Shown: positions 1-64,000 of the stretch, piece by piece | How the letters are laid out: every line of letters begins with the position of its first letter | How positions within the stretch are numbered: the first letter of the stretch is position 1 | From: Nevskia sp. | GTDB lineage: Bacteria; Pseudomonadota; Gammaproteobacteria; Nevskiales; Nevskiaceae | Direction: 5' to 3' | NCBI GenBank assembly: GCA_021732745.1 | Contig: JAKFUK010000003.1 | Span: 124,001 to 188,000, forward strand | DNA length: 64,000 nt | Translations under genes and position numbers: made by a program | Notes under the pieces: generated by a model | The model's input: only the letters and a program-made list of their open reading frames with translations | What the model was told of the DNA's origin: nothing | Database searches by the model: none

Positions 1-61
1 CGGGAGAAGACGCACATCCGGCCGCGAGCGCGGCGGCAACAAGGCAGGCGATTCTGATCAT
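1..61 (-). CDS. Lipoprotein, N-terminal fragment (gene runs off the left edge)
   Basis: An ATG at 61 on the minus strand opens a frame that stays open to base 1. It encodes 20 residues: a short basic start (MIRI), a hydrophobic stretch and a lipobox-like LAAGC at residues 12-16, followed by ASSP. That is a typical lipoprotein signal peptide with the lipidated cysteine at residue 16. The rest of the gene lies outside the window, so its function cannot be told. It lies 65 bp downstream of the hldE stop on the same strand and may be co-transcribed with it. No clear ribosome binding site was seen, and the fragment is short, so the call rests on the signal peptide alone. Confidence 0.5.
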   Translation of the reverse strand, partial: MIRIACLVAAALAAGCASSP

Positions 62-126
62 GGCGAGCGCGCGATTTCGGTGCGGGAGCGCGAGCATGCC
101 GCAGCTGCCGCGCTGTCACCAGTGCC

Positions 127-1557
127 TCAGCCCCGAGCGCGCTCGATGATGCGCGTGGTCGAGTAGCCGTCGTGGAAATCGAGGATCACGGTCTGGCCAC
201 CATGGGCTGCCACCACCTCGTGACCAGCGACCTGTTCGGGCCGGTAATCGCCGCCCTTGACCAGCAGATCGGGCAGCACCGCCGTGATCAGGCGCAGCGG
301 CGTGTCTTCGGAAAACGGCACTACCCAGTCGACACACTTGAGTGCTGCCAGCATGCGCATGCGGTCGTCGGTGGCGTTCAGCGGCCGGGTCGGCCCCTTG
401 AGCCGCTTCACCGAATCATCGGTATTGACCGCCACGATCAGCACGTCGCCGAGCTTGCGCGCAGCTTCCAGATAGCGGACGTGACCGACGTGCAGCAGGT
501 CGAAGCAGCCATTGGTCATCACCACCACCTGGCCCTGCGACTGCGCCTGGCGCACCCGGTCAAGCAGCTCCGGCTCGCTCAGCACGGCGCTGTCGTCCTC
601 GTGCTGGCGGCGGATGGCGCGCAGCAGTTCACCCTGGGTGACGGTGGCGGTGCCGAGCTTGGCGACGACGATGCCGGCCGCCAGATTGGCGATGCGGGCG
701 GCGTGGGCGTAGTCGTGACCGGCGGCCAGCGAAGCGGCGAAGGTGGCGATCACCGTGTCGCCGGCGCCGGTGACATCGAACACTTCGCGCGCTTCCGTCG
801 GCAAGTGCAACGGCGGCTGGCTGGGGGCGAGCAAGGTCATGCCGTTTTCCGAACGGGTGACCAGCAGCGCGTCGATGCCCAGTTCATCGCGCAGCCGCGT
901 GCCCTTGGCAACGATGGTCGCTTCATCCGGGCAGGGGCCGACCACGGCTTCGAGTTCCGACAGGTTCGGCGTAATCAAGGTCGCGCCGCGATACGGCCGC
1001 CAGTCGCTGCCCTTGGGGTCAACCAGCACCGGCAGGTTGCGGGCGCGGGCCTCGGCAATCATCTGCGGCGCATCGGCCAAGGTGCCCTTGCCGTAATCGG
1101 ACAGCACCACGACATCGGCTTGATCCAGCGCCAGCCGGAAGCGGCCGAGAAACTCCTGGTGGTTGAAGGCCCCGGCCACGGCCAGCGATTCTTCGAAATC
1201 GAGGCGGATCAACTGCTGGTTGCGGCTCAGCACGCGCAGCTTGGTGATGGTCGGGCAGGACGCGGTTTCGGTGAAATCCGGCTGCACCCGCTTTTCGACC
1301 AGCGCATCGCGCAATTTTTTCGCCGCGTCATCGCGACCGACCACACCGAGCAGCCGCACATGGCCGCCGAGCGAGGCGATGTTGAGGGCGACGTTGGCCG
1401 CACCACCCGGACGGGTTTCGTCGCGCTCGATGCGCACCACCGGCACCGGCGCTTCCGGCGAAATGCGCCCGGTCGGCCCGACCCAGTAGCGATCGAGCAT
1501 CACATCGCCCACCACCAGCACCCGGGCGGCGTCGAAATTGGGGATGGCGGTCTGCAT
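127..1557 (-). CDS. hldE: Bifunctional heptose-7-phosphate kinase / heptose-1-phosphate adenylyltransferase
   Basis: HldE (RfaE) makes ADP-heptose for the LPS inner core. It phosphorylates D-glycero-D-manno-heptose 7-phosphate at C1 and later transfers AMP to heptose 1-phosphate. The 476-residue length matches the fused enzyme. The N-terminal ribokinase-like domain (about 1-320) shows a [10 protein letters not shown] substrate-binding motif and a DVTGAGDT anion-hole/catalytic Asp motif near residue 265. The C-terminal nucleotidyltransferase domain (about 340-476) begins with [12 protein letters not shown], the HxGH signature, and has STTRI near the end. The cytoplasmic enzyme fits its neighbour waaF, which uses ADP-heptose. 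The ATG at 1557 gives the expected N-terminus. Confidence 0.96.
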
Positions 1558-1611
1558 GGCGGTCGGTCGGGATTTGAGCGGTTACTCGTTCAAAGATGCG
1601 GACAAGCAACC

Positions 1612-1713
1612 GTTAAACACATAGACGCAAAGGCAAAAGAAAGGACGCAAGGAACAACGAACGCTTTTCTTTGCGTCCTTTATTGGCTTTTCCTTTGCGC
1701 CTTTGCGTTTAAC
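1612..1713. repeat. Intergenic long inverted repeat (GCAAAGG family)
   Basis: The gap between ilvE and hldE holds an imperfect palindrome of about 100 bp. Its ends read GTTAAAC and GTTTAAC, and the arms contain GACGCAAAGGCAAAAG on one side and CTTTTCCTTTGCGCC on the other, with a variable centre. The same architecture recurs at 18889-19068, and related GAGAACGCGGAG versions occur elsewhere in the window. No coding frame in it looks real. It could form a long hairpin in mRNA or single-stranded DNA. Confidence 0.75.
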
Positions 1714-1752
1714 TTTCGATTTTTCCAGCCCGCCCAGCGCAGGCCAGAAGCC

Positions 1753-2703
1753 TCAAGCCGCCTTGGCCGCCGCCTGAGGCGTGGTATGCGCACGCCACTC
1801 GGGGTATTCGCTGCGCTCGCCCTTGACGGTGGCGGCGTAGAGCTTTTGCAGCTTTTCGGTGATCGGTCCGCGCTTGCCGGGGCCGACGGCGCGGTTGTCG
1901 ACTTCGCGGATCGGCATCACTTCGGCTGCCGTGCCGGTGAAGAAGGCTTCGTCGGCGATGTACATCTCGTCGCGGGTGATGCGCCGCTCGCGGCACTCGA
2001 TGCCTTCGTCAGCCGCCAACTGCATGATCGTCTTGCGGGTAATGCCGTCGAGGCAGGAGTTCAGGTCCGGCGTGTGCAGCACGCCATCCTTGACCAGGAA
2101 GATGTTCTCGGCGCTGCCTTCGGCGATGTGGCCGGACATGTCGAGCATGATCGCTTCGTCGTAGCCGTCCTTGAGCACTTCGTTCAGCGCCAGCATCGAA
2201 TTGATGTAGTTGCCGTTGGCCTTGGCGCGGCAGAGCATCGAATTGACGTGGTGGCGGGTGTAGCTGGAGGTGCGCACGCGAATGCCGCGCTCGACGTTGT
2301 CGGCCCCCAGATACGCGCCCCAGGTCCAGGCGGCGACCATGACATGGGTCTTGAGGTTGTCGGCGCGCAGGCCCATGCCTTCCGCACCGTAGAACACCAT
2401 CGGCCGCAGGTAGGCTTCCTTCAGCTTGTTGGCGCGCAGCACTTCAAGCTGCGCTTCGTTGATGACGTCCTGGCTGAACGGCATCTTCATGCCCAGGATC
2501 TTGGCCGAGTTGAATAGCCGCCGGGTGTGCTCTTCCAGCCGGAAAATCGCCGTGCCGGTGGGCGTGTGATACGCGCGAACGCCTTCAAAACAGCCGACGC
2601 CGTAATGCAGCGTGTAGGTCAGGACGTGGGTGTTGGCATCCCGCCACGGCACCATTTCGCCGTCGAGCCAGATGAACCCGTCGCGGTCGGCCATCGTCGT
2701 CAT
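1753..2703 (-). CDS. ilvE: Branched-chain amino acid aminotransferase
   Basis: This PLP-dependent class IV transaminase interconverts leucine, isoleucine and valine with their 2-keto acids, using 2-oxoglutarate/glutamate. It has 316 residues, close to the family's usual 305-310. Visible motifs are LHYGVGCFEGVRAY (residues 32-45), the likely PLP Schiff-base lysine K161 in CRAKANGNY, and the EGSAENIF cofactor-binding segment. A start at the internal ATG (2694) giving MADRDGFIW is also possible. It sits between waaF and hldE on the same strand, an arrangement seen in other gammaproteobacteria, with 49 bp before the gap repeat upstream of hldE. Confidence 0.95.
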   Translation of the reverse strand: MTTMADRDGFIWLDGEMVPWRDANTHVLTYTLHYGVGCFEGVRAYHTPTGTAIFRLEEHTRRLFNSAKILGMKMPFSQDVINEAQLEVLRANKLKEAYLRPMVFYGAEGMGLRADNLKTHVMVAAWTWGAYLGADNVERGIRVRTSSYTRHHVNSMLCRAKANGNYINSMLALNEVLKDGYDEAIMLDMSGHIAEGSAENIFLVKDGVLHTPDLNSCLDGITRKTIMQLAADEGIECRERRITRDEMYIADEAFFTGTAAEVMPIREVDNRAVGPGKRGPITEKLQKLYAATVKGERSEYPEWRAHTTPQAAAKAA

Positions 2704-2782
2704 TGCATCTGTCCTCGGGTGTTCGCTGCGAACTGCTTGAAAAGGGGGCGTGCGCCGGAAACGGCGACGCTGCGGGCCGACA

Positions 2783-3808
2783 TTATAAATCTGCCAACCG
2801 GATCAGGCTTGCCAGTATCGCCTCAGGATGAATGCCGATGAGGCAATCCAGATGCTCGGCCGGCGCTTTCAGCGGGCATTGCCGCTCGAAACAGGGGCTG
2901 CACGGCAGCCGCCGATAGTGGATTTCGCGGCTTTCGGTCATCGGCGGCGTGTGATCCGGCGTCGACGAGCCATAGATCGCCACCACCCGCGCACCGGCTG
3001 CCGCCGCGATATGCATCGGCCCGGAGTCGTTGCAGACCACGGCGCGGGCATCGGCTGCCAGATCGACGACATCGACGAGGCTGGTCTTGCCGCAGAGATT
3101 GATCGCCCCGCCTTTCGACGCGCGGGCGATGCTCTCGCCCAATGCCTGCTCCTTTTTCGAGCCGATGACCCAGCTCCGGATGCCGCGCCGCGCCAGGCTG
3201 GCGGCAAGGCTTGCGTAATGCGCCGCCGGCCATTGCTTGGCCGGGCCGTACTCGGCACCGGGCATCAGCGCCACGGCCGGGCCATCGCCCAATCCCAGCC
3301 GCTCGCGCAGTTCGGCAGCGCGGGCGGTATCGGCACGAAAGCGCGGTGGCGGGACGGTTGGCGCGGCGGTCGCCCGCCCCTCGTCCGCCAGCGCCACGAA
3401 GCGCTGCGGGGTGGTCTTGAGCAGCTTCTTGTCGAGCTTGCGCAGATCGTTCAGCAAGCCGTAGCGCAGTTCGCGGGCATAGCCAGTGCGGCGCGGGATA
3501 TTGGCGAAGAACGGCACCACGGCCGATTTCCAGGAATTCGGCAGCACGATGGCTTGCGCGTAGCCGCGCTCTCGCAGGGACAGTCCCAGCGCCCGCCGGC
3601 CACCGAAATTGAACTCGCCATGCGCGAAGGGCAGTTCGATGCCGGCGCGGATTTCCGGCATCCGCTCGATGATCGGCAGCGACCAACCCGGTGCCAGCAC
3701 GTCGATCGCGGCCTCGGGATGAAGCTGGCGCAGGCGGATGAACAGCGACTGTGCCATCACCATGTCGCCGACCCAGGCCGGGCCGATGATGAGCAGGTCA
3801 CTCGCCAT
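2783..3808 (-). CDS. waaF: ADP-heptose:LPS heptosyltransferase II
   Basis: This glycosyltransferase family 9 enzyme adds the second heptose to the LPS inner core from ADP-heptose on the cytoplasmic face of the inner membrane. The 341-residue protein begins with the family pattern IIGPAWVGDMVMAQSL. It has the C-terminal nucleotide-binding region with CNDSGPMHIAAA and GSSTPDHTPP, and an HYRRLPCSPCFERQCP segment typical of WaaF. Length matches the E. coli enzyme (348). Its donor substrate is made by HldE two genes downstream. WaaF rather than WaaC is preferred because of the cysteine-rich CSPCFERQC segment. Confidence 0.93.
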   Translation of the reverse strand: MASDLLIIGPAWVGDMVMAQSLFIRLRQLHPEAAIDVLAPGWSLPIIERMPEIRAGIELPFAHGEFNFGGRRALGLSLRERGYAQAIVLPNSWKSAVVPFFANIPRRTGYARELRYGLLNDLRKLDKKLLKTTPQRFVALADEGRATAAPTVPPPRFRADTARAAELRERLGLGDGPAVALMPGAEYGPAKQWPAAHYASLAASLARRGIRSWVIGSKKEQALGESIARASKGGAINLCGKTSLVDVVDLAADARAVVCNDSGPMHIAAAAGARVVAIYGSSTPDHTPPMTESREIHYRRLPCSPCFERQCPLKAPAEHLDCLIGIHPEAILASLIRLADL

Positions 3809-3872
3809 AAATTCCTCCGTACTCCCTCCCCCGCGAGCGGTGGAGGGCTGGGGTCGGCAGCGTGCGCGCTTT

Positions 3873-4001
3873 CGGAAGTGCCTCGGTTGGCACTTCCGAC
3901 CACGTGGACGACGGGCGGCAGCCCTGGGCTGGGGCGGTTGCCGAGCGCGCTGTAGCCAAACGCCCCCATCCCGGCCTTCCCCCGAAAAGCGCGGGGGAAG
4001 G
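3873..4001. other. Gene-free gap with two strong hairpins
   Basis: The 312-bp gap between the divergent waaF and EamA genes (3809-4120) shows no credible gene. It contains two perfect hairpins. One at 3873-3898 has stem CGGAAGTGCC, loop TCGGTT and arm GGCACTTCCG. One at 3975-4001 has stem CCTTCCCCCG, a 7-nt loop and arm CGGGGGAAGG. Neither is followed by a T-run on either strand, so they look like intergenic palindromic elements and not classical terminators. The divergent promoters should also lie here, but no clear -35/-10 pair was recognised. Confidence 0.6.
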
Positions 4002-4120
4002 AGACCAGCGGAATCGGGCGGTGCGGGTGGGCTGAGGCATGGCCCGAAGTTTATCCCCTCGCCCCACCCGCTTATCCTTCCCCGCCGTCGCGACCCGCAT
4101 GGCGATCAAGGTTCAAGAAG

Positions 4121-5047
4121 ATGACTTCCGCTGTGACCACCGCACCGCGTCCCCATCGACCCTGGCTCGCGCCACTGATGGGCCTGAGCTTCGTCGTCAT
4201 CTGGTGCACCGGCTATCCGGCCGCGAAGATCATCGTTGCCCACAGCAGTCCGTTCACCGCACTGAGCCTGCGCTTCGCTTGCGCCGCACTGATCTTCGGC
4301 GCGCTGGCGGTGATCGGCCGGGTCGCCTGGCCGGGCTGGAAAGAGGCTGGACACAGCGCCGTGGTCGGCTGCCTGCAACTGGCGATGCAGTTCGGCGGCG
4401 TTTACGGCGCGATGCGGCTCGGTGCTTCGGGCAGCTTCGCCGCACTGGTGATCGGCGCGATGCCGCTGGCGGTGTCCGGCTTCGCCTGGGCCACTGGCGA
4501 GCCGATCGGCCGCCGCCAATGGCTGGGGCTCATCGTCGGCTTCGCCGGCGTCTGGCTGGTGATCGGCAACAGCCTCCTCGATGCCCAGGCCAGCGTGCCG
4601 GCCATCGCCTTGCTGCTGGTGGGGCTGGTCGGCATCGCCAGCGGCACCCTGTACCAGAAGCGCCACGGTTCGACGATCGACCTGCGTGCCGGCCTCGCCA
4701 TCCAGAATTTCGCGGCGACGCTGGCGCTGCTGCCGCTGGCGATCGGCCTCGATCACTTCTATCTCGACGGCTCGCCAACCTTCTGGAAAGCCACCGCCTG
4801 GATCGTGCTGGTCAACTCGGTGGGCGGCTTCGCGCTGCTGTTCCTGCTGATCAGGAACGGTGCCGCGACCCAGGTCGCCGCCCTTTTCTATCTGGTGCCG
4901 GCGGTGGGTGCGGTGATGAGCCATTTCGCGCTTGGCGAGGTGCTGACCTGGCTGGAAATCGCCGGATTCTTCGTGGCCGCAGCGGGGGTCTGGCTCGGGA
5001 CCCGGCCGGTGCGCGTCGCAGCCTCAGCGCCCCTCGATCACCGATAA
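4121..5047 (+). CDS. EamA/DMT-family transporter
   Basis: This is a predicted inner-membrane drug/metabolite transporter of the EamA (RhaT/YdcZ-like) superfamily, usually exporters of amino acids or small metabolites. Its 308 residues form about ten hydrophobic helices arranged as two EamA repeats. The first runs from LMGLSFVVIWCTGYPAAK; the second follows SVPAIALLLVGLVGIASG and includes the FLLIRNGAATQVAALFYLVPAVGAV segment typical of the second repeat. The substrate cannot be inferred. The gene is monocistronic, divergent from waaF, and its 3' end overlaps the opposing 5024-7186 gene by 24 bp. Confidence 0.88.
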   Translation: MTSAVTTAPRPHRPWLAPLMGLSFVVIWCTGYPAAKIIVAHSSPFTALSLRFACAALIFGALAVIGRVAWPGWKEAGHSAVVGCLQLAMQFGGVYGAMRLGASGSFAALVIGAMPLAVSGFAWATGEPIGRRQWLGLIVGFAGVWLVIGNSLLDAQASVPAIALLLVGLVGIASGTLYQKRHGSTIDLRAGLAIQNFAATLALLPLAIGLDHFYLDGSPTFWKATAWIVLVNSVGGFALLFLLIRNGAATQVAALFYLVPAVGAVMSHFALGEVLTWLEIAGFFVAAAGVWLGTRPVRVAASAPLDHR

Positions 5048-7186
5048 GGCTCCCGGCCAGACCACGTCCAGCGTGCCCGGCAGCCGTACGAGCCCGCGCT
5101 GCTTCAAGAAGTCTTCGTTGCGCAGGGCCGCTGCGCCATCCAGCGCTGCGCGCAGCGCCGGCCAGTGCTCGCGGGCCGCGCTGAGCAGGCTCGGCAGCAG
5201 ATTGTCGGCCGACAGGCCCAGCGCCTTCATTCGCTCCTCGGTGGACAGCGCGTTGAACGCCATCTGGCGGGCCACCTGTCCGCCGTCGGCGAAATCGGCA
5301 GCACGAATGATCGACTGTATCCACATGTGGCCCTTCTGGTTCGGGCGAAAGCGGCCGGTCTTGCGCGATGCGATCTGCTCGCCATAGCGCGGATGCTCCG
5401 GCGAGGTCGGAACGCCCGCCTCCTCGGCTTCCCGAGGCACGGCCTTGTGGTCGCGGTGGGTCTTCAGTTCGACGCGCAACACGGCAATTTTATTGATCAG
5501 TTCGCGCAATTTCGGCAACGCCTTGACCGCCTGCGCTTTTCTCGTCTGCTCTTGGTTATCCAATGTCGGCTTGAGCCTGCCGGCCGCCTCGAACTCGGCG
5601 AAGGACATCGGCGGCGAGCTGCCATCGAAGGCTGCGATCAAAGCCTTGATCTCGCTTTCGATCGCTGCGGAACGCTCGGCTTGCGCCTGATCGGCACCAG
5701 CCTGGACGCTGGCCGCCGCCACCTTCACCGGCTTGCCGTCCGCCCCTTTGGACAGCGCCTTCGCCACGTCCGTCTCCACCGGCTTGCGCGTGGCGTTCGC
5801 TGCGGTCTGGTCGTTGCCGAGTCGCTGCATCTTCGGAAGATCGGCCTCCAGCGTGGTCGGCGGCATCTCGCGAATGAATTTCTCGGTGCGCACCGAACCG
5901 CCGCCGATGCTGCCGGCATTGCCGGACACGCCGTACAAGGTGCTCACCATGTCCCCGGGTTCGACGGTAGCGCCGCCTTCGCGCTTTTCATGGACCACGG
6001 TCAACACATGGCCGCTGACCGGCGAGCCATTCATCAGCGCCTGGGTGATGACATCGCCGGACTTCAGTTCGTAGTCCGCGTAAGCCGCCCGGCCGAACAC
6101 CTGACGCTCGCGGCCCAGCCAGCCGCCGGCAAAGGCATTGGTGATGAAGTGAGCCGCTTGCACGGTGACTTCCTGCATCAGCGCTTCGCTGGCAATCTTG
6201 CGCTCGACGCGCGACTCGACTTCTTCATCCGACAAGCTCGGCGAGGCCTTGCGCACAATGTTGCGCACCGCAATCCGGTAGTCCTTGTCCTTGCCTTTGC
6301 TCTGTTTCTCGAGCCGCCCGCTGGCAATGCGCAGGTACTCCGCCGGTGTCAGCGCCGGCTTGCCGGTGGCGAAGCGCAGGCCGTGGCGCAGCAGGCCGAG
6401 CACCACGGCGTTGTAGGTTGCCGGCCCACACCAGCCGTAGATGTTGGGGTCGCCAAGCAGCATCGCCTGGGCGTTGCCACCCTTGGCCTCGCTGGCACCG
6501 GTGCGCGCGTAGAGTTCGGCGACATTCGCCGGAACGTCCGGGCGTCCGGTCAGACCCTTATGCCAACTGCGCAGGAAGGCTTCGACAACCCGCTGGGCGA
6601 GCGCGCTGTCCTCGCTCCAGCCGGGATTGGTCTTGTCGTCGATGCGGACATGGCCCCGGCCTTTCTGCGCCGCCAGCTTGTCTTGCCAGGCCTCGACCCA
6701 ATCGGGAAAGCCGACCTTGCGCGCCTGGGTATCGCCGCCACCGTCATTGGACCGCTTGATGTCGACGGTCGGTGCCCAGTGCTGGTCGAGCCAGCGACGG
6801 GCCTGCTCCAGTTCCTTCGACTGGGTGAACACGGAATCCTGGACACCCGCTTCGACCTTGACAGCGTAAGCGCCCGCATCAGCATGAAGTCCTCCCGCAA
6901 CTGACTCGCGGACCTTGGGGTCGAGTGCTGGCAGTGCCGATGCCGCCTCGGGCAACGGGGGTGGGGGTGCTGCTGCGCCGGTAATCTGCGCCACCACCGC
7001 CGCATTGCCGCCCCGCCGTTGCAGGGCCAGCACTTCCTGCGGCGTCGCCTGGCCGCTGGCGACGCGGTTGGCGGTGCCGGGGCCGACGGTTGCCGTCGCT
7101 CGCGTTGGCGCGGGCGCAGGCCGGGCGGGCGCTGCCGGAGCAGCGAGGGGCTTGCGGACGGGCGGCGCAGCTTCGGCGGTGGGCAT
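5024..7186 (-). CDS. Protein of unknown function with LQRxxGNAAV motif and Cys/His protease-like core
   Basis: The 720-residue product matches no enzyme I can name. The first 85 residues are rich in Ala and Pro with no signal peptide. They contain LALQRRGGNAAVVAQI (residues 53-68), closely resembling the LQR-x-x-GN-A-A-V motif common in DUF4157-type and contractile-injection-system-associated proteins. The middle holds GWCGPATYNAVVLGLL with Cys253, as in papain-like and C39-like peptidases. His393 follows in SGHVLTVVHE, a plausible catalytic pair about 140 residues apart. The C-terminal third is charged, probably helical, and contains GEQIASRKTGRF and a Trp-rich segment. It is a single gene between an exporter and the carboxylase operon. 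The cargo/protease reading is inference; what can be seen is a large, signal-less protein with these two motifs. Confidence 0.8.
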   Translation of the reverse strand: MPTAEAAPPVRKPLAAPAAPARPAPAPTRATATVGPGTANRVASGQATPQEVLALQRRGGNAAVVAQITGAAAPPPPLPEAASALPALDPKVRESVAGGLHADAGAYAVKVEAGVQDSVFTQSKELEQARRWLDQHWAPTVDIKRSNDGGGDTQARKVGFPDWVEAWQDKLAAQKGRGHVRIDDKTNPGWSEDSALAQRVVEAFLRSWHKGLTGRPDVPANVAELYARTGASEAKGGNAQAMLLGDPNIYGWCGPATYNAVVLGLLRHGLRFATGKPALTPAEYLRIASGRLEKQSKGKDKDYRIAVRNIVRKASPSLSDEEVESRVERKIASEALMQEVTVQAAHFITNAFAGGWLGRERQVFGRAAYADYELKSGDVITQALMNGSPVSGHVLTVVHEKREGGATVEPGDMVSTLYGVSGNAGSIGGGSVRTEKFIREMPPTTLEADLPKMQRLGNDQTAANATRKPVETDVAKALSKGADGKPVKVAAASVQAGADQAQAERSAAIESEIKALIAAFDGSSPPMSFAEFEAAGRLKPTLDNQEQTRKAQAVKALPKLRELINKIAVLRVELKTHRDHKAVPREAEEAGVPTSPEHPRYGEQIASRKTGRFRPNQKGHMWIQSIIRAADFADGGQVARQMAFNALSTEERMKALGLSADNLLPSLLSAAREHWPALRAALDGAAALRNEDFLKQRGLVRLPGTLDVVWPGALSVIEGR

Positions 7187-7255
7187 GGCAACTCCGGCGG
7201 GCGAACGGGCCAGCCGATGGTCGACAAACCGGGCCTGCCGCGCAAGCCCTGAACC

Positions 7256-9250
7256 CTAGTCGCCCGGCGTCATCTGCACCAGCAACTGTCGCGCCTTGAC
7301 CTGATCGCCAGCAGCCACGCTGACCGCTTCGACGACCCCGGCGAGCGGCGCGGCCAGCTGGAATTCCATCTTCATCGCTTCCAGCACGGCCAGCGTCTGG
7401 CCCTTGGTCACCGTGTCGCCGGGCTGGACCAGTACGGCGACGATCTTGCCGTCGCTGTGCGCAGTGATCCGGCCGTCGGAGCCGGCAGCGGTGGTTTCGG
7501 CGGGCGCGTAGCTGCGGTCGATGAAGCATTCGGTGGCGCCATCGGCCATCAGCCACAGCGCATCGCCACGGCCGCGCGCATAGCGGGCACTGCCCTGCAC
7601 GCCTTCGCTCAGGTAACGGAACGCCCCGGGCTGCATGGCGCTGATCTCGATCTCGACGGTCGCCCCGCCGATCACGGCGCGGAAGCGCTTGCCGCCGCTG
7701 GCGTCGACTTCGAGCGCCAGATCGCGGCTGCCCCGGCGCAGGCTGAATGCCACCGGCGACTCATGGCTGGAATGCCAGCCGAGCATCTCGCTGCCCAAAC
7801 CGTGTTCGGCGGCCAGCCGCTGGGCATCGTCGAGGTACAGCGCCACCGCCGCCAGCAACCACTGGCGCGCCGAAGGCTGTGCTGCGGCGAGTGCATCCTG
7901 CGAAAAATGACGGCCGACAAAGGCGGTGCTGAAGTCGCCGGAGGCAAAGACATCGGTCGCAAGAATCGCCGCCAGATAATCCTTGTTCGAGGCCACACCG
8001 AGCAGCGCGGTGTCGCGCACCAGCTTCAGCAGTCGCGTGCGCGCGGTTTCGCGGTCCTCGCCCCAGGCGATCAGCTTGGCCTGCATCGAGTCGTAATGCG
8101 GGCTGATCGGCCGCCCGGTTTCGAGGTAGGAATCGACGCGCAAGCCGTCGCCCGATGGCGCATCCCAGAGCAGCACATCGCCGGTCTGCGGCAGGTAGTT
8201 CTGGCGCGGGTCTTCGGAACACAGGCGCACTTCGATGGCGTGACCGAACGCATTTTCGAGGATCTCGTCCTGCGTCATCGGCAGGCGCTCGCCCTGCGCG
8301 ATCTTGAGCTGCCAGGCAACCAGATCGACGCCGTAGACCAGTTCGGTCACCGGATGCTCGACTTGAAGCCGGGTGTTCATTTCGAGGAAATAGAACGCGC
8401 CGTCCTTGGCCAGCAGGAATTCCACCGTGCCGGCACCAACGTAGTTCACTGCCTTGGCTGCCGCGACCGCCGCCGCGCCCATGCGCTCGCGCAAGTCGGC
8501 ATTGACGGCCGGGCTGGGTGCCTCCTCGACCACCTTCTGGTTGCGGCGCTGGATCGAGCAGTCACGCTCGCCGAGATGCACGACGTTGCCATGGCGATCG
8601 CCAAACACCTGAATCTCGACATGGCGGGCGTCGATCACCGCTTTCTCGATCAAAAGCTGGCCGCTGCCGAAAGCATTGGCCGCTTCCGAACGTGCGGAAG
8701 CGATCGCCTCTGCCAGCAGCGCCTCGTCATGCACCAGCCGCATGCCGCGACCACCGCCGCCTGCCGCCGCTTTCACCATCACCGGCAGGCCGGCCTTGAC
8801 GGCTTCGGCGATCAGCGTCGCGTCCGTCTGGTCATCGCCCTGATAACCCGGCACGCAGGGCACGCCGGCGGCCAGCATCAAGCGCTTCGAAGCGCTCTTG
8901 TTGCCCATCGCATTGATCGACGCCGGATCGGGGCCGATGAATACCAGACCGGCGTCCTGCACGGCCTGCGCGAAGTCGGCGCGCTCGGACAGGAAACCGT
9001 AGCCGGGATGGATGGCATCGGCACCGCTGGTCTTCGCAGCCGCGATGATCTTGTCGATCACCAGATAGCTGTCCTTGGCCGGTGCCGGGCCGATGCACAC
9101 CGCTTCATCGGCGTTGCGCACATGCAGCGCACCAGCATCGGCATCGCTGTACACGGCCACCGTGCGATAGCCCTGCGCCTGGGCACCGCGAATCACCCGG
9201 ACCGCGATCTCGCCGCGATTGGCGATGAGAACCTTGCTGAAACGCTTCAT
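7256..9250 (-). CDS. Acyl-CoA carboxylase alpha subunit (biotin carboxylase + biotin carrier), AtuF/LiuD-like
   Basis: This subunit carboxylates its own biotin with ATP and bicarbonate, and the partner beta subunit then carboxylates an unsaturated acyl-CoA. The biotin carboxylase domain (about 1-450) starts FSKVLIANRGEIAVRV, has the ATP-grasp glycine loop AAAGGGGRGMR and the EMNTRLQVEHPVTE motif. The C-terminal biotinyl domain carries EAMKM with the biotinylated lysine about 35 residues from the end. Length (664 residues) fits geranyl-CoA or 3-methylcrotonyl-CoA carboxylase alpha. It is the last gene of the beta-dehydrogenase-hydratase-alpha cluster. That order matches atuCDEF better than liuABCD, but the substrate cannot be settled from sequence alone. 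The start at 9250 (MKRFSKV) is preferred over 9262. Confidence 0.93.
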   Translation of the reverse strand: MKRFSKVLIANRGEIAVRVIRGAQAQGYRTVAVYSDADAGALHVRNADEAVCIGPAPAKDSYLVIDKIIAAAKTSGADAIHPGYGFLSERADFAQAVQDAGLVFIGPDPASINAMGNKSASKRLMLAAGVPCVPGYQGDDQTDATLIAEAVKAGLPVMVKAAAGGGGRGMRLVHDEALLAEAIASARSEAANAFGSGQLLIEKAVIDARHVEIQVFGDRHGNVVHLGERDCSIQRRNQKVVEEAPSPAVNADLRERMGAAAVAAAKAVNYVGAGTVEFLLAKDGAFYFLEMNTRLQVEHPVTELVYGVDLVAWQLKIAQGERLPMTQDEILENAFGHAIEVRLCSEDPRQNYLPQTGDVLLWDAPSGDGLRVDSYLETGRPISPHYDSMQAKLIAWGEDRETARTRLLKLVRDTALLGVASNKDYLAAILATDVFASGDFSTAFVGRHFSQDALAAAQPSARQWLLAAVALYLDDAQRLAAEHGLGSEMLGWHSSHESPVAFSLRRGSRDLALEVDASGGKRFRAVIGGATVEIEISAMQPGAFRYLSEGVQGSARYARGRGDALWLMADGATECFIDRSYAPAETTAAGSDGRITAHSDGKIVAVLVQPGDTVTKGQTLAVLEAMKMEFQLAAPLAGVVEAVSVAAGDQVKARQLLVQMTPGD

Positions 9251-9278
9251 GTTCGGCATCACTTGATGAGGACAGGAC

Positions 9279-9686
9279 TCAGGAACCGAGCTGCACCTGG
9301 CAGTTCGACAGCAGCACGATGCCGTTGCGCGAGGCGGTGGCTTTCTCGCCGACCACCCGCACGTTGACGAAATCGCCTAAGAAAAGCGTGCCGTCGTCAG
9401 TGGCGACCGGGCGCAGCACATGGGTTTCGTGGTCGATCTCCACGCGGGCGCGCTGGTCGTCGAACAGTTTCAACACCAGTTCCTGGTTGTTGCCGCAGTT
9501 GTAGACCACGCGCTGGTATTCCTTCGGATCCTTGACTGGCAGGATCGGAGCGGGCTCGCCGAGCGTTTGCGGCTCCGCTTTTGTGACGGCTGGGTCGGCG
9601 GCTTTGCTCGCATCTGCGGGCTTGTCGCCCGAGCAGGCGGCGAGGGCGAGGACGAGCATCGGGATAACAGCAGTCAGCTTGTTCAT
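9279..9686 (-). CDS. Small lipoprotein, possibly MliC-like
   Basis: This is a 135-residue predicted lipoprotein starting MNKLTAVIPM with lipobox LAAC (Cys at about residue 18), then a low-complexity Ala/Lys/Pro linker. The folded part starts with VVYNCGNNQELVLKLF and ends with LLSNCQV. The paired cysteines, about 70 residues apart in a beta-rich domain, resemble the MliC/PliC lysozyme-inhibitor fold (YxC near the start, C at the end). The resemblance is loose. The ATG at 9686 overlaps the hydratase stop by 4 bp, so it is translated with the catabolic operon, an unexpected place for an envelope lipoprotein. Confidence 0.8.
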   Translation of the reverse strand: MNKLTAVIPMLVLALAACSGDKPADASKAADPAVTKAEPQTLGEPAPILPVKDPKEYQRVVYNCGNNQELVLKLFDDQRARVEIDHETHVLRPVATDDGTLFLGDFVNVRVVGEKATASRNGIVLLSNCQVQLGS

Positions 9687-10498
9687 GAGGGCTCCGCCCA
9701 ATGGGGTTTACGTTTGCTCACGAAGGCGGAAATGCCTTCGGCAGCTTCGGTGCTGCGCACGGCTTGCGCGAAGCGGGCGGCCGCGTCGTCGAGTACATCG
9801 GCGAGATCGCGACGCGACACGCCAAGGATCAAGGCCTTGGTCATAGCATTGGCTTCGGGAGCGCAGTTCAGCACTTGTCCGAGTGTTGTTTCGAGCTTGG
9901 TGGCAAGTTCCGCCTCATCGGCAAAGCCTTCGTGAACCAGACCGAGCCGCAAGGCTTCTGCGCCATCGAACTGCGCGCCCGTCAAGCAAAGCTTGCGCGC
10001 CTGAGTCAGCCCGATCCGCTCGACGACGAACGGCGCGATCTGCGCGGGCGGCAGGCCGCGCGTGGTTTCCGGCAGGCCGAACTTGGCGTCGTGCTTCGCG
10101 AACGCGATATCCGAAACACAAGCCAGCCCGAAGCCGCCGCCGAGCACCGCCCCTTCGCAGATCGCGATCACCACCTGCGGCGCGCTGCCGACGATGCGCA
10201 TCGTCTCGCCGAAATCCCGCGAGTTCGCCGCAACCTGATCGACCTCGCCCGCAGCGGGCGCTTTCAGCCCGCTGGCGAGCATTTCCTTGAGATCGCCACC
10301 GGCGCAGAAATGCCCGCCGGCGCCGCGCAGCACCACCACACGCACGCTGCGGTCATCGCGGATCGCCTCGAACAGCGCGCGGACGGCGACGACCATCTCG
10401 CGGTTCATGGCATTGCGCACCTCCGGCCGGTTGAGCGTGACGTGCAGCACGCCGCGTTCAAAGCGCGCGGGGAGCAGCGGATGCTGGGGGATGGTCAT
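9683..10498 (-). CDS. Enoyl-CoA hydratase/isomerase family protein, AtuE/LiuC-like
   Basis: This crotonase-fold enzyme probably hydrates the carboxylated enoyl-CoA made by the neighbouring carboxylase (isohexenylglutaconyl-CoA in the Atu route, 3-methylglutaconyl-CoA in the Liu route). The 271-residue length is typical. Visible features are LNRPEVRNAMNREM at the N-terminus, the oxyanion-hole segment GAGGHFCAGGDLKEM, and ICEGAVLGGGFGLACVSDIAFAK containing the second oxyanion loop. The FGLPETTRGLPPA segment follows. Cytoplasmic. It lies between the dehydrogenase and the small lipoprotein on the minus strand. Confidence 0.9.
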   Translation of the reverse strand: MTIPQHPLLPARFERGVLHVTLNRPEVRNAMNREMVVAVRALFEAIRDDRSVRVVVLRGAGGHFCAGGDLKEMLASGLKAPAAGEVDQVAANSRDFGETMRIVGSAPQVVIAICEGAVLGGGFGLACVSDIAFAKHDAKFGLPETTRGLPPAQIAPFVVERIGLTQARKLCLTGAQFDGAEALRLGLVHEGFADEAELATKLETTLGQVLNCAPEANAMTKALILGVSRRDLADVLDDAAARFAQAVRSTEAAEGISAFVSKRKPHWAEPS

Positions 10499-10520
10499 GG
10501 TCAGGGCTCGGAAGAAGCTT

Positions 10521-10627
10521 GTCTCACGCCGAGAACGCGGAGATCGCAGAGAAAAGCCAAAGCGAGAACAGCTCGATCGAAAAAGCGGTTGCTGTTCTCC
10601 GCGTCCTCTGCGTTCTCCGCGTGAGAC
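10521..10627. repeat. Intergenic long inverted repeat (GAGAACGCGGAG family)
   Basis: This imperfect palindrome of about 107 bp fills the gap between the dehydrogenase and hydratase genes. The left end reads GTCTCACGCCGAGAACGCGG and the right end finishes GTTCTCCGCGTGAGAC. The arms are rich in GAGAACGCGGAG words, with a less conserved centre. Close relatives lie at 20986-21149 and 30515-30595. It sits inside an operon, so it would be transcribed and could fold in the mRNA. Confidence 0.75.
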
Positions 10628-10645
10628 CTGCTTCTTGCCAGACGC

Positions 10646-11818
<1,173 letters not shown>

Positions 11819-11841
11819 CTGCATGCTCTCTTCAATGATTT

Positions 11842-11921
11842 GTCATACCGGCGAAAGCCGGTATCCAGAGTCGAAGCGTTCGCACTCCGTCGCTCTGGAT
11901 TCCGGCCTTCGCCGGAATGAC
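11842..11921. repeat. Palindromic repeat (GTCATnCCGGCGAAnGCCGG type)
   Basis: The gap between the carboxylase beta and dehydrogenase genes contains an 80-bp inverted repeat. It begins GTCATACCGGCGAAAGCC and ends GGCCTTCGCCGGAATGAC, with ATCCAGAG and CTCTGGAT in the inner arms. This form of dispersed palindrome is common between genes of many proteobacteria. It lies within the operon and could form a stable RNA hairpin affecting downstream mRNA. Confidence 0.85.
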
Positions 11922-11939
11922 GGATGCGGGGGTAAGGAT

Positions 11940-13565
11940 CTAGAACCGGGCAACACCAAAGCTGTTGGGCGTTACATGACGCCCCCGCGCCTCACGGCAG
12001 ATCGAAAGCGTCATGCCCAGCACCTTGCGCGTATCACGCGGATCAATCAGCCCATCGTCGAACAGGCGCGCGCTGGCCGCGAACGCGGTGCTCTGCGCAT
12101 CGAACTGCTTGACGATGTTGGACTCGATCGCGGCAAGTTGCGCCTCTTCGGCCTCGCCGATTGCCTTGCCTTCCTTGATCCACTTGTCGCGGGTGACGAT
12201 GCTCATCACCTTCGCGGCTTGCTCGCCGCCCATCACCGCGGTACGCGAGTTCGGCCAGGCGAAGATGAATTCCGGGCCGAAGCCGCGACCGCACATGCCG
12301 TAGTTGCCCGCACCGAACGAGCCGCCCATGACGATGGTGATCTGCGGCACGGTGGCATTGGCCACCGCCTGGATCATCTTCGAGCCGTGCTTGACGATGC
12401 CGCCCTGCTCGCTCTCGGTGCCGACCATGTAGCCGGTGGTGTTCATCAAGTAGACCAGCGGAATGTCCGACTGACAGCACATCTGGATGAACTGCCCGGC
12501 CTTGGTCGCGCCGCGAATGGTGATCGGGCCGTTGTTGCTGATGATGCCGACCTGGTGGCCGTGGATCACTGCGCGGCCGCAGATGGTTTGCTGGTCGTAC
12601 TCGTTCTTGAATTCGAGGAACTCCGAGCCATCGACCAGGCGCGCGATCACTTCGCGGCAGTCGTAGGGCTTGCGGTAGTCGGCCGGCACCACGCCGCAAA
12701 GTTCGTCGATGTCGTACAGCGGCGCGCGCACTTCCCGCAGCACCGGCGTCGGACGGTTCCGGTTCCAGTCGAGGTTGCGGACGATGTCGCGGGCGATGCG
12801 AATGCCGTCGGCATCGTTCTCGGCAAGGAATTCACCGGTGCCGGCGACCTGGGTATGCATCTCGGCCCCGCCGAGGTCTTCGTCGATCGCGATCTCGCCA
12901 GTCGCGGCTTTCAGCAAGGGTGGGCCGGCCAGGAACACCTTGGCGTTCTTGCGGATCATCACCACGTAGTCGGACAGGCCCGGCATGTAGGCGCCGCCGG
13001 CAGTCGATGAACCGTGGACGATGGTCACCTGCGGAATGCCGGCTGCGGACAGCCGCGCCTGATTGGCGAAGGTGGTGCCGCCGGGAATGAACAGCTCCGC
13101 CTGGTACATCAGATTGGCGCCGCCGGATTCGATCATCGACACCACCGGCAGCTTCTGGTCGAGCGCAATCTGTTGCAGGCGCAGCGTCTTCTGCACGCCG
13201 AACGGCGTCATCGTGCCGCCCTTGATCGCCGAGTTCGAGGCGATGACCATGCAGCGCACGCCGGACACATAACCGATGCCGGTGATCATGTTGCCGCCTG
13301 CCAGCGAGCCATCCTTGTCGTCGTGCATCTTGTAGCCGCACAGGGTCGACAGCTCCAGCCACGGCGAGCCGCGGTCGAGCATCAGGTGCACGCGCTCGCG
13401 CGGCAGCAACTGCTTGCGGTGGTGATAGCGGGCGCGCTTGGTTTCTTCCTCGGCCCGGCCTTTGTCCTCGATGGCGCGGAACTCGGCGATCTTCGCCAGC
13501 AGATCCTCGCGCTGCTGCTTGAACTGCGGGCTGTGGGTATCGACCTTCGATTCGATGACAGGCAT
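11940..13565 (-). CDS. Acyl-CoA carboxylase beta subunit (carboxyltransferase), AtuC/LiuB-like
   Basis: This subunit moves CO2 from biotin to the gamma carbon of an alpha,beta-unsaturated acyl-CoA (geranyl-CoA or 3-methylcrotonyl-CoA). The 541-residue protein has two crotonase-like halves. The acyl-CoA site is marked by GSSTAGGAYMPGLSDYVV and the second half by MGGSFGAGNYGMCGRGFGP. The start at 13565 (MPVIESKVDTHSPQF) matches the family; an upstream in-frame ATG at 13649 would add 28 unrelated residues and run through the likely regulatory region. It is the first gene of the operon, divergent from a TetR regulator. Gene order favours geranyl-CoA carboxylase, but MCC remains possible. Confidence 0.92.
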   Translation of the reverse strand: MPVIESKVDTHSPQFKQQREDLLAKIAEFRAIEDKGRAEEETKRARYHHRKQLLPRERVHLMLDRGSPWLELSTLCGYKMHDDKDGSLAGGNMITGIGYVSGVRCMVIASNSAIKGGTMTPFGVQKTLRLQQIALDQKLPVVSMIESGGANLMYQAELFIPGGTTFANQARLSAAGIPQVTIVHGSSTAGGAYMPGLSDYVVMIRKNAKVFLAGPPLLKAATGEIAIDEDLGGAEMHTQVAGTGEFLAENDADGIRIARDIVRNLDWNRNRPTPVLREVRAPLYDIDELCGVVPADYRKPYDCREVIARLVDGSEFLEFKNEYDQQTICGRAVIHGHQVGIISNNGPITIRGATKAGQFIQMCCQSDIPLVYLMNTTGYMVGTESEQGGIVKHGSKMIQAVANATVPQITIVMGGSFGAGNYGMCGRGFGPEFIFAWPNSRTAVMGGEQAAKVMSIVTRDKWIKEGKAIGEAEEAQLAAIESNIVKQFDAQSTAFAASARLFDDGLIDPRDTRKVLGMTLSICREARGRHVTPNSFGVARF

Positions 13566-13617
13566 GAGCGGTTTTCCGGGGCGCTTTCTGGTTGGCCGGG
13601 CAGAATCTAGCACAAGG

Positions 13618-13635
13618 AATGAAGTAACCTTCATT
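13618..13635. promoter_or_regulatory. Candidate TetR operator
   Basis: AATGAAGTAACCTTCATT is a perfect 7-bp inverted repeat (AATGAAG/CTTCATT) with a 4-bp spacer. It is centred between the carboxylase beta start (13565) and the TetR start (13658). TetR-family repressors usually bind such palindromes in the divergent promoter they share with their targets, so this is the most likely site for the adjacent regulator. Assignment is by position and symmetry only. Confidence 0.55.
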
Positions 13636-13657
13636 TCTTGAATCGGCACTCATTCTT

Positions 13658-14272
13658 ATGGCCTATCGTCGTTCATCGCTGATGGAAGAGCGGCTCGCAA
13701 GCAATCGCGAGCGCATCCTCGACGCCACCCGCAGCCTGATCGCCGAAGGCGGCTTGCGCGGGGCGCAGATCAGCGCCGTGGCCGGGGTCGCCGGCATGTC
13801 GACCGGCGTCATCTACCGGCATTTCAAGGCCAAGACCGATCTGTTTGTCGAAGTGCTGGCGGCGGCGGTGACCTACGAAATCGAACTGCTAGATGCCATT
13901 CGCAGCGGCCCCGGCAGCGCCACCGAGCGCCTGCACGCAGCGGTGGAATCGTTCACGCGGCGGGCGCTGAACGGCCCGAATCTGGCCTATGCCTTCATCG
14001 CCGAACCGGCCGATCCGGAAGTCGACATCGCCCGCATCCGCGAGCGCAAGCGCTTTGCCGACGTGATCCGCGCGATCCTCGCCGATGGCGTCGCCAGCGG
14101 CGAGTTCCCGGCCCAGAACCTCGACGCCAGTGCCGCCTGCATCGTCGGTGCCTACACCGAGGCCCTGGTCGGGCCGATCGGGCCGACGCGCGACGTGGTC
14201 AAGGATCGCGAAGCGCTGATCCGCTCGATCTGCGTGTTCTGCGTGCGCGCCGTCGGTGGTCAGGTCGTCTGA
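13658..14272 (+). CDS. TetR/AcrR family transcriptional regulator (AtuR/LiuR-like role)
   Basis: This 204-residue regulator has an N-terminal helix-turn-helix: RILDATRSLIAEGGLRGAQISAVAGVAGMSTGVIYRHFKAK spread over residues about 19-60, with the recognition helix in STGVIYRHF. The C-terminal half is the ligand-binding, dimerising domain and includes a C-terminal TetR_C-like region. It is transcribed away from the carboxylase operon, and the gap carries a perfect palindrome. It probably represses that operon and is relieved by an acyl-CoA or terpenoid intermediate, as AtuR does in Pseudomonas; this is inferred from position. Confidence 0.9.
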   Translation: MAYRRSSLMEERLASNRERILDATRSLIAEGGLRGAQISAVAGVAGMSTGVIYRHFKAKTDLFVEVLAAAVTYEIELLDAIRSGPGSATERLHAAVESFTRRALNGPNLAYAFIAEPADPEVDIARIRERKRFADVIRAILADGVASGEFPAQNLDASAACIVGAYTEALVGPIGPTRDVVKDREALIRSICVFCVRAVGGQVV

Positions 14273-14348
14273 ATCGGCCGGACCTCGGTCAATCCGGCAG
14301 GCGACGGACAATGCCGCCGATGACACGGTGACAAGCGCCACAAAAGAC

Positions 14349-14370
14349 AAAGGCCGGTTGCCCGGCCTTT
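14349..14370 (+). terminator. Terminator hairpin after the TetR gene
   Basis: AAAGGCCGG, loop TTGC, and CCGGCCTTT form a perfect 9-bp stem about 75 bp after the TetR stop. The A-rich left flank and short T-run at the right end of the stem fit a rho-independent terminator that could work in both directions. It would separate the TetR transcript from the ETF genes on the other strand. Confidence 0.7.
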
Positions 14371-14400
14371 CACGAGATGCCACTGCTGCCTTTGAATCTA

Positions 14401-14541
14401 AAGCTGTTTTAGCGCGGAGGCACGGAGAACGGCCAAGAGGAGGACATCAAAAGCTTGGAAAGAAAACGCTTGTTGATCTTTCATTTCGCTTTTTTGCGTT
14501 CTCCTCTCAGCTTTTCTCTGCGCCTCCGCGCTAAAAGCTTT
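14401..14541. repeat. Intergenic long inverted repeat (TTTTAGCGCGGAGG type)
   Basis: This imperfect palindrome of about 140 bp lies between the TetR terminator and the etfA stop. The left arm reads GTTTTAGCGCGGAGGCACG and the right arm CTGCGCCTCCGCGCTAAAAG, with a poorly conserved, A/T-richer centre. It has the same arm/variable-centre design as the other long intergenic repeats of the window, but different arm words. Confidence 0.75.
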
Positions 14542-14558
14542 TCAGCAATTGCCGCCGA

Positions 14559-15503
14559 TCAAGCCTTCGCTTCAAGTTCCGGCACCAGCGCGAACAGATC
14601 GCCCACCAGACCGTAATCCGCCACTTCAAAGATCGGCGCTTCCGGATCCTTGTTGATGGCGACGATGGTGCGGGCGTCCTTGATGCCGGCGAGATGCTGG
14701 ATCGCGCCCGAGATGCCGATCGCGAAGTACAGCTCCGGGGCGATGATCTTGCCGGTCTGACCGACCTGCATGTCGTTCGGCACGTAGCCCGAGTCGACCG
14801 CGGCGCGGCTGGCGCCGACGCCGGCCTTCAGCTTGTCGGCCAGCGAATAGATGATCGAGAAGTTCTCGCTCGAACCCAGGGCACGGCCGCCGGAGACCAC
14901 GCGGGTGGCGCTCTGCAGTTCCGGACGCTCGCTCTTCTGCGCCGCCAGCGACACGAAACGGGTGTGGCCCGGGATCACGGCGTCGACGCTGATCTTTTCG
15001 ATCGGCGCGGCAGCAGCGGCGGCACCGGTGGCCTGGAACGAGGCCAGACGGATGGTGGCGACGATTGCCGGCGCGGCCGGTGCTTCGACGGTCAGGATCG
15101 CGTTACCGGCGTAGATCGGGCGATCGAAGCTGGTCGCCGAGTGGACGGCCATGATGTCCGACACCTGCTGGACGCCAAGCTTGGCGGCCACGCGCGGCAG
15201 GAAATCCTTGCCGCTGGTGGTACCGGCGGCCAGCACATGGCTGTAGCCGCCGCTCTGGGTCAGGGCGACGATCTGCGGGGCGATGGCGCTGGCCACGTAG
15301 TCGTCGTTGCCGGCGCGGTCGACGACCAGCACCTTGGCGACGCCATCAAGGGCGGCGGCCTGGGCGGCAACCGCCGCGCCATCGTTGGCGAACACGGCGA
15401 CATGGATATCGCCGCCGATGGCCTTGGCCGCGTTGACGACCTTGGCGATACCGCTGTTCAGCTTGCCGTCGGCGTGCTGGCCGATGACGAGAATCTTGCT
15501 CAT
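14559..15503 (-). CDS. etfA: Electron transfer flavoprotein alpha subunit
   Basis: EtfA carries the FAD of the ETF heterodimer, which collects electrons from acyl-CoA dehydrogenases and delivers them to ETF-quinone oxidoreductase. It has 314 residues, typical. The C-terminal FAD-binding domain shows [10 protein letters not shown], the signature [35 protein letters not shown] region (spread over about 40 residues) and DYGLVGDLF near the end. It lies downstream of etfB on the minus strand with 90 bp between them, and next to a catabolic cluster that needs ETF. Confidence 0.96.
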
Positions 15504-15566
15504 GGATGCATCCTCAAAAAGGTATTCGGTTTGAAGCGAAAGCTGATCTGTGCGGCGAGCCGCGCC

Positions 15567-15588
15567 GTCCGGATGAATCCGGACCTAC
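15567..15588. repeat. Half copy of the GTAGGTCCGGATTCATCCGG repeat
   Basis: The etfB-etfA gap contains one arm of the repeat found twice at 56.5-57.7 kb. Read on the minus strand it starts GTAGGTCCGGATTCATCCGG. The copy starts 5 nt after the etfB stop codon. It is itself a short palindrome around TCCGGAT...ATCCGGA. Confidence 0.8.
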
Positions 15589-15593
15589 GGGCT

Positions 15594-16340
15594 TCAGATC
15601 AGGCCCTTGGCCTTGAGCGCGGTGACCAGCTCGTCGACCGTCTTGACCATCACGCCCTTCGAGCGCTTCGGCGGATTGGCGGTCTTGACCGACTTCAGGC
15701 CGGCGATGGCGGTGACGCCGAGATCGGCCAGCGATACCGTTTCGATCGGCTTCTTCTTCGCCTTCATGATGTCCGGCAGCTTCAGATAGCGCGGCTCGTT
15801 CAAGCGCAGATCGGTGGTGATGATGCCCGGCAGGTCAAACTCCAAGGTTTCAAGGCCGGCGTCGACTTCGCGGGTGACCACGGCCTTGCCGCCGTCGATA
15901 TCGACTTTCGAGGCGAACGTCGCCTGCGGCAGGTCGAGCAGGGCGGCCACCATCTGGCCGGTCTGCGCAGCGTCGTCGTCGATCGCCTGCTTGCCGAGGA
16001 AGAACAGTTCCGCACCTTCCTTCTTGAACACGGCGGCGAGCGCCATGGCGGCGGTCAGCGGCTGGATTTCTTCATCGACCTTCACATGCACGGCGCGGTC
16101 GGCACCGAAGGCGAGCGCGGTACGCAGCGTTTCCTCGCACTTCTGGCCGCCGACGGTGACCGCGATGATCTCGGTGACCTTGCCCTTCTCCTTCAGGCGC
16201 ACCGCTTCTTCCATCGCGATCTCGTCGAAAGGGTTGACGCTGTGCTTGACACCGTCGACCACCACACCCGAGCCGTCCGGCTTGACCTGGATGCGGACGT
16301 TGTAGTCGATCACTCGTTTGACGCTGACCAGTGCTTTCAT
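15594..16340 (-). CDS. etfB: Electron transfer flavoprotein beta subunit
   Basis: EtfB is the AMP-binding partner of EtfA. Its 248 residues match the family. It starts MKALVSVKRVIDYNVRIQVK and has SVNPFDEIAMEEAVRLKEKG, the typical N-terminal region. The conserved recognition-loop region is EVDAGLETLEFDLPGIITTDLRLNEPRY, which contacts acyl-CoA dehydrogenases. Cytoplasmic. It is followed by etfA and preceded by a carbonic anhydrase gene on the same strand. Confidence 0.96.
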   Translation of the reverse strand: MKALVSVKRVIDYNVRIQVKPDGSGVVVDGVKHSVNPFDEIAMEEAVRLKEKGKVTEIIAVTVGGQKCEETLRTALAFGADRAVHVKVDEEIQPLTAAMALAAVFKKEGAELFFLGKQAIDDDAAQTGQMVAALLDLPQATFASKVDIDGGKAVVTREVDAGLETLEFDLPGIITTDLRLNEPRYLKLPDIMKAKKKPIETVSLADLGVTAIAGLKSVKTANPPKRSKGVMVKTVDELVTALKAKGLI

Positions 16341-16386
16341 CTTCTCTCTCTAGCGAACCACAGTGATTGAAATTCGGGTGGACCTG

Positions 16387-17034
16387 TCAGGCGCCGACGC
16401 CGAACAGGCCGTTGCGCCGCAGCATGTTCAGTTCCGCGAGCCCGCCGATGCTGACGCCGGTTTCCTTGATCAGGCCGTCCTTCAGGCCGTAGACCCAGGC
16501 ATGCACGGTGAGCGGCTGGCCGCGATCCCAGGCATCGCGAACGATGGTGGTTTCGCAGACATGCCCGGCCTGCGAAATGGCGTTGAACTCGCACAGCAGG
16601 TCGCCGCGCTTGACCCGGTCCGGCTCGGCTTCGAGCTTGTCGTGGTAGCGCTCGATGACATCGCGGACATGCTGCAACCAGTTGTCGACCAGGCCGACGC
16701 GCGCGCCGTTCATCGCCGCCAACACGCCGCCGCAGCCGTAGTGGCCGACCACTAGCACATGCTTCACCTTCAGCACGTCGATCGCGTACTGCATGACCGA
16801 CAGGCAGTTGAGGTCGGTGTGCACCACCACGTTGGCGATGTTGCGATGGACGAATACGCCGCCCGGCGGCAGGCCGACGATCTCGTTGGCCGGCACGCGG
16901 CTGTCCGAGCAGCCGATCCACAGGTATTCCGGGGCCTGCTGCTTCGACAGCTCGGCAAAAAAGCCCGGATGGCGCTGCTCGACACCGGCAGCCCAGGCCT
17001 TGTTGCTGTCGAGCAGCGGTTTCAGTTCGGACAT
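16387..17034 (-). CDS. can: Beta-class carbonic anhydrase
   Basis: This zinc enzyme interconverts CO2 and bicarbonate in the cytoplasm. The 215-residue protein has Cys42, Asp44 and Arg46 in the GCSDSRVPAN motif and His98 and Cys101 in GHYGCGG, the same numbering as E. coli Can. All zinc ligands and the Asp-Arg dyad are present. Length is close to the E. coli enzyme (220). It lies between ETF-QO and etfB, 35 and 46 bp away, on the same strand, so it is probably co-transcribed. Bicarbonate supply to the biotin carboxylase 7 kb away is a plausible reason but is not shown. Confidence 0.95.
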   Translation of the reverse strand: MSELKPLLDSNKAWAAGVEQRHPGFFAELSKQQAPEYLWIGCSDSRVPANEIVGLPPGGVFVHRNIANVVVHTDLNCLSVMQYAIDVLKVKHVLVVGHYGCGGVLAAMNGARVGLVDNWLQHVRDVIERYHDKLEAEPDRVKRGDLLCEFNAISQAGHVCETTIVRDAWDRGQPLTVHAWVYGLKDGLIKETGVSIGGLAELNMLRRNGLFGVGA

Positions 17035-17069
17035 CGGCGTGCCTCTCGGTCAGTTCGGGGACCGGCAGA

Positions 17070-18728
17070 TTACATCGTCGCGTAATTCGGGCCGCCCGAG
17101 CCTTCCGGGGCGATCCAGGTGATGTTCTGCGCCGGGTCCTTGATGTCGCAGGTCTTGCAGTGCACGCAGTTCTGGGCGTTGATCTGGAAGCGCTTCGCAT
17201 CGCCCTCGCCGATCACTTCGTAGACGCCGGCCGGGCAGTAACGCTGGGCGGGTTCGTCGTACATCGGCAGGTTCTTGGCGATCGGAATCGTCGCGTCGGC
17301 CAGCTTCAGATGCACCGGCTGCTCTTCATCGTGGTTGGTCGAGGACAGGAACACCGACGACAGCTTGTCGAAGCTTAAACGGCCGTCCGGCTTGCGGTAG
17401 ACCGGCTTGGTGCTGCTCGCGGCCAGCTTCAGGGTGAGATGGTCCGGCGTGGTGTCGTGCAGGGTCAGCGGAATCTTGCCGCCGAACAGATTCTGGTCGA
17501 CCCAGTTGAAAGCACCGCCGAACAGGATGCCGAACTTGTGGATCGCCGGGCCGAAGTTGCGGCTGCGATACAGCTCATCAAACAGCCAGCTGGCCTTGAA
17601 ATCCGCCGTGTAGCCGACCAGATCGTCACCGCCCACCGCGCCCGCCAGCAGCACCGTGGCCGCCGCATCTGCCGCGAGCATGCCGCTCTTCATCGCGGTG
17701 TGACTGCCCTTGATCTTCGAGAAATTCATGGTGCCGAGGTCGCAGCCGACCAGCACGCCGCCCGGGAACGTCATCTTCGGCAGCGAGTTGAAGCCGCCCT
17801 TGGCGATGGCGCGCGCGCCGTACGAAAGACGCGTGCCGCCTTCCAGATGCTCGGCGATCTTCGGGTGATGCTTGAAGCGCTGGAACTCGTCGAACGGCGA
17901 CAGGTAGGGGTTCGAGTACGACAGATCGATGATCAGGCCGACCACCACCTGATTGTCTTCGAGGTGGTAAAGGAACGAGCCGCCGGTTGCTTCCGAACCC
18001 AGACCCAGCGGCCAGCCGGCACCGTGGACGACCAGACCCGGCTGGTGCTTCGAGGAATCGACCTTCCAGAGTTCCTTGATGCCGATGCCGTAATGCTGCG
18101 GATCGGCGTCCTTGTCGAGCGCGAAATCCTTCAGCAGGCGCTTGCCGATGTGGCCGCGGCAGCCTTCGGCAAAAAAGGTGTACTTGGCGCGGATTTCCGG
18201 GCCCGGGGCGAAGTTATCGGTCTGCTCGCCGTGGCGGTCGATGCCCTTGTCGCCGATGGTGATGCCCTTGACCACGCCTTCTTCGATGATGACGTCCTGT
18301 GCGGCGAACTCAGGAATGATGTCGACGCCCAGACCTTCCGCCTGTGCGGCCAGCCAGCGCACCAGTTTCCCGAGGGAAATGATGTAGTTGCCTTCGTTGT
18401 GCATCGGCTTCGGCACGAACAGGCCGGGCAACTTCACGGCCGTGGTTGCGCTGCGGAACAGATAGATGTCGTCGCGGACCACCGGGGTTTCCAGCGGCGC
18501 GCCGAGTTCCTTCCAGTTCGGGAACAGCTCGGTCAGTGCGCGCGGCTCGAACACCGCGCCAGACAGGATATGGGCACCGACTTCCGAGCCTTTCTCGACC
18601 ACGCAGACGGAAATTTCGCCGCCTGCTTCGGCCGCTTTCTGCTTCAGACGACAGGCTGCGGACAGACCGGCGGGGCCGGCACCGACGATGACAACGTCGT
18701 ACTCCATCACATCGCGTTCAACGGACAT
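17070..18728 (-). CDS. Electron transfer flavoprotein-ubiquinone oxidoreductase
   Basis: ETF-QO moves electrons from reduced ETF to ubiquinone at the inner membrane. The 552-residue protein has an N-terminal FAD dinucleotide fold (YDVVIVGAGPAGLSAACRLK) and the GCDLG...MNFSKIKGSHTAMKSG second FAD motif. A C-terminal 4Fe-4S motif reads CVHCKTCDIKDP, with an earlier ligand cysteine in RYCPAGVYE. It ends GPNYATM as in homologues. The start at 18728 (MSVERDVMEYD) is preferred over 18770. With etfAB it completes the electron path from acyl-CoA dehydrogenase. Confidence 0.96.
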   Translation of the reverse strand: MSVERDVMEYDVVIVGAGPAGLSAACRLKQKAAEAGGEISVCVVEKGSEVGAHILSGAVFEPRALTELFPNWKELGAPLETPVVRDDIYLFRSATTAVKLPGLFVPKPMHNEGNYIISLGKLVRWLAAQAEGLGVDIIPEFAAQDVIIEEGVVKGITIGDKGIDRHGEQTDNFAPGPEIRAKYTFFAEGCRGHIGKRLLKDFALDKDADPQHYGIGIKELWKVDSSKHQPGLVVHGAGWPLGLGSEATGGSFLYHLEDNQVVVGLIIDLSYSNPYLSPFDEFQRFKHHPKIAEHLEGGTRLSYGARAIAKGGFNSLPKMTFPGGVLVGCDLGTMNFSKIKGSHTAMKSGMLAADAAATVLLAGAVGGDDLVGYTADFKASWLFDELYRSRNFGPAIHKFGILFGGAFNWVDQNLFGGKIPLTLHDTTPDHLTLKLAASSTKPVYRKPDGRLSFDKLSSVFLSSTNHDEEQPVHLKLADATIPIAKNLPMYDEPAQRYCPAGVYEVIGEGDAKRFQINAQNCVHCKTCDIKDPAQNITWIAPEGSGGPNYATM

Positions 18729-18845
18729 GGCGCACTCGCAGGACTCAAGGAATTCGGGCCAAAACGGCACAATACTTTACCGTATTGTAACGCGCTTATT
18801 GCACTGCACCATCCGGGTGTGGGCTGGCTTCGGCGACAGTATATC

Positions 18846-18859
18846 GTACGGTACCGTAC
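18846..18859. promoter_or_regulatory. Perfect 14-bp palindrome upstream of ETF-QO
   Basis: GTACGGTACCGTAC is a perfect palindrome 118 bp upstream of the ETF-QO start. A second TACCGTA word lies nearer the gene in TTTACCGTATTGTAAC (about 18777-18792). Repeated, symmetric words in an A/T-richer gap suggest an operator for a fatty-acid or acyl-CoA responsive regulator. The regulator is unknown, and the site differs from the palindrome near the TetR gene. Confidence 0.45.
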
Positions 18860-18888
18860 TAGTTCAGCGGATGAAGCGTGAATCAAAA

Positions 18889-19068
18889 GTTAATCGCAAA
18901 GGCGCAAAGAACAGCCAAGAGGAGAAAGGCAAAAGATAAGGAAACCGAACGTGACTGCACGTTGAAAATTGCGCGTCAACTCATTCTTCGACCTCGGTTT
19001 GTTCGTTCCCCTCAATTCCTCGCCTCTCTTTGCGTCCTTTCTTTTCCCTTTGCGCCTTTGCGTTTAAC
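18889..19068. repeat. Intergenic long inverted repeat (GCAAAGG family)
   Basis: This 180-bp element lies between the AtuA-like gene and ETF-QO. The left arm is GTTAATCGCAAAGGCGCAAA and the right arm ends TTGCGCCTTTGCGTTTAAC, with inner CTTTGCGTCCTTTCTTTTCC matching the copy at 1612-1713. The centre (about 100 bp) differs from that copy. The rest of the 367-bp gap holds the ETF-QO upstream region. Confidence 0.75.
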
Positions 19069-19095
19069 GGTTAGTTTCAAGCTTCTGCTCAGCCG

Positions 19096-20892
19096 TCAAA
19101 CCATGCCGCGCGGCACCGGAATCGGGTAATCCAGCGACATCTGCGCAAAGGCCTTGCCCTGCGGATCGCTGCGCAGGGACGCCGCGCCGCCGCCGCCGAG
19201 CGCATGACGCAGCAGGAAATTCAGGCTGTTGCTGGCCGGCAGGTCCCAGCGTTCGACAGACCCTTTGTCGGACAGCACATGCGCGAAGTAAGCCTGCACG
19301 GCAGTCGGCGTCAGGGCCGCGCGGATGTACGGCAGGTACTCCGGCTTGCGCGCAGCGACGCCGATATTGGCGTGGTCGCCCTTGTCACCGGAGCGGGCGA
19401 TGGCGAGGCGGATCAGCGGCACTTCGACGATCTCGCCATCAAAGATCGCCGCTGCCGGCTCCGCCTGCGGCGCAGGCGATTGATAGCCGCCCGCAGTCGG
19501 CACATCCACCGGAAACCGCTGCTCGCCGATCACCACTTCGATCGCCAGCCGATCCTTGGCCACCAGCGTCGAAAACAGCTTCGGCATCATGTTCGCTTCC
19601 GGGCGACCACTGCCGAAATAGCCGGTGTAGCCGGGCGACATCGCCGTCGCGGCCTGGGCGATTTCGCGAGCAAACAGCTTCATCGCCTTCGGGTTTGGAT
19701 GATGCACGGCGATCTTGACCACCACTTCGCGGGTCGCCGCCGCGCCCGGCCGGGCATGCGGCCCGTAGCTTTCCTCGGCCCCGATGCAATGGATGTCGAC
19801 GCCGGTGAAATCACCGAGCTGCTGTTCAAGCAACTGCCGGCGGATCTTTTCGATCACCGCCGTGGCCGAGGCCCGGCCCTTCTTCGCGGCGTCGATACCG
19901 CCGATCATGAACAGTGCCGCGCAGCGCATGCCGGCCGGATAAGTCGCGCTGGCCTTGTAATGTGCCGTCGGCGCGGTGCCGCGCGCGCCACTCACGCGAA
20001 CGCGATGTTCGCCAAGCTGTTCGAGCCGCACGTTGGTGAAATCGCAGGTGACATCGGGAAGCAGATAGGCACGCGGATCGCCGATCTCGTAGAGCATCTG
20101 CTCCAGCACCGTATTGACCGACACCAGCCCGCCGGTACCTTCCGGCTTGGTGATCACGAAGCTGCCGTCGGCCGCGCAGTCGACGATCGGGAAACCCATG
20201 TCGGCAAAGCCGGGGGCCGCCAATTCCCAATCGGTGAAATTGCCGCCGTTCGACTGCACACCGCATTCGACAATGTGGCCGGCGACGCTTCCCGCGGCCA
20301 GCAAGTCGTAATCGGTCGGCTGCCAGCCGAATTCGTGCATCAGCGGGCCGAGCACCACGGCGGAGTCGACACAGCGGCCGGTGATCACGATATCCGCGCC
20401 CGCCTCTAGTGCTTTCGCGATCGGGATCGCGCCGAGATAGGCGTTCAGCGACAGCAAGGTGGCCGGTGCCGGCGCGCCGCTTTCCCAGTCGAGGAGATCG
20501 GCAAATTCCTTCCGGCGCGGGATCAGGTCGTCGCCCAGCACCACCGCCACGCGCAAATCGACCCCAGCCTTTACAGCAGCCGCTTCAAGTGCCGCCTTGC
20601 AAGCCAGCGGATTGACGCCGCCGGCATTGGCCACCACCTTGACCCCTTGCCGGCGGATCTCCGGCAGCAGCGGGGCCATCACATGCTCGACGAAATCGTT
20701 GGCGTAACCCTCGTTGGCATCCTTCATCCGCTTGGCCGCGAGGATCGACATGGTGATCTCGGCCAGATAGTCGAAAACCAGGTAATCGACTTTTCCAAGG
20801 CGCAGCAACTGTGCCGCCGCCGTGTTCGTGTCGCCCCAGAACGCGGAAGCGCAGCCGATGCGGACGGATCGCGGGTTCGTTTGCGAATTCAT
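19096..20892 (-). CDS. atuA: AtuA-like acyclic terpene utilisation protein (DUF1446)
   Basis: AtuA homologues are encoded with geranyl-CoA carboxylase genes and are needed for growth on citronellol/geraniol in Pseudomonas; the biochemical role is unclear. The 598-residue protein has the N-terminal DUF1446 domain (about 1-450): RIGCASAFWGDTNTAA, LVFDYLAEITMSILA, NAGGVNPLAC and ITGRCVDSAVVLGPL. A C-terminal domain of about 100 residues (RLAIARSGDKGDHANIGVAA) belongs to the AtuA-type ferredoxin-like fold. It lies beyond the ETF genes, about 5.5 kb upstream of the carboxylase beta gene, on the same strand. It supports a terpenoid or branched acyl-CoA route over a plain leucine route. Confidence 0.85.
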   Translation of the reverse strand: MNSQTNPRSVRIGCASAFWGDTNTAAAQLLRLGKVDYLVFDYLAEITMSILAAKRMKDANEGYANDFVEHVMAPLLPEIRRQGVKVVANAGGVNPLACKAALEAAAVKAGVDLRVAVVLGDDLIPRRKEFADLLDWESGAPAPATLLSLNAYLGAIPIAKALEAGADIVITGRCVDSAVVLGPLMHEFGWQPTDYDLLAAGSVAGHIVECGVQSNGGNFTDWELAAPGFADMGFPIVDCAADGSFVITKPEGTGGLVSVNTVLEQMLYEIGDPRAYLLPDVTCDFTNVRLEQLGEHRVRVSGARGTAPTAHYKASATYPAGMRCAALFMIGGIDAAKKGRASATAVIEKIRRQLLEQQLGDFTGVDIHCIGAEESYGPHARPGAAATREVVVKIAVHHPNPKAMKLFAREIAQAATAMSPGYTGYFGSGRPEANMMPKLFSTLVAKDRLAIEVVIGEQRFPVDVPTAGGYQSPAPQAEPAAAIFDGEIVEVPLIRLAIARSGDKGDHANIGVAARKPEYLPYIRAALTPTAVQAYFAHVLSDKGSVERWDLPASNSLNFLLRHALGGGGAASLRSDPQGKAFAQMSLDYPIPVPRGMV

Positions 20893-20985
20893 GGAATTGC
20901 ACTGCCAAGGTCAGGGACTTCAATCTGCCGGATGCCGGGCGTGATTGCCAGAACAACGGGGCTTACCGGTCGTGACAAAAAGGTT

Positions 20986-21149
20986 CTCACGCGGAGAACG
21001 CAGAGGACGCGGAGAAAAGCAAAAGCGGGACAATTAAAAAAGGAGAACACGAAAAAAGCTTTCTTTGTGCCTTCGTATCCCGGACTTCTTTGCCTTGCGC
21101 TTCTCTCGCTTGAGTCTTTCTCTGCGGTCTTTGCGTACTCCGCGTGAGA
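20986..21149. repeat. Intergenic long inverted repeat (GAGAACGCGGAG family)
   Basis: This 164-bp element fills most of the gap between pgpA and the AtuA-like gene. The left arm is TCTCACGCGGAGAACGCAGA and the right arm ends GTACTCCGCGTGAGA. The arms match those at 10521-10627 and 30515-30595, while the centre is different and A/T-richer. No convincing gene lies in the gap. Confidence 0.75.
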
Positions 21150-21159
21150 CCCGCTTTTC

Positions 21160-21693
21160 TTAGCCAAGCAGAATCAGGCCCCACCAGAGCGCAACAGCAG
21201 CAAACAGCCCCGCCACCAGATCATCGACCATGATCCCGATGCCGCCCTGCAAGCGGGCATCGAGCCAACTGATTGGCCATGGCTTCCAGATGTCGAAAAT
21301 GCGGAACAGAACGAACGCGGCGATCAGGCCCGGAATCAGGCCGTGGCGGTTCAGCGCGAACACCGGCAGCAGGGGTGCGGCGGCAATCACATAGCCGACG
21401 ATTTCGTCGAACACGATGCCGCCGTAGTCGTGCACGCCGAGCCGGCGTGCGGATTCTCCGCATAGCCAGCAGCCGAACACGCTGAGCGCGATGGTGAGCA
21501 TCGCGAACAGCGGCAGGCTCAGATTCATCACCGCGAGGAACAGCGGGATGCCGACCAGCGTGCCCGCCGTGCCCGGGCCTTTCGGCACCAGGCCGGTGCC
21601 GAAGCCGAAGGCGAGCAGATGCACCGGCGAAGCGAAGATGACCGAGGCTTGCGGTCGCCAGGCATTGCGGGCGGACTTCCCGCCTCGGCTCAT
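21160..21693 (-). CDS. pgpA: Phosphatidylglycerophosphatase A
   Basis: PgpA removes the phosphate from phosphatidylglycerophosphate to give phosphatidylglycerol at the inner membrane. The 177-residue protein has the family pattern FGFGTGLVPKGPGTAGTLVG near the N-terminus, VHDYGGIVFDEIVGY with the acidic metal-binding residues, and FRIFDIWKPWPISWLD. At least three hydrophobic helices are visible. The start at 21693 gives the expected length; a longer frame to 21780 would overlap the upstream esterase. pgpA usually follows thiL; here an esterase and murI lie between. The esterase stop is 4 bp upstream. Confidence 0.93.
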   Translation of the reverse strand: MSRGGKSARNAWRPQASVIFASPVHLLAFGFGTGLVPKGPGTAGTLVGIPLFLAVMNLSLPLFAMLTIALSVFGCWLCGESARRLGVHDYGGIVFDEIVGYVIAAAPLLPVFALNRHGLIPGLIAAFVLFRIFDIWKPWPISWLDARLQGGIGIMVDDLVAGLFAAVALWWGLILLG

Positions 21694-21697
21694 CGGC

Positions 21698-22765
21698 TCA
21701 GCGCCGGAAGCCGCTAACGAAATTCCACAAGAGGCCGGTGGCGTGGATGTCCTGCGTCGTGGTGCCCACGAACGAGGCATCGCCGCCCGGCCAGCCGTGG
21801 CCGCCGCCTTCGATGGTGTACAGCTCCAGCCGGGTGCCGCCTGCGCAACCGGTGTACTGATCGCGTTGCACGCGGGTGCCGTCGATCACGCGGTCCGGCA
21901 GCGTGGTTGCGACGATGCCGCCGCAGCGCTGCTGATCGTTCCAGAACGTCAGCGTGCCGGCCGCCGAACGCTGGCCGTTGGCCTGCTCCGGAAACACGCC
22001 GTTGTAGGCGACGATCAGGTCGGCGTTGCCGAGAAAGTAGATCTTCGGTCGCTGCACGGCAGGATTGCAGGTAGCGACCAGCGAATTGCGCATGGTCGCG
22101 CCGTCGATCGCGAACGCGGCGATCTTGTCCGAACGGTCGCAGGCCAGACGCTGGGTCATGAAGCCGCCGCTGGAAAAGCCGGTGGCGTAGACGCGGTTGG
22201 CGTCGATGCTGCCCTGGGCGGCAAGGGTGTCGATGATCAGGGTAATGAAGCGCACATCGTCGGAACGGCCGGCCGCCGCTTCGTCATTCCAGCCGCCGGC
22301 ATTGGATTGCGGCAGCACCACCCAGAAGCCCTGGGTCAGCGCGTAATCGGCGACATCGGTCAGATTCGCCATCGTTTCCGAAGACGTGAACGAAGGGTGC
22401 AGCATCACCAGCAGCGGCGGATTGCTGAGGGTGGCCTCCGGCCGCAGCAGGATGTAGCGGCGCGTCTCGCCGTCGACATTGATCTGCGTCGAGGTCGCCG
22501 AGGTGCCGACGGCGATGCGGGTCACGCCGCTGCCGGTGTTGACGTTCTGCTGCTCGATCGTTCCGCCGGGGACCAGAAAGCCGTTTTCAGGGTCGATGGT
22601 GACGGTGGGCGTCGGCCCGGGTCCGGGGCCAGGACCTGGGCCGGGACCGCCGGGGCCGGGATTCACCGGATCGTCGTCGGCGGCATCGCTGCCACCACCC
22701 GAACAGGCCGACAGTGCGGCACAGGCCAACAGCATCGCGATCAACGTCGCTTGCAAATTTTTCAC
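21698..22765 (-). CDS. PHB depolymerase-family esterase lipoprotein
   Basis: This predicted surface or periplasmic alpha/beta-hydrolase belongs to the LpqC/PHB depolymerase-like family; the substrate (polyester, feruloyl ester or other) is not known. The 355-residue protein starts at a GTG (22765) behind a strong GGGGGGAG ribosome binding site. It has a signal peptide with lipobox LSAC, then a Gly-Pro repeat linker (PGPGPGPG). Catalytic candidates are Ser in GFSSGG, Asp in LGNADLIV and His in GGGHGWPGG. Internal cysteines (CDRS, CNPA, QRCGG, TGCAGG) may form disulfides. It lies between murI and pgpA. Confidence 0.88.
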   Translation of the reverse strand: MKNLQATLIAMLLACAALSACSGGGSDAADDDPVNPGPGGPGPGPGPGPGPTPTVTIDPENGFLVPGGTIEQQNVNTGSGVTRIAVGTSATSTQINVDGETRRYILLRPEATLSNPPLLVMLHPSFTSSETMANLTDVADYALTQGFWVVLPQSNAGGWNDEAAAGRSDDVRFITLIIDTLAAQGSIDANRVYATGFSSGGFMTQRLACDRSDKIAAFAIDGATMRNSLVATCNPAVQRPKIYFLGNADLIVAYNGVFPEQANGQRSAAGTLTFWNDQQRCGGIVATTLPDRVIDGTRVQRDQYTGCAGGTRLELYTIEGGGHGWPGGDASFVGTTTQDIHATGLLWNFVSGFRR

Positions 22766-22892
22766 GACTCCCCCCGAGGCGCAGATATGAGTCCGCATGA
22801 TTCCATTGCCGAACTGCGGCACGACTCCGTCGATTGCGCGAGCGGTTGCCCGGGCGCGATGACGGGTAAAGCAACGTGTTGCGACGATGGGC

Positions 22893-23684
22893 TCATGCGA
22901 TGAAAGCCTGCACGCGCATGCCCTGACCCCAAAGCCGACTGCCGATCGTCATCATTTGTTGCGGGTCGCCGCTGCTGTGCCATCGCAATACGGCAGCAGG
23001 CCGGTCCGCGGATGCGAGCGTAGCCGGCAGCAGGCTGTCGACCCGCCGGGCGACGGCCGCGCCGGTATCCAGCAGGATGATTCCCGGGCCGACGATCTCA
23101 GCAAGCGGGGCGCGCAGGAAAGGATAGTGCGTGCAGCCGAGCACCAGCACATCGGCCCCGGCGGCGACCAATGGCCGCGCGTATTCGGCCAGCAGGCGAC
23201 GGGTTTCCGGGCCGTCCAGATCGCCGTTCTCGACCTGTTCGACCAGCCCCGGACAGGGCTGGGTGATCACCCGCACCGTGCCGCGATGGCGGTCGATCAG
23301 CCGATGCAGCTTGTCGCCGGCCAGGGCAGCACCCGTGGCCAGCACGCCGATCACGCCGCTCTGCGTCGCCGCGACCGCCGGCTTGACGGCCGGCTCCATG
23401 CCGACGAAGGGCACCGAGTAATGGGCGCGCAGGTATTCCACGGCGGCGATGGTCGCGGTGTTGCAGGCGACCACGATCAGCTGCGCGCCCTGCCCGAGCA
23501 GGAATTCCGTAATGATTTCAGCGCGCTCGATGATCTGGTCGGCGGACTTGCCGCCGTAGGGGCAATGGCCGGAATCGGCGACGTAGATCGTCGACAGGTC
23601 CGGCCGCCGGGCGACGATCTCGCGCAGCACGCTCAGGCCGCCGAGGCCGGAATCGAAGACACCGATCGGCGCGGGCTCAGCCAT
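22893..23684 (-). CDS. murI: Glutamate racemase
   Basis: MurI makes D-glutamate for peptidoglycan. The 263-residue protein has the N-terminal IGVFDSGLGGLSVLREI with the conserved Asp and Ser, the first catalytic cysteine in VACNTATI and the second in LGCTHYPFL. YVADSGHCPYG is also conserved. The start at 23684 (MAEPAPIGVFDSG) overlaps the thiL stop by 8 bp and is preferred over 23702. It is thus probably translated with thiL, an unusual location since murI is not a normal member of the rib-nusB-thiL group. A 127-bp gap follows before the esterase. Confidence 0.95.
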   Translation of the reverse strand: MAEPAPIGVFDSGLGGLSVLREIVARRPDLSTIYVADSGHCPYGGKSADQIIERAEIITEFLLGQGAQLIVVACNTATIAAVEYLRAHYSVPFVGMEPAVKPAVAATQSGVIGVLATGAALAGDKLHRLIDRHRGTVRVITQPCPGLVEQVENGDLDGPETRRLLAEYARPLVAAGADVLVLGCTHYPFLRAPLAEIVGPGIILLDTGAAVARRVDSLLPATLASADRPAAVLRWHSSGDPQQMMTIGSRLWGQGMRVQAFIA

Positions 23685-24627
23685 GCGCGGCGCTGCCATC
23701 ATCGAAATGGCGATAGCCGTGCTGTGGGCCGTCGATGGGCAGGCCGCCGCGCGTCCAGCGCAGACCAGGCTCGGCGCTGATCACGCCGATCGCGGTCAGC
23801 GTGGTTCCTGTCGCTTCGACTGCCGCCCGCGCTTCACGCAAGCGCGACGACGGCAGGCAGACGCAGAGTTCGTAGTCGTCGCCGCCTGCGGCTTGCAAGG
23901 TCAGACGCTCGGCGGATTCGGTCGCGAGGGCGAAGGCTTCCGACATCGGCAATGTTTCGGCGTCGAGTTCCGCACCCATGCCGCTCGCCGCCAGCACATG
24001 GCCGAGATCGCCGGCCAGGCCATCGGACAGGTCGATCGCCGCTGTCGCGATGCCACGCAGGGCAAGCCCGGCGTCGATGCGCGGCGTCGGGCGATCCAGA
24101 CGCTGTTGCAGTGCCGGCGCGCGACCGGACAGCGCCAGTGCGGCGTCGCCCAGCGTGCCGGTGACGCAGACGACATCGCCGGCTTTGGCACCCTCGCGGC
24201 GCAGTGCCGTGCCAGCCGGTGCGCTGCCGACCGCGGTAATGGTGATCGACAGCGGTCCGCGCGTCGTGTCGCCACCGACCAGGGCGATGCCGTGCTGCTC
24301 GCTCAGTTCTCGCAGGCCATCGGCAAACCCGGCCAGCCAGTCTTCATCAGACGACGGCAGGGTCAGCGCCAGCAGGCACCACAGTGGCTTGGCACCCATC
24401 GCCGCGAGGTCGGACAGGTTCACGGCCAGCGCTTTCCAGCCGATGTCATGCGCAACGGTGTCGAGCGGGAAATGGCGACCGGCGACCAGCGTGTCGCTGG
24501 TCATCAGCAACTCATGGCCGGGCGGCGGAATCAGGATGGCTGCGTCGTCTCCGATCCCAAGGCGGACGCCGGAAGCACTGTCTGTCAGGCCGGCGAAATA
24601 TCGGCGGATGAGTGAAAACTCATCCAA
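23677..24627 (-). CDS. thiL: Thiamine-monophosphate kinase
   Basis: ThiL phosphorylates thiamine monophosphate to the active diphosphate with ATP. The 316-residue protein starts DEFSLIRRYF, then has GIGDDAAIL (Mg-ATP binding) and SDTLVAGRHF. ALAVNLSDLAAMGA and VGGDTTRGPLSIT follow, and IDLSDGLAGDLGHVL is near residue 210. The start is a TTG at 24627 with AGGG 8 nt upstream. A second TTG at 24633 overlaps the nusB TGA by 4 bp and is an alternative. Longer readings of this frame run through nusB and are not real. It is translationally linked to nusB upstream and murI downstream. Confidence 0.93.
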   Translation of the reverse strand: MDEFSLIRRYFAGLTDSASGVRLGIGDDAAILIPPPGHELLMTSDTLVAGRHFPLDTVAHDIGWKALAVNLSDLAAMGAKPLWCLLALTLPSSDEDWLAGFADGLRELSEQHGIALVGGDTTRGPLSITITAVGSAPAGTALRREGAKAGDVVCVTGTLGDAALALSGRAPALQQRLDRPTPRIDAGLALRGIATAAIDLSDGLAGDLGHVLAASGMGAELDAETLPMSEAFALATESAERLTLQAAGGDDYELCVCLPSSRLREARAAVEATGTTLTAIGVISAEPGLRWTRGGLPIDGPQHGYRHFDDGSAAHG

Positions 24628-24629
24628 GA

Positions 24630-25112
24630 TCAATGCCCTGCGCTGATCTCGTGGACCCGCGTCAGACGCGCGATCTTGTCGAGCACGCCGTTGACGAACT
24701 TGTAGCCGTCTTCGGCACCGAACACCTTGGCGAGATTGACCGCTTCGTTGACCACCACCTTGTACGGCACTTCCGGGCGGTGGTTCAGCTCGTACGCGCC
24801 CATCAGCAGCACCGAATATTCCACCGGATCGAGCTGATTCAACGGCCGATCCAGATGCGGCACGATCTGCGTGGTCAGCACCGCCGCTTCGTTCACCGTG
24901 CCGTGCAGCAACTCGGTGAAATAGGTCGGATCGGCGCGGCCGAAGCCGTCCGGCATCTCGCGGAATTCCTTGATCAGGGTCTCGGTCGCGGTCTGGTTGA
25001 GGATCCACTGATACAGCGCCTGCACCGTGAGCCGACGGGCAAGGCCGCGACGACTCGTGGGGTTGACGCCCTGCCCGGCCTGCGGGCTGCCCGGCTCAGA
25101 CACCGACTTCAT
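24630..25112 (-). CDS. nusB: Transcription antitermination factor NusB
   Basis: NusB binds boxA RNA with NusE (S10) to allow antitermination of rRNA operons. The 160-residue protein has the all-helical family pattern: RRLTVQALYQWILNQ, then FTELLHGTV, then LDRPLNQLDPVEYSVLLMGAYEL, and finally VVVNEAVNLAKVFGAEDGYKFVNGVLDKIA near the C-terminus. It overlaps ribH by 17 bp upstream and sits 2 bp from the preferred thiL start. This is the conserved ribH-nusB-thiL order. Confidence 0.96.
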   Translation of the reverse strand: MKSVSEPGSPQAGQGVNPTSRRGLARRLTVQALYQWILNQTATETLIKEFREMPDGFGRADPTYFTELLHGTVNEAAVLTTQIVPHLDRPLNQLDPVEYSVLLMGAYELNHRPEVPYKVVVNEAVNLAKVFGAEDGYKFVNGVLDKIARLTRVHEISAGH

Positions 25113-25620
25113 CCAGCAGCGCGATCATTTCCAGCATCGCGGCGGCGGCCTCGTAGCCCTTGTTGGTCTTGCCGGGTTTGCAGCGTTCGAAAGCCTGCTC
25201 GGCAGTGTTGACCGTCAGCACGCCGAAGCCGAGCGCGGTCTTGTAGATCTGCGAGGCCTCGCGCAAGCCGCGCGAGCATTCACCGGCGACGAAATCGAAG
25301 TGCGGCGTGTCGCCGCGGATCACCGCACCGAGCGCGACCACACCATCGAAATTGCCGCTGTCCATCAGTGCCGACACCGCCAGCGGCAGCTCGAAGGCAC
25401 CCGGGGCGTGGAAGTGCTTGACGTTGGCCGGGGCGACGCCCCAGTCCTTCAGGCACTTGACGACGCCTTCGTTCAAGGCCTCGACGATCTCGACATTCCA
25501 GCGCGTCGCGATCACCGCGATGCGCTTGTGGCGGAACGCACCCTTGGCGGGCTTCGGTGGCGCGGCGTAACCGCTCTTGTGAGCGACGGGCAACGGGGTC
25601 TTCGGGGCGGCTTTCGGCAC
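25096..25620 (-). CDS. ribH: 6,7-dimethyl-8-ribityllumazine synthase
   Basis: RibH condenses 5-amino-6-ribitylamino-uracil with 3,4-dihydroxy-2-butanone 4-phosphate, the step before riboflavin. The 174-residue protein has IAVIATRWNVEIVEALNEGV, the FHAPGAFELPLA substrate-binding motif, ALGAVIRGDTPHFDFVAGECSRG containing the catalytic His, and GFGVLTVNTAEQAFER. The start is a GTG at 25620, 10 bp after the ribB stop; an ATG further up would overlap ribB by 71 bp. The first 30 residues are a Lys/Pro/Ala-rich extension longer than usual. Confidence 0.95.
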   Translation of the reverse strand: MPKAAPKTPLPVAHKSGYAAPPKPAKGAFRHKRIAVIATRWNVEIVEALNEGVVKCLKDWGVAPANVKHFHAPGAFELPLAVSALMDSGNFDGVVALGAVIRGDTPHFDFVAGECSRGLREASQIYKTALGFGVLTVNTAEQAFERCKPGKTNKGYEAAAAMLEMIALLDEVGV

Positions 25621-25630
25621 GTAGGAACTC

Positions 25631-26788
25631 TTAGTGAATGTGAACGTATTCAACGACTTCGAGACCGAAGCCGGACAGCGCCTGCATGCGGTACGAGGCA
25701 CCCGACAGCACGCGCATCCGGCGCACGCCGAGGTCGATCAGGATCTGCGCGCCGATGCCGTAGGTGCGCAAGGATTGCGCATCGTCACCGGCTGATGCCG
25801 TCGGTGTCGCCGCATGCGGCGTCGACAGGGCAATGATCTGCTTGACCAGATCGCGCGGCGAGGCCGTCTTGCGCAGCAGCACCACGACCCCGCTGCCTTC
25901 CTCGGCGATGCGCTTCATTGCCTTGCGCAGCGGCCAGGAGAAATCGGCGTGCTCCACACAGAGCACGTCGGACAGCAGATTGCCGACGTGGACGCGGACC
26001 AAGGTCGGCTTGTCGGCTTCGACGTTGCCGCGAACAAGCGCCAGATGCAGCGTGTTCTCGACCGCGTCCTGGTAAGTCACCAGGCGGAAATCGCCAAATT
26101 CGGTGCGCACCGTGGTTTCGGCAACGCGCTCGATGGTGTGCTCGTGGTGCAGGCGGTAGCGGATCAGGTCGGCAATGGTGCCGATCTTGAGGTTGTGCTC
26201 GCGGGCGAAGATTTCCAGGTCCGGACGGCGGGCCATGGTGCCGTCTTCATTGAGGATTTCGACGATCACCGAAGCCGGTTCCAGCCCGGCAAGACGGGCC
26301 AGATCGCAGCCCGCTTCGGTATGGCCGGCGCGGGTCAGCACGCCACCCGGCTGGGCCATCAGCGGGAAGATGTGGCCCGGCTGGACCAGATCTTCTGGAC
26401 GGGCATCGGCCTTCACGGCGGCGCGCACGGTGACCGCGCGATCGTGTGCCGAGATGCCGGTGGTGACGCCCTGCGAGGCTTCGATCGACACCGTGAACGC
26501 GGTCTGATGCAGGTCATCGCCGTAGGCGACCATCGGCGGCAGGCGCAGCTGGCGGCAGCGTTCGGCGGTCAGGGTCAGGCAGATCAGGCCACGGCCGAAA
26601 CGGGCCATGAAGTTGATGTCTTCGGGCCGGCAATGGCTGGCGGCCATGATCAGATCGCCTTCGTTCTCGCGATCCTCGTCGTCCATGATGACGACCATCT
26701 TGCCGGCCTTGATGTCGGCAATGATGTCTTCGGTGCTGTCGAGTCCGCGCAGGGCGCGGGCGTCGGAAATCGGGTGGACGTTACTCAC
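25631..26788 (-). CDS. ribB: 3,4-dihydroxy-2-butanone 4-phosphate synthase with degenerate GTP cyclohydrolase II domain (RibBX)
   Basis: The N-terminal domain (about 1-205) is an intact DHBP synthase, making the four-carbon riboflavin precursor from ribulose 5-phosphate. It has [29 protein letters not shown] and the acidic metal site. The C-terminal half (about 215-385) aligns with GTP cyclohydrolase II, but its three zinc cysteines are missing. The expected C-x10-CxC positions read Asn270, His280 and Asp282 in [17 protein letters not shown]. It is therefore a RibBX hybrid of the kind known to lack GTP cyclohydrolase II activity, and a separate ribA must lie elsewhere. It overlaps ribE by 8 bp. 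Confidence 0.93.
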
Positions 26789-27380
26789 TGCGGGCCTCCA
26801 GCAGGCGTTCGAGATAGCGCGCGATCAGGTCGACTTCGAGGTTGACCGCGCCACCCGGCTCCAGACCCCCCAGGGTCGTGTGCTCCCAGGTATGCGGCAC
26901 GATGTTGACCTCGAACCGGCAATGATCGACGGCGTTGACCGTCAAGCTTACTCCGTCGATGGCCACCGAGCCCTTGCGGGCGATGTAGCGGGCGATCGAC
27001 TTCGGCGCTTCAAACGTCAGTCGCCAGGAGCGCGCATCGACATGTTTCTCGACCAGATGACCGACGCCATCGACATGGCCGGACATCATGTGGCCGCCGA
27101 GCGGCTTCTGCGGCGTCAGCGCCCGTTCCAGGTTCAGCTTTGTTCCGACCTGCCAGTGGCGCGCGGTGGTCGCATCCAGCGTTTCGACCGAGACATCGGC
27201 GACGAAAGCCTTGCCCGGCAGGGCGACGGCGGTCAGGCAGACGCCGTTGCTGGCAATCGAATCGCCGAGATTGACGCCGTCCAGATAGGGGCCGTCTGTG
27301 GCGATGGTCAGGCGCACATCGCCGCCGACCTGCTCGATCCTGTCGACTCTCCCGAGCGCTTCAACGATTCCGGTAAACAT
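26781..27380 (-). CDS. ribE: Riboflavin synthase (alpha chain)
   Basis: This enzyme dismutates two molecules of 6,7-dimethyl-8-ribityllumazine to riboflavin. The 199-residue protein has the characteristic N-terminus [13 protein letters not shown] and two lumazine-binding repeats. The first is marked by [15 protein letters not shown], the second by [17 protein letters not shown], with [13 protein letters not shown] between them. It lies between ribD (2-bp gap) and ribB (8-bp overlap). Confidence 0.96.
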
Positions 27381-27382
27381 CC

Positions 27383-28486
27383 TTAGCTTTCCCTGCCCGC
27401 AATGCGGGCCGTGATTTTGAGATCGTGGCCGATGAATTCGGCCGAGGTGAATTGCAGCGCCACGTGATCGGCCAGCCGTTCGAGGCCGGGCAGATGCACG
27501 AGGCCGCGCGCCGCGTCACCCAGCAGCTTGGGTGCGGTGTAGACCACCAGTTCGTCGACGAGCCCCGCCCGCAGGAAGCTGCCAGCGAGGCGCGGGCCGC
27601 ATTCGACCAGCACTTCGTTGACGTCGCGGCCCGCCAGATACGACAGCGCCGCCGGCAGCGAGACATGGCCGTCGGCATCACGCGGCAACACGGCGGTTTC
27701 CACACCTTCGGGGGCGGTTGCAGCGCTCGCCGTCAGCCAGAAACGCTGCGCATGGCCGGTCCAGACCTTGGCCGAGGCCGGAACCCGCGCGTGACTATCG
27801 AGCACGATGCGATCCGGCTGACGCCAGCCTTCGCGTTCCGCCTGCGGTAGCCGGACGCTGAGTTCGGGATCGTCGGCCAGCACGGTGTCGCTGCTGGTCA
27901 GCACGGCACCGGCTTCGGCGCGCAGGCGATGGACGTCGGCTCGGGCCTCATCCCCGGTGATCCAGCGCGATTCGCCGCTGGCCATCGCGGTGCGGCCGTC
28001 GAGGCTCATCGCCAGTTTCAGCGTGACAAACGGCCGCTTGCGCTCGATCCGCGACAGGAAACCACGCGCGAGTTCGCGCGCTTCGGCTTCCAGCAGGCCG
28101 GATTCGCAGGCAATGCCGGCGGCCCGCAGCTTGGCGAATCCGGCGCCGGCGACTTGAGGATGAGGATCGCCGACCGCCACGAACACCCGGGCGACACCGG
28201 CCGCAATCAGCGCATCGGCGCAGGGCGGCGTGCGGCCGTGATGGGCGCAGGGTTCCAGCGTCACGTAGGCGTCGGCACCACGGGCACGTTCGCCGGCCAT
28301 ACGCAGCGCGAACACTTCGGCATGCGGTTCGCCGGCGCGCTGATGCCAGCCTTCGCCAACGATCTGTGGTCCATCGGCGCCATCGCGAACCAGCACGCAG
28401 CCGACACGCGGGTTCGGCTGGGTGGTGCATTTGCCGCGTGCGGCAAGCGCCAGCGCGCGGCGCATGTAGGTTTCCGACGCGCTCAC
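27383..28486 (-). CDS. ribD: Bifunctional riboflavin deaminase-reductase
   Basis: RibD deaminates then reduces the pyrimidine intermediate of riboflavin synthesis. The 367-residue protein has an N-terminal cytidine-deaminase-like domain: [10 protein letters not shown] supplies the His ligand and catalytic Glu, and [15 protein letters not shown] supplies the zinc cysteines. The C-terminal NADPH reductase domain (about 145-367) has [26 protein letters not shown] across its start and [14 protein letters not shown] near the end. It overlaps nrdR by 4 bp, so the two are translationally coupled. Confidence 0.96.
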
Positions 28487-29073
28487 TTGACCCGCTTGGT
28501 CGCCTTGGCGGGCTTTTCGTGATCGGCCAGCAGACGCTTTTCGGCAGCGGCAGTGGCCGCCGCAGCGGCCGGCGTTTCGGCTTCGATCAGCAGCAACTGG
28601 CTGCGCCGCGCTTCCGGCGTCGGCAGCTGTTCGAGGCGATTGATTTCCTCGCGGAAGGCATTGACGTCGGCGAATGCGCGGTAGATTGAGGCAAAACGCA
28701 CGTAGGCGACGTGGTCGAGATCGCGTAGCTCATCCATCACCCATTCGCCGATCCGCATCGACGGCACTTCGCGTTCGTTGACCGCGCGCATCTTGCGCAT
28801 CACGTTCTCGATCGCGTGATCGACCTTCTCCGGCGGCACCGGCCGCTTGAAGATCGCGTGCTCGATGCCGCGTCGCAGCTTGTCCTCGTCGAAGGGCTCC
28901 GGCGTGCCGGCGCGCTTCAGCACATACGGCATCTGCAACTGCGCGCGTTCGAACGTCGTGAATCGCGCGTCGCAGATCGGGCATTCACGCCGCCGCCGCA
29001 CCTGCGTGCCGTCCTCGAACAGCCGCGAGTCGATGACTCGGGTGTCGGTGGCCTTGCAGAACGGGCATTGCAC
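28483..29073 (-). CDS. nrdR: Transcriptional repressor NrdR
   Basis: NrdR represses ribonucleotide reductase genes by binding NrdR boxes, sensing ATP/dATP through its ATP cone. The 196-residue protein has an N-terminal zinc ribbon (CPFCKAT... CPICDARF) and an ATP-cone domain (about 49-139) with VLKRAGTPEPFDEDKLRRGI and YVRFASIYRAF. It is about 40 residues longer than the usual 150-160. The extra C-terminal tail is Ala- and Lys-rich, with no recognised domain. It heads the riboflavin group, as in many gammaproteobacteria; no FMN riboswitch was seen upstream. Confidence 0.95.
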   Translation of the reverse strand: MQCPFCKATDTRVIDSRLFEDGTQVRRRRECPICDARFTTFERAQLQMPYVLKRAGTPEPFDEDKLRRGIEHAIFKRPVPPEKVDHAIENVMRKMRAVNEREVPSMRIGEWVMDELRDLDHVAYVRFASIYRAFADVNAFREEINRLEQLPTPEARRSQLLLIEAETPAAAAATAAAEKRLLADHEKPAKATKRVK

Positions 29074-29086
29074 GCGCTATGCCCTC

Positions 29087-29215
29087 GTGAGGGGGGAGGC
29101 GTGAGGCGTGAGGCGGAACGGCGACGAAGCGCACGCCGAAGCATGCGCGAAGCGAGGCTTTCCCGCCTCACGCCTCACGCCTCACCCCTCACGGTCATCA
29201 TCGCCTCACGCCTCA
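29087..29215. repeat. Inverted repeat of GTGAGGC units overlapping the glyA stop
   Basis: Two 30-bp arms at 29087-29116 and 29163-29192 are inverted copies with one mismatch. Each holds repeated GGCGTGAGGC words. Two more units (CGCCTCACGCCTCAC) lie at 29202-29215, where their TGA on the minus strand is the glyA stop codon. The element fills the glyA-nrdR gap. Confidence 0.8.
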
Positions 29216-30484
29216 CGATCCGTAGACGGGAAACCGCGCCGTCAGCTTCGCCACTTCGCTGCTGACTCGGGCAATGACGCCATCGACATCGCCGCCGCTG
29301 CTCATCGCGTCGACAACGTCGGCGATCCAGCCGGCAACCGAGGCCATTTCCGCTTCCTTGAACCCGCGCGTCGTCGAGGCCGGCGAGCCGAGACGCAGGC
29401 CGGAGGTGACGAACGCCGACTTCGGATCGTTGGGCACCGAGTTCTTGTTCGCGGTGATGTGGGCGCGGCCGAGCGCGGCTTCCGCGTCCTTGCCGGTGAT
29501 GTTCTTGGCGACCAGATCGAGCAGGAACAGGTGGTTGTCGGTGCCGCCGGACACGACCTTGTAACCGCGATCGAGGAACACCTTGGCCATCGCCCGGGCA
29601 TTGGCGACGACCTGCCGCTGGTAGACCTTGAACGACGGGTCCAGCGCTTCGCGGAAGGCGACCGCCTTGGCGGCGATCACATGCATCAGCGGGCCGCCCT
29701 GGATGCCGGGGAACACCGCCGAATTCATCTTCTTGGCGAATTCCTCACCCTGACCCTGGGCCAGGATGATGCCGCCGCGCGGGCCTCTGAGGGTCTTGTG
29801 GGTGGTGGACGTGACGACGTGGGCGTGCGGCAGCGGGCTCGGGTATTCGCCAGCGGCGACCAGACCGGCGACATGCGCCATGTCGACCCAGAAATAGGCA
29901 CCGACCTTGTCGGCGATCTCACGCATCCGCTTCCAGTCCTTGACCCGCGAATAGGCCGAGAAGCCGCCGATCAAGAGCTTCGGCTTGTGCTCGATGGCCA
30001 GACGTTCCATCTCGTCGTAGTCGATCAGGCCGGTTTCGGCGTTCAGTCCGTAGGGCACGATCTTGTACTGCTTGCCGGAGAAATTGGCCGGATGGCCGTG
30101 CGTGAGGTGGCCGCCCTGCGCCAGGTTCATGCCCATGACCACGTCGCCGGGGCTGACCAGGGTCAGGAAGATCGCGGCATTGGCCTGGGCACCGGAATGC
30201 GGCTGGACATTGGCGTAATCGCAGTCGAACAGCTGCTTGACCCGGTCGATCGCCAGCTGCTCGGCAATGTCGGCGAACTCGCAGCCGCCGTAGTAGCGCT
30301 TGCCCGGATAGCCTTCCGCGTACTTGTTGGTCAGCTGCCCACCCTGCGCTTCCATGACTGCCGGGCTGGCGTAGTTTTCCGAGGCGATCAGCTCGATATG
30401 CGCCTCTTGACGGCCGGCTTCGGCGACGAGGGCGGCGTTGAGTTCGGGATCAAACTGGGCAAGTGACGGGGCGTGGGTGTACAT
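29213..30484 (-). CDS. glyA: Serine hydroxymethyltransferase
   Basis: GlyA converts serine and tetrahydrofolate to glycine and 5,10-methylene-THF with PLP. The 423-residue protein has [31 protein letters not shown], and the PLP lysine in [16 protein letters not shown]. The start at 30484 (MYTHAPSL) is preferred; a longer frame to 30523 runs into the upstream repeat. The stop TGA comes from the adjacent GTGAGG repeat. It precedes nrdR and the riboflavin genes on the same strand, a common gammaproteobacterial arrangement. Confidence 0.97.
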
Positions 30485-30514
30485 GGCTATGCAGTCAAAA
30501 TGAAAAGAGAAGGG

Positions 30515-30595
30515 TTCACGCAAAGAACGCGGAGAAAGACCAACATCGAAAATCTTGTGTTTTCTCTGCGTTCCTCCGCGTTCTCCGCGTGAGAA
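30515..30595. repeat. Intergenic long inverted repeat (GAGAACGCGGAG family)
   Basis: This element of about 80 bp lies between nadA and glyA. The left arm is TTCACGCAAAGAACGCGGAG and the right arm ends GCGTTCTCCGCGTGAGAA in two overlapping words. The centre is short and A/T-rich. It is the shortest copy of the family in this window. Confidence 0.75.
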
Positions 30596-30601
30596 ATGCT
30601 G

Positions 30602-31699
30602 TTAATCAACCACTTCCAGCATCAGATCCAGCGCCCGGCGCGCCGGCACGGCGATGTCCTTCGGCACCTGGATGCGGTTGACGACGGTGCCGGCGACCAG
30701 GTTGTCGAGCACCCAGGCCAGATGCTGCGGATCGGTGCGGAACATCGTCGAGCACATGCAGACCATCGGCGACATGAACTGCACGGTGACGCCCTTCGGC
30801 TTCATCTCGTCTCTGAGACGATTCACGAGGTTCAGCTCAGTGCCGACCAGCCAATGCGAACCGGGCTCGGCCGCGCGAACCACGCGCAGGATGTACTCGG
30901 TGGAACCGACGAAATCCGATGCCTGACAGACCTCGTAGGAGTTTTCCGGGTGGCTGATGACGTGGCCGTTCGGCACTTCGCGCCGAAACTTCTCGATCTG
31001 CGCCGGGTGGAACATCTGGTGGACCGAGCAGAAGCCCTTCCACAGGATGATCTTCGCGTTGCGAATCTCGTCGGCCGTCAAGCCGCCCTGCGGCTTGGTG
31101 AAGTCCCAGGTGACCATCTGTCCAAGCTTTAGCCCCATGGTCAGGCCAGTGTTGCGACCCAGGTGCTGGTCGGGGAAGAACAGCACCTTCTCGCGGCGGC
31201 CGAACGACCATTCGAGCACCGCACGGGCATTCGAGGACGTACAGACGATGCCGCCGTGATTGCCGCAGAAGGCTTTCAGGTCAGCGGCTGAATTGATGTA
31301 GGTCACCGGGGTGACTTTCTGATCCGGATCAAGGATTTGCGACAGCTCTTCCCAGCACTTGCGGACCTTGACCAAGTTCGCCATGTCGGCCATCGAGCAG
31401 CCGGCGGCGAGGTCCGGGAGGATCACCTGGCGCTTGCCGTCGGTGACGATGTCCGCCACTTCGGCCATGAAGTGCACGCCGCAGAACACGATGTATTCGG
31501 CGGTGGTATTGGCCGCGAGCTGCGACAGCTTCAGCGAATCGCCCGAGAAATGGGCGTGCTTGAACACTTCGTCGCGCTGGTAGTGATGGCCGAGGATGGC
31601 CAGACGATCGCCGAGAATCGCTTTCGCGGCCTCGATGCGGGCGTCGCAGGATTCGTCATCCAGCAGGTTGAACGGATCGATCTTCAATGCGGCGGACAT
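30602..31699 (-). CDS. nadA: Quinolinate synthase A
   Basis: NadA condenses iminoaspartate with dihydroxyacetone phosphate to quinolinate in NAD synthesis, using a 4Fe-4S cluster. The 365-residue protein has LGHHYQRDEVFKHAHFSGDSL in its first third. Candidate cluster cysteines lie in VFCGVHFMAE, GFCSVHQMF and the C-terminal MVCMCSTMFR. PDLAAGCSMADM and TYINSA are also conserved. Cytoplasmic. It is followed by the 30515-30595 repeat, with nadB and nadC not in the window. Confidence 0.96.
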   Translation of the reverse strand: MSAALKIDPFNLLDDESCDARIEAAKAILGDRLAILGHHYQRDEVFKHAHFSGDSLKLSQLAANTTAEYIVFCGVHFMAEVADIVTDGKRQVILPDLAAGCSMADMANLVKVRKCWEELSQILDPDQKVTPVTYINSAADLKAFCGNHGGIVCTSSNARAVLEWSFGRREKVLFFPDQHLGRNTGLTMGLKLGQMVTWDFTKPQGGLTADEIRNAKIILWKGFCSVHQMFHPAQIEKFRREVPNGHVISHPENSYEVCQASDFVGSTEYILRVVRAAEPGSHWLVGTELNLVNRLRDEMKPKGVTVQFMSPMVCMCSTMFRTDPQHLAWVLDNLVAGTVVNRIQVPKDIAVPARRALDLMLEVVD

Positions 31700-31756
31700 G
31701 CCGTGCCTCCTTCCTGCGCCGCGTATGAACCATTGCGGCAGTGCGTCATTTTACGG

Positions 31757-33214
31757 CTAGAAAATGGGTAGCGGCTCGAATGTTTGCGGGCACAGGGCCG
31801 GTTCGGTGCCCGGTACCGGTGCCGTGCTGGTGTAGGCCGCGGTGGCAGTGAATGCGGTGGCGGAGCCGTTGAGCACCGTCGCGGTGATCGTTGCCGTGCC
31901 TGGAATGATGCCGCCGGTGCCGATCAGGCCGGCTGTCTGCGGTTGCGAGCTGACCACGGCGACGGTGATGTTGTCCGATGCATAGGTGGCGCGCCGGGTG
32001 ATGTCCTGGCGGGCACCGCTGGCGAAGGTGCCGACCAGCCGCATCGGGCAGACCGTGCCGCTGCCAGCCACGGCAGAAATAGTGGCCGGCTCCAGCGCGA
32101 TGCTGAGCAGCGTGTCGGCAACCACCGTCTGCTGGATGCTGGCGCGATCGGCCTCGGCCTGCCCGGTCACGGTGGGGAGGGTCACGGTCACCGTGAACGG
32201 GCCGCCGGCTGCCACCGAACTCAGCAGGTTGGGAATGCCGATCAGGGCGCTGATGAAGGTGCCGACGGCACCATTGCTCGACGCCAGCGCCGTGGTCGGG
32301 CTGATGTCCTGCTCCGGTCCGCTGCCGAAATCGGCGAGCACGAAATAGCGCTCGGTATTCGGAGCGATGAGCCGCTGGCCGCCGTATTCCGGCACCAGGC
32401 TCAAGCCCACGAAGGGCGCAACCGTGACTTGCGCCGCCACGCTCTGATTGCAGGGCGTGAAGGTGGCGCGCGCGATCAGCGGCCGGGTGTTGGCGGCCAG
32501 CGTGGTGATGACGCCGTCGCTGTTGATGGCAGCGGTCGCGTCATTGGTGGGGCTGGCACCGGCCGGGGCGGCGTCGAAGGACCAGATGACGGCGGCGTCG
32601 ACGCGCGTCGGAATGCCGCCGAGGGTGGCCAGCACGGTCAGATCGGTGGTGGTCGACGGTCCCATGCGGAAGGCGTGGGTGATGGTCGGATCAGCCGATG
32701 GCGGTGCGACCGGCAGCGCCTGGTTCAGGCCGGTGCCGATATTGCGCTGCATCAACTGGAAATTCGGAGCGGCACCGACCCGCATGTCGATGGTGTCGGT
32801 CAGGCCGCTGAAAGTGGCGGTGATGCGTACGGTTTCGTTGCCAGCGGTCGCCGCGCCCGGCGTCAGGATGCCGGGGGGCAGGAAGCCGGCGGTGGCCGGC
32901 GGCGGCAGCGGATCGGTATTGAAGTTCGAGACCCGCAGATTGGTCGGGTTGGCCGACGCCCAGGTCACCCGCTGGGTGAAATCGGCAGCGCTGCCGTCCT
33001 CGAAGAACAGGGTGGCGGTCAGGCCGGAACGAATGCAGACGAAGGCGTCGCCGGTGGCGGCATCTGCCGCGCCGTTCGGCCCGTTGATGACCAGACGCGT
33101 CGGTCCGGTACCGCCGCCCACCGGATTGCAGCCCGCCAGCAACACCAGGCTGGCCGACAGGGCAGTCAGCGGAACGTGGCGCAGGCGGGTCGAACGGGTC
33201 TTCATCATCGTCAT
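31757..33214 (-). CDS. Lipoprotein with bacterial Ig-like (Big-type) repeats
   Basis: This 485-residue secreted lipoprotein has unknown function. The signal peptide ends with lipobox LLAGC (Cys near residue 29), followed by NPVGGG. The body appears to be a string of three or four beta-sandwich domains of the Big_2 type. Typical pieces are LVINGPNGAADAATGD, FEDGSAADFTQRVTWASANPTNLRVS, DISPTTALASSNGAVGTF, and SIALEPATISAVAGSGTVCPMRLVGTF with ASGARQDITRRATYASDN. Such domains occur in surface adhesins and matrix proteins. It starts 6 bp after the aspS stop and is probably co-transcribed. Confidence 0.85.
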   Translation of the reverse strand: MTMMKTRSTRLRHVPLTALSASLVLLAGCNPVGGGTGPTRLVINGPNGAADAATGDAFVCIRSGLTATLFFEDGSAADFTQRVTWASANPTNLRVSNFNTDPLPPPATAGFLPPGILTPGAATAGNETVRITATFSGLTDTIDMRVGAAPNFQLMQRNIGTGLNQALPVAPPSADPTITHAFRMGPSTTTDLTVLATLGGIPTRVDAAVIWSFDAAPAGASPTNDATAAINSDGVITTLAANTRPLIARATFTPCNQSVAAQVTVAPFVGLSLVPEYGGQRLIAPNTERYFVLADFGSGPEQDISPTTALASSNGAVGTFISALIGIPNLLSSVAAGGPFTVTVTLPTVTGQAEADRASIQQTVVADTLLSIALEPATISAVAGSGTVCPMRLVGTFASGARQDITRRATYASDNITVAVVSSQPQTAGLIGTGGIIPGTATITATVLNGSATAFTATAAYTSTAPVPGTEPALCPQTFEPLPIF

Positions 33215-33220
33215 CGAACT

Positions 33221-35023
33221 TCAGGCCTCGGCAACGGGACGCGGCAGCGGAGCCGCCGGCGCCACGGTGGAACGGATGGACAACTCGCGCAACTGCTTTC
33301 CATCGACCGTGCCGGGGGCATTGGTCAGCGGGCAGTGGGCGGTCTGGGTTTTCGGGAAAGCGATCACTTCGCGGATCGAGCTGGCACCGGTCATCAGCAT
33401 CACCAGACGGTCGAGGCCGAGCGCGATGCCGCCGTGCGGCGGCGCGCCGAACTTCAGCGCATCGAGCAGGAAGCCGAACTTCTCGCGGGCTTCCTCATCC
33501 GTGATACCGAGCAGGCGGAACACGGCGCTCTGCACATCGGCGCGATGGATACGCACCGAACCGCCGCCGACTTCCACACCGTTCAGCACCAGGTCATAGC
33601 CCTGCGACAGCACGGTGCCCGGGTTGGCTTCGATGTCGGCAACGTCGAACACCTTGGGTGCCGTGAAGGGATGGTGCAGCGCCACCCAGCGGCCTTCGTC
33701 CTCGTCGAACATCGGCCAGTCGATGACCCAGAGCGCGGCCCAGGCCTTGGTGTTGGTGAAGCCGTGGTCGAGGCCGACCTTGATGCGCAAGGCACCCATG
33801 GCGTCGCAGACCACCTTGAACTTGTCGGCGCCGAAGAACAGCAGGTCGCCGTCGACGGCACCGCTGCGCGACATGATGCCGGCCAGGGCAGCATCGGACA
33901 GGTTCTTGACGATCGGCGATTGCAGGCCATCGCGGCCCTTGGTCGACCACTCGTTGACCTTGATCCAGGCCAGACCGCGGGCACCGTACTGGCCGACCAT
34001 CTTGGTGTAATCGTCGATCTGCGAACGCGGAATCTTGCCGCCACCCGGCACGCGCATCACCACCACGCGGCTCTTGGGATCAACGGCGGGGGCGGCGAAC
34101 ACCTTGAACTCGGAATCAGCGACGAGATCCTTGATCTCCACCAGTTCCAGCGGGTTGCGCAGGTCCGGCTTGTCCGAGCCGAAGCGGCCCATGGCGTCGG
34201 CGTAGCTCAGGTGCGGCAGCTTGCCCAGGTCGATATTCATGACCGACTGGAACAGGTCGACGAACATGGTTTCGATCAGCGCCATGATCTCTTCCATCGA
34301 CAGGAACGAGGTCTCGACGTCGAGCTGGGTGAATTCCGGCTGGCGATCGGCGCGCAAGTCTTCGTCGCGGAAGCAGCGGGCAATCTGGTAGTAGCGGTCC
34401 AGCCCACCCATCATCAGCAGCTGCTTGAACAGCTGCGGGGACTGGGGAAGTGCAAAGAACTTGCCCTCAAAGGTGCGGCTCGGCACCAGATAGTCGCGCG
34501 CGCCTTCCGGCGTGGCGCGAGTCAGGATCGGCGTTTCGACGTCGATGAAACCGAGCTCGTCCATCTTGTTGCGGATGCGCCGGATCACGTCGTGGCGCAG
34601 GCGCAGGTTCTTCTGCATCAGCGGCCGGCGCAGGTCGATGTAGCGGTACTTCAGCCGTGTTTCTTCGCCAACCGAGTCGTCATCGAGCTGGAACGGCGGC
34701 GTTTCCGACTTGTTCAGCACTTCCACCGAGCGACCGAGCACCTCGATGCGGCCGGTAGTCAGGTTGGCGTTGATGGTGCCTTCCGGGCGGCTGCGGACCA
34801 GGCCGGTGATCTGCACCACGTATTCGCTGCGCAGGCGCTCGGCAGCGGCGAAGGTTTCGGCGTTGTCCGGGTCGAAAACGATCTGCAGCAGGCCCTCGCG
34901 GTCGCGCAGGTCGATGAAGATGACGCCGCCATGGTCGCGGCGACGCTGCACCCAGCCACAAACCTGAACCGTTTCGCCGGTGAGCTGCTCGGTCACCTGG
35001 CCGCAGTAATGGGAACGCATCAT
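33221..35023 (-). CDS. aspS: Aspartyl-tRNA synthetase, probably nondiscriminating type
   Basis: AspS charges tRNA with aspartate. The 600-residue bacterial-type class II synthetase has an N-terminal anticodon-binding OB fold, motif 2 in [18 protein letters not shown], a GAD insertion and motif 3 in [15 protein letters not shown]. His31 in [10 protein letters not shown] and Gly82 in RPEGTIN match the residues of the nondiscriminating P. aeruginosa enzyme, where discriminating E. coli AspRS has Leu and Lys. The start at 35023 (MMRSHYCGQ) or 35020 fits the family; a longer frame to 35362 runs into the DUF502 gene. If it also charges tRNA-Asn, GatCAB must be present elsewhere. Confidence 0.96.
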
Positions 35024-35097
35024 CGGGATCACGCAAACAGGGAAGGAAAGACCCGGGATTGTACCGTCCGGGACCCGCCCCGTGTGGGGGGCGGGGT

Positions 35098-35787
35098 TCA
35101 GCGCGGGGCGGCCGTAGCGGTCGTCGACGCGCTGCCGCCGGGCGCGACCACGCCGAGCGAGATGATGTAGCGCATGCCTTCTTCGACCGGAATGTCGAGG
35201 AATCGGAGCTGATCCGCCGGCACCTGCATGATGAAGCCGCCGGTCGGATTCGGCGTGGTCGGCACGAATACCGGGATCAGTTCCAGCCCCGTCGCATCGC
35301 GCACCACCTGGATCGGATCGCCGGTCTGGAAGCCGATGGTCCACAGCCCCGGACGCGGCCATTCGATCACCACCACCCGCTTGAACGCCGTGGAATCGCG
35401 CGAAAACAGCGTTTCGGCAAGCTTCTTGACGCCGCCGTAGAGCGTGCGCACCAGCGGAATGCGGAACAGCAGCTCCTCGGCCCAGTTGAGCATGCGGCTG
35501 CCGAGGAAATTGGCCGCCAGCGCGCCGGTACCGAGCACCAGACTGACGCTCAGGATCACCCCGAAGCCGGGGAAATCCGGGCGCAGCGAATCCGGCACCA
35601 GCAGCAGGCTGGTATCAAGCAGGCTGACCAGAAAGCGGATCACCAGCAGGGTGGCCGCCAGCGGCACCCAGATCAGCAGACCGGCGAAAAACCATTGCCG
35701 CAGCATCACCCGCAGCAGCGGCGGCGGCACCGGTGCCGGCGGTGGCGCGTCGGCCAGGGCTTCCAGTGGTTCGATCGGATCGGTCAC
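35098..35787 (-). CDS. DUF502 family inner-membrane protein
   Basis: This conserved membrane protein of unknown function is 229 residues long. It has two hydrophobic segments, [20 protein letters not shown] and [20 protein letters not shown], followed by the family-typical [20 protein letters not shown] and [29 protein letters not shown] also belongs to the DUF502 pattern. The start is a GTG at 35787, two bases upstream of which the FmdB gene has already stopped, so the genes are tightly linked. The Ala-rich C-terminal tail is short. It commonly lies upstream of aspS in related bacteria. Confidence 0.88.
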
Positions 35788-35791
35788 CGGA

Positions 35792-36139
35792 TCAGGGCGT
35801 CGCGGCCGGAGCAGCGGGTTTGGCGGCAGTCGCTGTCGGCGTCGCGGCAGGTGCTGCGGGAGCGGCTTTCTCGCCTTTGTCAGCCGTTGGCGCCGGTGTG
35901 TCGGCCTTGGCGCTGCTGTCGCCGGCATCGCCGGACAGGTTGCGTTTGGTGTCGGAGCCCGACTTGAAGTCGGTTTCGTACCAGCCGCCGCCCTTCAGAC
36001 GGAAACCGGCAGCGGAAATCTGCTTGACCAGCCCCGGCATGTTGCAGGACGGGCAGTCGACGGCCGGCGCATCCGACATCTTTTGCAGCAGGGTGACCGG
36101 TTTGCCGCAGTTGGTGCAGGCGTATTCGTAGAACGGCAT
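35792..36139 (-). CDS. FmdB-family zinc ribbon protein
   Basis: This 115-residue protein starts MPFYEYACTNCGK, with CxxC at residues 8-11 and a second CxxC in DCPSCNMPG, forming a small zinc ribbon. This is the FmdB/putative regulatory protein family; its function is not established. After about residue 60 the chain is a low-complexity Ala/Pro/Lys tail. It precedes the DUF502 gene by 4 bp and aspS, a gene group conserved in many gammaproteobacteria. Confidence 0.9.
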   Translation of the reverse strand: MPFYEYACTNCGKPVTLLQKMSDAPAVDCPSCNMPGLVKQISAAGFRLKGGGWYETDFKSGSDTKRNLSGDAGDSSAKADTPAPTADKGEKAAPAAPAATPTATAAKPAAPAATP

Positions 36140-36252
36140 TGGAGCATTGACCTCAAAAACGGAAATTCAGGGCGCATCGCCATCGGCTACTGAGTGGGGC
36201 GCATGGTGCGCGCAATCAAGGCAGCGGGTGGCGACGGCCCTCCCCCGGTTGC

Positions 36253-36840
36253 TTACTTCGCCTTCTTGCCGGCGTCGGCCGCGACCTGCATCTTGACGAT
36301 CTTGGTCGGCTCGCCGAGCACGGCACCGTTGTCGTAGGCCACGCCTTTCTTGATCGCGTCGACGAACTCCATGCCGCTTTCGACCTGACCCCAGATCGTG
36401 TACTTGCCGTCCAGGCTCGGGGCCGGGCCGAACATGATGAAGAACTGGCTGTCGGCCGAATCCACCGGCTGTGCACGCGCCATCGACAGCACGCCGCGAA
36501 CATGCAGTTCCGACGAGAACTCCGGAGGCAGCGTCTTGCCCGAACCGCCGCCGCCGGTGCCGGTCGGATCGCCGGTCTGGGCCATGAAGCCGTCGATCAC
36601 GCGATGGAACTTGAGGCCGTCGTAAAAGCCCTTGCGGGTCAGCTCCTTGATCCGGGCGACATGCTTCGGAGCCAGATCAGGGCGCAGCGCGATCACCACG
36701 CGGCCGGCCGGCAGGTCCAGATACAGCTTGTTTTCGAGTTCCGACTTCGCGGCTGCCGGTGCGGTGGCATCGGCGGCGAAGGCGGACACGCCGATCAGCG
36801 CAGCGGCGGCAATCAGCAGGCGGGCAAGGAGTTTCGTCAT
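36253..36840 (-). CDS. ppiA: Periplasmic cyclophilin-type peptidyl-prolyl cis-trans isomerase
   Basis: This enzyme catalyses proline isomerisation during folding in the periplasm. The 195-residue protein has a Sec signal peptide (MTKLLARLLIAAAALIG, with likely cleavage after AFA). The cyclophilin core contains YDGLKFHRVIDGFMAQTGDPTGTG with the catalytic Arg, FSSELHVRGVLSMARAQ, and SADSQFFIMFGPAPSLDGKYT. It resembles PpiA-type periplasmic enzymes more than cytosolic PpiB because of the signal peptide. It is followed by a gene-poor 110-bp gap and FmdB on the same strand. Confidence 0.93.
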   Translation of the reverse strand: MTKLLARLLIAAAALIGVSAFAADATAPAAAKSELENKLYLDLPAGRVVIALRPDLAPKHVARIKELTRKGFYDGLKFHRVIDGFMAQTGDPTGTGGGGSGKTLPPEFSSELHVRGVLSMARAQPVDSADSQFFIMFGPAPSLDGKYTIWGQVESGMEFVDAIKKGVAYDNGAVLGEPTKIVKMQVAADAGKKAK

Positions 36841-36948
36841 GACGATCAAATCCGGAAACGGAGGGGCGGGACGCTAGCATAGCGGTGCGGCCGCGCCGGT
36901 TGAAGCCCGCGCCGACCGCCGCAGCGGCCGAAATCAGGTCAGCAGACT

Positions 36949-38226
36949 TCAAGCCTGCGCATCGCGATCCAGCCGCAGCTTCAACAACTCCCCGGAGCGC
37001 CGCCAGACCCAGGCGACAATGCCAAGGGTGATGCCGCCGCCGATCAGCACCGAGCGGGTGGCACCGAAAATCGCCGCCGAAGTGCCGGCCTGGAAGGCAC
37101 CGAGTTCGTTGGAGGAGCTGATGAAAATGCTGTTGACCGACAGCACCCGGCCTCTCAGGTGATCCGGCGGCATCATCTGCAGGATGGTGCTGCGAACCAC
37201 GACGCTGATCGAATCGAAGGCGCCGCTGGCACAAAGCGCTGCCGCCGACAGCCACAGATTGCGCGACACCCCGAACACCAGGATCGACACCCCGAAACCG
37301 GCCACCGCGATCAGCAGATTGCGCCAGGCGTGGCGCATCGGCGGGTAGCGAGTCAGTACCAATACCGTCAGCAAGGCTCCCACCGCCGGCGCCGCACGGA
37401 GGATGCCCAGGCCTTCGGCACCGATCTTGAGCACGTCCTCGGCGAAGATCGGCAGGATCGCGACGACACCGCCGAACAGCACCGAAAACAGGTCCAGCGA
37501 AATCGAATACAGGATGATTTTCGACTGCCAGACGAAGCGCAGGCCTTCGCCCAGGCTCTGCCAGACGCTGTCGCCGGTGCTGACATCGGCCGGCGGGCGC
37601 GGCTTGATCCGCAGGTACATGACCGACTGCAACAGCAGCAGGCCGCAGACCACGATCAGGCTGGTGGTCAAGCCGGCACCGGCATACAGAAAACCGCCAA
37701 CCATCGGCCCGAGGATCGCCCCGGCCTGCCAGGCGGTGCTGCTCCAGGCGCTGGCGTTGGCGTAGTGCTCGCGCGGCACCAGAAAGGCTTTCAGCGAACT
37801 CACCGCCGGGGTCAGGAAACCGCGCGCGAGACCAAACGCCGCGACCACGCCGTAGCAGCCGGCCAGCAGGGCGGTCTGACTCAAGCCGGCGCGCACCGAG
37901 GGCAAGGTCAGCCAAGTCAGGAATACCGAGCCGCTGAAGATGAAAGCCAGCGCCAGCAGCATGATCCGGCGCTTGTCGTGGCGATCAGCGACATGGCCGC
38001 CGTACAACGCCACGGCGATGAATGGCAGCGCTTCGGCGAGTCCGAGCAGGCCGAGCACCAGCGGATCGCGGGTGATCAGGTACAGCTCGTAGGCGATGGC
38101 GATTTCCTGGATCGTGATCGCGATCGTGAACAGGAAGCTGCCGCCGATCAGGTTGCGATATTCGGGAAATCGAAGCGCGGCGAAAGCGTCGGTGGACGCC
38201 GGGGGTGAGGCAGTTGGATCAGACAC
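36949..38226 (-). CDS. MFS transporter
   Basis: This inner-membrane transporter of the major facilitator superfamily has about 12 hydrophobic segments in 425 residues. It resembles the enterobactin-exporter/MFS_3 type: FRNLI-like FPEYRNLIGGSFLFTIAI near the start, YGGHVADRHDKRRIML (loop 2-3 motif) and AFGLARGFLTPAVSSL. The second half begins VWQSLGEGLRFVWQSKIILY. The substrate cannot be told. The start is uncertain: a GTG at 38226 is used, because the upstream ATG at 38295 lies inside an intergenic repeat. Confidence 0.88.
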   Translation of the reverse strand: MSDPTASPPASTDAFAALRFPEYRNLIGGSFLFTIAITIQEIAIAYELYLITRDPLVLGLLGLAEALPFIAVALYGGHVADRHDKRRIMLLALAFIFSGSVFLTWLTLPSVRAGLSQTALLAGCYGVVAAFGLARGFLTPAVSSLKAFLVPREHYANASAWSSTAWQAGAILGPMVGGFLYAGAGLTTSLIVVCGLLLLQSVMYLRIKPRPPADVSTGDSVWQSLGEGLRFVWQSKIILYSISLDLFSVLFGGVVAILPIFAEDVLKIGAEGLGILRAAPAVGALLTVLVLTRYPPMRHAWRNLLIAVAGFGVSILVFGVSRNLWLSAAALCASGAFDSISVVVRSTILQMMPPDHLRGRVLSVNSIFISSSNELGAFQAGTSAAIFGATRSVLIGGGITLGIVAWVWRRSGELLKLRLDRDAQA

Positions 38227-38267
38227 GGATTGACTTGATGCCTCGGTTTGCAATTGCAGCGATGCTG

Positions 38268-38361
38268 TTTCGCACGAAGCACACAAAGACCACAAAGAAA
38301 GACGGCGAACGCTTTGGTATCCGCCGCTTTTCTTGGAGCACTTTGTGTACTTTGTGCGAAA
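38268..38361. repeat. Intergenic long inverted repeat (CACAAAG type)
   Basis: This element of about 94 bp lies between rsmI and the MFS gene. The left arm is TTTCGCACGAAGCACACAAA and the right arm CTTTGTGTACTTTGTGCGAA, with a variable centre of about 50 bp. Its design matches the other long inverted repeats, with a different arm word. Confidence 0.75.
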
Positions 38362-38395
38362 TGTTCTGACTTTGATTCAACAGGGCAGGGTCGGC

Positions 38396-39286
38396 TTATT
38401 CGGATTCGGATTCGGGTTCGGCGTCGCCAGCCAGCTTGAGCGCCAGTTGATAGAGCGGCTTTTTCGCGGCACCGGTGATTTCCGCCGCCAGTCGCGCAGC
38501 GCGGGAGGCGGGAAGCTCGGCCAGCAGCAGGCGCAGCACGCGCTCGGCTTCGCGGTCGTCGGCGACGTCCGCAGCACCTTCGATCACCAGCACGAACTCG
38601 CCCCGGCCGCGATTCGGGTCTTCGCGCTGCCAGTCGCGCAGTTCAGCGGCCGGCAGGGTGATGCTCTGCTCGAAGCGCTTGGTCAGCTCGCGGGCAATGC
38701 AGACCCGGCGCGCCGGGCCGAGCACGGCGACCAGATCGTCCAGGCTGTCCTCGATCCGGTGGGTGGACTCGTACCAGATCGCGGTGCGCGGCTCGTCCTT
38801 CAGCGCTTCAAACGCGGCACGCCGCGCAGCGGACTTGGCGGGCAGGAAGCCGGCGAACACGAAGCGGTCGGTGGCGAGACCCGAGATCGACAGCGCAGCG
38901 ATCGCAGCACACGGCCCCGGCACCGTGTAGACCGGCCGACCAGCCGTGCGCGCAGCACGGACCAGCGCGTAGCCGGGATCGGAAATCAGCGGGGTGCCGG
39001 CGTCCGACACCAGCGCCAGGGTGCTGCCGGTGGCCAGTTCGGCAATGAGCGCATCGGCGACTTTCGACTCGTTGTGATCGTGCAGCGCCACCAGCCCGCC
39101 CGGCGGCGTGCGGATGCCGAAGTGGGCGAGCAGGCTGGAAGTGTTGCGGGTGTCCTCGGCGGCGATGCGGCTGACCGCCGACAAAATCGCCTGCGCGCGC
39201 GGCGACAGATCGCCGAGATTGCCGATCGGGGTCGCTACCACGTACAGCGCGCCGGCTTCGAGGCCGCCTTCTGGCTGGAGAGTCAC
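38396..39286 (-). CDS. rsmI: 16S rRNA (cytidine-1402 2'-O)-methyltransferase
   Basis: RsmI methylates the 2'-OH of C1402 in the 16S rRNA decoding site. The 296-residue protein has the tetrapyrrole methylase-like pattern: LYVVATPIGNLGDLSPRA at the start, IAAEDTRNTSSLLAHFGI, VALHDHNE, ALVSDAGTPLISDPGY and VYTVPGPCAAIAALSISGL. The start is a GTG at 39286 giving VTLQPEGGLEAGALYVV. It is divergent from lpoA, the conserved yraL-yraM-yraN layout. The tail is acidic (PESESE). Confidence 0.95.
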   Translation of the reverse strand: MTLQPEGGLEAGALYVVATPIGNLGDLSPRAQAILSAVSRIAAEDTRNTSSLLAHFGIRTPPGGLVALHDHNESKVADALIAELATGSTLALVSDAGTPLISDPGYALVRAARTAGRPVYTVPGPCAAIAALSISGLATDRFVFAGFLPAKSAARRAAFEALKDEPRTAIWYESTHRIEDSLDDLVAVLGPARRVCIARELTKRFEQSITLPAAELRDWQREDPNRGRGEFVLVIEGAADVADDREAERVLRLLLAELPASRAARLAAEITGAAKKPLYQLALKLAGDAEPESESE

Positions 39287-39390
39287 GGACGGGAAAGCGT
39301 CGGGGTTGGCGGCGGAAAGGCCATGCCATACTTTACTGGATGACTCCGAACGCCCATGCCTGCGCCGCCTCGCGCGTGCGCCACGCGCCG

Positions 39391-41331
39391 ATGCGCACCG
39401 CGATTCTTGCGGTGTCGGCAGCCCTGTTCCTTTCTGCATGTGCCGCGCCCGGCACGCCGACCGTCAACCGCTATCCCGGTGGCGGCTACGGCGGCGCGGT
39501 CAGCGCCGCCGTGCCATCGCGCGGCAACGCGCTGGTGCAGGAAGCCGAAAACGCGCTGCTGCGCGGCGACGGCCAGACCGCCTCCCGGATGTTCATGGCA
39601 GCGGCGGTCGACGCCCCGGCCGATCAGGCCACCGATTACCGCCTGCGTGCAGCCGAAGCCGCGCTCAGTGCCGGCGATGCCAGCCGCGCCGACCTGCTGC
39701 TCGACCAGATTCCAGCCCCCGGCAACGGCCAGAGCAGCGATCCGCGCCTGCAAGGCCGCTATCGCCTGCAACGCGCCCAGACCGCGCTGGCCCGCAACGA
39801 TCCAACCCGCGCCCTGCGCCTGCTGCCGCAGGGCGATCCGGGCGGCGATCCGCAGATCGCCGAAGCCACCTTGCTGGCCCGCGCCCAGGCGCAGGCACGC
39901 ATCAACGATCCGGTCAGCGCGGTGTCGACCCTGGTCAGCCGCGAGCGCTATTTGAGCGGCATCGTGTCGCTGGGCATGAATCGCGACGTGCTGTGGAACC
40001 TGTTGCAGACGGCCACGCTCGACAGCGTCACCCTGAACCGCGCGCTGTCCGCGCCGGTCGTCACGCGCGGCTGGGTCGAACTGGCCACGCTGGCGCGCCG
40101 CCGCGCTGCGCTCGGTGATTACGAAGGCTGGCGGCAGCGTTATCCGCGCCATCCAGGCGAGGAAAAGCTGGCGTCGCTGTTTGCGCCGGAATGGCCGGCG
40201 GCGGGGGCGTCATCGGCCTCTGCGGCAGACCGCAACCCCTACGATTTCCTCAACCAGAACAGCGGCCCCACAGCCGGAGCCGGCGGCGTCGCCCTGCTGC
40301 TGCCGCAGAGTGGTGCACTGGCGGTGTTTGCCGATGCGATGCGCGCCGGCTACAGCGCCGCCGCCCGCGCCGCTGGAGAGTCCGAGCCGCGCGTCTACGA
40401 CACCGGCGGCTACGCGCAGGCGGTGGCCGAGGGTGCCGGCGTGGTCGTCGGCCCGCTGTTGAAGGAAGCGCTGACCACCGTCGCCGCCATTCCCGGGCTG
40501 CCGGTGCCGGTGCTCGGGCTCAACTATCTCGACGCCAACCGCCCCGCCCCGCCCGGCCTGTTCCAGTTCGGCCTGGCCCCGGAAGACGAAGCGCGCGCCG
40601 CCGCCGAAGACGCCTACGCGCGCGGCCTGAGCCGGGTGCTGACCATGGTGCCGGCCAGCGACTGGGGCAGCCGCGTGCAGACGGCGTTCGCGGCACGCTT
40701 CCGCGAACTCGGCGGCACCGTGGCCGACGCCAGCACCTACTCGGGCGGGCCGCAGAGCTGGTCGGAACCGGTCAAGCGGCTGCTGCGCTATGTCGCCATC
40801 AACGACAAGAAGGATGCGGCGGCCGCGCGCGCCCGCGTCGGGCCGGGCATCGACCCGCAGCGGCGCAACGATTTCGACTTCGTGTTCCTGGCCGGTCGCG
40901 CCTCCCAGGCGCGCGTGCTCTGGCCGCTGTTCCGCTACTACCACGCCGATCGCACGCCGGTGTACGCCACCGCCGCGATCAACGAAGGCCTTGGCGACGG
41001 CGATCTGAGCGGCATCCGTTTCTGCGATGCGCCCTGGCTGCTCGAATCTGGCGGCCCCTTGCAGCCGCTGCACGACGAGGCGCTGAGCGGCCGCAATCGC
41101 GAAGCGGCGCGCTTCTACGCATTCGGGGCCGATGCCCAGGCGCTGGCCAGCCGCATGGCACGCAATGCGCTGAACGGCGGCGACTTGGTGCCCGGCGCTA
41201 CCGGCGTGCTCGGCGTGGAAAGCACGGGCGCGGTGCGTCGCAAGCTGGTCTGCGCGCGGATGACCAACGGCGGCGACCCGGCGCTGCTGCCGCCGCCGGT
41301 CAACGACGCGATCCCGATCGCCTCACCGTGA
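39391..41331 (+). CDS. lpoA: Penicillin-binding protein activator LpoA-like lipoprotein
   Basis: LpoA is an outer-membrane lipoprotein that spans the periplasm to activate PBP1A for peptidoglycan synthesis. The 646-residue protein starts MRTAILAVSAAL with lipobox LSAC (Cys17). The N-terminal TPR-like part (about 45-270) has helical repeats such as ADQATDYRLRAAEAALSAGD. The C-terminal part (about 300-640) is a periplasmic-binding-protein-like fold with VALLLPQSGALAVFADAMRAGY and VLGLNYLDANRPAPPGLFQFGLAPEDEA. It sits between rsmI and yraN, its conserved place. A longer start at 39340 is less likely. Confidence 0.93.
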   Translation: MRTAILAVSAALFLSACAAPGTPTVNRYPGGGYGGAVSAAVPSRGNALVQEAENALLRGDGQTASRMFMAAAVDAPADQATDYRLRAAEAALSAGDASRADLLLDQIPAPGNGQSSDPRLQGRYRLQRAQTALARNDPTRALRLLPQGDPGGDPQIAEATLLARAQAQARINDPVSAVSTLVSRERYLSGIVSLGMNRDVLWNLLQTATLDSVTLNRALSAPVVTRGWVELATLARRRAALGDYEGWRQRYPRHPGEEKLASLFAPEWPAAGASSASAADRNPYDFLNQNSGPTAGAGGVALLLPQSGALAVFADAMRAGYSAAARAAGESEPRVYDTGGYAQAVAEGAGVVVGPLLKEALTTVAAIPGLPVPVLGLNYLDANRPAPPGLFQFGLAPEDEARAAAEDAYARGLSRVLTMVPASDWGSRVQTAFAARFRELGGTVADASTYSGGPQSWSEPVKRLLRYVAINDKKDAAAARARVGPGIDPQRRNDFDFVFLAGRASQARVLWPLFRYYHADRTPVYATAAINEGLGDGDLSGIRFCDAPWLLESGGPLQPLHDEALSGRNREAARFYAFGADAQALASRMARNALNGGDLVPGATGVLGVESTGAVRRKLVCARMTNGGDPALLPPPVNDAIPIASP

Positions 41332-41675
41332 GCTGGCTGCGCGGCGTCACTGCGGAAACGCGGGCGCTGCGCTTTCTCGAAGCGCGCGGGCTGACGCTCA
41401 TCGAACGCAACTGGCGCTGCAAGGGCGGCGAGCTTGATCTGGTGATGCTCGACGGCCACGCGCTGGCGGTGATCGAAGTCCGCAGCCGCGCGCGCAGCGA
41501 TTACGGCAGCGCGCTGGAATCGGTCGATGCCCGCAAGCAGGGCCGGCTGGTCCACGCAACACAACTCTTCCTTGCCGCCCATCAGGCGCACGCGCAGCGC
41601 GAAGTGCGCTTCGATGTGGTGACTCTCGAAAACGGCGAGCCGCAATGGCTGAAGGCGGCTTTCGATGGTGGCTGA
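41328..41675 (+). CDS. yraN: UPF0102 (YraN) family protein
   Basis: This conserved small protein of the endonuclease-like fold has an unclear role. The 115-residue product contains AETRALRFLEARGLTLIERNWRCKGGELDLVMLDG, covering the typical GELDL motif, and VIEVRSRARSDYGSALESVDARKQGRL, covering the EVR and Lys/Gln residues of a PD-(D/E)XK-like core. The start is a GTG at 41328 that overlaps the lpoA TGA by 4 bp. Its end overlaps the following oxidase gene by 11 bp. Confidence 0.93.
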   Translation: MSWLRGVTAETRALRFLEARGLTLIERNWRCKGGELDLVMLDGHALAVIEVRSRARSDYGSALESVDARKQGRLVHATQLFLAAHQAHAQREVRFDVVTLENGEPQWLKAAFDGG

Positions 41676-43062
41676 ACTCGCGCCCGCTGCGCTTCGGCTG
41701 CTGAACGCGGCGCTGCCGCCCGAGCGGCTGCTGCTCGATCCATCGACGCGCCTCGCCTACGGTTACGACAACAGCCGCCGCGTGGCCCTGCCGGGCGCCG
41801 TGGCGCTGGTCGAAAACATCAGCGAAATCAAGGCACTGATCGACATTTGCCGCGAACAGGGCCTGCCGCTGATCGCCCGTGGCCGCGGCACCAACACCAC
41901 CGGCGCCACGGTGCCGATCCACGGCGGCGTGGTGCTGTCCATGGAGCGCATGAACCGGGTGCTGCGCGTGTCGCCGGGCGATCGCCTGCTCGAATGCGAG
42001 GCCGGCGCGCTCAATGGCGACGTGCAGCACGAAGCCGCGAAACACGGCCTGTTCTGGGCACCAGACCCGACCAGCGCCGGCTATTCCACGGTTGGCGGCA
42101 ATCTCGCCTGCGGTGCCGGCGGGCCGCGCGCGGTGAAGTACGGCACGGCGCGCGACAACGTCCTGGGCCTGCGCGCCATCGCCGGCAACGGCACGGCGAT
42201 CAAGACCGGCTGCTACACCACCAAGGGCGTGGTCGGCTACGACCTGACGCGGCTCATGATCGGCTCCGAAGGCACGCTGGCGGTGATCACCACAGCCGCG
42301 CTGAAGCTGCTGCCGAAGCCCGAAACCACGCGCACCCTGCGCGCGGCCTATCGCGATGTCGAAGCCGCAGCGGCAGCGGTGGCGCGGCTGATGGCGCAGC
42401 CGGAAACCCCGAGCAGCCTCGAATTTCTCGACGCCGACGCCGTGCAACTGGCGCAGGCGCATCGCGACTGCGGCCTCACCGCCGATTGCGGCGCGCTGCT
42501 GCTGATCGAATGCGATGGCAGCCATGCCGGCATCGCGGCGGTGGTCGACGCGATCAGTGCAGCCGCCGCCGGCGACGGTCTGATCGACCTGCGCGCAGCG
42601 CGCTCGGAAGCCGAAGCAGAAGACCTGTGGGCGGCGCGGAAAGCGCTGTCGCCGGCCTTGCGCAAGCTGGCGCCGAAGAAGGTCAACGAGGATGTCGCGG
42701 TGCCGGTGTCGCGGCTGCCGGAACTGATTCGCGGTGTTGCCGCCCTGTCGACGCAGCACGGCATCCGCATCGTCTGTTTCGGCCACGCCGGCAATGGCAA
42801 CATCCACGTCAACCTGCTGGCCAATCCGGACGACCCCGCGCAGATGACCGCCATCGACGCCTGCCTGCACGCGGTTTTTCGGCTGGTGCTGAGCCTGGAA
42901 GGCACGCTGTCCGGCGAGCACGGCGTGGGCATCGACAAGCGGGCCTTCGTGGCCTGGGAAATCGACGCGCCTACGCTTTCGATGATGCACGCGGTCAAGC
43001 GCGTCTTCGATCCGGCCGGCATCCTCAATCCGGGCAAGGCTTTGCCTGCCCCACCGACCTGA
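41665..43062 (+). CDS. FAD-linked oxidase, GlcD/D-lactate dehydrogenase-like
   Basis: This FAD-dependent 2-hydroxyacid dehydrogenase belongs to the GlcD/VAO family. The 465-residue protein has the PCMH-type FAD domain (about 35-215) with GRGTNTTGATVPIHGGVVLSMERM and FWAPDPTSAGYSTVGGNLACGAGGPRAVKYG. The C-terminal FAD-oxidase domain has GHAGNGNIHVNLL and GTLSGEHGVGIDKRAFV, both family signatures. D-lactate, glycolate or another D-2-hydroxyacid are possible substrates; no glcE or glcF lies nearby. The start overlaps the yraN end by 11 bp. Confidence 0.9.
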   Translation: MVAELAPAALRLLNAALPPERLLLDPSTRLAYGYDNSRRVALPGAVALVENISEIKALIDICREQGLPLIARGRGTNTTGATVPIHGGVVLSMERMNRVLRVSPGDRLLECEAGALNGDVQHEAAKHGLFWAPDPTSAGYSTVGGNLACGAGGPRAVKYGTARDNVLGLRAIAGNGTAIKTGCYTTKGVVGYDLTRLMIGSEGTLAVITTAALKLLPKPETTRTLRAAYRDVEAAAAAVARLMAQPETPSSLEFLDADAVQLAQAHRDCGLTADCGALLLIECDGSHAGIAAVVDAISAAAAGDGLIDLRAARSEAEAEDLWAARKALSPALRKLAPKKVNEDVAVPVSRLPELIRGVAALSTQHGIRIVCFGHAGNGNIHVNLLANPDDPAQMTAIDACLHAVFRLVLSLEGTLSGEHGVGIDKRAFVAWEIDAPTLSMMHAVKRVFDPAGILNPGKALPAPPT

Positions 43063-43072
43063 GACCCGAACG

Positions 43073-43606
43073 ATGCCCGCAAGCCTGAAGGAACTGATGA
43101 ACGCGCCGATGCGCCCCGGCCGGCTCGACTGGATCGGCCTCCGGCCTGCGCGGCGGGAAGCGCTGCAATCGGTCGAAAGCGCGCTGGTCGAAATCGGCGG
43201 CGGCCTGGTCGGCGATCACTACACCGGGCCGGTCGATGCAAAACGCATGGTGTCGATGATCCAGGCCGAGCATCTGGCGGCGGTCGCCGGCATCCTCGGT
43301 CTGGCCGCCATCACGCCGTTCATGACTCGCCGCAACCTGCTGATTTCAGGATTGAACCTGCTGGCGCTGAAAGGCCGCAGCTTCAGCATCGGCGACGCGC
43401 TGTTCGCCTTCACCGGCCCCTGCGCGCCCTGCTCGCGCATGGATGAAAACCTCGGCCCCGGCGGCTTTCAGGCGATGCGCGGCCACGGCGGCATCATCAC
43501 CCGCGTGCTCAAGCCGGGGATCATCCGGGTCGGCGACCCGGTGCTTGTGCTCGATCTGCCGCAGCAACACGATCTGGCACTCATGAGCTACCCCGGAGAG
43601 GAGTGA
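43073..43606 (+). CDS. MOSC domain-containing protein
   Basis: MOSC proteins are molybdenum-cofactor sulfurase C-terminal-like sulfur carriers. The 177-residue product is a lone MOSC domain, with GGGLVGDHYTGPVDAKRMVS near residue 45, then MTRRNLLISGLNLLALKGRSF, and FTGPCAPCSRMDENLGPGGFQAMRG carrying the conserved cysteine. It resembles YiiM/YuaD-type proteins. It follows the oxidase gene by 10 bp and precedes the DUF1428 gene by 4 bp, so the three probably form one transcript. Confidence 0.9.
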   Translation: MPASLKELMNAPMRPGRLDWIGLRPARREALQSVESALVEIGGGLVGDHYTGPVDAKRMVSMIQAEHLAAVAGILGLAAITPFMTRRNLLISGLNLLALKGRSFSIGDALFAFTGPCAPCSRMDENLGPGGFQAMRGHGGIITRVLKPGIIRVGDPVLVLDLPQQHDLALMSYPGEE

Positions 43607-43610
43607 CGAC

Positions 43611-44009
43611 ATGGCCTACGTCGATGGTTTCGTGCTGCCGGTGCCGCTGGCTAAGCTCGCCGATTACCGCAAGCTGGCCCGCAAGGCCGGCAAGATCTGG
43701 ATCGAGCACGGCGCGCTTGCCTACACCGAATGCGTCGCTGACGACGTCAAGCCCGGCAAGCTCACCTCGTTCCCGCAGAGCGTGAAGCTGAAAGCCGACG
43801 AAACCGTGATCTTCGCCTGGATCGTCTACCCGTCGCGCAAGGCGCGCGATGCCATCAACGCCCGGGTGATGGCCGATTCGCGTCTGGCGGCAATGGCCGA
43901 TCCGGCCAGCCATCCCTTCGACGGCAAGCGCATGTTCTGGGGCGGCTTCAAGCCGATCGTCGCGCTCGAAGCCGCACCCAAGGCCGATCTCAGCCCTGCT
44001 TCGCCTTGA
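43611..44009 (+). CDS. DUF1428 family protein (YbaA-like)
   Basis: This conserved 132-residue cytoplasmic protein has unknown function. It has the full family pattern: MAYVDGFVLPVPLAKLADYRKLARKAGKIWIEHGALAYTEC at the N-terminus and VKLKADETVIFAWIVYPSRKARDAIN in the middle. FDGKRMFWGGFKPIVAL closes it. The fold is a ferredoxin-like dimeric barrel. It lies 4 bp after the MOSC gene and its 3' end overlaps the opposing GlsB gene by 20 bp. Confidence 0.92.
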   Translation: MAYVDGFVLPVPLAKLADYRKLARKAGKIWIEHGALAYTECVADDVKPGKLTSFPQSVKLKADETVIFAWIVYPSRKARDAINARVMADSRLAAMADPASHPFDGKRMFWGGFKPIVALEAAPKADLSPASP

Positions 44010-44241
44010 TCGCGCTGACGATGTAGAGCAGCACGATGGCGCCGATCAGCGCGCCGATGAATCCAGCCGCATCACCCGGCTGATACAGGCCCAGGAACTT
44101 GCCGGCGTAGGTGGCGAAGAACGAGCCGGCGATACCCAGCACGGTGGTCAGGATCAGACCCAGCTTGTCGTTGCCGGGCTTCAGCCAGCGTGCCAGCAGA
44201 CCGACGATCAGACCGATGAACAGCGTTCCGATGATGCTCAT
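43990..44241 (-). CDS. GlsB/YeaQ/YmgE family stress-response membrane protein
   Basis: This 83-residue inner-membrane protein has three hydrophobic helices and the family pattern IIGTLFIGLIVGLLARWLKPG, LGLILTTVLGIAGSFFATY and GFIGALIGAIVLLYIV. Homologues are often induced by stress, but no molecular function is known. It is transcribed alone and converges on the DUF1428 gene with a 20-bp overlap of the coding ends. Confidence 0.92.
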   Translation of the reverse strand: MSIIGTLFIGLIVGLLARWLKPGNDKLGLILTTVLGIAGSFFATYAGKFLGLYQPGDAAGFIGALIGAIVLLYIVSAIKAKQG

Positions 44242-44456
44242 GCTGAAGCTCCGTTGTGAGGGTTCCGCACTGTAGCCGATGCCGATGACGCTGCCGCGAT
44301 CCCCGGAAATGTGAACCGCCGCACAGCAGCCGCTGGAATTGCGGCCGCTTTGCGAACTGCGTCAACGACCTGTCACGCCCGCTGCCCCACCATCCCGTCA
44401 CACGATGCCTGCGCCGCTTTTGCGCCAGACATCCACCAAAAACGGGAGTCATCGCC

Positions 44457-44771
44457 ATGCTGGGAGCATTCGTCGCAGCCGACATCTACCGAGTGATGCT
44501 GGGCAGCAATCAGGCCGACAGCCTGAGCCGTGCACTGGAAACCTATCGCCTCCCCACCGAGCACTCGCTACGCCAGATGCGGCGCGATGACGGCAGCGGC
44601 GTCTGGGTGGCCGTGGTGCTGATCGACGGCGAGACCCTGGAACGGATTTCACTGCTGCAAGCGCTCAGCTTGATGCAGATCGACAACATCAGCGCGCGTC
44701 TGCGCGCCGCGCCGACGCTGCCGGGCAGCCCTGCATCGCTGTCGCTGGCGGCATCTCACCTGAGGGTCTGA
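44457..44771 (+). CDS. Small protein of unknown function
   Basis: A 104-residue frame starts at an ATG with CGGGAG 8 nt upstream, good support for translation. The product MLGAFVAADIYRVM... has a globular look, with LERISLLQALSLMQIDNISARL near residue 60. I recognise no family, signal peptide or membrane segment. The gap upstream (44242-44456) shows no gene and may hold its promoter. It could be a lineage-specific gene. Confidence 0.6.
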   Translation: MLGAFVAADIYRVMLGSNQADSLSRALETYRLPTEHSLRQMRRDDGSGVWVAVVLIDGETLERISLLQALSLMQIDNISARLRAAPTLPGSPASLSLAASHLRV

Positions 44772-45033
44772 TTCCGCTTCTCCCTTTTGCTGTCGCAGGA
44801 CGGGATTCTCCTCCGGCTGACGTTCGTCCCCGTCGAACGCAACGGCCCGCACCCTGCAAGCGCTGCGCGAGACAGCTTTTCGGCCGTGCTCGCGCTTTTT
44901 TTTGCTCGTCGCGGAGAAAGAAGCCGGGCGCTGCGCGCAAGGCGCAAAGGGAACAGAAAGGGAAAAGAAAGGACGGCAACGGCCAAAAGCTTGATTGAAA
45001 CGGCGGGGGCGGCTTCTTTTCGAGAGCCGCCGT
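44772..45033. other. Gene-free stretch, low-complexity
   Basis: These 262 bp hold no supported gene. The right part is purine-rich (GGCGCAAAGGGAACAGAAAG) and recalls one arm of the GCAAAGG repeat family, but I could not find the matching inverted arm. It may be a decayed copy. No terminator with a clear T-run was identified except the stretch CGCTTTTTTTTGC near 44900. Confidence 0.4.
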
Positions 45034-45516
45034 TCAGCGCTTCGGTGGGGGTTCAGGCCGCTGGTCCGGCGGGCCGACCGGCTTGGGCTCGGCATCCTCG
45101 CCGGCCGTTTTCAGCCCCTTGCGCAACTCGCGGCCGACGGCGCGATTGAGCCCGGCCAGCGCGCCGTAGACGCCTTCGGTAATCGAATCGTGGATTTCCC
45201 GCGCCGCCTTGGCGCGATCGCGCGTCGCTGGAATCGACTCCAGCACGTCGAACGGAATGCTGGCGATGCCCTTGTGAACATCGCGCACCACCGAGCCACC
45301 GGCCGCGATCACCTGCTCGGCCGTGGCCTGCGCCTCGCGCAGCTTTTCGAGCGTGGCCAGCCGCTCGGCCTGATGGCGGCCATCGGCCAGCGCCCGTTCC
45401 AGATCTGCTTCCAGCCGCAGCAGTTCCGTTTTCAGCCCCAGCATCCGCTGGCCCACCACCAGCAGCAGGCCGATGGTCACCAGCAGCGCAATCGCGAGCG
45501 CGATCTCAAGCACCAT
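45034..45516 (-). CDS. Membrane-anchored protein of unknown function with HDxIT module
   Basis: The 160-residue product has one N-terminal membrane segment (LEIALAIALLVTIGLLLVVG, residues 3-22). A predicted coiled coil (about 28-70, LKTELLRLEADLERAL) follows, and the conserved-looking module lies at residues 76-127. That module (IPFDVLESIPATRD... IHDSITEGVYGALAGL) is shared with the small protein at 55318-55593. The tail is Pro-rich. It overlaps the upstream gene (45506-45850) by 11 bp, so both are co-translated. Its role is unknown. Confidence 0.8.
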   Translation of the reverse strand: MVLEIALAIALLVTIGLLLVVGQRMLGLKTELLRLEADLERALADGRHQAERLATLEKLREAQATAEQVIAAGGSVVRDVHKGIASIPFDVLESIPATRDRAKAAREIHDSITEGVYGALAGLNRAVGRELRKGLKTAGEDAEPKPVGPPDQRPEPPPKR

Positions 45517-45850
45517 GCGTGGTCACCTGCGCTTCCACGCCCTGGGCTTTCAGCTGCTCGGCAATCTGCTGGGCCGCGCGGGTATAGACGATGCGCTCGA
45601 TCATCCGCGGTGCGACTTTCGCCGCCGGCCCGGCCAGCGGCGTGTCTTTCACCGCCAGCTCGAAGGGGTTGAGGATGCGAATCTCGATCACCGGGCCCGG
45701 CCGGGTTGGCAACGCTGCCGCCGGCACCGGATCGCCGACCAGTTGCCGATGCAGGGCGTCGACGCGCCGCTGCAAGCGCAGCAGCGCCCAGCCCAGACTG
45801 GCGGCGAGCATCACGATCAGCAGGGAAAGCGCAGCCAGCAACACACTCAA
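45506..45850 (-). CDS. Membrane-anchored protein of unknown function
   Basis: The 114-residue product has one N-terminal membrane helix (VLLAALSLLIVMLAASLGWALL) and a soluble domain with VIEIRILNPFELAVKDTPLAG and RMIERIVYTRAAQQIAEQL. I recognise the general pattern of a conserved gammaproteobacterial membrane protein but cannot name a family. The start is a TTG at 45850 with GGAG 6 nt upstream; the TTG at 45856 lacks spacing. It overlaps the 45034-45516 gene by 11 bp and diverges from glmS 79 bp away. Confidence 0.75.
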   Translation of the reverse strand: MSVLLAALSLLIVMLAASLGWALLRLQRRVDALHRQLVGDPVPAAALPTRPGPVIEIRILNPFELAVKDTPLAGPAAKVAPRMIERIVYTRAAQQIAEQLKAQGVEAQVTTHGA

Positions 45851-45929
45851 GGGCAACTCCGGGGCTCAAAAAAGGGGCGACAGACCGCTGTCGATACAAT
45901 AGCGCGGCCTCCCAACTCGTCTCCATGCC

Positions 45930-47765
45930 ATGTGCGGAATCGTCGGCGCCGTCGCGCCCCGTGATGTCACCCCCCTGCTGGTCGACGGCCTGCGCCGCCT
46001 CGAATACCGCGGTTACGATTCCGCCGGTGTCGCCCTGCTGACCGACAGCGGCGCGCTCGATCGCCGACGCGCCCAGGGCAAGGTGCAGCAGCTTGCCAAC
46101 GACATCGCCGCCCGCCCGATCAGCGGCACGCGCGGCATCTCGCACACGCGCTGGGCCACGCACGGTGTGCCCAGCGAGCGCAACGCCCATCCGCATATCT
46201 CCGGCAACGCCGTGGCCTTGGTCCACAACGGCATCATCGAGAATCACGATGAACTGCGCGACGAACTGCGCGCCAAGGGCTACCCGTTTTCCAGCGAAAC
46301 CGACACCGAAGTCGTCGCCCATCTGATCGCTGATGAACTGTCACGCAGCGGCTCGCTGATGACCGCGGTACAGGCCGCGATCAAGCGCCTGCACGGGGCC
46401 TACGCCATCGTCGTGATCTCGCCGCTCGATCCGGACTGCATCGTCGCCGCCCGCGTCGGCTGCCCGGTGGTGGTCGGCTACGGCCGTGGGGAAAACTACA
46501 TCGCTTCCGATGTGCAAGCGCTGCTGCCGGTGACCAAATCCTTCAGCTTCCTCGAAGAAGGCGACGTCGCCGAAGTGCGCGAAACCGGCGTGGTGATCGT
46601 CGACAGCACGGGGGCCGTGGTTGTGCGCGCGGTGCGTGAATCGAGCCTGTCCGCCGATGCTGTGGAGCGCGGCGACTACGCGCACTACATGCTCAAGGAA
46701 ATCCACGAGCAGGCCCGCGCCGTGGCCGACACCCTGGCCGAGCGGATCACCGGCAAGCGGGTGCTGACCGCCGCGCTCGGGCCGCTGGCGGAAGCCCTAT
46801 TGCCGAAGGTGCGCCAAGTCCACATCGTGGCCTGCGGCACCAGCTATCACGCCGGCCTGATCGCCCGCTATTACATCGAGCAGGGTGCCGAACTGCCGTG
46901 TACGGTCGAAGTCGCCAGCGAATACCGCTACCGCAAGCCGGTGGTGCCGAAGGACACGCTGTTCCTGGCCATCTCGCAAAGTGGCGAAACCGCCGACACC
47001 CTGGCCGCCCTGCGCGAAGCAAAAAAGCTCGGCTATCTGGCCACGGCGGCGATCTGCAACGTGCCGGAGTCCTCGCTGGTCCGCGAAGCCAATCTGGTGC
47101 TGATGACCCGCGCCGGCCCGGAAATCGGCGTCGCCTCGACCAAGGCCTTCACCACCCAGCTTGCCGCGCTCGGCATCCTCGGTGTGGCGCTGGCTCGCCA
47201 CAACGGCATGAGCGCGGCCGTGGAAGCGCAGTACGTGCGCCAGATCGCCCATGTGCCGGAAATGATCGAGCGGACGCTCAAGCTGGAGCCGCAGATCAAG
47301 GCGCTGGCCCGACACTTCGCCGACAAGCGCCACGCGCTGTTCCTCGGTCGCGGCCCGACCTGGCCAGTGGCGCTGGAAGGCGCACTCAAGCTCAAGGAAA
47401 TCTCCTACATCCACGCCGAAGCCTACCCGGCCGGTGAACTCAAGCACGGGCCGCTGGCGCTGGTCGACGAAGACATGCCGGTGATCGCCATCGCACCGAA
47501 CAATGCGCTGCTCGAAAAGCTCAAATCCAATCTCGAAGAAGTCCGCGCCCGCGGCGGCAAGCTCTACGTATTCGCCGACCCGGAATCCGGCTTCACCGCC
47601 AGCGACGGCATCGAAGTGATCACCATGCCCGAGCACATCACCCCGCTGCAGGCCCCGATCATCTACACCCTGCCGCTGCAACTGCTCGCCTATCACGTCG
47701 CCCTGCTGCGCGGCACCGATGTCGATCAGCCAAGGAATCTGGCCAAGAGCGTGACGGTGGAGTGA
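45930..47765 (+). CDS. glmS: Glutamine-fructose-6-phosphate aminotransferase (isomerising)
   Basis: GlmS makes glucosamine 6-phosphate from fructose 6-phosphate and glutamine, the first step to UDP-GlcNAc. The 611-residue protein has Cys2 of MCGIVGAVA as glutaminase nucleophile. The glutaminase domain (about 1-240) includes GISHTRWATHG. Two SIS domains follow, with CGTSYHAGLIARYYIE and SQSGETADTLAALREAK in the first and LGRGPTWPVALEGALKLKEISYIHAEAYPAGELKHGP in the second. It ends PRNLAKSVTVE as usual. No glmS ribozyme was seen upstream. Confidence 0.97.
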   Translation: MCGIVGAVAPRDVTPLLVDGLRRLEYRGYDSAGVALLTDSGALDRRRAQGKVQQLANDIAARPISGTRGISHTRWATHGVPSERNAHPHISGNAVALVHNGIIENHDELRDELRAKGYPFSSETDTEVVAHLIADELSRSGSLMTAVQAAIKRLHGAYAIVVISPLDPDCIVAARVGCPVVVGYGRGENYIASDVQALLPVTKSFSFLEEGDVAEVRETGVVIVDSTGAVVVRAVRESSLSADAVERGDYAHYMLKEIHEQARAVADTLAERITGKRVLTAALGPLAEALLPKVRQVHIVACGTSYHAGLIARYYIEQGAELPCTVEVASEYRYRKPVVPKDTLFLAISQSGETADTLAALREAKKLGYLATAAICNVPESSLVREANLVLMTRAGPEIGVASTKAFTTQLAALGILGVALARHNGMSAAVEAQYVRQIAHVPEMIERTLKLEPQIKALARHFADKRHALFLGRGPTWPVALEGALKLKEISYIHAEAYPAGELKHGPLALVDEDMPVIAIAPNNALLEKLKSNLEEVRARGGKLYVFADPESGFTASDGIEVITMPEHITPLQAPIIYTLPLQLLAYHVALLRGTDVDQPRNLAKSVTVE

Positions 47766-47811
47766 GGGTGAATGGTGGGCGCTGGTGTTCTGCCGTCGGA
47801 AGAAAATAGGG

Positions 47812-47835
47812 AATTAGTAAGCTGTCACCGTAATT
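47812..47835. repeat. Left boundary inverted repeat of the 48-51 kb island
   Basis: A 24-bp sequence starting AATTAGTAAGCTGTCACC and ending GTAATT matches the reverse complement of 50868-50891 at 23 of 24 positions (one C/G difference). It lies 47 bp after the glmS stop. G+C falls just here. It is preceded by GG, which also occurs in the second right-hand copy. Confidence 0.85.
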
Positions 47836-47984
47836 CCGCGTAATTCCGGTTGTGATGAGATTCCCTCGGATGATCGGCGGTCGCAGGTACTGGCAATCCA
47901 AGCCAACGAAATATGAAGATTGAATGTCCGCCGGAACCGTACAGCTCATAAACCTGTGACGCGCGGCGAGCCTCGGCTTCGTCG

Positions 47985-48758
47985 TCAATCCGTTACCGTC
48001 GGGATCTTGTAGCTCCCTCTCAGCATTGCTGCAGTGGCCCGTGGCGGATCGAACTCCCAGTGCCATGGCTCACCATTTACCGTGCGAACGAAACCAAGTG
48101 CGGGAGCGTGTCGTTTAAGCCAGTCGTACACGTCGTTGCCATCCCCACCCGCAACATTGATATCAAATGCGATCCCGTTCTGATGTTTGGAGGTCCCCGG
48201 AGGAGCCGCCTTGTTAAATCCGGGAATTTTCCTCTTGTAACCGTCGTACAGATACTTCTGCTCAGGATAAGAGCGGAATCCGCTATTGATCGCCACCACA
48301 ATCTCATCAGACTTCGCCAAATTCACCATATCCAAGTAAGGCTTGACGGTATCAGCCGAAAGACGTTCAATTTCAAGCCGCGCGTCCACGATTTCTATCA
48401 AATCGATCTGCCCAAGATACTTCGACTCCGACCAAGCGGCGTGTGGGCCAAACTGGCCACTGCCCAGGGCAGGTTTGAGTCGATTGAGCGTTTCGTTGAC
48501 GAACTTCCCTTCGAGATTGGTAGTTGACGTCCAGCCCAGCAGTAATCCGTTAGCACTTACTGCGCGCCCGAACAACGAGGCCTTGTTAGCGCCGCTCGGC
48601 ACGATACGAACGTCATCGATACCCACCAATGTACCTTTGGGGATAGTGCGGAACGATCCGCCCATCATGTCAAAAGCCATTAAGTTCGCTGCCTGTCGAA
48701 TTCGCGCGTTCGGATCAGCAACAGTAAAGCTTTTGTTCAGATAACTTTGCTCGAACAT
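47985..48758 (-). CDS. M15 family (VanY-type) D-Ala-D-Ala carboxypeptidase/endopeptidase
   Basis: This predicted zinc peptidase cleaves peptidoglycan stem peptides. The 257-residue protein has SGFRSYPEQKYLY (about 159-171) and the zinc site SKHQNGIAFDIN with His192 and Asp199. The EPWHWEF motif carries catalytic Glu230 and His233. The N-terminal 100 residues (TIPKGTLVGIDDV... LLLGWTSTTNLEGKF) look like an SH3b-like targeting domain. It has no signal peptide, unlike housekeeping VanY proteins, which suggests export by a dedicated secretion system or lysis. Base composition is less G+C-rich than flanking genes. It lies next to a lysozyme-like gene. Confidence 0.9.
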   Translation of the reverse strand: MFEQSYLNKSFTVADPNARIRQAANLMAFDMMGGSFRTIPKGTLVGIDDVRIVPSGANKASLFGRAVSANGLLLGWTSTTNLEGKFVNETLNRLKPALGSGQFGPHAAWSESKYLGQIDLIEIVDARLEIERLSADTVKPYLDMVNLAKSDEIVVAINSGFRSYPEQKYLYDGYKRKIPGFNKAAPPGTSKHQNGIAFDINVAGGDGNDVYDWLKRHAPALGFVRTVNGEPWHWEFDPPRATAAMLRGSYKIPTVTD

Positions 48759-49107
48759 GCCCGCCCCTGAGTGCGCCGATTACTCACCAAGCGTTGCATG
48801 ACTCACGAGGTCGTGACCGTCACTCGAAGCAAAAGCTGCTCCGAAATGTGACGCAGGTCAAAATTGCTCCCCGTAAAGGGGATGTGGTAGAGCGTCTACG
48901 CCGGTTAGCAGCGCTTGCTAGGTATCTGTCGTGTTCCATCATATCGCTGTAACCCTGCAACATCTTGATGCGCAACCCGACGTGCCGGCTGATGCAAGCG
49001 TTCAATACTGAAACGACCTCCTTGATGGTCTTGCGCAGCCAGCACTATGAGAAAAGCGGCACATTCCTCAAAAGTCGTACAAATTATCTCAGGTCACGAT
49101 GCTTGAT
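48759..49107. other. Gene-free stretch inside the island
   Basis: These 349 bp separate the M15 peptidase from the lysozyme-like gene on the same strand. I see no supported gene; a minus-strand 61-codon frame (48820-49005) has no good start signal or recognised similarity. The region is lower in G+C, and could contain the peptidase promoter or a decayed gene. Confidence 0.5.
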
Positions 49108-49914
49108 CTAGCGCGGGTCGCCCGGCAACCTCTGTCCGGTGACGCGTAGATACGCTTCTGATGTGCGGTTGCCGGGGATGCCATCGACCTTGACGAAGGT
49201 ACCGGGGAAGGTGTTTAGCCAGACCTGTAGATCGATCGCGCGCTGCACGTCCTCAGGCTTCTTGGATTTGATGTTCGAGAACGCAACTAGGAGTGGCTTG
49301 GAACCAGTCTTGGGCGTAGGTTCGTCCTTAAACTCAATGTCGCCGCTCTCGCCCATGCGTCGAAGCAGAACGGCCGCGCCGCATTGCTCGGAGACTGCCG
49401 TCTCGGACCACAGGCCATCCTCGACGTACTTTCCCGAAGTGTAGTGCTCCGAGAAGCTCCAAACGTAAGGTGACAGGACATGCGGGTGATAATTCCGGTA
49501 GCCCCAGCCGTTGTAACGCTCGAGCTGATAAAGCGTCCCAGCCAGAGACCAGTCTGTATTCGAATCGAGCCCCTTGATTGCCAGGGCGTCGGCGGCGCTG
49601 AAGTCCCATGCGAATGGGGGCGAGCCGGTCTTCGGCCTGCCTGCCGGGACATTCTTCGTACGCTGACTTAGCGAGTCACCATTATGCAGATGTGTCTTGA
49701 AGTTGAGACTGCTTTCGAGGTTGTGGACCGCAGCAATGAAGTGCCATGGCACGCCTGATGTGGCCGACGCCTGTTCGTAGATCGCCCTGTAGCTGTTGAC
49801 CTTTTTCAGTACCTTCTCTACAGCGGCCGCACGACTTGGCCGGATCCTGCAGGTGTTGAAGAGCATTTCGTATTGAGCGCGCAAAGCCGGCGTCAGGTTT
49901 ACAGCTTTCGCCAT
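49108..49914 (-). CDS. Lysozyme-like peptidoglycan hydrolase with C-terminal peptidoglycan-binding domain
   Basis: The 268-residue protein resembles a lysozyme/chitosanase-like family found with peptidoglycan-binding tails in phage and cyanobacterial proteins. The core has WHFIAAVHNLESSLNFKTHL with likely catalytic Glu67, HNGDSLSQRTKNVPAGRPKTG, FSAADALAIKG and YNGWGYRN... SPYVWSFSEHYTSGK. The C-terminal 50 residues (DLQVWLNTFPGTFVKVDGIPGNRTSEAYLRVTG, spanning about 228-260) are a PG_binding_1-like repeat. No signal peptide is visible. It lies between a signal-less M15 peptidase and a divergent secreted protein. Confidence 0.87.
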   Translation of the reverse strand: MAKAVNLTPALRAQYEMLFNTCRIRPSRAAAVEKVLKKVNSYRAIYEQASATSGVPWHFIAAVHNLESSLNFKTHLHNGDSLSQRTKNVPAGRPKTGSPPFAWDFSAADALAIKGLDSNTDWSLAGTLYQLERYNGWGYRNYHPHVLSPYVWSFSEHYTSGKYVEDGLWSETAVSEQCGAAVLLRRMGESGDIEFKDEPTPKTGSKPLLVAFSNIKSKKPEDVQRAIDLQVWLNTFPGTFVKVDGIPGNRTSEAYLRVTGQRLPGDPR

Positions 49915-50065
49915 GTCGATTCTCCCTGGATTGGAAAGCCGCGAGGTCGGTGAGTGCCACTGATAATAAAGCTAGCACGGAGCCGCTTTGGGCGAAACTC
50001 GCTATGTCTGGATGCAGTACGGGTCTTGGTCAATAATCGAAACTAACACAGCAGGAGAGAAAACC

Positions 50066-50854
50066 TTGTCGATGCTTCGCGTAAATCTTGTACGAAGGGT
50101 CATTCTTTTTGGTGCCGCTCTAGCTAGCGGAGTCGTCTACGCAGATGCCGCGGACGTATTTGTCGACACCGAGTTTGCCGCGCGCTGGGATCTCGCTGTC
50201 AATCCCGGCAAGGATGCGGCTTGGCTGCAGGCCAAGCTGTTCCCGAAGCAGCCGGTTGAAGTGGGGCTTGCTGCAAAGGAAGTGAGCACCGAGGTATTCG
50301 CGATTCGTTATTTCGACTGGAACAGTCCTGCCCCTGGCGATTCGCCGTTTCGCGAGATCGTACGCGAACGCCAGAAGACGAAGGGCAGCAAGGTCACCTA
50401 TGAGCTGATGTACAAGCAGCGCGGTAGGGACTCGTTTGAAATTGCGACGAATGCTTGTCGACTGGAAACGGTCGATGGAAAAACTCCAGAAGGGAAGGCT
50501 GAAGTCGACGCTTCTCTGGCAACAGATGGCACTTTCACTCGCTCGTACTCGTATAGCTGCGATCTCAAGAAGGGCGCAAAGCCCTTTGTTCCGCCCACAG
50601 CACTTCAGGTGACCCCACAGCCGTGCTTTACGGCCGTTACCCGCCTAGAGGTCGAAACCAGCAGCGGTGCAAAGATCAAGATCGAGACGTGGAAGCTGCC
50701 AGGCGGCGATTTGATTGAGGTATCTTCGAGCGACCTCAACGAGGAGGCGTTCAAGGGCTCAGTCGGCAAGCTCATCACAGACGACAAGCTCCAGCTCTCG
50801 ACTGAGGGAAAGACACAAACCGCAGGGAAGTGTGCTGCGGAATTACGGAATTGA
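50066..50854 (+). CDS. Secreted (periplasmic) protein of unknown function
   Basis: The 262-residue product has a Sec signal peptide (MLRVNLVRRVILFGAALASG, likely cleavage after VYA-DA) and a beta-rich, charged mature part. Four cysteines (NACRLE, YSCDLK, QPCFTA, GKCAAE) could make two disulfides. I recognise no family. The start is TTG at 50066 with GGAG 8 nt upstream, or the ATG at 50072. It is divergent from the lysozyme-like gene across about 150 bp. A periplasmic protein beside two cell-wall hydrolases could be an inhibitor or immunity protein; this is inference. Confidence 0.8.
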   Translation: MSMLRVNLVRRVILFGAALASGVVYADAADVFVDTEFAARWDLAVNPGKDAAWLQAKLFPKQPVEVGLAAKEVSTEVFAIRYFDWNSPAPGDSPFREIVRERQKTKGSKVTYELMYKQRGRDSFEIATNACRLETVDGKTPEGKAEVDASLATDGTFTRSYSYSCDLKKGAKPFVPPTALQVTPQPCFTAVTRLEVETSSGAKIKIETWKLPGGDLIEVSSSDLNEEAFKGSVGKLITDDKLQLSTEGKTQTAGKCAAELRN

Positions 50855-50867
50855 ATTTGAATTGCTT

Positions 50868-50921
50868 AATTACGGTGACACCTTACTAATTATAATTCCG
50901 GTGACACCTTACCAATTCCCC
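50868..50921. repeat. Right boundary repeats of the 48-51 kb island (two copies)
   Basis: Two direct copies of a GGTGACACCTTAC-centred unit lie just after the 50854 stop. The first, 50868-50891, is the inverted partner of 47812-47835. The second, 50894-50921, begins AATTCCGGTGACACCTTACC and ends AATTCCCC. Such GTGTCACC/GGTGACAC units often accompany REP-type elements or their RAYT transposases, but no transposase gene is visible in the island. Confidence 0.8.
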
Positions 50922-50929
50922 AATTTCTA

Positions 50930-51532
50930 ATGGATCGGCTCTTGATGAGGCTGCTTTCGTCGGCTGGCCGCATCGCACCTTTTCGCGCTATCTCGCGCGG
51001 GAAGCTTCAACCGGTTTCCGCTGCCCTCGTCGCCCGGGGAAAGTAACCAGGGAAGGGCGCTCGGCATGCAGTCGACTCGCGGGAACTCCTCATTGCCCCC
51101 TGCCCGGCCGTGATGTTGGGCCAAGCTGGGGGTCAATCAGGACGACTCGCGCGATGGCGCGAAATATTCGACGCGGTGAGGTCAGTCGGGCAGGCGGCAC
51201 CGAGTTCGTCGGGATGCGCGGTGCAGCCGCTTTCCCAACCTACTCGGGCTTTTTCGTCGGCGCAGCGCAGGGCATGGCGGTGCTGTCGAAGGTGTCGTCC
51301 GATCCGGGCACCGTGCGCGACATTGCAAGGGTCAGCATAAGCACCTGGCCGGTCGCGACGGTCAATTGACCCCGCCCGTGACCACCTGCCGGGGAAGGTT
51401 CGCGGCCTGTGATCTTCGTGCGCAACAGGTTACTGGCCCGGTTCATGCACAAATAACGAGTCAGGAAGCGGTCGAACTGCTAGCCTTTCCCTACCCGCGT
51501 TGTTCCATCTGCCGCCGCGTGTCGGCCCGTTA
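50930..51532. other. Long gap without a supported gene
   Basis: About 600 bp between the island edge and the small lipoprotein hold no convincing gene. A 71-codon plus-strand frame (51154-51369) lacks a recognised family and a good ribosome binding site. GGGGTCAAT near 51127 and the perfect palindrome GGTCAATTGACC at 51360-51371 form a weak inverted pair. The stretch may be decayed sequence next to a mobile insertion. Confidence 0.4.
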
Positions 51533-51544
51533 AGGAGTTTTCGA

Positions 51545-51772
51545 GTGAAGATCCAAGGCTTGAGTCTGTGCTGTGCCGTCCTGCTGATGATGACTGCGTG
51601 CAAGGGCAAGGAAGAAGCAGCCCCGGCAGCCGCCCCGGTTGCTGCCGAAGTGCCGGCCGCTCCGGTTGAAGCCGCTCCGGTCGAAGCTGCGCCGGTCGAA
51701 GCCGCCCCGGCTGCTGCCGAAGCCGCTCCGGAAGAGAAGAAGGAAGGCGAAGCCGCCGCTCCGCAGCAGTAA
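51545..51772 (+). CDS. Small Ala/Pro-rich lipoprotein
   Basis: This 75-residue predicted lipoprotein starts at a GTG with AAGGAG 7 nt upstream, an excellent ribosome binding site. The signal VKIQGLSLCCAVLLMMTAC ends with lipobox MTAC; the mature chain is KGKEEAAP followed by repeated APVEA/AAPVE units and an acidic Lys-rich end. Such short Ala-Pro lipoproteins may act as envelope spacers. The function is unknown. It stands alone between the gene-poor stretch and glk. Confidence 0.75.
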   Translation: MKIQGLSLCCAVLLMMTACKGKEEAAPAAAPVAAEVPAAPVEAAPVEAAPVEAAPAAAEAAPEEKKEGEAAAPQQ

Positions 51773-51900
51773 AAGCGTTACGACTGCAGGATCTGCAGCT
51801 CGAAACCCGCCGATGATGCAGCTTTCGTCTGCGCCGCATCGGCGTCTCGGCGTCGCCCGGCCTTCCCGCCGGGTGACGCCGCTTTAGTTTCGCTTTCCCG

Positions 51901-52869
51901 GTGCCGCGTCTGCTCGCAGATGTGGGCGGCACCCATGCCCGTTTCGCGCTGCAATCGGCGGACGGGACGATCACCGCGCCGCAAGTGCTGGCCACTGCGG
52001 ACTACCCGGACCCTGTCGCCGCGATCCGCAGCTATCTGGCCGCTGCTGGCGTAGCCGGTGTGCGCAACGCCGCCATCGCCATTGCCAATCCGGTGGATGG
52101 CGACGCCATCCGCATGACCAATCACCCCTGGGCGTTTTCGATCGAAGCCACGCGCCTCGCACTCGGCTTCGACACGCTGCTGGTGCTCAACGATTTCACC
52201 GCGCTGGCGCTGGCGCTGCCCTTGCTCGATGCCGGCGAACTGCTGGCCATCGGCGGCGGCGAACGCCGCTCGAACGCGACCATCGGCCTGCTCGGCCCCG
52301 GCACCGGGCTCGGCGTATCGGCGCTGGTGCGCTGCGGCGAGCGCTGGCAAGCCCTGTCCAGCGAAGGGGGGCACGCCAGCTTTGCGGCAGTCGACGACCG
52401 CGAAGCCGCGATTCTCGCGATCGTTCGCCGCAGCTATCCGCATGTGTCCTGCGAACGGCTGATATCCGGCCCGGGGCTTACGCTGATCCACGACGCGCTG
52501 CGCGTGCATCACCGCCTGCCGGCAGTGGCGATCACGCCGGTTGCGCTTTCGGCACGCGCGCAGTCCGGCGAATGCGCGGTCTGTGCAGAGGCGACGCAGG
52601 TGTTCAGCGGCATGCTCGGCAGTTTCGCCGGCAGCCTGGCTTTGATTCTCGGCAGCTTCGGCGGTGTTTATCTCGGCGGTGGCGTCATCGCCGGGCTGGG
52701 GAATGCCTTCGATCGCGGCTTTTTCCGCAGCCGGTTCGAGGCCAAGGGCCGCTTCGCCGGCTATCTCGCCGGTATCGCAACGGTGCAGATCGTCGCCGCG
52801 AATCCGGCGCTGCGCGGGGTTTCGGCGGCGCTCGCCGCGCATCTGGGCAGCCGCAGCCTAAGCAACTGA
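51901..52869 (+). CDS. glk: Glucokinase
   Basis: Glk phosphorylates glucose with ATP in the cytoplasm. The 322-residue proteobacterial-type enzyme starts at GTG with LLADVGGTHARFAL (phosphate-1 motif). It has VLNDFTALALALPLL with the catalytic Asp, IGLLGPGTGLGVSAL, SEGGHASFAAVDDRE, and LGSFGGVYLGGGVIAGL near the C-terminus. It is downstream of a small lipoprotein and followed by an alcohol dehydrogenase after 135 bp; no operon partner is obvious. Confidence 0.94.
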   Translation: MPRLLADVGGTHARFALQSADGTITAPQVLATADYPDPVAAIRSYLAAAGVAGVRNAAIAIANPVDGDAIRMTNHPWAFSIEATRLALGFDTLLVLNDFTALALALPLLDAGELLAIGGGERRSNATIGLLGPGTGLGVSALVRCGERWQALSSEGGHASFAAVDDREAAILAIVRRSYPHVSCERLISGPGLTLIHDALRVHHRLPAVAITPVALSARAQSGECAVCAEATQVFSGMLGSFAGSLALILGSFGGVYLGGGVIAGLGNAFDRGFFRSRFEAKGRFAGYLAGIATVQIVAANPALRGVSAALAAHLGSRSLSN

Positions 52870-53004
52870 ACCCGCTTCAGTGACGCGGTCCGGCCGTCAG
52901 GCCAGCGATGCTCACCACTTGGCGCGGGCCAGTACCTTGGCGTATGGTCCGCCCGCGAGTCGCTATCCCTGTGCGGTCGCGATGCCTTTTCCCGGAGAAT
53001 CCGC

Positions 53005-54222
53005 GTGCTGCCATTTTCGCTCAAGGTGTTGTTTTTCAAGCTGGTTCAGCTAATCCTGAAGTGGTCGACCAAGGTCCTGACCTTCCGCACGCCGGAACTG
53101 TTCAGCGGCGCGGGCTCGTCCTTGCAGCTTTGCGAGCACATCGCCACCCGCACCGGCGTCAAGAACCTCTTGATCGTCACCGACGCCATGCTGGTCAAGA
53201 TCGGCCTGCTGAAAGCGATGCAGGACAAGCTCACGGAGCTGGGCGTGCGCTGGGTCGTTTATGACGGCGTGCTGCCGAACCCGACCATCGAGCAGATCGA
53301 AACCGGCCTGGCGATGCTGAAAGCCGAAGGCTGCACGGCGATCCTGGCGATCGGCGGCGGTTCCTCGATCGACGCTGCGAAAGTGATCGCCGCCCGCGCC
53401 CGCAACCCGCACAAGATCGTCCACATGGCCGGGCTGATGCGGGTGTTCTTCAAGCCGATGCCGCTGTACGCGGTGCCGACCACCGCCGGCACCGGCTCGG
53501 AAGTGACGATCGCTGCCGTGGTGTCCGATCCCTCGACCACCCGCAAGTTCGCGATCATGGACCCGAAGCTGGTGCCGATCGGGGCGGCACTCGATGGCGC
53601 GCTCATGGCCGGCCTGCCGCCACACATCACCTCGGCGACCGGCATGGACGCGCTGACCCATGCGGTGGAGGCCTACATCTCGCGCAACCACACGCCGATG
53701 ACCGATGCCGAAGCGCTGGAAGCCACGCGCCTGATCATGCAGAACCTGGCCACCGCCGTGCGCGAGGGCTCGAACCTGGAAGCGCGCCAGAACATGGCGG
53801 TCGCTTCGTTCAAGGCTGGCGTGGCCTTCACCACGGCCGGCGTCGGCTATGTACACGCCATCGCCCACAATTTCGGCGCTTACTACCATGTGCCGCATGG
53901 CCTTGCGAACGCCATCATCCTGCCGTATGTGCTTGATTTCTCGAAGCCGGAATGTGCCGAGCGGCTGGCCAAGCTGGCCGAAGTCAGCGGCCTGAAGACC
54001 GGCGGCGAAAGCGATCTTCAGCTCGCCGACAAGTTCATTGCCCACGTTCGCGCGCTGAACGCCGAATTCGGCATTCCGACGCAGGTCGACAAGCTGAAGG
54101 CCAGCGACATTCCGGCGATCACCACCAAGGCGCTGTCCGAAGCGCATTGGACCTACGCCGTGCCGCGCTACATGGACCGGCCGGCGTTCGAGACTTTCGT
54201 CGCCCAGATGCTGCCGGCCTGA
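53005..54222 (+). CDS. Iron-containing alcohol dehydrogenase
   Basis: This NAD(P)-dependent group III dehydrogenase oxidises alcohols or reduces aldehydes; the substrate is unknown. The 405-residue protein has GGGSSIDAAKVIA (cofactor loop), VPTTAGTGSEVTIAAVVSD, ATGMDALTHAVEAYIS and HAIAHNFGAYYHVPHGLANAIILPYV with histidines that bind iron. An N-terminal hydrophobic segment of about 20 residues (LPFSLKVLFFKLVQLIL) precedes the core. The start is GTG at 53005 with GGAG 8 nt upstream. Confidence 0.92.
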   Translation: MLPFSLKVLFFKLVQLILKWSTKVLTFRTPELFSGAGSSLQLCEHIATRTGVKNLLIVTDAMLVKIGLLKAMQDKLTELGVRWVVYDGVLPNPTIEQIETGLAMLKAEGCTAILAIGGGSSIDAAKVIAARARNPHKIVHMAGLMRVFFKPMPLYAVPTTAGTGSEVTIAAVVSDPSTTRKFAIMDPKLVPIGAALDGALMAGLPPHITSATGMDALTHAVEAYISRNHTPMTDAEALEATRLIMQNLATAVREGSNLEARQNMAVASFKAGVAFTTAGVGYVHAIAHNFGAYYHVPHGLANAIILPYVLDFSKPECAERLAKLAEVSGLKTGGESDLQLADKFIAHVRALNAEFGIPTQVDKLKASDIPAITTKALSEAHWTYAVPRYMDRPAFETFVAQMLPA

Positions 54223-54231
54223 GCCTGCGAC

Positions 54232-55215
54232 CTACGCGCTGAAGGTCGCCGCGAGCCGCGCCTTCGCGGCGCGATATTCGGCTTCGAGCTGATCGACCAC
54301 CGCTGCCGTCGGCAGCACCGAGTCGATCAGCCCGACGCCCTGCCCCGCGCCCCAGATGTCCTTCCAGGCCTTGGCGGTGCTGGCTGATTCGCCGGTGGTG
54401 CTGCCCAGATTCATCTTGCTGGCGTCGGCGTGCGGCAGCTTGTCCGGGTCCATGCCGGCGCGGACGATGCTTTTCCGCAGGTAATTGCCGTGCACGCCCG
54501 AGAAATACGGGGTGTAGGTGATGTCCGCCGCGCCGGATTCGACGATCGCCTGCCGGTAGTCGTCGCTGACATTGGCTTCCGGCGTAGCCAGGAAGCGGGT
54601 GCCGATGTAGGCCAGATCAGCGCCGATCGCCTGCGCGCCGAGAATCGCGTCGCCGGTGGCGATCGAACCCGAAAGGATCACCGGGCCGTCGTAGAACTTG
54701 CGAATCTCGCCGACCAGCGCGAACGGCGACAAGGTGCCGGCATGCCCGCCCGCCCCGGCGCAGACCAGGATCAGGCCGTCGACACCGGCTTCCAGCGCTT
54801 TCTGCGCGTGACGGACGCTGATCACGTCGTGGAACACCAGACCACCGTAGCTGTGCACGGCCGGCACGATGGCGTCCGGCGCGCGCAAGGAGGTGATGAT
54901 GATCGGCACCCGGTGCGCCACGCAGACCGCCATGTCGGCCGCCAGCCGGTCGTTCGATGCATGCACGATCTGGTTGACCGCATAAGGCGCGACTTTCTTG
55001 CCCGGATTCGCCGCTTGATCGGCCGCCAGCGCGGTTTCGATCTCGTTCAGCCAACTTTCCAGCATGCCCTCGCCGCGCGCGTTCAAGGCCGGGAACGAGC
55101 CGACGATGCCGGCCTTGCACTGCTCGATCACCAACTTCGGATTCGAGGCGATGAACATCGGCGAGGCAATCACCGGCAGGCGCAGCGCGTTTTGCAGCAA
55201 GGCGGGCATCGACAC
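54232..55215 (-). CDS. Nitronate monooxygenase family protein
   Basis: This FMN-dependent TIM-barrel enzyme oxidises nitronates such as propionate 3-nitronate, or acts on related substrates. The 327-residue protein starts near LRLPVIASPMFIASNP, the family N-terminus. It has LILVCAGAGGHAGTLSPFALV, GPVILSGSIATGDAILGAQAIGADLAYIGTRF (FMN phosphate loop) and FLATPEANVSDDYRQAIV. It converges on the dehydrogenase gene with 9 bp between the stops and diverges from the small HDxIT protein. Confidence 0.92.
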   Translation of the reverse strand: MSMPALLQNALRLPVIASPMFIASNPKLVIEQCKAGIVGSFPALNARGEGMLESWLNEIETALAADQAANPGKKVAPYAVNQIVHASNDRLAADMAVCVAHRVPIIITSLRAPDAIVPAVHSYGGLVFHDVISVRHAQKALEAGVDGLILVCAGAGGHAGTLSPFALVGEIRKFYDGPVILSGSIATGDAILGAQAIGADLAYIGTRFLATPEANVSDDYRQAIVESGAADITYTPYFSGVHGNYLRKSIVRAGMDPDKLPHADASKMNLGSTTGESASTAKAWKDIWGAGQGVGLIDSVLPTAAVVDQLEAEYRAAKARLAATFSA

Positions 55216-55317
55216 TTTTCAAGGCTCCAGGGTGGTTGTTTTGATGGATCGCAGGCCGCGCGGTGGACAACTCGCGACGGTTTGTGCACGATTGTTCACA
55301 TCAACCGAGCACGACCC

Positions 55318-55593
55318 ATGCCTGCCACCGAATCATCGCGCCAATTGCAGGGTGCCATCGCCCTACTGAAGACGGGCATCGACGCCGGCAGTCGCCGCGT
55401 CGAGGAAATGCACCTCGCCATCGCCGACAAGCCGTTCCGGGTGCTCGGCGCGGTGCCGGCAGTGGCCGACGTCAGCGGCATCGTCCGCCAGTTCCACGAT
55501 GGCATCACGCGCGGCGTGCATCAGGCGGTGCGCGGGCTGAGCACGGTCGGCTGCGATGCTGCCATCAAAGCCATCGACATTCAGACGAAATGA
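55318..55593 (+). CDS. Small protein with HDxIT module, partner of the next hydrolase gene
   Basis: This 91-residue protein has no signal peptide or membrane helix. Residues 27-74 (PFRVLGAVPAVAD... FHDGITRGVHQAV) align with residues 76-127 of the membrane protein encoded at 45034-45516, about 18 identities in 50. The family has no name I recognise. Its TGA overlaps the ATG of the alpha/beta hydrolase by 4 bp, so the two are translationally coupled and may work together. The ATG at 55318 is the first suitable start. Confidence 0.75.
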   Translation: MPATESSRQLQGAIALLKTGIDAGSRRVEEMHLAIADKPFRVLGAVPAVADVSGIVRQFHDGITRGVHQAVRGLSTVGCDAAIKAIDIQTK

Positions 55594-56534
55594 GTCGCCT
55601 GCAAGCGGTGATCAGCGCCACCAACGGCGTGTTCGGCGATTTTCTCGCCAGGAGCGGCAATGGTCTGGCGATCGACTTCGGCCTGCGCGATGACTTTGGC
55701 GCACCGGTCGGGCTCAACTGTGCCGAGCTGACGAGCGCTTACCCGCAAGCCGGCGGCGACATCGCCATCTTCCTGCACGGCCTGTGCTGCGATGAAACCA
55801 TCTGGGGCGGCGACGCCGACAGCTTCCCGGCGCGGCTCACCCGCGAACAGGGCTGGACGGCGCTGAAAGTCCGCTACAACAGCGGCCGTCATATGTCCGA
55901 GAACGGCGAAGCCTTCGCCGAGCTGCTCGACCAGTTGTTGGCGAACTGGCCGGTGAAGGTGCGCCGCATCGCCGTGATCGGCCACAGCATGGGCGGCCTG
56001 ATCGGCCGCAGCGCCGGCCACCAGGGGCTGGAACGCGGCGCGGGCTGGACGCCGCTGATCAGCCATCTGATCTGCCTCGGCAGCCCGCATCACGGCGCGC
56101 CGCTGGAACGGGTCGGCCATGCGGCGACTCGGCTGCTGGACCTGCTCGACATCACCCGCCCGGTCGCCGCGGCGATCAACGCCCGCTCGGCCGGCATCAA
56201 GGATCTGCGCCACGGCAGCCTGCGCCACGACGATTGGAACGCCCACGATCCCGATCTGGTCGGCGGCGACATGCGCCGGCCGGTGCGCGTGCTGCCGAAG
56301 GCCCGCCACTGCGCGGTCGGCGCAATGCTGGGCGCGTCGACCGACGACCCGCGCAGCCGCCTGATCGGCGATGGTCTGGTGTTGCCGGACAGTGCCGTCG
56401 GCCAGCATCAACACGCCTCGCTGTGCGTGCCCTTCGCGGCCGCCGACACGGTGCTGCTGCCGGCGCTGCATCATCTGCGGCTGGCGCGTGATGCGCGGGT
56501 TTACGCGCTGATCGCCCGCTGGCTGGCCACGTAG
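55590..56534 (+). CDS. Alpha/beta hydrolase (esterase/lipase-like)
   Basis: This 314-residue predicted esterase has unknown substrate. The hydrolase core begins DIAIFLHGLCCDETIWGG (oxyanion region HG), has the nucleophile elbow IGHSMGGLIGRSAGH, ICLGSPHHGAPLERVGH and a likely C-terminal histidine in HQHASLC. GSPHHGAPLE is typical of PGAP1/lipase-type hydrolases. The first 40 residues form a separate small segment. It is coupled to the preceding HDxIT protein by a 4-bp overlap. Its TAG stop is the first part of the 56531-56600 repeat. Confidence 0.88.
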   Translation: MSRLQAVISATNGVFGDFLARSGNGLAIDFGLRDDFGAPVGLNCAELTSAYPQAGGDIAIFLHGLCCDETIWGGDADSFPARLTREQGWTALKVRYNSGRHMSENGEAFAELLDQLLANWPVKVRRIAVIGHSMGGLIGRSAGHQGLERGAGWTPLISHLICLGSPHHGAPLERVGHAATRLLDLLDITRPVAAAINARSAGIKDLRHGSLRHDDWNAHDPDLVGGDMRRPVRVLPKARHCAVGAMLGASTDDPRSRLIGDGLVLPDSAVGQHQHASLCVPFAAADTVLLPALHHLRLARDARVYALIARWLAT

Positions 56535-56600
56535 GTCCGGATTCATCCGGACGCTCCTTTCCCCGGCCGACCGTGATGTCCGGATGAATCCGGACCTACG
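56531..56600. repeat. Inverted GTAGGTCCGGATTCATCCGG repeat pair
   Basis: Two inverted copies of GTAGGTCCGGATTCATCCGG (56531-56552 and 56579-56600) flank a unique centre of about 26 bp. The left copy's TAG is the stop codon of the upstream hydrolase. A near-identical element lies at 57604-57668 and one half copy at 15567-15588. Confidence 0.9.
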
Positions 56601-56635
56601 ATGCCCTCCATCCCGTCCGCTCACCGATCGCCGCC

Positions 56636-57607
56636 ATGCTCGTCCTGATCCTCAAGCTGCTGCTCGCCCTGCTGGCGCTGACCGTGCTGGTCTACGCAGC
56701 ACTCTATTTCCTTGCCCCGGCGAAGATCGCCGATACCGCGATGAGCCTGGAGCGGATGCGCGCCAAGCTCGAACGCTCGGAGATGGACATCACCGCCGAT
56801 GGCCGCAACTGGCATCTGGTCTATCTGGAAGGCGGGTCGGCCGACGCGCCGCCGTTGCTGTTGCTGCACGGCATCGGGGCCGACAAGGACAACTGGACCA
56901 AGGTCGCCGCCAGCGGGCTGACCCGGCACTACCGCGTCTACGCCGTCGACCTGCCCGGCTTCGGCGAAAGCGACAAACCCGCCGATGCCCGTTACCGGAT
57001 CGCCGATCAGGTAGCCCGCGTCGCCGAAATCGCGAAAAAACTGGGTTTGAGCCGCTTCCATCTGGCCGGCAACTCGATGGGCGGCTGGATTTCGGCAGCC
57101 TACGCCGTCGCCCACCCGGAACAAGTCTTGAGCCTGTGGCTGTTGAATCCGGCCGGCGTGATGTCGGCCGAGCCCAGCGAAATGATGAAGCTCATGGCCG
57201 CCGGCATGCCGTTGCCGCTGTTCGCGCGCAGCGAACAGGATTTCGGCCGCCTGTTGCAATTCGTGATGCAGAAGCCGCCATTCATTCCGGCCCCGGTGCG
57301 CACGGTGCTGGCGGGGCGGCAGATCGCCAATTTCCGGCTCAACGAGATGATTTTCGAGGAAATCCGCGAAAAATCCGGCGCGCTCGACGACAGCCTCGCC
57401 GCCCTCACGCCGCCGCTGGCGACCCCCACCCTGATCGTCTGGGGCGACCGCGACCGCGTGCTGCATCCGTCCGGTGCCGCGATCCTCAACCGGCTGCTGC
57501 CGAAGGCGAAGACCGTGATGCTGCCCGGCATCGGCCATCTGCCGATGCTGGAAACGCCGGGCCGGGTGACGGCGGATTACCTGGCGTTCCGCGCCACCCT
57601 TCCGTAG
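56636..57607 (+). CDS. Membrane-anchored alpha/beta hydrolase
   Basis: This 323-residue hydrolase has an N-terminal membrane anchor (VLILKLLLALLALTVLVYAA). The catalytic triad is visible: Ser in AGNSMGGWISAAYA, Asp in VWGDRDRVLHPSG and His in LPGIGHLPMLETPG. LLLLHGIGADKDNWTKVA gives the oxyanion hole, and VDLPGFGESDKPAD is also typical. The substrate is not evident; a lipid or lipophilic ester is plausible given the anchor. Its TAG stop lies in the 57604-57668 repeat. Confidence 0.91.
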   Translation: MLVLILKLLLALLALTVLVYAALYFLAPAKIADTAMSLERMRAKLERSEMDITADGRNWHLVYLEGGSADAPPLLLLHGIGADKDNWTKVAASGLTRHYRVYAVDLPGFGESDKPADARYRIADQVARVAEIAKKLGLSRFHLAGNSMGGWISAAYAVAHPEQVLSLWLLNPAGVMSAEPSEMMKLMAAGMPLPLFARSEQDFGRLLQFVMQKPPFIPAPVRTVLAGRQIANFRLNEMIFEEIREKSGALDDSLAALTPPLATPTLIVWGDRDRVLHPSGAAILNRLLPKAKTVMLPGIGHLPMLETPGRVTADYLAFRATLP

Positions 57608-57668
57608 GTCCGGATTCATCCGGACAGCATGGCCGACCAGAAAAGCGTCCGGATGAATCCGGACCTAC
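57604..57668. repeat. Inverted GTAGGTCCGGATTCATCCGG repeat pair
   Basis: A 65-bp element repeats the design of 56531-56600: GTAGGTCCGGATTCATCCGG at the left, its inverted copy at the right, and a different centre. The left copy supplies the TAG stop of the upstream hydrolase (57605-57607), and the right copy supplies the TAG stop of the opposing GloVer gene (57665-57667 on the minus strand). Confidence 0.9.
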
Positions 57669-59392
57669 GGTTCGCCGAAGCGGAACACGTTGACGCTGTC
57701 GCTGCTGGTGCCGCCAATGCCGGTGCAGCTCAGCGTGTAGCTGTTGCGGCCGCGAATGCCGGGGGTGACCACGACGCTGCTGCTGATCGGGCGCGGGCCG
57801 TTCCATTCGCCGCTGGCGGTGCAGGTGGCCGCGCCGACGGCGGTCCAGCTCAGGGTGGTCGACGGCGTGCGGTTGTTGGTGAATGCCGGGCTGGCGGTCA
57901 GCGTCACCGTGGGCGCGGGCGCGATGGTCAGGGTCGCGGTTTCGGTGACGCTGCCGGCCGGATTCGCGCACTCCAGGCGGAACGGCCGCTCGCCGACCCG
58001 CGCTGAACTCACCGTCGCCTCGCCGCTGGCAGCGCGGGCACCGCGCCAGTCGCCGCTGGCGGTACAGCCTTCGGCCCCGACATCAGCGGTCCAGCGGATG
58101 GTCACCGGTTGGCCGGCGGCGGCAATGGCCGGAATCAGCTCGATGCTGATGCGCGGCGCGCGCGGATACAGCGCGAACACGGCACCAGCCCCGTTGCGGA
58201 CATCGGCGCGGCCGAAGCGCGGCGGCAGGGTGGACGCGAACGCGGTGCCGACCAGACGGCCGTCGGCGTCCTCGATCAGCGGATTCGGCCGTGCGCCGTC
58301 GGCGCTGCGGCTGCCGGTGGTGAACTGGTGCAGCAGGCGGAAATCCTCGCCAGCGTCGGCGATCCGAAAAATCACGCCGACGCCGTCGCTGCCGCCGCTG
58401 CGCGTGCTGCCGTACAGGCGGCCGTCGCTGCTGCGCACCAGGCTGCCGGGCTGCGCGCCATCGACGCCGGCAAAGCGATACAGCGTGCTCAGGCCGCCGG
58501 TGCTTTCGATGCGGAAAACGCTGCCGGCCGTGCCTGGCGCTGCGACCGCGCCGGCATCGCCCGGCGTGCTGCCGAACACCACGCCGGCCCGCTCGACCAC
58601 GCCATTGCTGCCCGGGCCGGCATAACCGGTCTGCGCATTGGGCGCGAAACGATGCAATACGTTCAGCGCACCAGCCGTCGACAGCCGGAACACGCTGCCA
58701 TCGCCCAGGCCGCCGCCTTGCGTGGTGCCGTAGAGATTGCCGTCGCTGCCCAGGCTCAGCGCCGCCTGCGGGGTCGCGCCCTGGGCGGCATCGAAGGCGT
58801 GGATGCGGTTTACAAAGCCGCCGCCATCGACCCGGAACGCAGTACCGGCATTGCCGATACCGCCGCTGCTGGCGACGCCGAACAGCAGGCCGCCGACCCG
58901 GGTCAGCCCGGCGCGCGGGGCGGCACCGGTGACGCCATTGAAAGAGTGGACGAGCTGGTAGTTGCCGCCCGTCGACACCGCGAACACGGTGCCGAGCCCG
59001 AAGGCACCGCCTTCCTCGGTGGTGCCGTACAGGCGGCCATCGGCACCGATGACCAGCGCGCCGCGCGGCGTCGAGCCATCGCTGGAACCGCTGCGGGCAT
59101 CGAAGGCGTGCAAGGTGGTCAGCACGCCGTCGGCCGTCAGCCGGAACACCGTGCCGCCGTTGCCGGGCGCACCGCCGGAAAGTGTTGTGCCGTAGAAGTT
59201 GCCGTCAGCCGCCTGCACCACGCCGGCCACCGGGTTGACGCCATCGGCGGCACTGCCGCCGAAGAAATGCAGCACCACTTCGGTCGGCACGCCGGCTTCG
59301 GTCTGCGCCTGCGCAGGCATGAGGCTGCCGATGGCGAGCGACAGCACGGCCGCGGTGGCAGCAAGGCGCGGGGCAGAAAAGGGATTCGACAT
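57665..59392 (-). CDS. Secreted GloVer-type tandem-repeat protein with Ig-like C-terminus
   Basis: This 575-residue secreted protein starts MSNPFSAPRLAATAAVL with a signal peptide cleaved near AQAQ. Residues about 30-400 hold six or seven beta-propeller-like repeats of the DGNFYGTTxxGG kind (NLYGTTQGGG, RLYGSTRSGG), the GloVer/TIGR03803 pattern. Two Ig-like domains follow, with CTASGDWRGAR and CTASGEWNGPR motifs. No anchor was seen, so it is probably released or surface-bound. Function is unknown. It ends in the 57604-57668 repeat and is followed upstream by the protease gene. Confidence 0.88.
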   Translation of the reverse strand: MSNPFSAPRLAATAAVLSLAIGSLMPAQAQTEAGVPTEVVLHFFGGSAADGVNPVAGVVQAADGNFYGTTLSGGAPGNGGTVFRLTADGVLTTLHAFDARSGSSDGSTPRGALVIGADGRLYGTTEEGGAFGLGTVFAVSTGGNYQLVHSFNGVTGAAPRAGLTRVGGLLFGVASSGGIGNAGTAFRVDGGGFVNRIHAFDAAQGATPQAALSLGSDGNLYGTTQGGGLGDGSVFRLSTAGALNVLHRFAPNAQTGYAGPGSNGVVERAGVVFGSTPGDAGAVAAPGTAGSVFRIESTGGLSTLYRFAGVDGAQPGSLVRSSDGRLYGSTRSGGSDGVGVIFRIADAGEDFRLLHQFTTGSRSADGARPNPLIEDADGRLVGTAFASTLPPRFGRADVRNGAGAVFALYPRAPRISIELIPAIAAAGQPVTIRWTADVGAEGCTASGDWRGARAASGEATVSSARVGERPFRLECANPAGSVTETATLTIAPAPTVTLTASPAFTNNRTPSTTLSWTAVGAATCTASGEWNGPRPISSSVVVTPGIRGRNSYTLSCTGIGGTSSDSVNVFRFGEP

Positions 59393-59498
59393 GCGGCGTC
59401 CTCGGGTGGCATCGCGCGGGCAAGAGCCGGATGGTAGCCGAGCCGCGTGACCGTTCCGGCGCAGCGGGCGCGAAAAGATCGCCGCCCGCTGCGCCGGA

Positions 59499-62400
59499 TC
59501 AATCCGCCAGGACTTCGCGCCGTCGCCGCCAGAACGCCAGCAGGCCCAGCAGCAGCAACGCGCCGCCACCCAAGGCACCGCCCTTGCGCCGCGTCGGCGG
59601 CACCGGCGCTGCGTTGACCGTCACCGTGGTGGCCGACGTTGTCACTCCGCCCGGCCCGCTGCACGCCAGCGTGTAGACGAGGCTGCCGACTGCCGCCGGC
59701 GTCAGCGTTTCGCTGCCGGACAGCGCCCGGGCACCGGTCCAGCCGCCGCTGGCGGTGCAGGCCGTGGCGCTGCTGCTGGACCAGTCGAGCCGCGTCGCGG
59801 CGCCGGCCGGAATACTGGCCGGCGTCGCCGTCAGGCTCACCGTCGGTGCCGGTGTGGCGGCTGGCAGCACGGCGACATTGAAGTCGATGCGGTCGCTGGC
59901 GGCGAGCAGGGCAGCGGTCCCGGCAAATGTGGCGGTCAGCGTGTCGCGGCCGGGCCGGGCCGGGGTCAACTCGCAGGATGCGCGGCCGGCGGCGTCGCTC
60001 ACGCCTCGGCAGCTGCCGCCGCCGGTCAGCGCGAAATCGACGAACTGGCCGGCCAGCGGCTGGAACGGATTGACCGAGCGATCGCCGAGTTCGGCGACCA
60101 CCGTCACCCGTTCGCGATCGAGGCTGCCATCCGGCGAGGGATTCAGCGACAGGAAAGTGACATGCGGGCCGGCCGTCCAGACCACGCGGGCCGGCTGGGA
60201 CACGATGGCGCGGCCACCGACCCGGGCGCTGGCGACGACGGTGTCCTCGCCGGTGTCGATCCCGGTGTAGGTGTAGCGGGCCACGCCGTCGTCGCCGACC
60301 GGGATGCTGCGGACGTCCAGATTGGCCCCGCCGACGAGGAAGGTCACCGGCGTGCCGGCCGGCAGCGCGCCGAAGCGGGCCGAGGCCTCGAAGCTCAGCG
60401 CCGTACCCTGGGCCGGATTCGGCGCGACGCGATCCGGCGTCAGGTTCAGGGTCGGCGCGTCGGCGGCGTCCGCGTACCGGCAGCGCCCGTCGACATCGGT
60501 GATCCGCAGCACGTTGACGTCGGCGGACACGTACAGGCAGCCGTCGGGGCCGCGCGTCATCGCACCGAAGGCACCGGTGATGTCGTTGATCAGCACGCGG
60601 CTGATGCGAATCGGGCTGCTGGTGATGTCGACTTCGGCGATATCGGCCTCCGTGGTCATGAACACCGACTGCACGCGACCGTCCGCCGCCACCCGGCCGA
60701 TGGCGAGGCCAAGGCCGGTGAACGCGGCCCCCGGCAGCAGATTGATCGCTGCCGGCTGCGGCCCGCCGGTGGCACCGACGCGGTACAGCCGCCCGCCCGC
60801 CCAGACGTACAAAGTGCCGTCCGGCGCGAAGGCCATCGGCGCGATCGGGAATTCCGGCATCACCACGTAGACGCTCACAGTCGGTGCCGCGCTGCCGGGT
60901 GCCGTGATGCGCCACAGCGCCGGATTCTCCGAGCCGGCCCCGGCGCAGCCATCGCCGACGAACAGGTCGCCGCTCACCGGGTCCAGCGCCAGGGTGTGCG
61001 CGCAGGTGATGCCGCTGGCGACGGTGCGCAGCAAGGCACCGGACACCGGGTCCAGCTCGACCACCGCGCCGGTGAAGAAGTTGCCGGTGGTTGCCGCCTG
61101 GGTGGCGTACAGACGGCCGTCGCGGTCGAAGGCGATGCTGTTGATGCCCGGATTCAGCGCCACCGGGTTGACCACGCGGCTGGCATCGGCCACGCCGCCG
61201 CCGGTGCCGAAGCGGTACAGCGTGCCGGTCGGGGAATCGGCGACCAGCAGATTGCCTGCGGCATCGAAGGCCGGCAGCGAGGGTCCCTGGCAGCCGTTGT
61301 TGATGTTGCCGAAGGAAAACGCCCGGGCGACGAAAGCGGTCGCGAACGGCTGGATTTGCAAGCCTTCGCCGGCCGTCGGCACCACGCCGCAGCCGTTGCC
61401 GCTGGCACCGCCGAAATTCACCGCGCCGCTGCCCGGCACCGGCAAGCCGCCATCGGTGACCACGGTTGCGGTGTAGGTCACGGTCTCGTTGTAGTGGCTG
61501 CTGACGCTGAAGCGGATTTCGCCGTTGGCATCGGTCAGTGCCGGCACCGGGCCGCTGATCGTCGAGCGCCCGCTGCCCTGATCAATGCGCACGCGCTTGC
61601 CCGGCGTCGGCCGGTTCAGCGCATCGCGCAGGCTGACGGTGACGGTGGCAGCGGCCTCGCCATCGGCCGCCACCGCGTCGGGAAACACGTTCAGGCCGGC
61701 GCTGGCAGCGGGTGGCACCGCGAAGCGCAGGCCTGTGGTCTGCACCAGCGGCACGCCGTCCACCGTCGCCCGGAAGCGCAGCGTCTGCGGCGTCAGGCTG
61801 GTCACGGCGAATACGGCGGTGCCGTTGTCCAGGCTGCTGATCGCGCTGGCCGGGCTGATCGTGGCCGGGCCGCCGCTGGCTGACAGCGTCACATTGCGGC
61901 CACCCAGCGTATGGCCCCGGGCGTCGACCAGCCGCACCAGCACGCTGCCCTCGGCGCTGCCGTCGGCAGGCACGGCAACGGCACCGTCGCGCACCACGTA
62001 GCGGCCCAGCGGCACCATCGCTTCGAGGCCGGACTGGCGCTGATCCGGCGTTCCGGCGCTGATCCCGGCGAGCAGGCGGTTCATCACGTTCAGGTTCGGC
62101 GAACCGAGGCCGACATGAGCGAAATCGCTACCCATCGACGCTGCGGTATGGAAAGCGCCGCTGTCGCCCAGCGGATACAGCAGCGGATTCAGGAAGCCGA
62201 GCCGGCGTCCCTGCGCTTCGTTGAGCAGCGCCGCGTAGGCCGCCCAGATCGGGGCGGCCAGACTGGTGCCGCCGACCAGGAACGGCGACGGGCAGCCGCC
62301 GAGGCTGGACTGGCAGATCGGCGTGCCGCCGCGCGCCGGATCGGCGGAGGCGGCGACATCCGGCACCGAGCGCATGGCAGCGGCGCTGCGGCCGTCCTGA

Positions 62401-64000
62401 TACGCCGGGCGCACGAAGAAACGGCTGACACCGAAGCCGCCCTGGCCGGTTTCGGGCACGTCGTCGCTGCCATCCCACCAGGTTTCGCTGCCGTAAGTGC
62501 CACCCGGGCCGATGATCAGCGACGTGCCGCCCACGGCGGTGGCGTTCGGCGAACCGGACGGCACGCCGACCGTGTCCGGACTGCCGTTCAGGCAGGTGCT
62601 GCCGCTGTCGCCGCTGGCGTTGAACACCCCGATGCCGGCGGCGACAGCCGTCTGCAGCACGGCGTCGATGGCCATCACGTCGGCGAGGCTGACCTCGTTT
62701 TCGCAGGACGACCAGCTATTGCTGATCACGGTCACGCCATCGTCGATCATGGCGCTGAACAGCGTTGCGTAGCTCGAAGCGCGGCCGTCGAACGGCGCGC
62801 TGTAGACCACCACATCGGCCGCCGGGGCGAGCTGGGTGACGGCGGCGACATCGAGCAGCACCTCGGTCTGGCCCTCGCCCGGCACTGGCACCCCGCCATT
62901 GACGTTGACCTGACGAACGCGGCCGAGATCGGTGATGGCTTCCGGCTCGGCCGCCAGGTAACGCCGGTAGTTGATGAGGTCCCGGGGATCGAAGCTGTCG
63001 AACTGCAACAGGCCGATCACCTGTCCACGGCCGCCCTGCGCCTGCGCTGTCGGCCGCAGCACCGTCCCGGTACCGGGCGGTCGCTGGAACAGCCGGCTCA
63101 GCAGACCGCCCGATCCCGGCAAGCCCGGTGCCGGTAAATTGGTGTTGTACGGGCCGCCGGCATTGCGCGGGCATTCCTCCGTCTCGTCCGGCACTTCCCC
63201 CGGCTCGTAGGGGCAGTCGATGGTGTCGAAGCCGGGATCGCCATCGCCATCGTCGCCGCCGGTGGTACCGCCGCTGCTCGATCCGCCCGTCGACTCGCCA
63301 GTCGAGCCACCGCTTGAGCCACCCGTCGAGCCGCCTGTCGATCCTCCGGTCGTGGTGCCCCCGGTGGTTCCGCCCGTCGTTCCTCCCGAACTGCCGCCGG
63401 TGCCGCCCGTGGTCGAGCCACCCGTCGTGCTGCCAGTCGATCCTCCAGTGGTGGTGCCGCCGGTCGTTCCGCCCGTCGTTCCCCCCGAACTGCCGCCGGT
63501 GGACGTACCGCCGCTGCTGCCCCCGGCGCTGCCGGTCGAGCCGCCGGTGCTGCCACCAGTTCCGCCGCCAGCGCTGCCATTCTGGGCACCCGCCATGCTG
63601 ACCACGTCCATCGCGATCATGCACAGCAGGCCTTGCAGCGCGTTGGTGGCGAACTCGGTCGCCAGCAGTTCCAGCCCGAGTAGCGGAAACAGCACCAGGG
63701 CGATCAGGGCCACCACATAGCCGACCTGCCCGCCAGGGCCGTTGAAGAAATCGCAGAAGCGCTTCAGGGTCTTTTCATCGGCACGATGGGGCCGCGCGAG
63801 ATCGGAAAAGCCCGACAGCGCCTGCACCTGCCCGGCCAGCCGCTCGGGCAGCGCCGGATCGCGGTCGGCGGCATAGAACTGCGCCTGACCGAGCTGGTAA
63901 TCGCCGATGTCGACTGCAAACGCGCGCTCCACTGCCGCACGCGGACCCTGCACGGTCAGCGTCTGCCGGTGGCCACGCTGCTCCACGGCGTGCAGGCCGT
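59499..64000 (-). CDS. Sedolisin (S53)-family secreted protease with multidomain tail, 5' end outside the window
   Basis: The frame is open to the window end, so the N-terminus is missing. About 1500 residues are present. A pro-domain remnant (LTVQGPRAAVERAFAVDIGDYQ) is followed by a hydrophobic segment (about 88-108), a Ser/Gly/Thr linker (about 136-245) and the S53 catalytic domain. Candidate catalytic residues are Glu375 and Asp379 (TEVLLD), Asp460 (SGDSG) and Ser575 (GGTSLAAP). Ig-like domains, a beta-propeller-like region and another CTASGGWTGAR Ig domain follow. The end (GGALGGGALLLLGLLAFWRRRR) looks like a GlyGly-CTERM sorting signal. It is secreted and probably surface-processed. Confidence 0.9.
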   Translation of the reverse strand, partial: GLHAVEQRGHRQTLTVQGPRAAVERAFAVDIGDYQLGQAQFYAADRDPALPERLAGQVQALSGFSDLARPHRADEKTLKRFCDFFNGPGGQVGYVVALIALVLFPLLGLELLATEFATNALQGLLCMIAMDVVSMAGAQNGSAGGGTGGSTGGSTGSAGGSSGGTSTGGSSGGTTGGTTGGTTTGGSTGSTTGGSTTGGTGGSSGGTTGGTTGGTTTGGSTGGSTGGSSGGSTGESTGGSSSGGTTGGDDGDGDPGFDTIDCPYEPGEVPDETEECPRNAGGPYNTNLPAPGLPGSGGLLSRLFQRPPGTGTVLRPTAQAQGGRGQVIGLLQFDSFDPRDLINYRRYLAAEPEAITDLGRVRQVNVNGGVPVPGEGQTEVLLDVAAVTQLAPAADVVVYSAPFDGRASSYATLFSAMIDDGVTVISNSWSSCENEVSLADVMAIDAVLQTAVAAGIGVFNASGDSGSTCLNGSPDTVGVPSGSPNATAVGGTSLIIGPGGTYGSETWWDGSDDVPETGQGGFGVSRFFVRPAYQDGRSAAAMRSVPDVAASADPARGGTPICQSSLGGCPSPFLVGGTSLAAPIWAAYAALLNEAQGRRLGFLNPLLYPLGDSGAFHTAASMGSDFAHVGLGSPNLNVMNRLLAGISAGTPDQRQSGLEAMVPLGRYVVRDGAVAVPADGSAEGSVLVRLVDARGHTLGGRNVTLSASGGPATISPASAISSLDNGTAVFAVTSLTPQTLRFRATVDGVPLVQTTGLRFAVPPAASAGLNVFPDAVAADGEAAATVTVSLRDALNRPTPGKRVRIDQGSGRSTISGPVPALTDANGEIRFSVSSHYNETVTYTATVVTDGGLPVPGSGAVNFGGASGNGCGVVPTAGEGLQIQPFATAFVARAFSFGNINNGCQGPSLPAFDAAGNLLVADSPTGTLYRFGTGGGVADASRVVNPVALNPGINSIAFDRDGRLYATQAATTGNFFTGAVVELDPVSGALLRTVASGITCAHTLALDPVSGDLFVGDGCAGAGSENPALWRITAPGSAAPTVSVYVVMPEFPIAPMAFAPDGTLYVWAGGRLYRVGATGGPQPAAINLLPGAAFTGLGLAIGRVAADGRVQSVFMTTEADIAEVDITSSPIRISRVLINDITGAFGAMTRGPDGCLYVSADVNVLRITDVDGRCRYADAADAPTLNLTPDRVAPNPAQGTALSFEASARFGALPAGTPVTFLVGGANLDVRSIPVGDDGVARYTYTGIDTGEDTVVASARVGGRAIVSQPARVVWTAGPHVTFLSLNPSPDGSLDRERVTVVAELGDRSVNPFQPLAGQFVDFALTGGGSCRGVSDAAGRASCELTPARPGRDTLTATFAGTAALLAASDRIDFNVAVLPAATPAPTVSLTATPASIPAGAATRLDWSSSSATACTASGGWTGARALSGSETLTPAAVGSLVYTLACSGPGGVTTSATTVTVNAAPVPPTRRKGGALGGGALLLLGLLAFWRRRREVLAD

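Follow-up and report, generated by a model that had tools for sequence, protein, structure and literature searches.

A repeat-bordered, low-G+C island in a Nevskia genome encodes two predicted cell-wall hydrolases and a divergent exported protein: possible antibacterial cargo

Introduction

T6SS cargo effectors can be encoded away from any delivery gene. T6SS effectors that combine two domains aimed at the wall are also known, including the WHIX double-blade effectors described in the part of PMC12135965 cited here. It is poorly understood how genes for effectors and immunity proteins pass from one genome to another when no dedicated transposon carries them. The section of PMC3733652 drawn on here describes RAYT transposase genes that have either REPs or unrelated TIRs on their flanks, the latter with moderately abundant TIR families ("TIRtrons"). 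In Pseudomonas, mobile elements and atypical regions are devoid of REPs, according to the cited portion of PMC3390384. Here, we describe an island that combines two predicted wall hydrolases, a candidate inhibitor and border repeats of a dispersed family.

Results

A low-G+C island lies between glmS and a small lipoprotein gene

We analyzed a window of 64,000 nt (C3:124001-188000) from a Nevskia genome of 3.99 Mb in six contigs. Between glmS and a small lipoprotein gene, both named by eye and with neighbors that also look core-like by eye, the composition profile drops from ~0.65 to ~0.55 G+C. Three ORFs lie here between 24-nt inverted repeats:

47800..50950, no strand: low-G+C island, from glmS to the small lipoprotein gene (composition profile)
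47985..48758, minus strand: M15/VanY-type peptidase, 257 aa, without signal (Pfam VanY, 4.2e-16)
49108..49914, minus strand: lysozyme-like protein, 268 aa, without signal (alignments A2 and A3, structure model, PDB comparison)
50072..50854, plus strand: exported protein, 260 aa, candidate inhibitor, with a hydrophobic N-terminus and four Cys

The start of the exported protein is either 50072 or a TTG at 50066. A preliminary description of this DNA had reported two signal-less hydrolases side by side with a divergent signal-bearing protein, a G+C content below that of the flanks and enclosure by inverted repeats. All of these observations were borne out. The island has ~55% G+C against 65%, and GC3 is lower too, at 0.585, 0.706 and 0.621 in the three genes versus 0.80-0.87 in glmS, glk and the next gene. 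The repeats are real, yet they are not private to the island. Because the three genes differ in G+C (0.526, 0.580 and 0.559) and a gap of 349 nt separates the hydrolase genes, they may not have arrived together.

A stretch from each of four relatives was examined, and glmS fell within it in one of them, the genus relative G018. In G018, glmS, the lipoprotein gene, glk and the following gene occur in the same order, the island is absent, and a different gene, ChaN-like by eye, is found at the syntenic glmS site. Rfam gave no match within 47000-52000, two SOS-box patterns found no site, and a search for sigma-70-like promoters found none (1.4 expected in shuffles).

The hydrolases are a predicted peptidase and a putative glycan cutter

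The VanY domain of the M15 protein scored 59.4 bits against a curated Pfam cut-off of 25, and its catalytic part matched carboxypeptidase structures in a PDB sequence search, which predicts peptidase activity. Residues 1-128 had no relative outside the protein's own genome among 369 class genomes; by eye, this region is SH3-like. Hydropathy scans detected no export signal on either hydrolase. Both enzymes are basic (pI 9.2 and 8.6), and the mature exported protein is acidic (pI 5.5).

The product of 49108-49914 is a putative lysozyme/lytic-transglycosylase-like glycan cutter, judging from homology and its structure model (mean pLDDT 85.7). Residues E67, N135, G136 and G138 are invariant across alignments A2 and A3. 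A PDB search by sequence gave no match for this protein, alone or as a profile, and in the PDB comparison of the model, absence from the VIA list excludes no family. We rejected an assignment to WHIX, since the WHxxxH motif in the cited part of PMC12135965 is unlike the WH-(5)-H of this protein, as compared by eye. Among relatives, the lysozyme domain is fused to M15_3, to Endonuclease_NS plus Trypsin, or to a sub-threshold CHAP domain; thus, its pairing with a peptide cutter recurs.

These relatives also bring in the first alternative to an effector cassette, namely that the lysozyme, and perhaps the M15 protein too, is a captured phage endolysin that is inert or used for self-lysis, with the exported protein either unrelated or a guard against leakage. 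Relatives of the lysozyme domain are encoded in 163 viral stretches and in one Bradyrhizobium phage, and PHROG endolysin families each match one or two of 40 aligned members. A missing signal is normal for this family, as an N-terminal hydrophobic stretch occurs in just 4 of 79 viral ORFs. The M15 domain likewise resembles endolysins in 70 phage records, nearly all with actinobacterial hosts. Set against this, a crude scan of the island found no holin-like ORF (among 34 ORFs of at least 30 aa, the exported protein alone passed the hydrophobicity cut), and the neighboring genes look like core genes by eye. With the patterns used, no relative of the exported protein or of the M15 protein turned up among viral contigs, nor did the 80 viral lysozyme loci contain one. 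A phage origin of the lysis genes is unlikely on balance, though well within reach. The preliminary description would have given way if the hydrolases occurred in phage lysis modules alone; instead, the lysozyme domain is also found in six plasmid neighborhoods whose annotation names no phage gene. A linkage of the lysozyme to holins in phages was discarded: a first loose and uncontrolled count gave 68 of 79, and the controlled comparison gave 22 of 40 versus 7 of 20 (p = 0.18).

The exported protein has few relatives and no conserved partner

A search for the exported protein gave a match in 1 of 58 family genomes and, with a two-row profile, in 1 of 369 class genomes, in each case the protein itself. 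The only other relative found is from Variovorax, in four plasmid records (27.7% identity) and one genome-collection contig, with strain WDL1 counted twice among these records. No gene was named as a wall hydrolase in the two annotated Variovorax neighborhoods. Pfam analysis of nine neighbors in one of them identified Endonuclease_NS alone, ~4 kb away, and tblastn with both island hydrolases gave no match there. From the other direction, four bacterial proteins related to the lysozyme over its full length (G123, G359, G663 and G789) had no exported-type partner in the stretches examined, although a contig end is close to the gene in G123 and G359. The co-occurrence of homologues to which the preliminary description had looked was thus not seen in these stretches, nor was the co-conservation expected of an immunity-type gene with its effector, among few relatives of which two lie near contig ends.

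In the PDB, the exported protein searched alone had no match, and its profile returned four weak rows with E of 0.22 or more. Its model had a pLDDT of 48.6, and Foldseek found nothing at E ≤ 0.001. A triphosphate-tunnel-type fold appeared in weak Foldseek rows at ranks 3-5, which we do not trust.

The genome carries T6SS genes and co-directional effector-like pairs

Family searches detected T6SS genes in the genome, including TssB (5.5e-55) and Hcp (2.1e-33). In the T6SS cluster (L030), Pfam identified a VgrG-type protein, an N-acetylmuramidase (1.3e-53) and an SLT-domain protein. Further T6SS core genes in L030 were named by eye. The muramidase gene and the ORF after it overlap on the same strand, and the latter ORF is signal-bearing by eye. 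This pair and three other effector-like pairs, at L025, L010 and L013, are co-directional, whereas the island studied here is divergent. Pfam analysis of the three proteins and inspection of the neighbors by eye revealed neither a VgrG, PAAR, Hcp or adaptor gene nor a known marker in the island. Since unlinked cargo effectors exist, the missing delivery gene is not fatal to a T6SS reading. A TssB match was present in 2 of 10 genomes with the lysozyme domain and in none of the other 8, so that the domain is not bound to T6SS.

Border repeats belong to a dispersed, polar family

The island is bordered by the following repeats:

47810..47837, minus strand: left border repeat, one mismatch to the 28-nt consensus, 5' end pointing into the island
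50866..50893, plus strand: right border repeat, copy 1, four mismatches
50892..50919, plus strand: right border repeat, tandem copy 2, four mismatches, overlapping copy 1 by 2 nt
50894..51110, plus strand: longer repeated element that begins with the border repeat and extends outward (blastn, alignment A5)

Blastn finds the longer element at nine further repeat-bearing loci, with 69-82% identity across 104-258 nt. In alignment A5 of ten right-hand copies, the left edge is sharp, at GGAATTAC, and conservation runs outward for ~100 nt in all ten copies, and further in some. The genome contains 53 repeat matches at ≤3 mismatches, compared with 4 for the reversed control. At ≤1 mismatch, the motif is present in 29 copies in this genome versus 1 and 3 copies in 2 of 17 genus relatives. 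The 28-nt repeat has a weak single-strand fold (z -1.62), and its consensus lacks a GTAG tag. We rejected a REPIN reading of the borders, whose arms lie 3 kb apart, as against the 60-70-bp pairs of Pseudomonas in the cited portion of PMC3390384.

We then related repeat copies to composition, using the 49 copies counted with the 28-nt consensus (≤7 mismatches) in the window and 18 regions chosen around ≤3-mismatch matches; because regions were picked by repeat matches, the figures describe copies and not all islands. In the 500-nt flanks, G+C was below 0.55 on the 5' side of 31 of 49 copies, on the 3' side of 10, and on either side of 35 (18 of 29 thinned clusters). In twenty 20-kb control stretches, placed by hand at roughly even steps on contigs 1-5 (the copy-rich contig 6 was left out), 3 of 800 windows fell below 0.55 and no repeat copy occurred. 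Short low-G+C runs without a repeat were seen in 4 of the 20 control stretches, and 6 of 40 windows of the T6SS cluster were low in G+C with no repeat copy. The 5' side had the lower G+C in 36 of 49 copies and in 21 of 29 clusters (p = 6e-4). Since the conserved outward part of the repeat is itself G+C-rich, we repeated the test with the adjoining 250 nt omitted and obtained 36 of 49 copies and 20 of 29 clusters (p = 0.003). Most islands compared carry a clear repeat on just one side; the island studied here has repeats at both ends, with two tandem copies on the right.

Among the relatives, G016 has a single copy and no island. G022 has a copy, close to the end of a contig, that closes a two-ORF stretch of low G+C. 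Next to a tandem pair in G022 are a fragment that looks RHS-like by eye and an ORF of low G+C; there, the low G+C is on the 3' side of the pair, opposite to the general polarity.

The repeats flank a Y1 transposase gene and accompany varied cargo

An ORF at L013:5492-6199 matches Y1_Tnp (2e-07) and is flanked by inverted repeats starting at 5475(+) and 6243(-), and a second Y1 ORF lies near other repeat copies. The flanking copies face the transposase ORF with their 3' sides, which places the low-G+C cargo outside the ends of the transposase unit. This arrangement speaks against a simple transposon with two ends; the options left are one-ended capture, an insertion preference or shared hot spots.

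Cargo proteins for the family scan were picked by eye. Island L025 encodes Tae4 and Tai4 (3.5e-21 and 3.5e-22). At L013, an RHS protein whose C-terminus carries an M15_3 domain is followed on the same strand by an ORF with a signal (by eye), and L010 carries, also on one strand, a PG_binding/M74-like protein (M74 at 23.9 bits versus a cut-off of 25) and a lipoprotein-like ORF. PAAR, SUKH and LprI families also occur at repeat-bearing loci, as does a transglutaminase that sits in a stretch of normal G+C.

The remaining cargo bears on the second alternative, a patchwork in which the three genes were acquired independently at an insertion-prone gap between core genes and share no functional link. 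Repeat-bearing loci also hold a reverse transcriptase (PADLOC RT_VI, 7.1e-72), DUF6932, a SEC-C protein and several ORFs without a family, and no two relatives of the three island proteins were together elsewhere in the neighborhoods examined. The differing G+C of the three genes points the same way. A patchwork would, however, make a coincidence of two complementary wall hydrolases on one strand beside a divergent exported protein, and we consider it fairly unlikely.

Discussion

Our best, tentative reading is that the island is an acquired cassette for wall attack, perhaps T6SS cargo whose inhibitor is the exported protein; phage-derived lysis genes and an unlinked patchwork are its close rivals. 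A suicide or defense role, in which the cytosolic hydrolases lyse the producer upon inner-membrane breach, is very improbable: the lysozyme domain does occur among caspase- or CHAT-annotated genes on Sinorhizobium and Rhizobium plasmids, with one trypsin-domain fusion, but caspase-, CHAT- and trypsin-type partners are missing from the island and PADLOC matched none of its three proteins.

The mobile effector/immunity cassette of the preliminary description stands in part and remains plausible. It gains from the signal-less hydrolases, the genomic T6SS genes, the Tae4/Tai4 sister island and the absence of the island in G018, and it loses from the divergent orientation, the lack of VgrG, PAAR, Hcp or an adaptor in the island, and the lack of co-conservation. 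The wall-attack cassette is further favored by the PAAR, SUKH and RHS-M15_3 islands, the muramidase pair in L030, the recurrent peptide-cutter pairing of the lysozyme domain, the pI contrast and the low G+C beside repeats (31/49 versus 3/800). The TssB count, the differing gene G+C, the 349-nt gap and the repeat-free low-G+C windows of the T6SS cluster weigh against it.

If the T6SS-cargo reading holds, the island would be one of several interchangeable antibacterial cassettes in this genome. Both enzymes would be harmless in the producer cytoplasm until the resident T6SS carried them into the periplasm of a neighbor, where glycan strands and peptide stems would be cut together. The acidic, cysteine-bearing exported protein would reside in the producer periplasm and neutralize at least one basic hydrolase injected by a sister cell, and its divergent placement would allow immunity to be made independently of the toxins. 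The cassette itself provides two wall-hydrolase candidates and, as candidate inhibitor, an almost unknown protein.

The more novel result is that the border repeats form a RAYT-linked family that marks low-G+C, apparently acquired cargo genome-wide. A stronger proposal, which we regard as improbable, is that a RAYT-type (HUH, single-strand) transposase and the repeats form a genome-wide capture and shuffling system for antibacterial and defense cassettes. Each repeat copy would then be an end at which foreign low-G+C cargo was taken up or moved, the cargo would comprise effectors, immunity genes, RHS tips and reverse transcriptases, and the wall-hydrolase island would be a two-ended example. 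In a limited search of open-licence papers, we came across no account of RAYT-linked repeats beside effector cassettes. A repeat family with a sharp cargo-side edge, a resident Y1 ORF and cargo that includes an accepted T6SS effector/immunity pair together give a concrete, testable vehicle for the spread of such genes.

Compared with described systems, the island resembles T6SS peptidoglycan effector-immunity pairs (Tae4/Tai4, muramidase effectors, WHIX double-blade effectors) in its signal-less wall hydrolases and exported partner, in a genome that has T6SS genes and a Tae4/Tai4 sister island. It differs from them in having two separate hydrolases, a divergent partner that is not co-conserved and no adjoining spike gene. 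Like phage endolysins, its lysozyme domain is signal-less and widespread in viral contigs; unlike them, no lysis module was found at the island, and no viral relative of its exported partner was found. The repeats resemble the REPs and TIRs in the cited section of PMC3733652 in that a Y1 transposase ORF lies between inverted copies and copies are dispersed, numerous, tandem and clustered; with no GTAG tag in their consensus, they are nearer the TIR type than the REP type. In contrast to the Pseudomonas REPs of the cited portion of PMC3390384, the repeat copies here lie largely at low-G+C cargo.

Cargo at border repeats

The border-repeat family also flanks or adjoins other genes in this Nevskia genome and in a genus relative (coordinates are those of the DNA stretches read):

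L025:4144-5223 (contig C6), Tae4/Tai4 pair between two border-repeat copies in direct orientation
L013:6403-10822 (contig C1), RHS protein that carries M15_3 at its C-terminus, followed by a 191-aa ORF
L024:1686-2968 (contig C6), HTH-like ORF (by eye) and reverse transcriptase, ending at three tandem border repeats
L220:2128-3462 (relative G022), tandem border repeats next to a low-G+C ORF and what by eye is an RHS-like fragment

The copies flanking Tae4/Tai4 carry 6 and 2 mismatches. The RHS locus adjoins a border repeat and a Y1 transposase ORF; its 191-aa ORF is signal-like and without a family. PADLOC assigned the reverse transcriptase to RT_VI (7.1e-72).

A second dispersed repeat, G+C-rich and about 105 nt long (window 51145-51250), lies near several border-repeat loci, with 77-83% identity among long matches and one occurrence in the sampled stretches of the genome.

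T6SS surroundings and small ORFs

L030:8750-9916 (contig C1), PI-PLC-type phosphodiesterase-like ORF (by eye)
L012:5087-5509 and L023:12613-13581, similar small ORFs in two islands

The phosphodiesterase-like ORF adjoins the T6SS cluster within a G+C dip. By eye, the small ORFs share a stretch around WPVTxDGWQ and are perhaps an orphan immunity family. Those beside the PAAR gene are two in tandem.

Lysozyme-domain fusions

L041:5751-8558, L043:5434-6987 and L045:5116-6564, lysozyme-domain fusion loci on Rhizobiales plasmids

Here, the domain of the island's lysozyme-like protein is fused to Trypsin and Endonuclease_NS, M15_3 or PG_binding_1. Neighbouring genes are annotated as caspase or CHAT. 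These loci possibly represent an uncharacterised conflict system.
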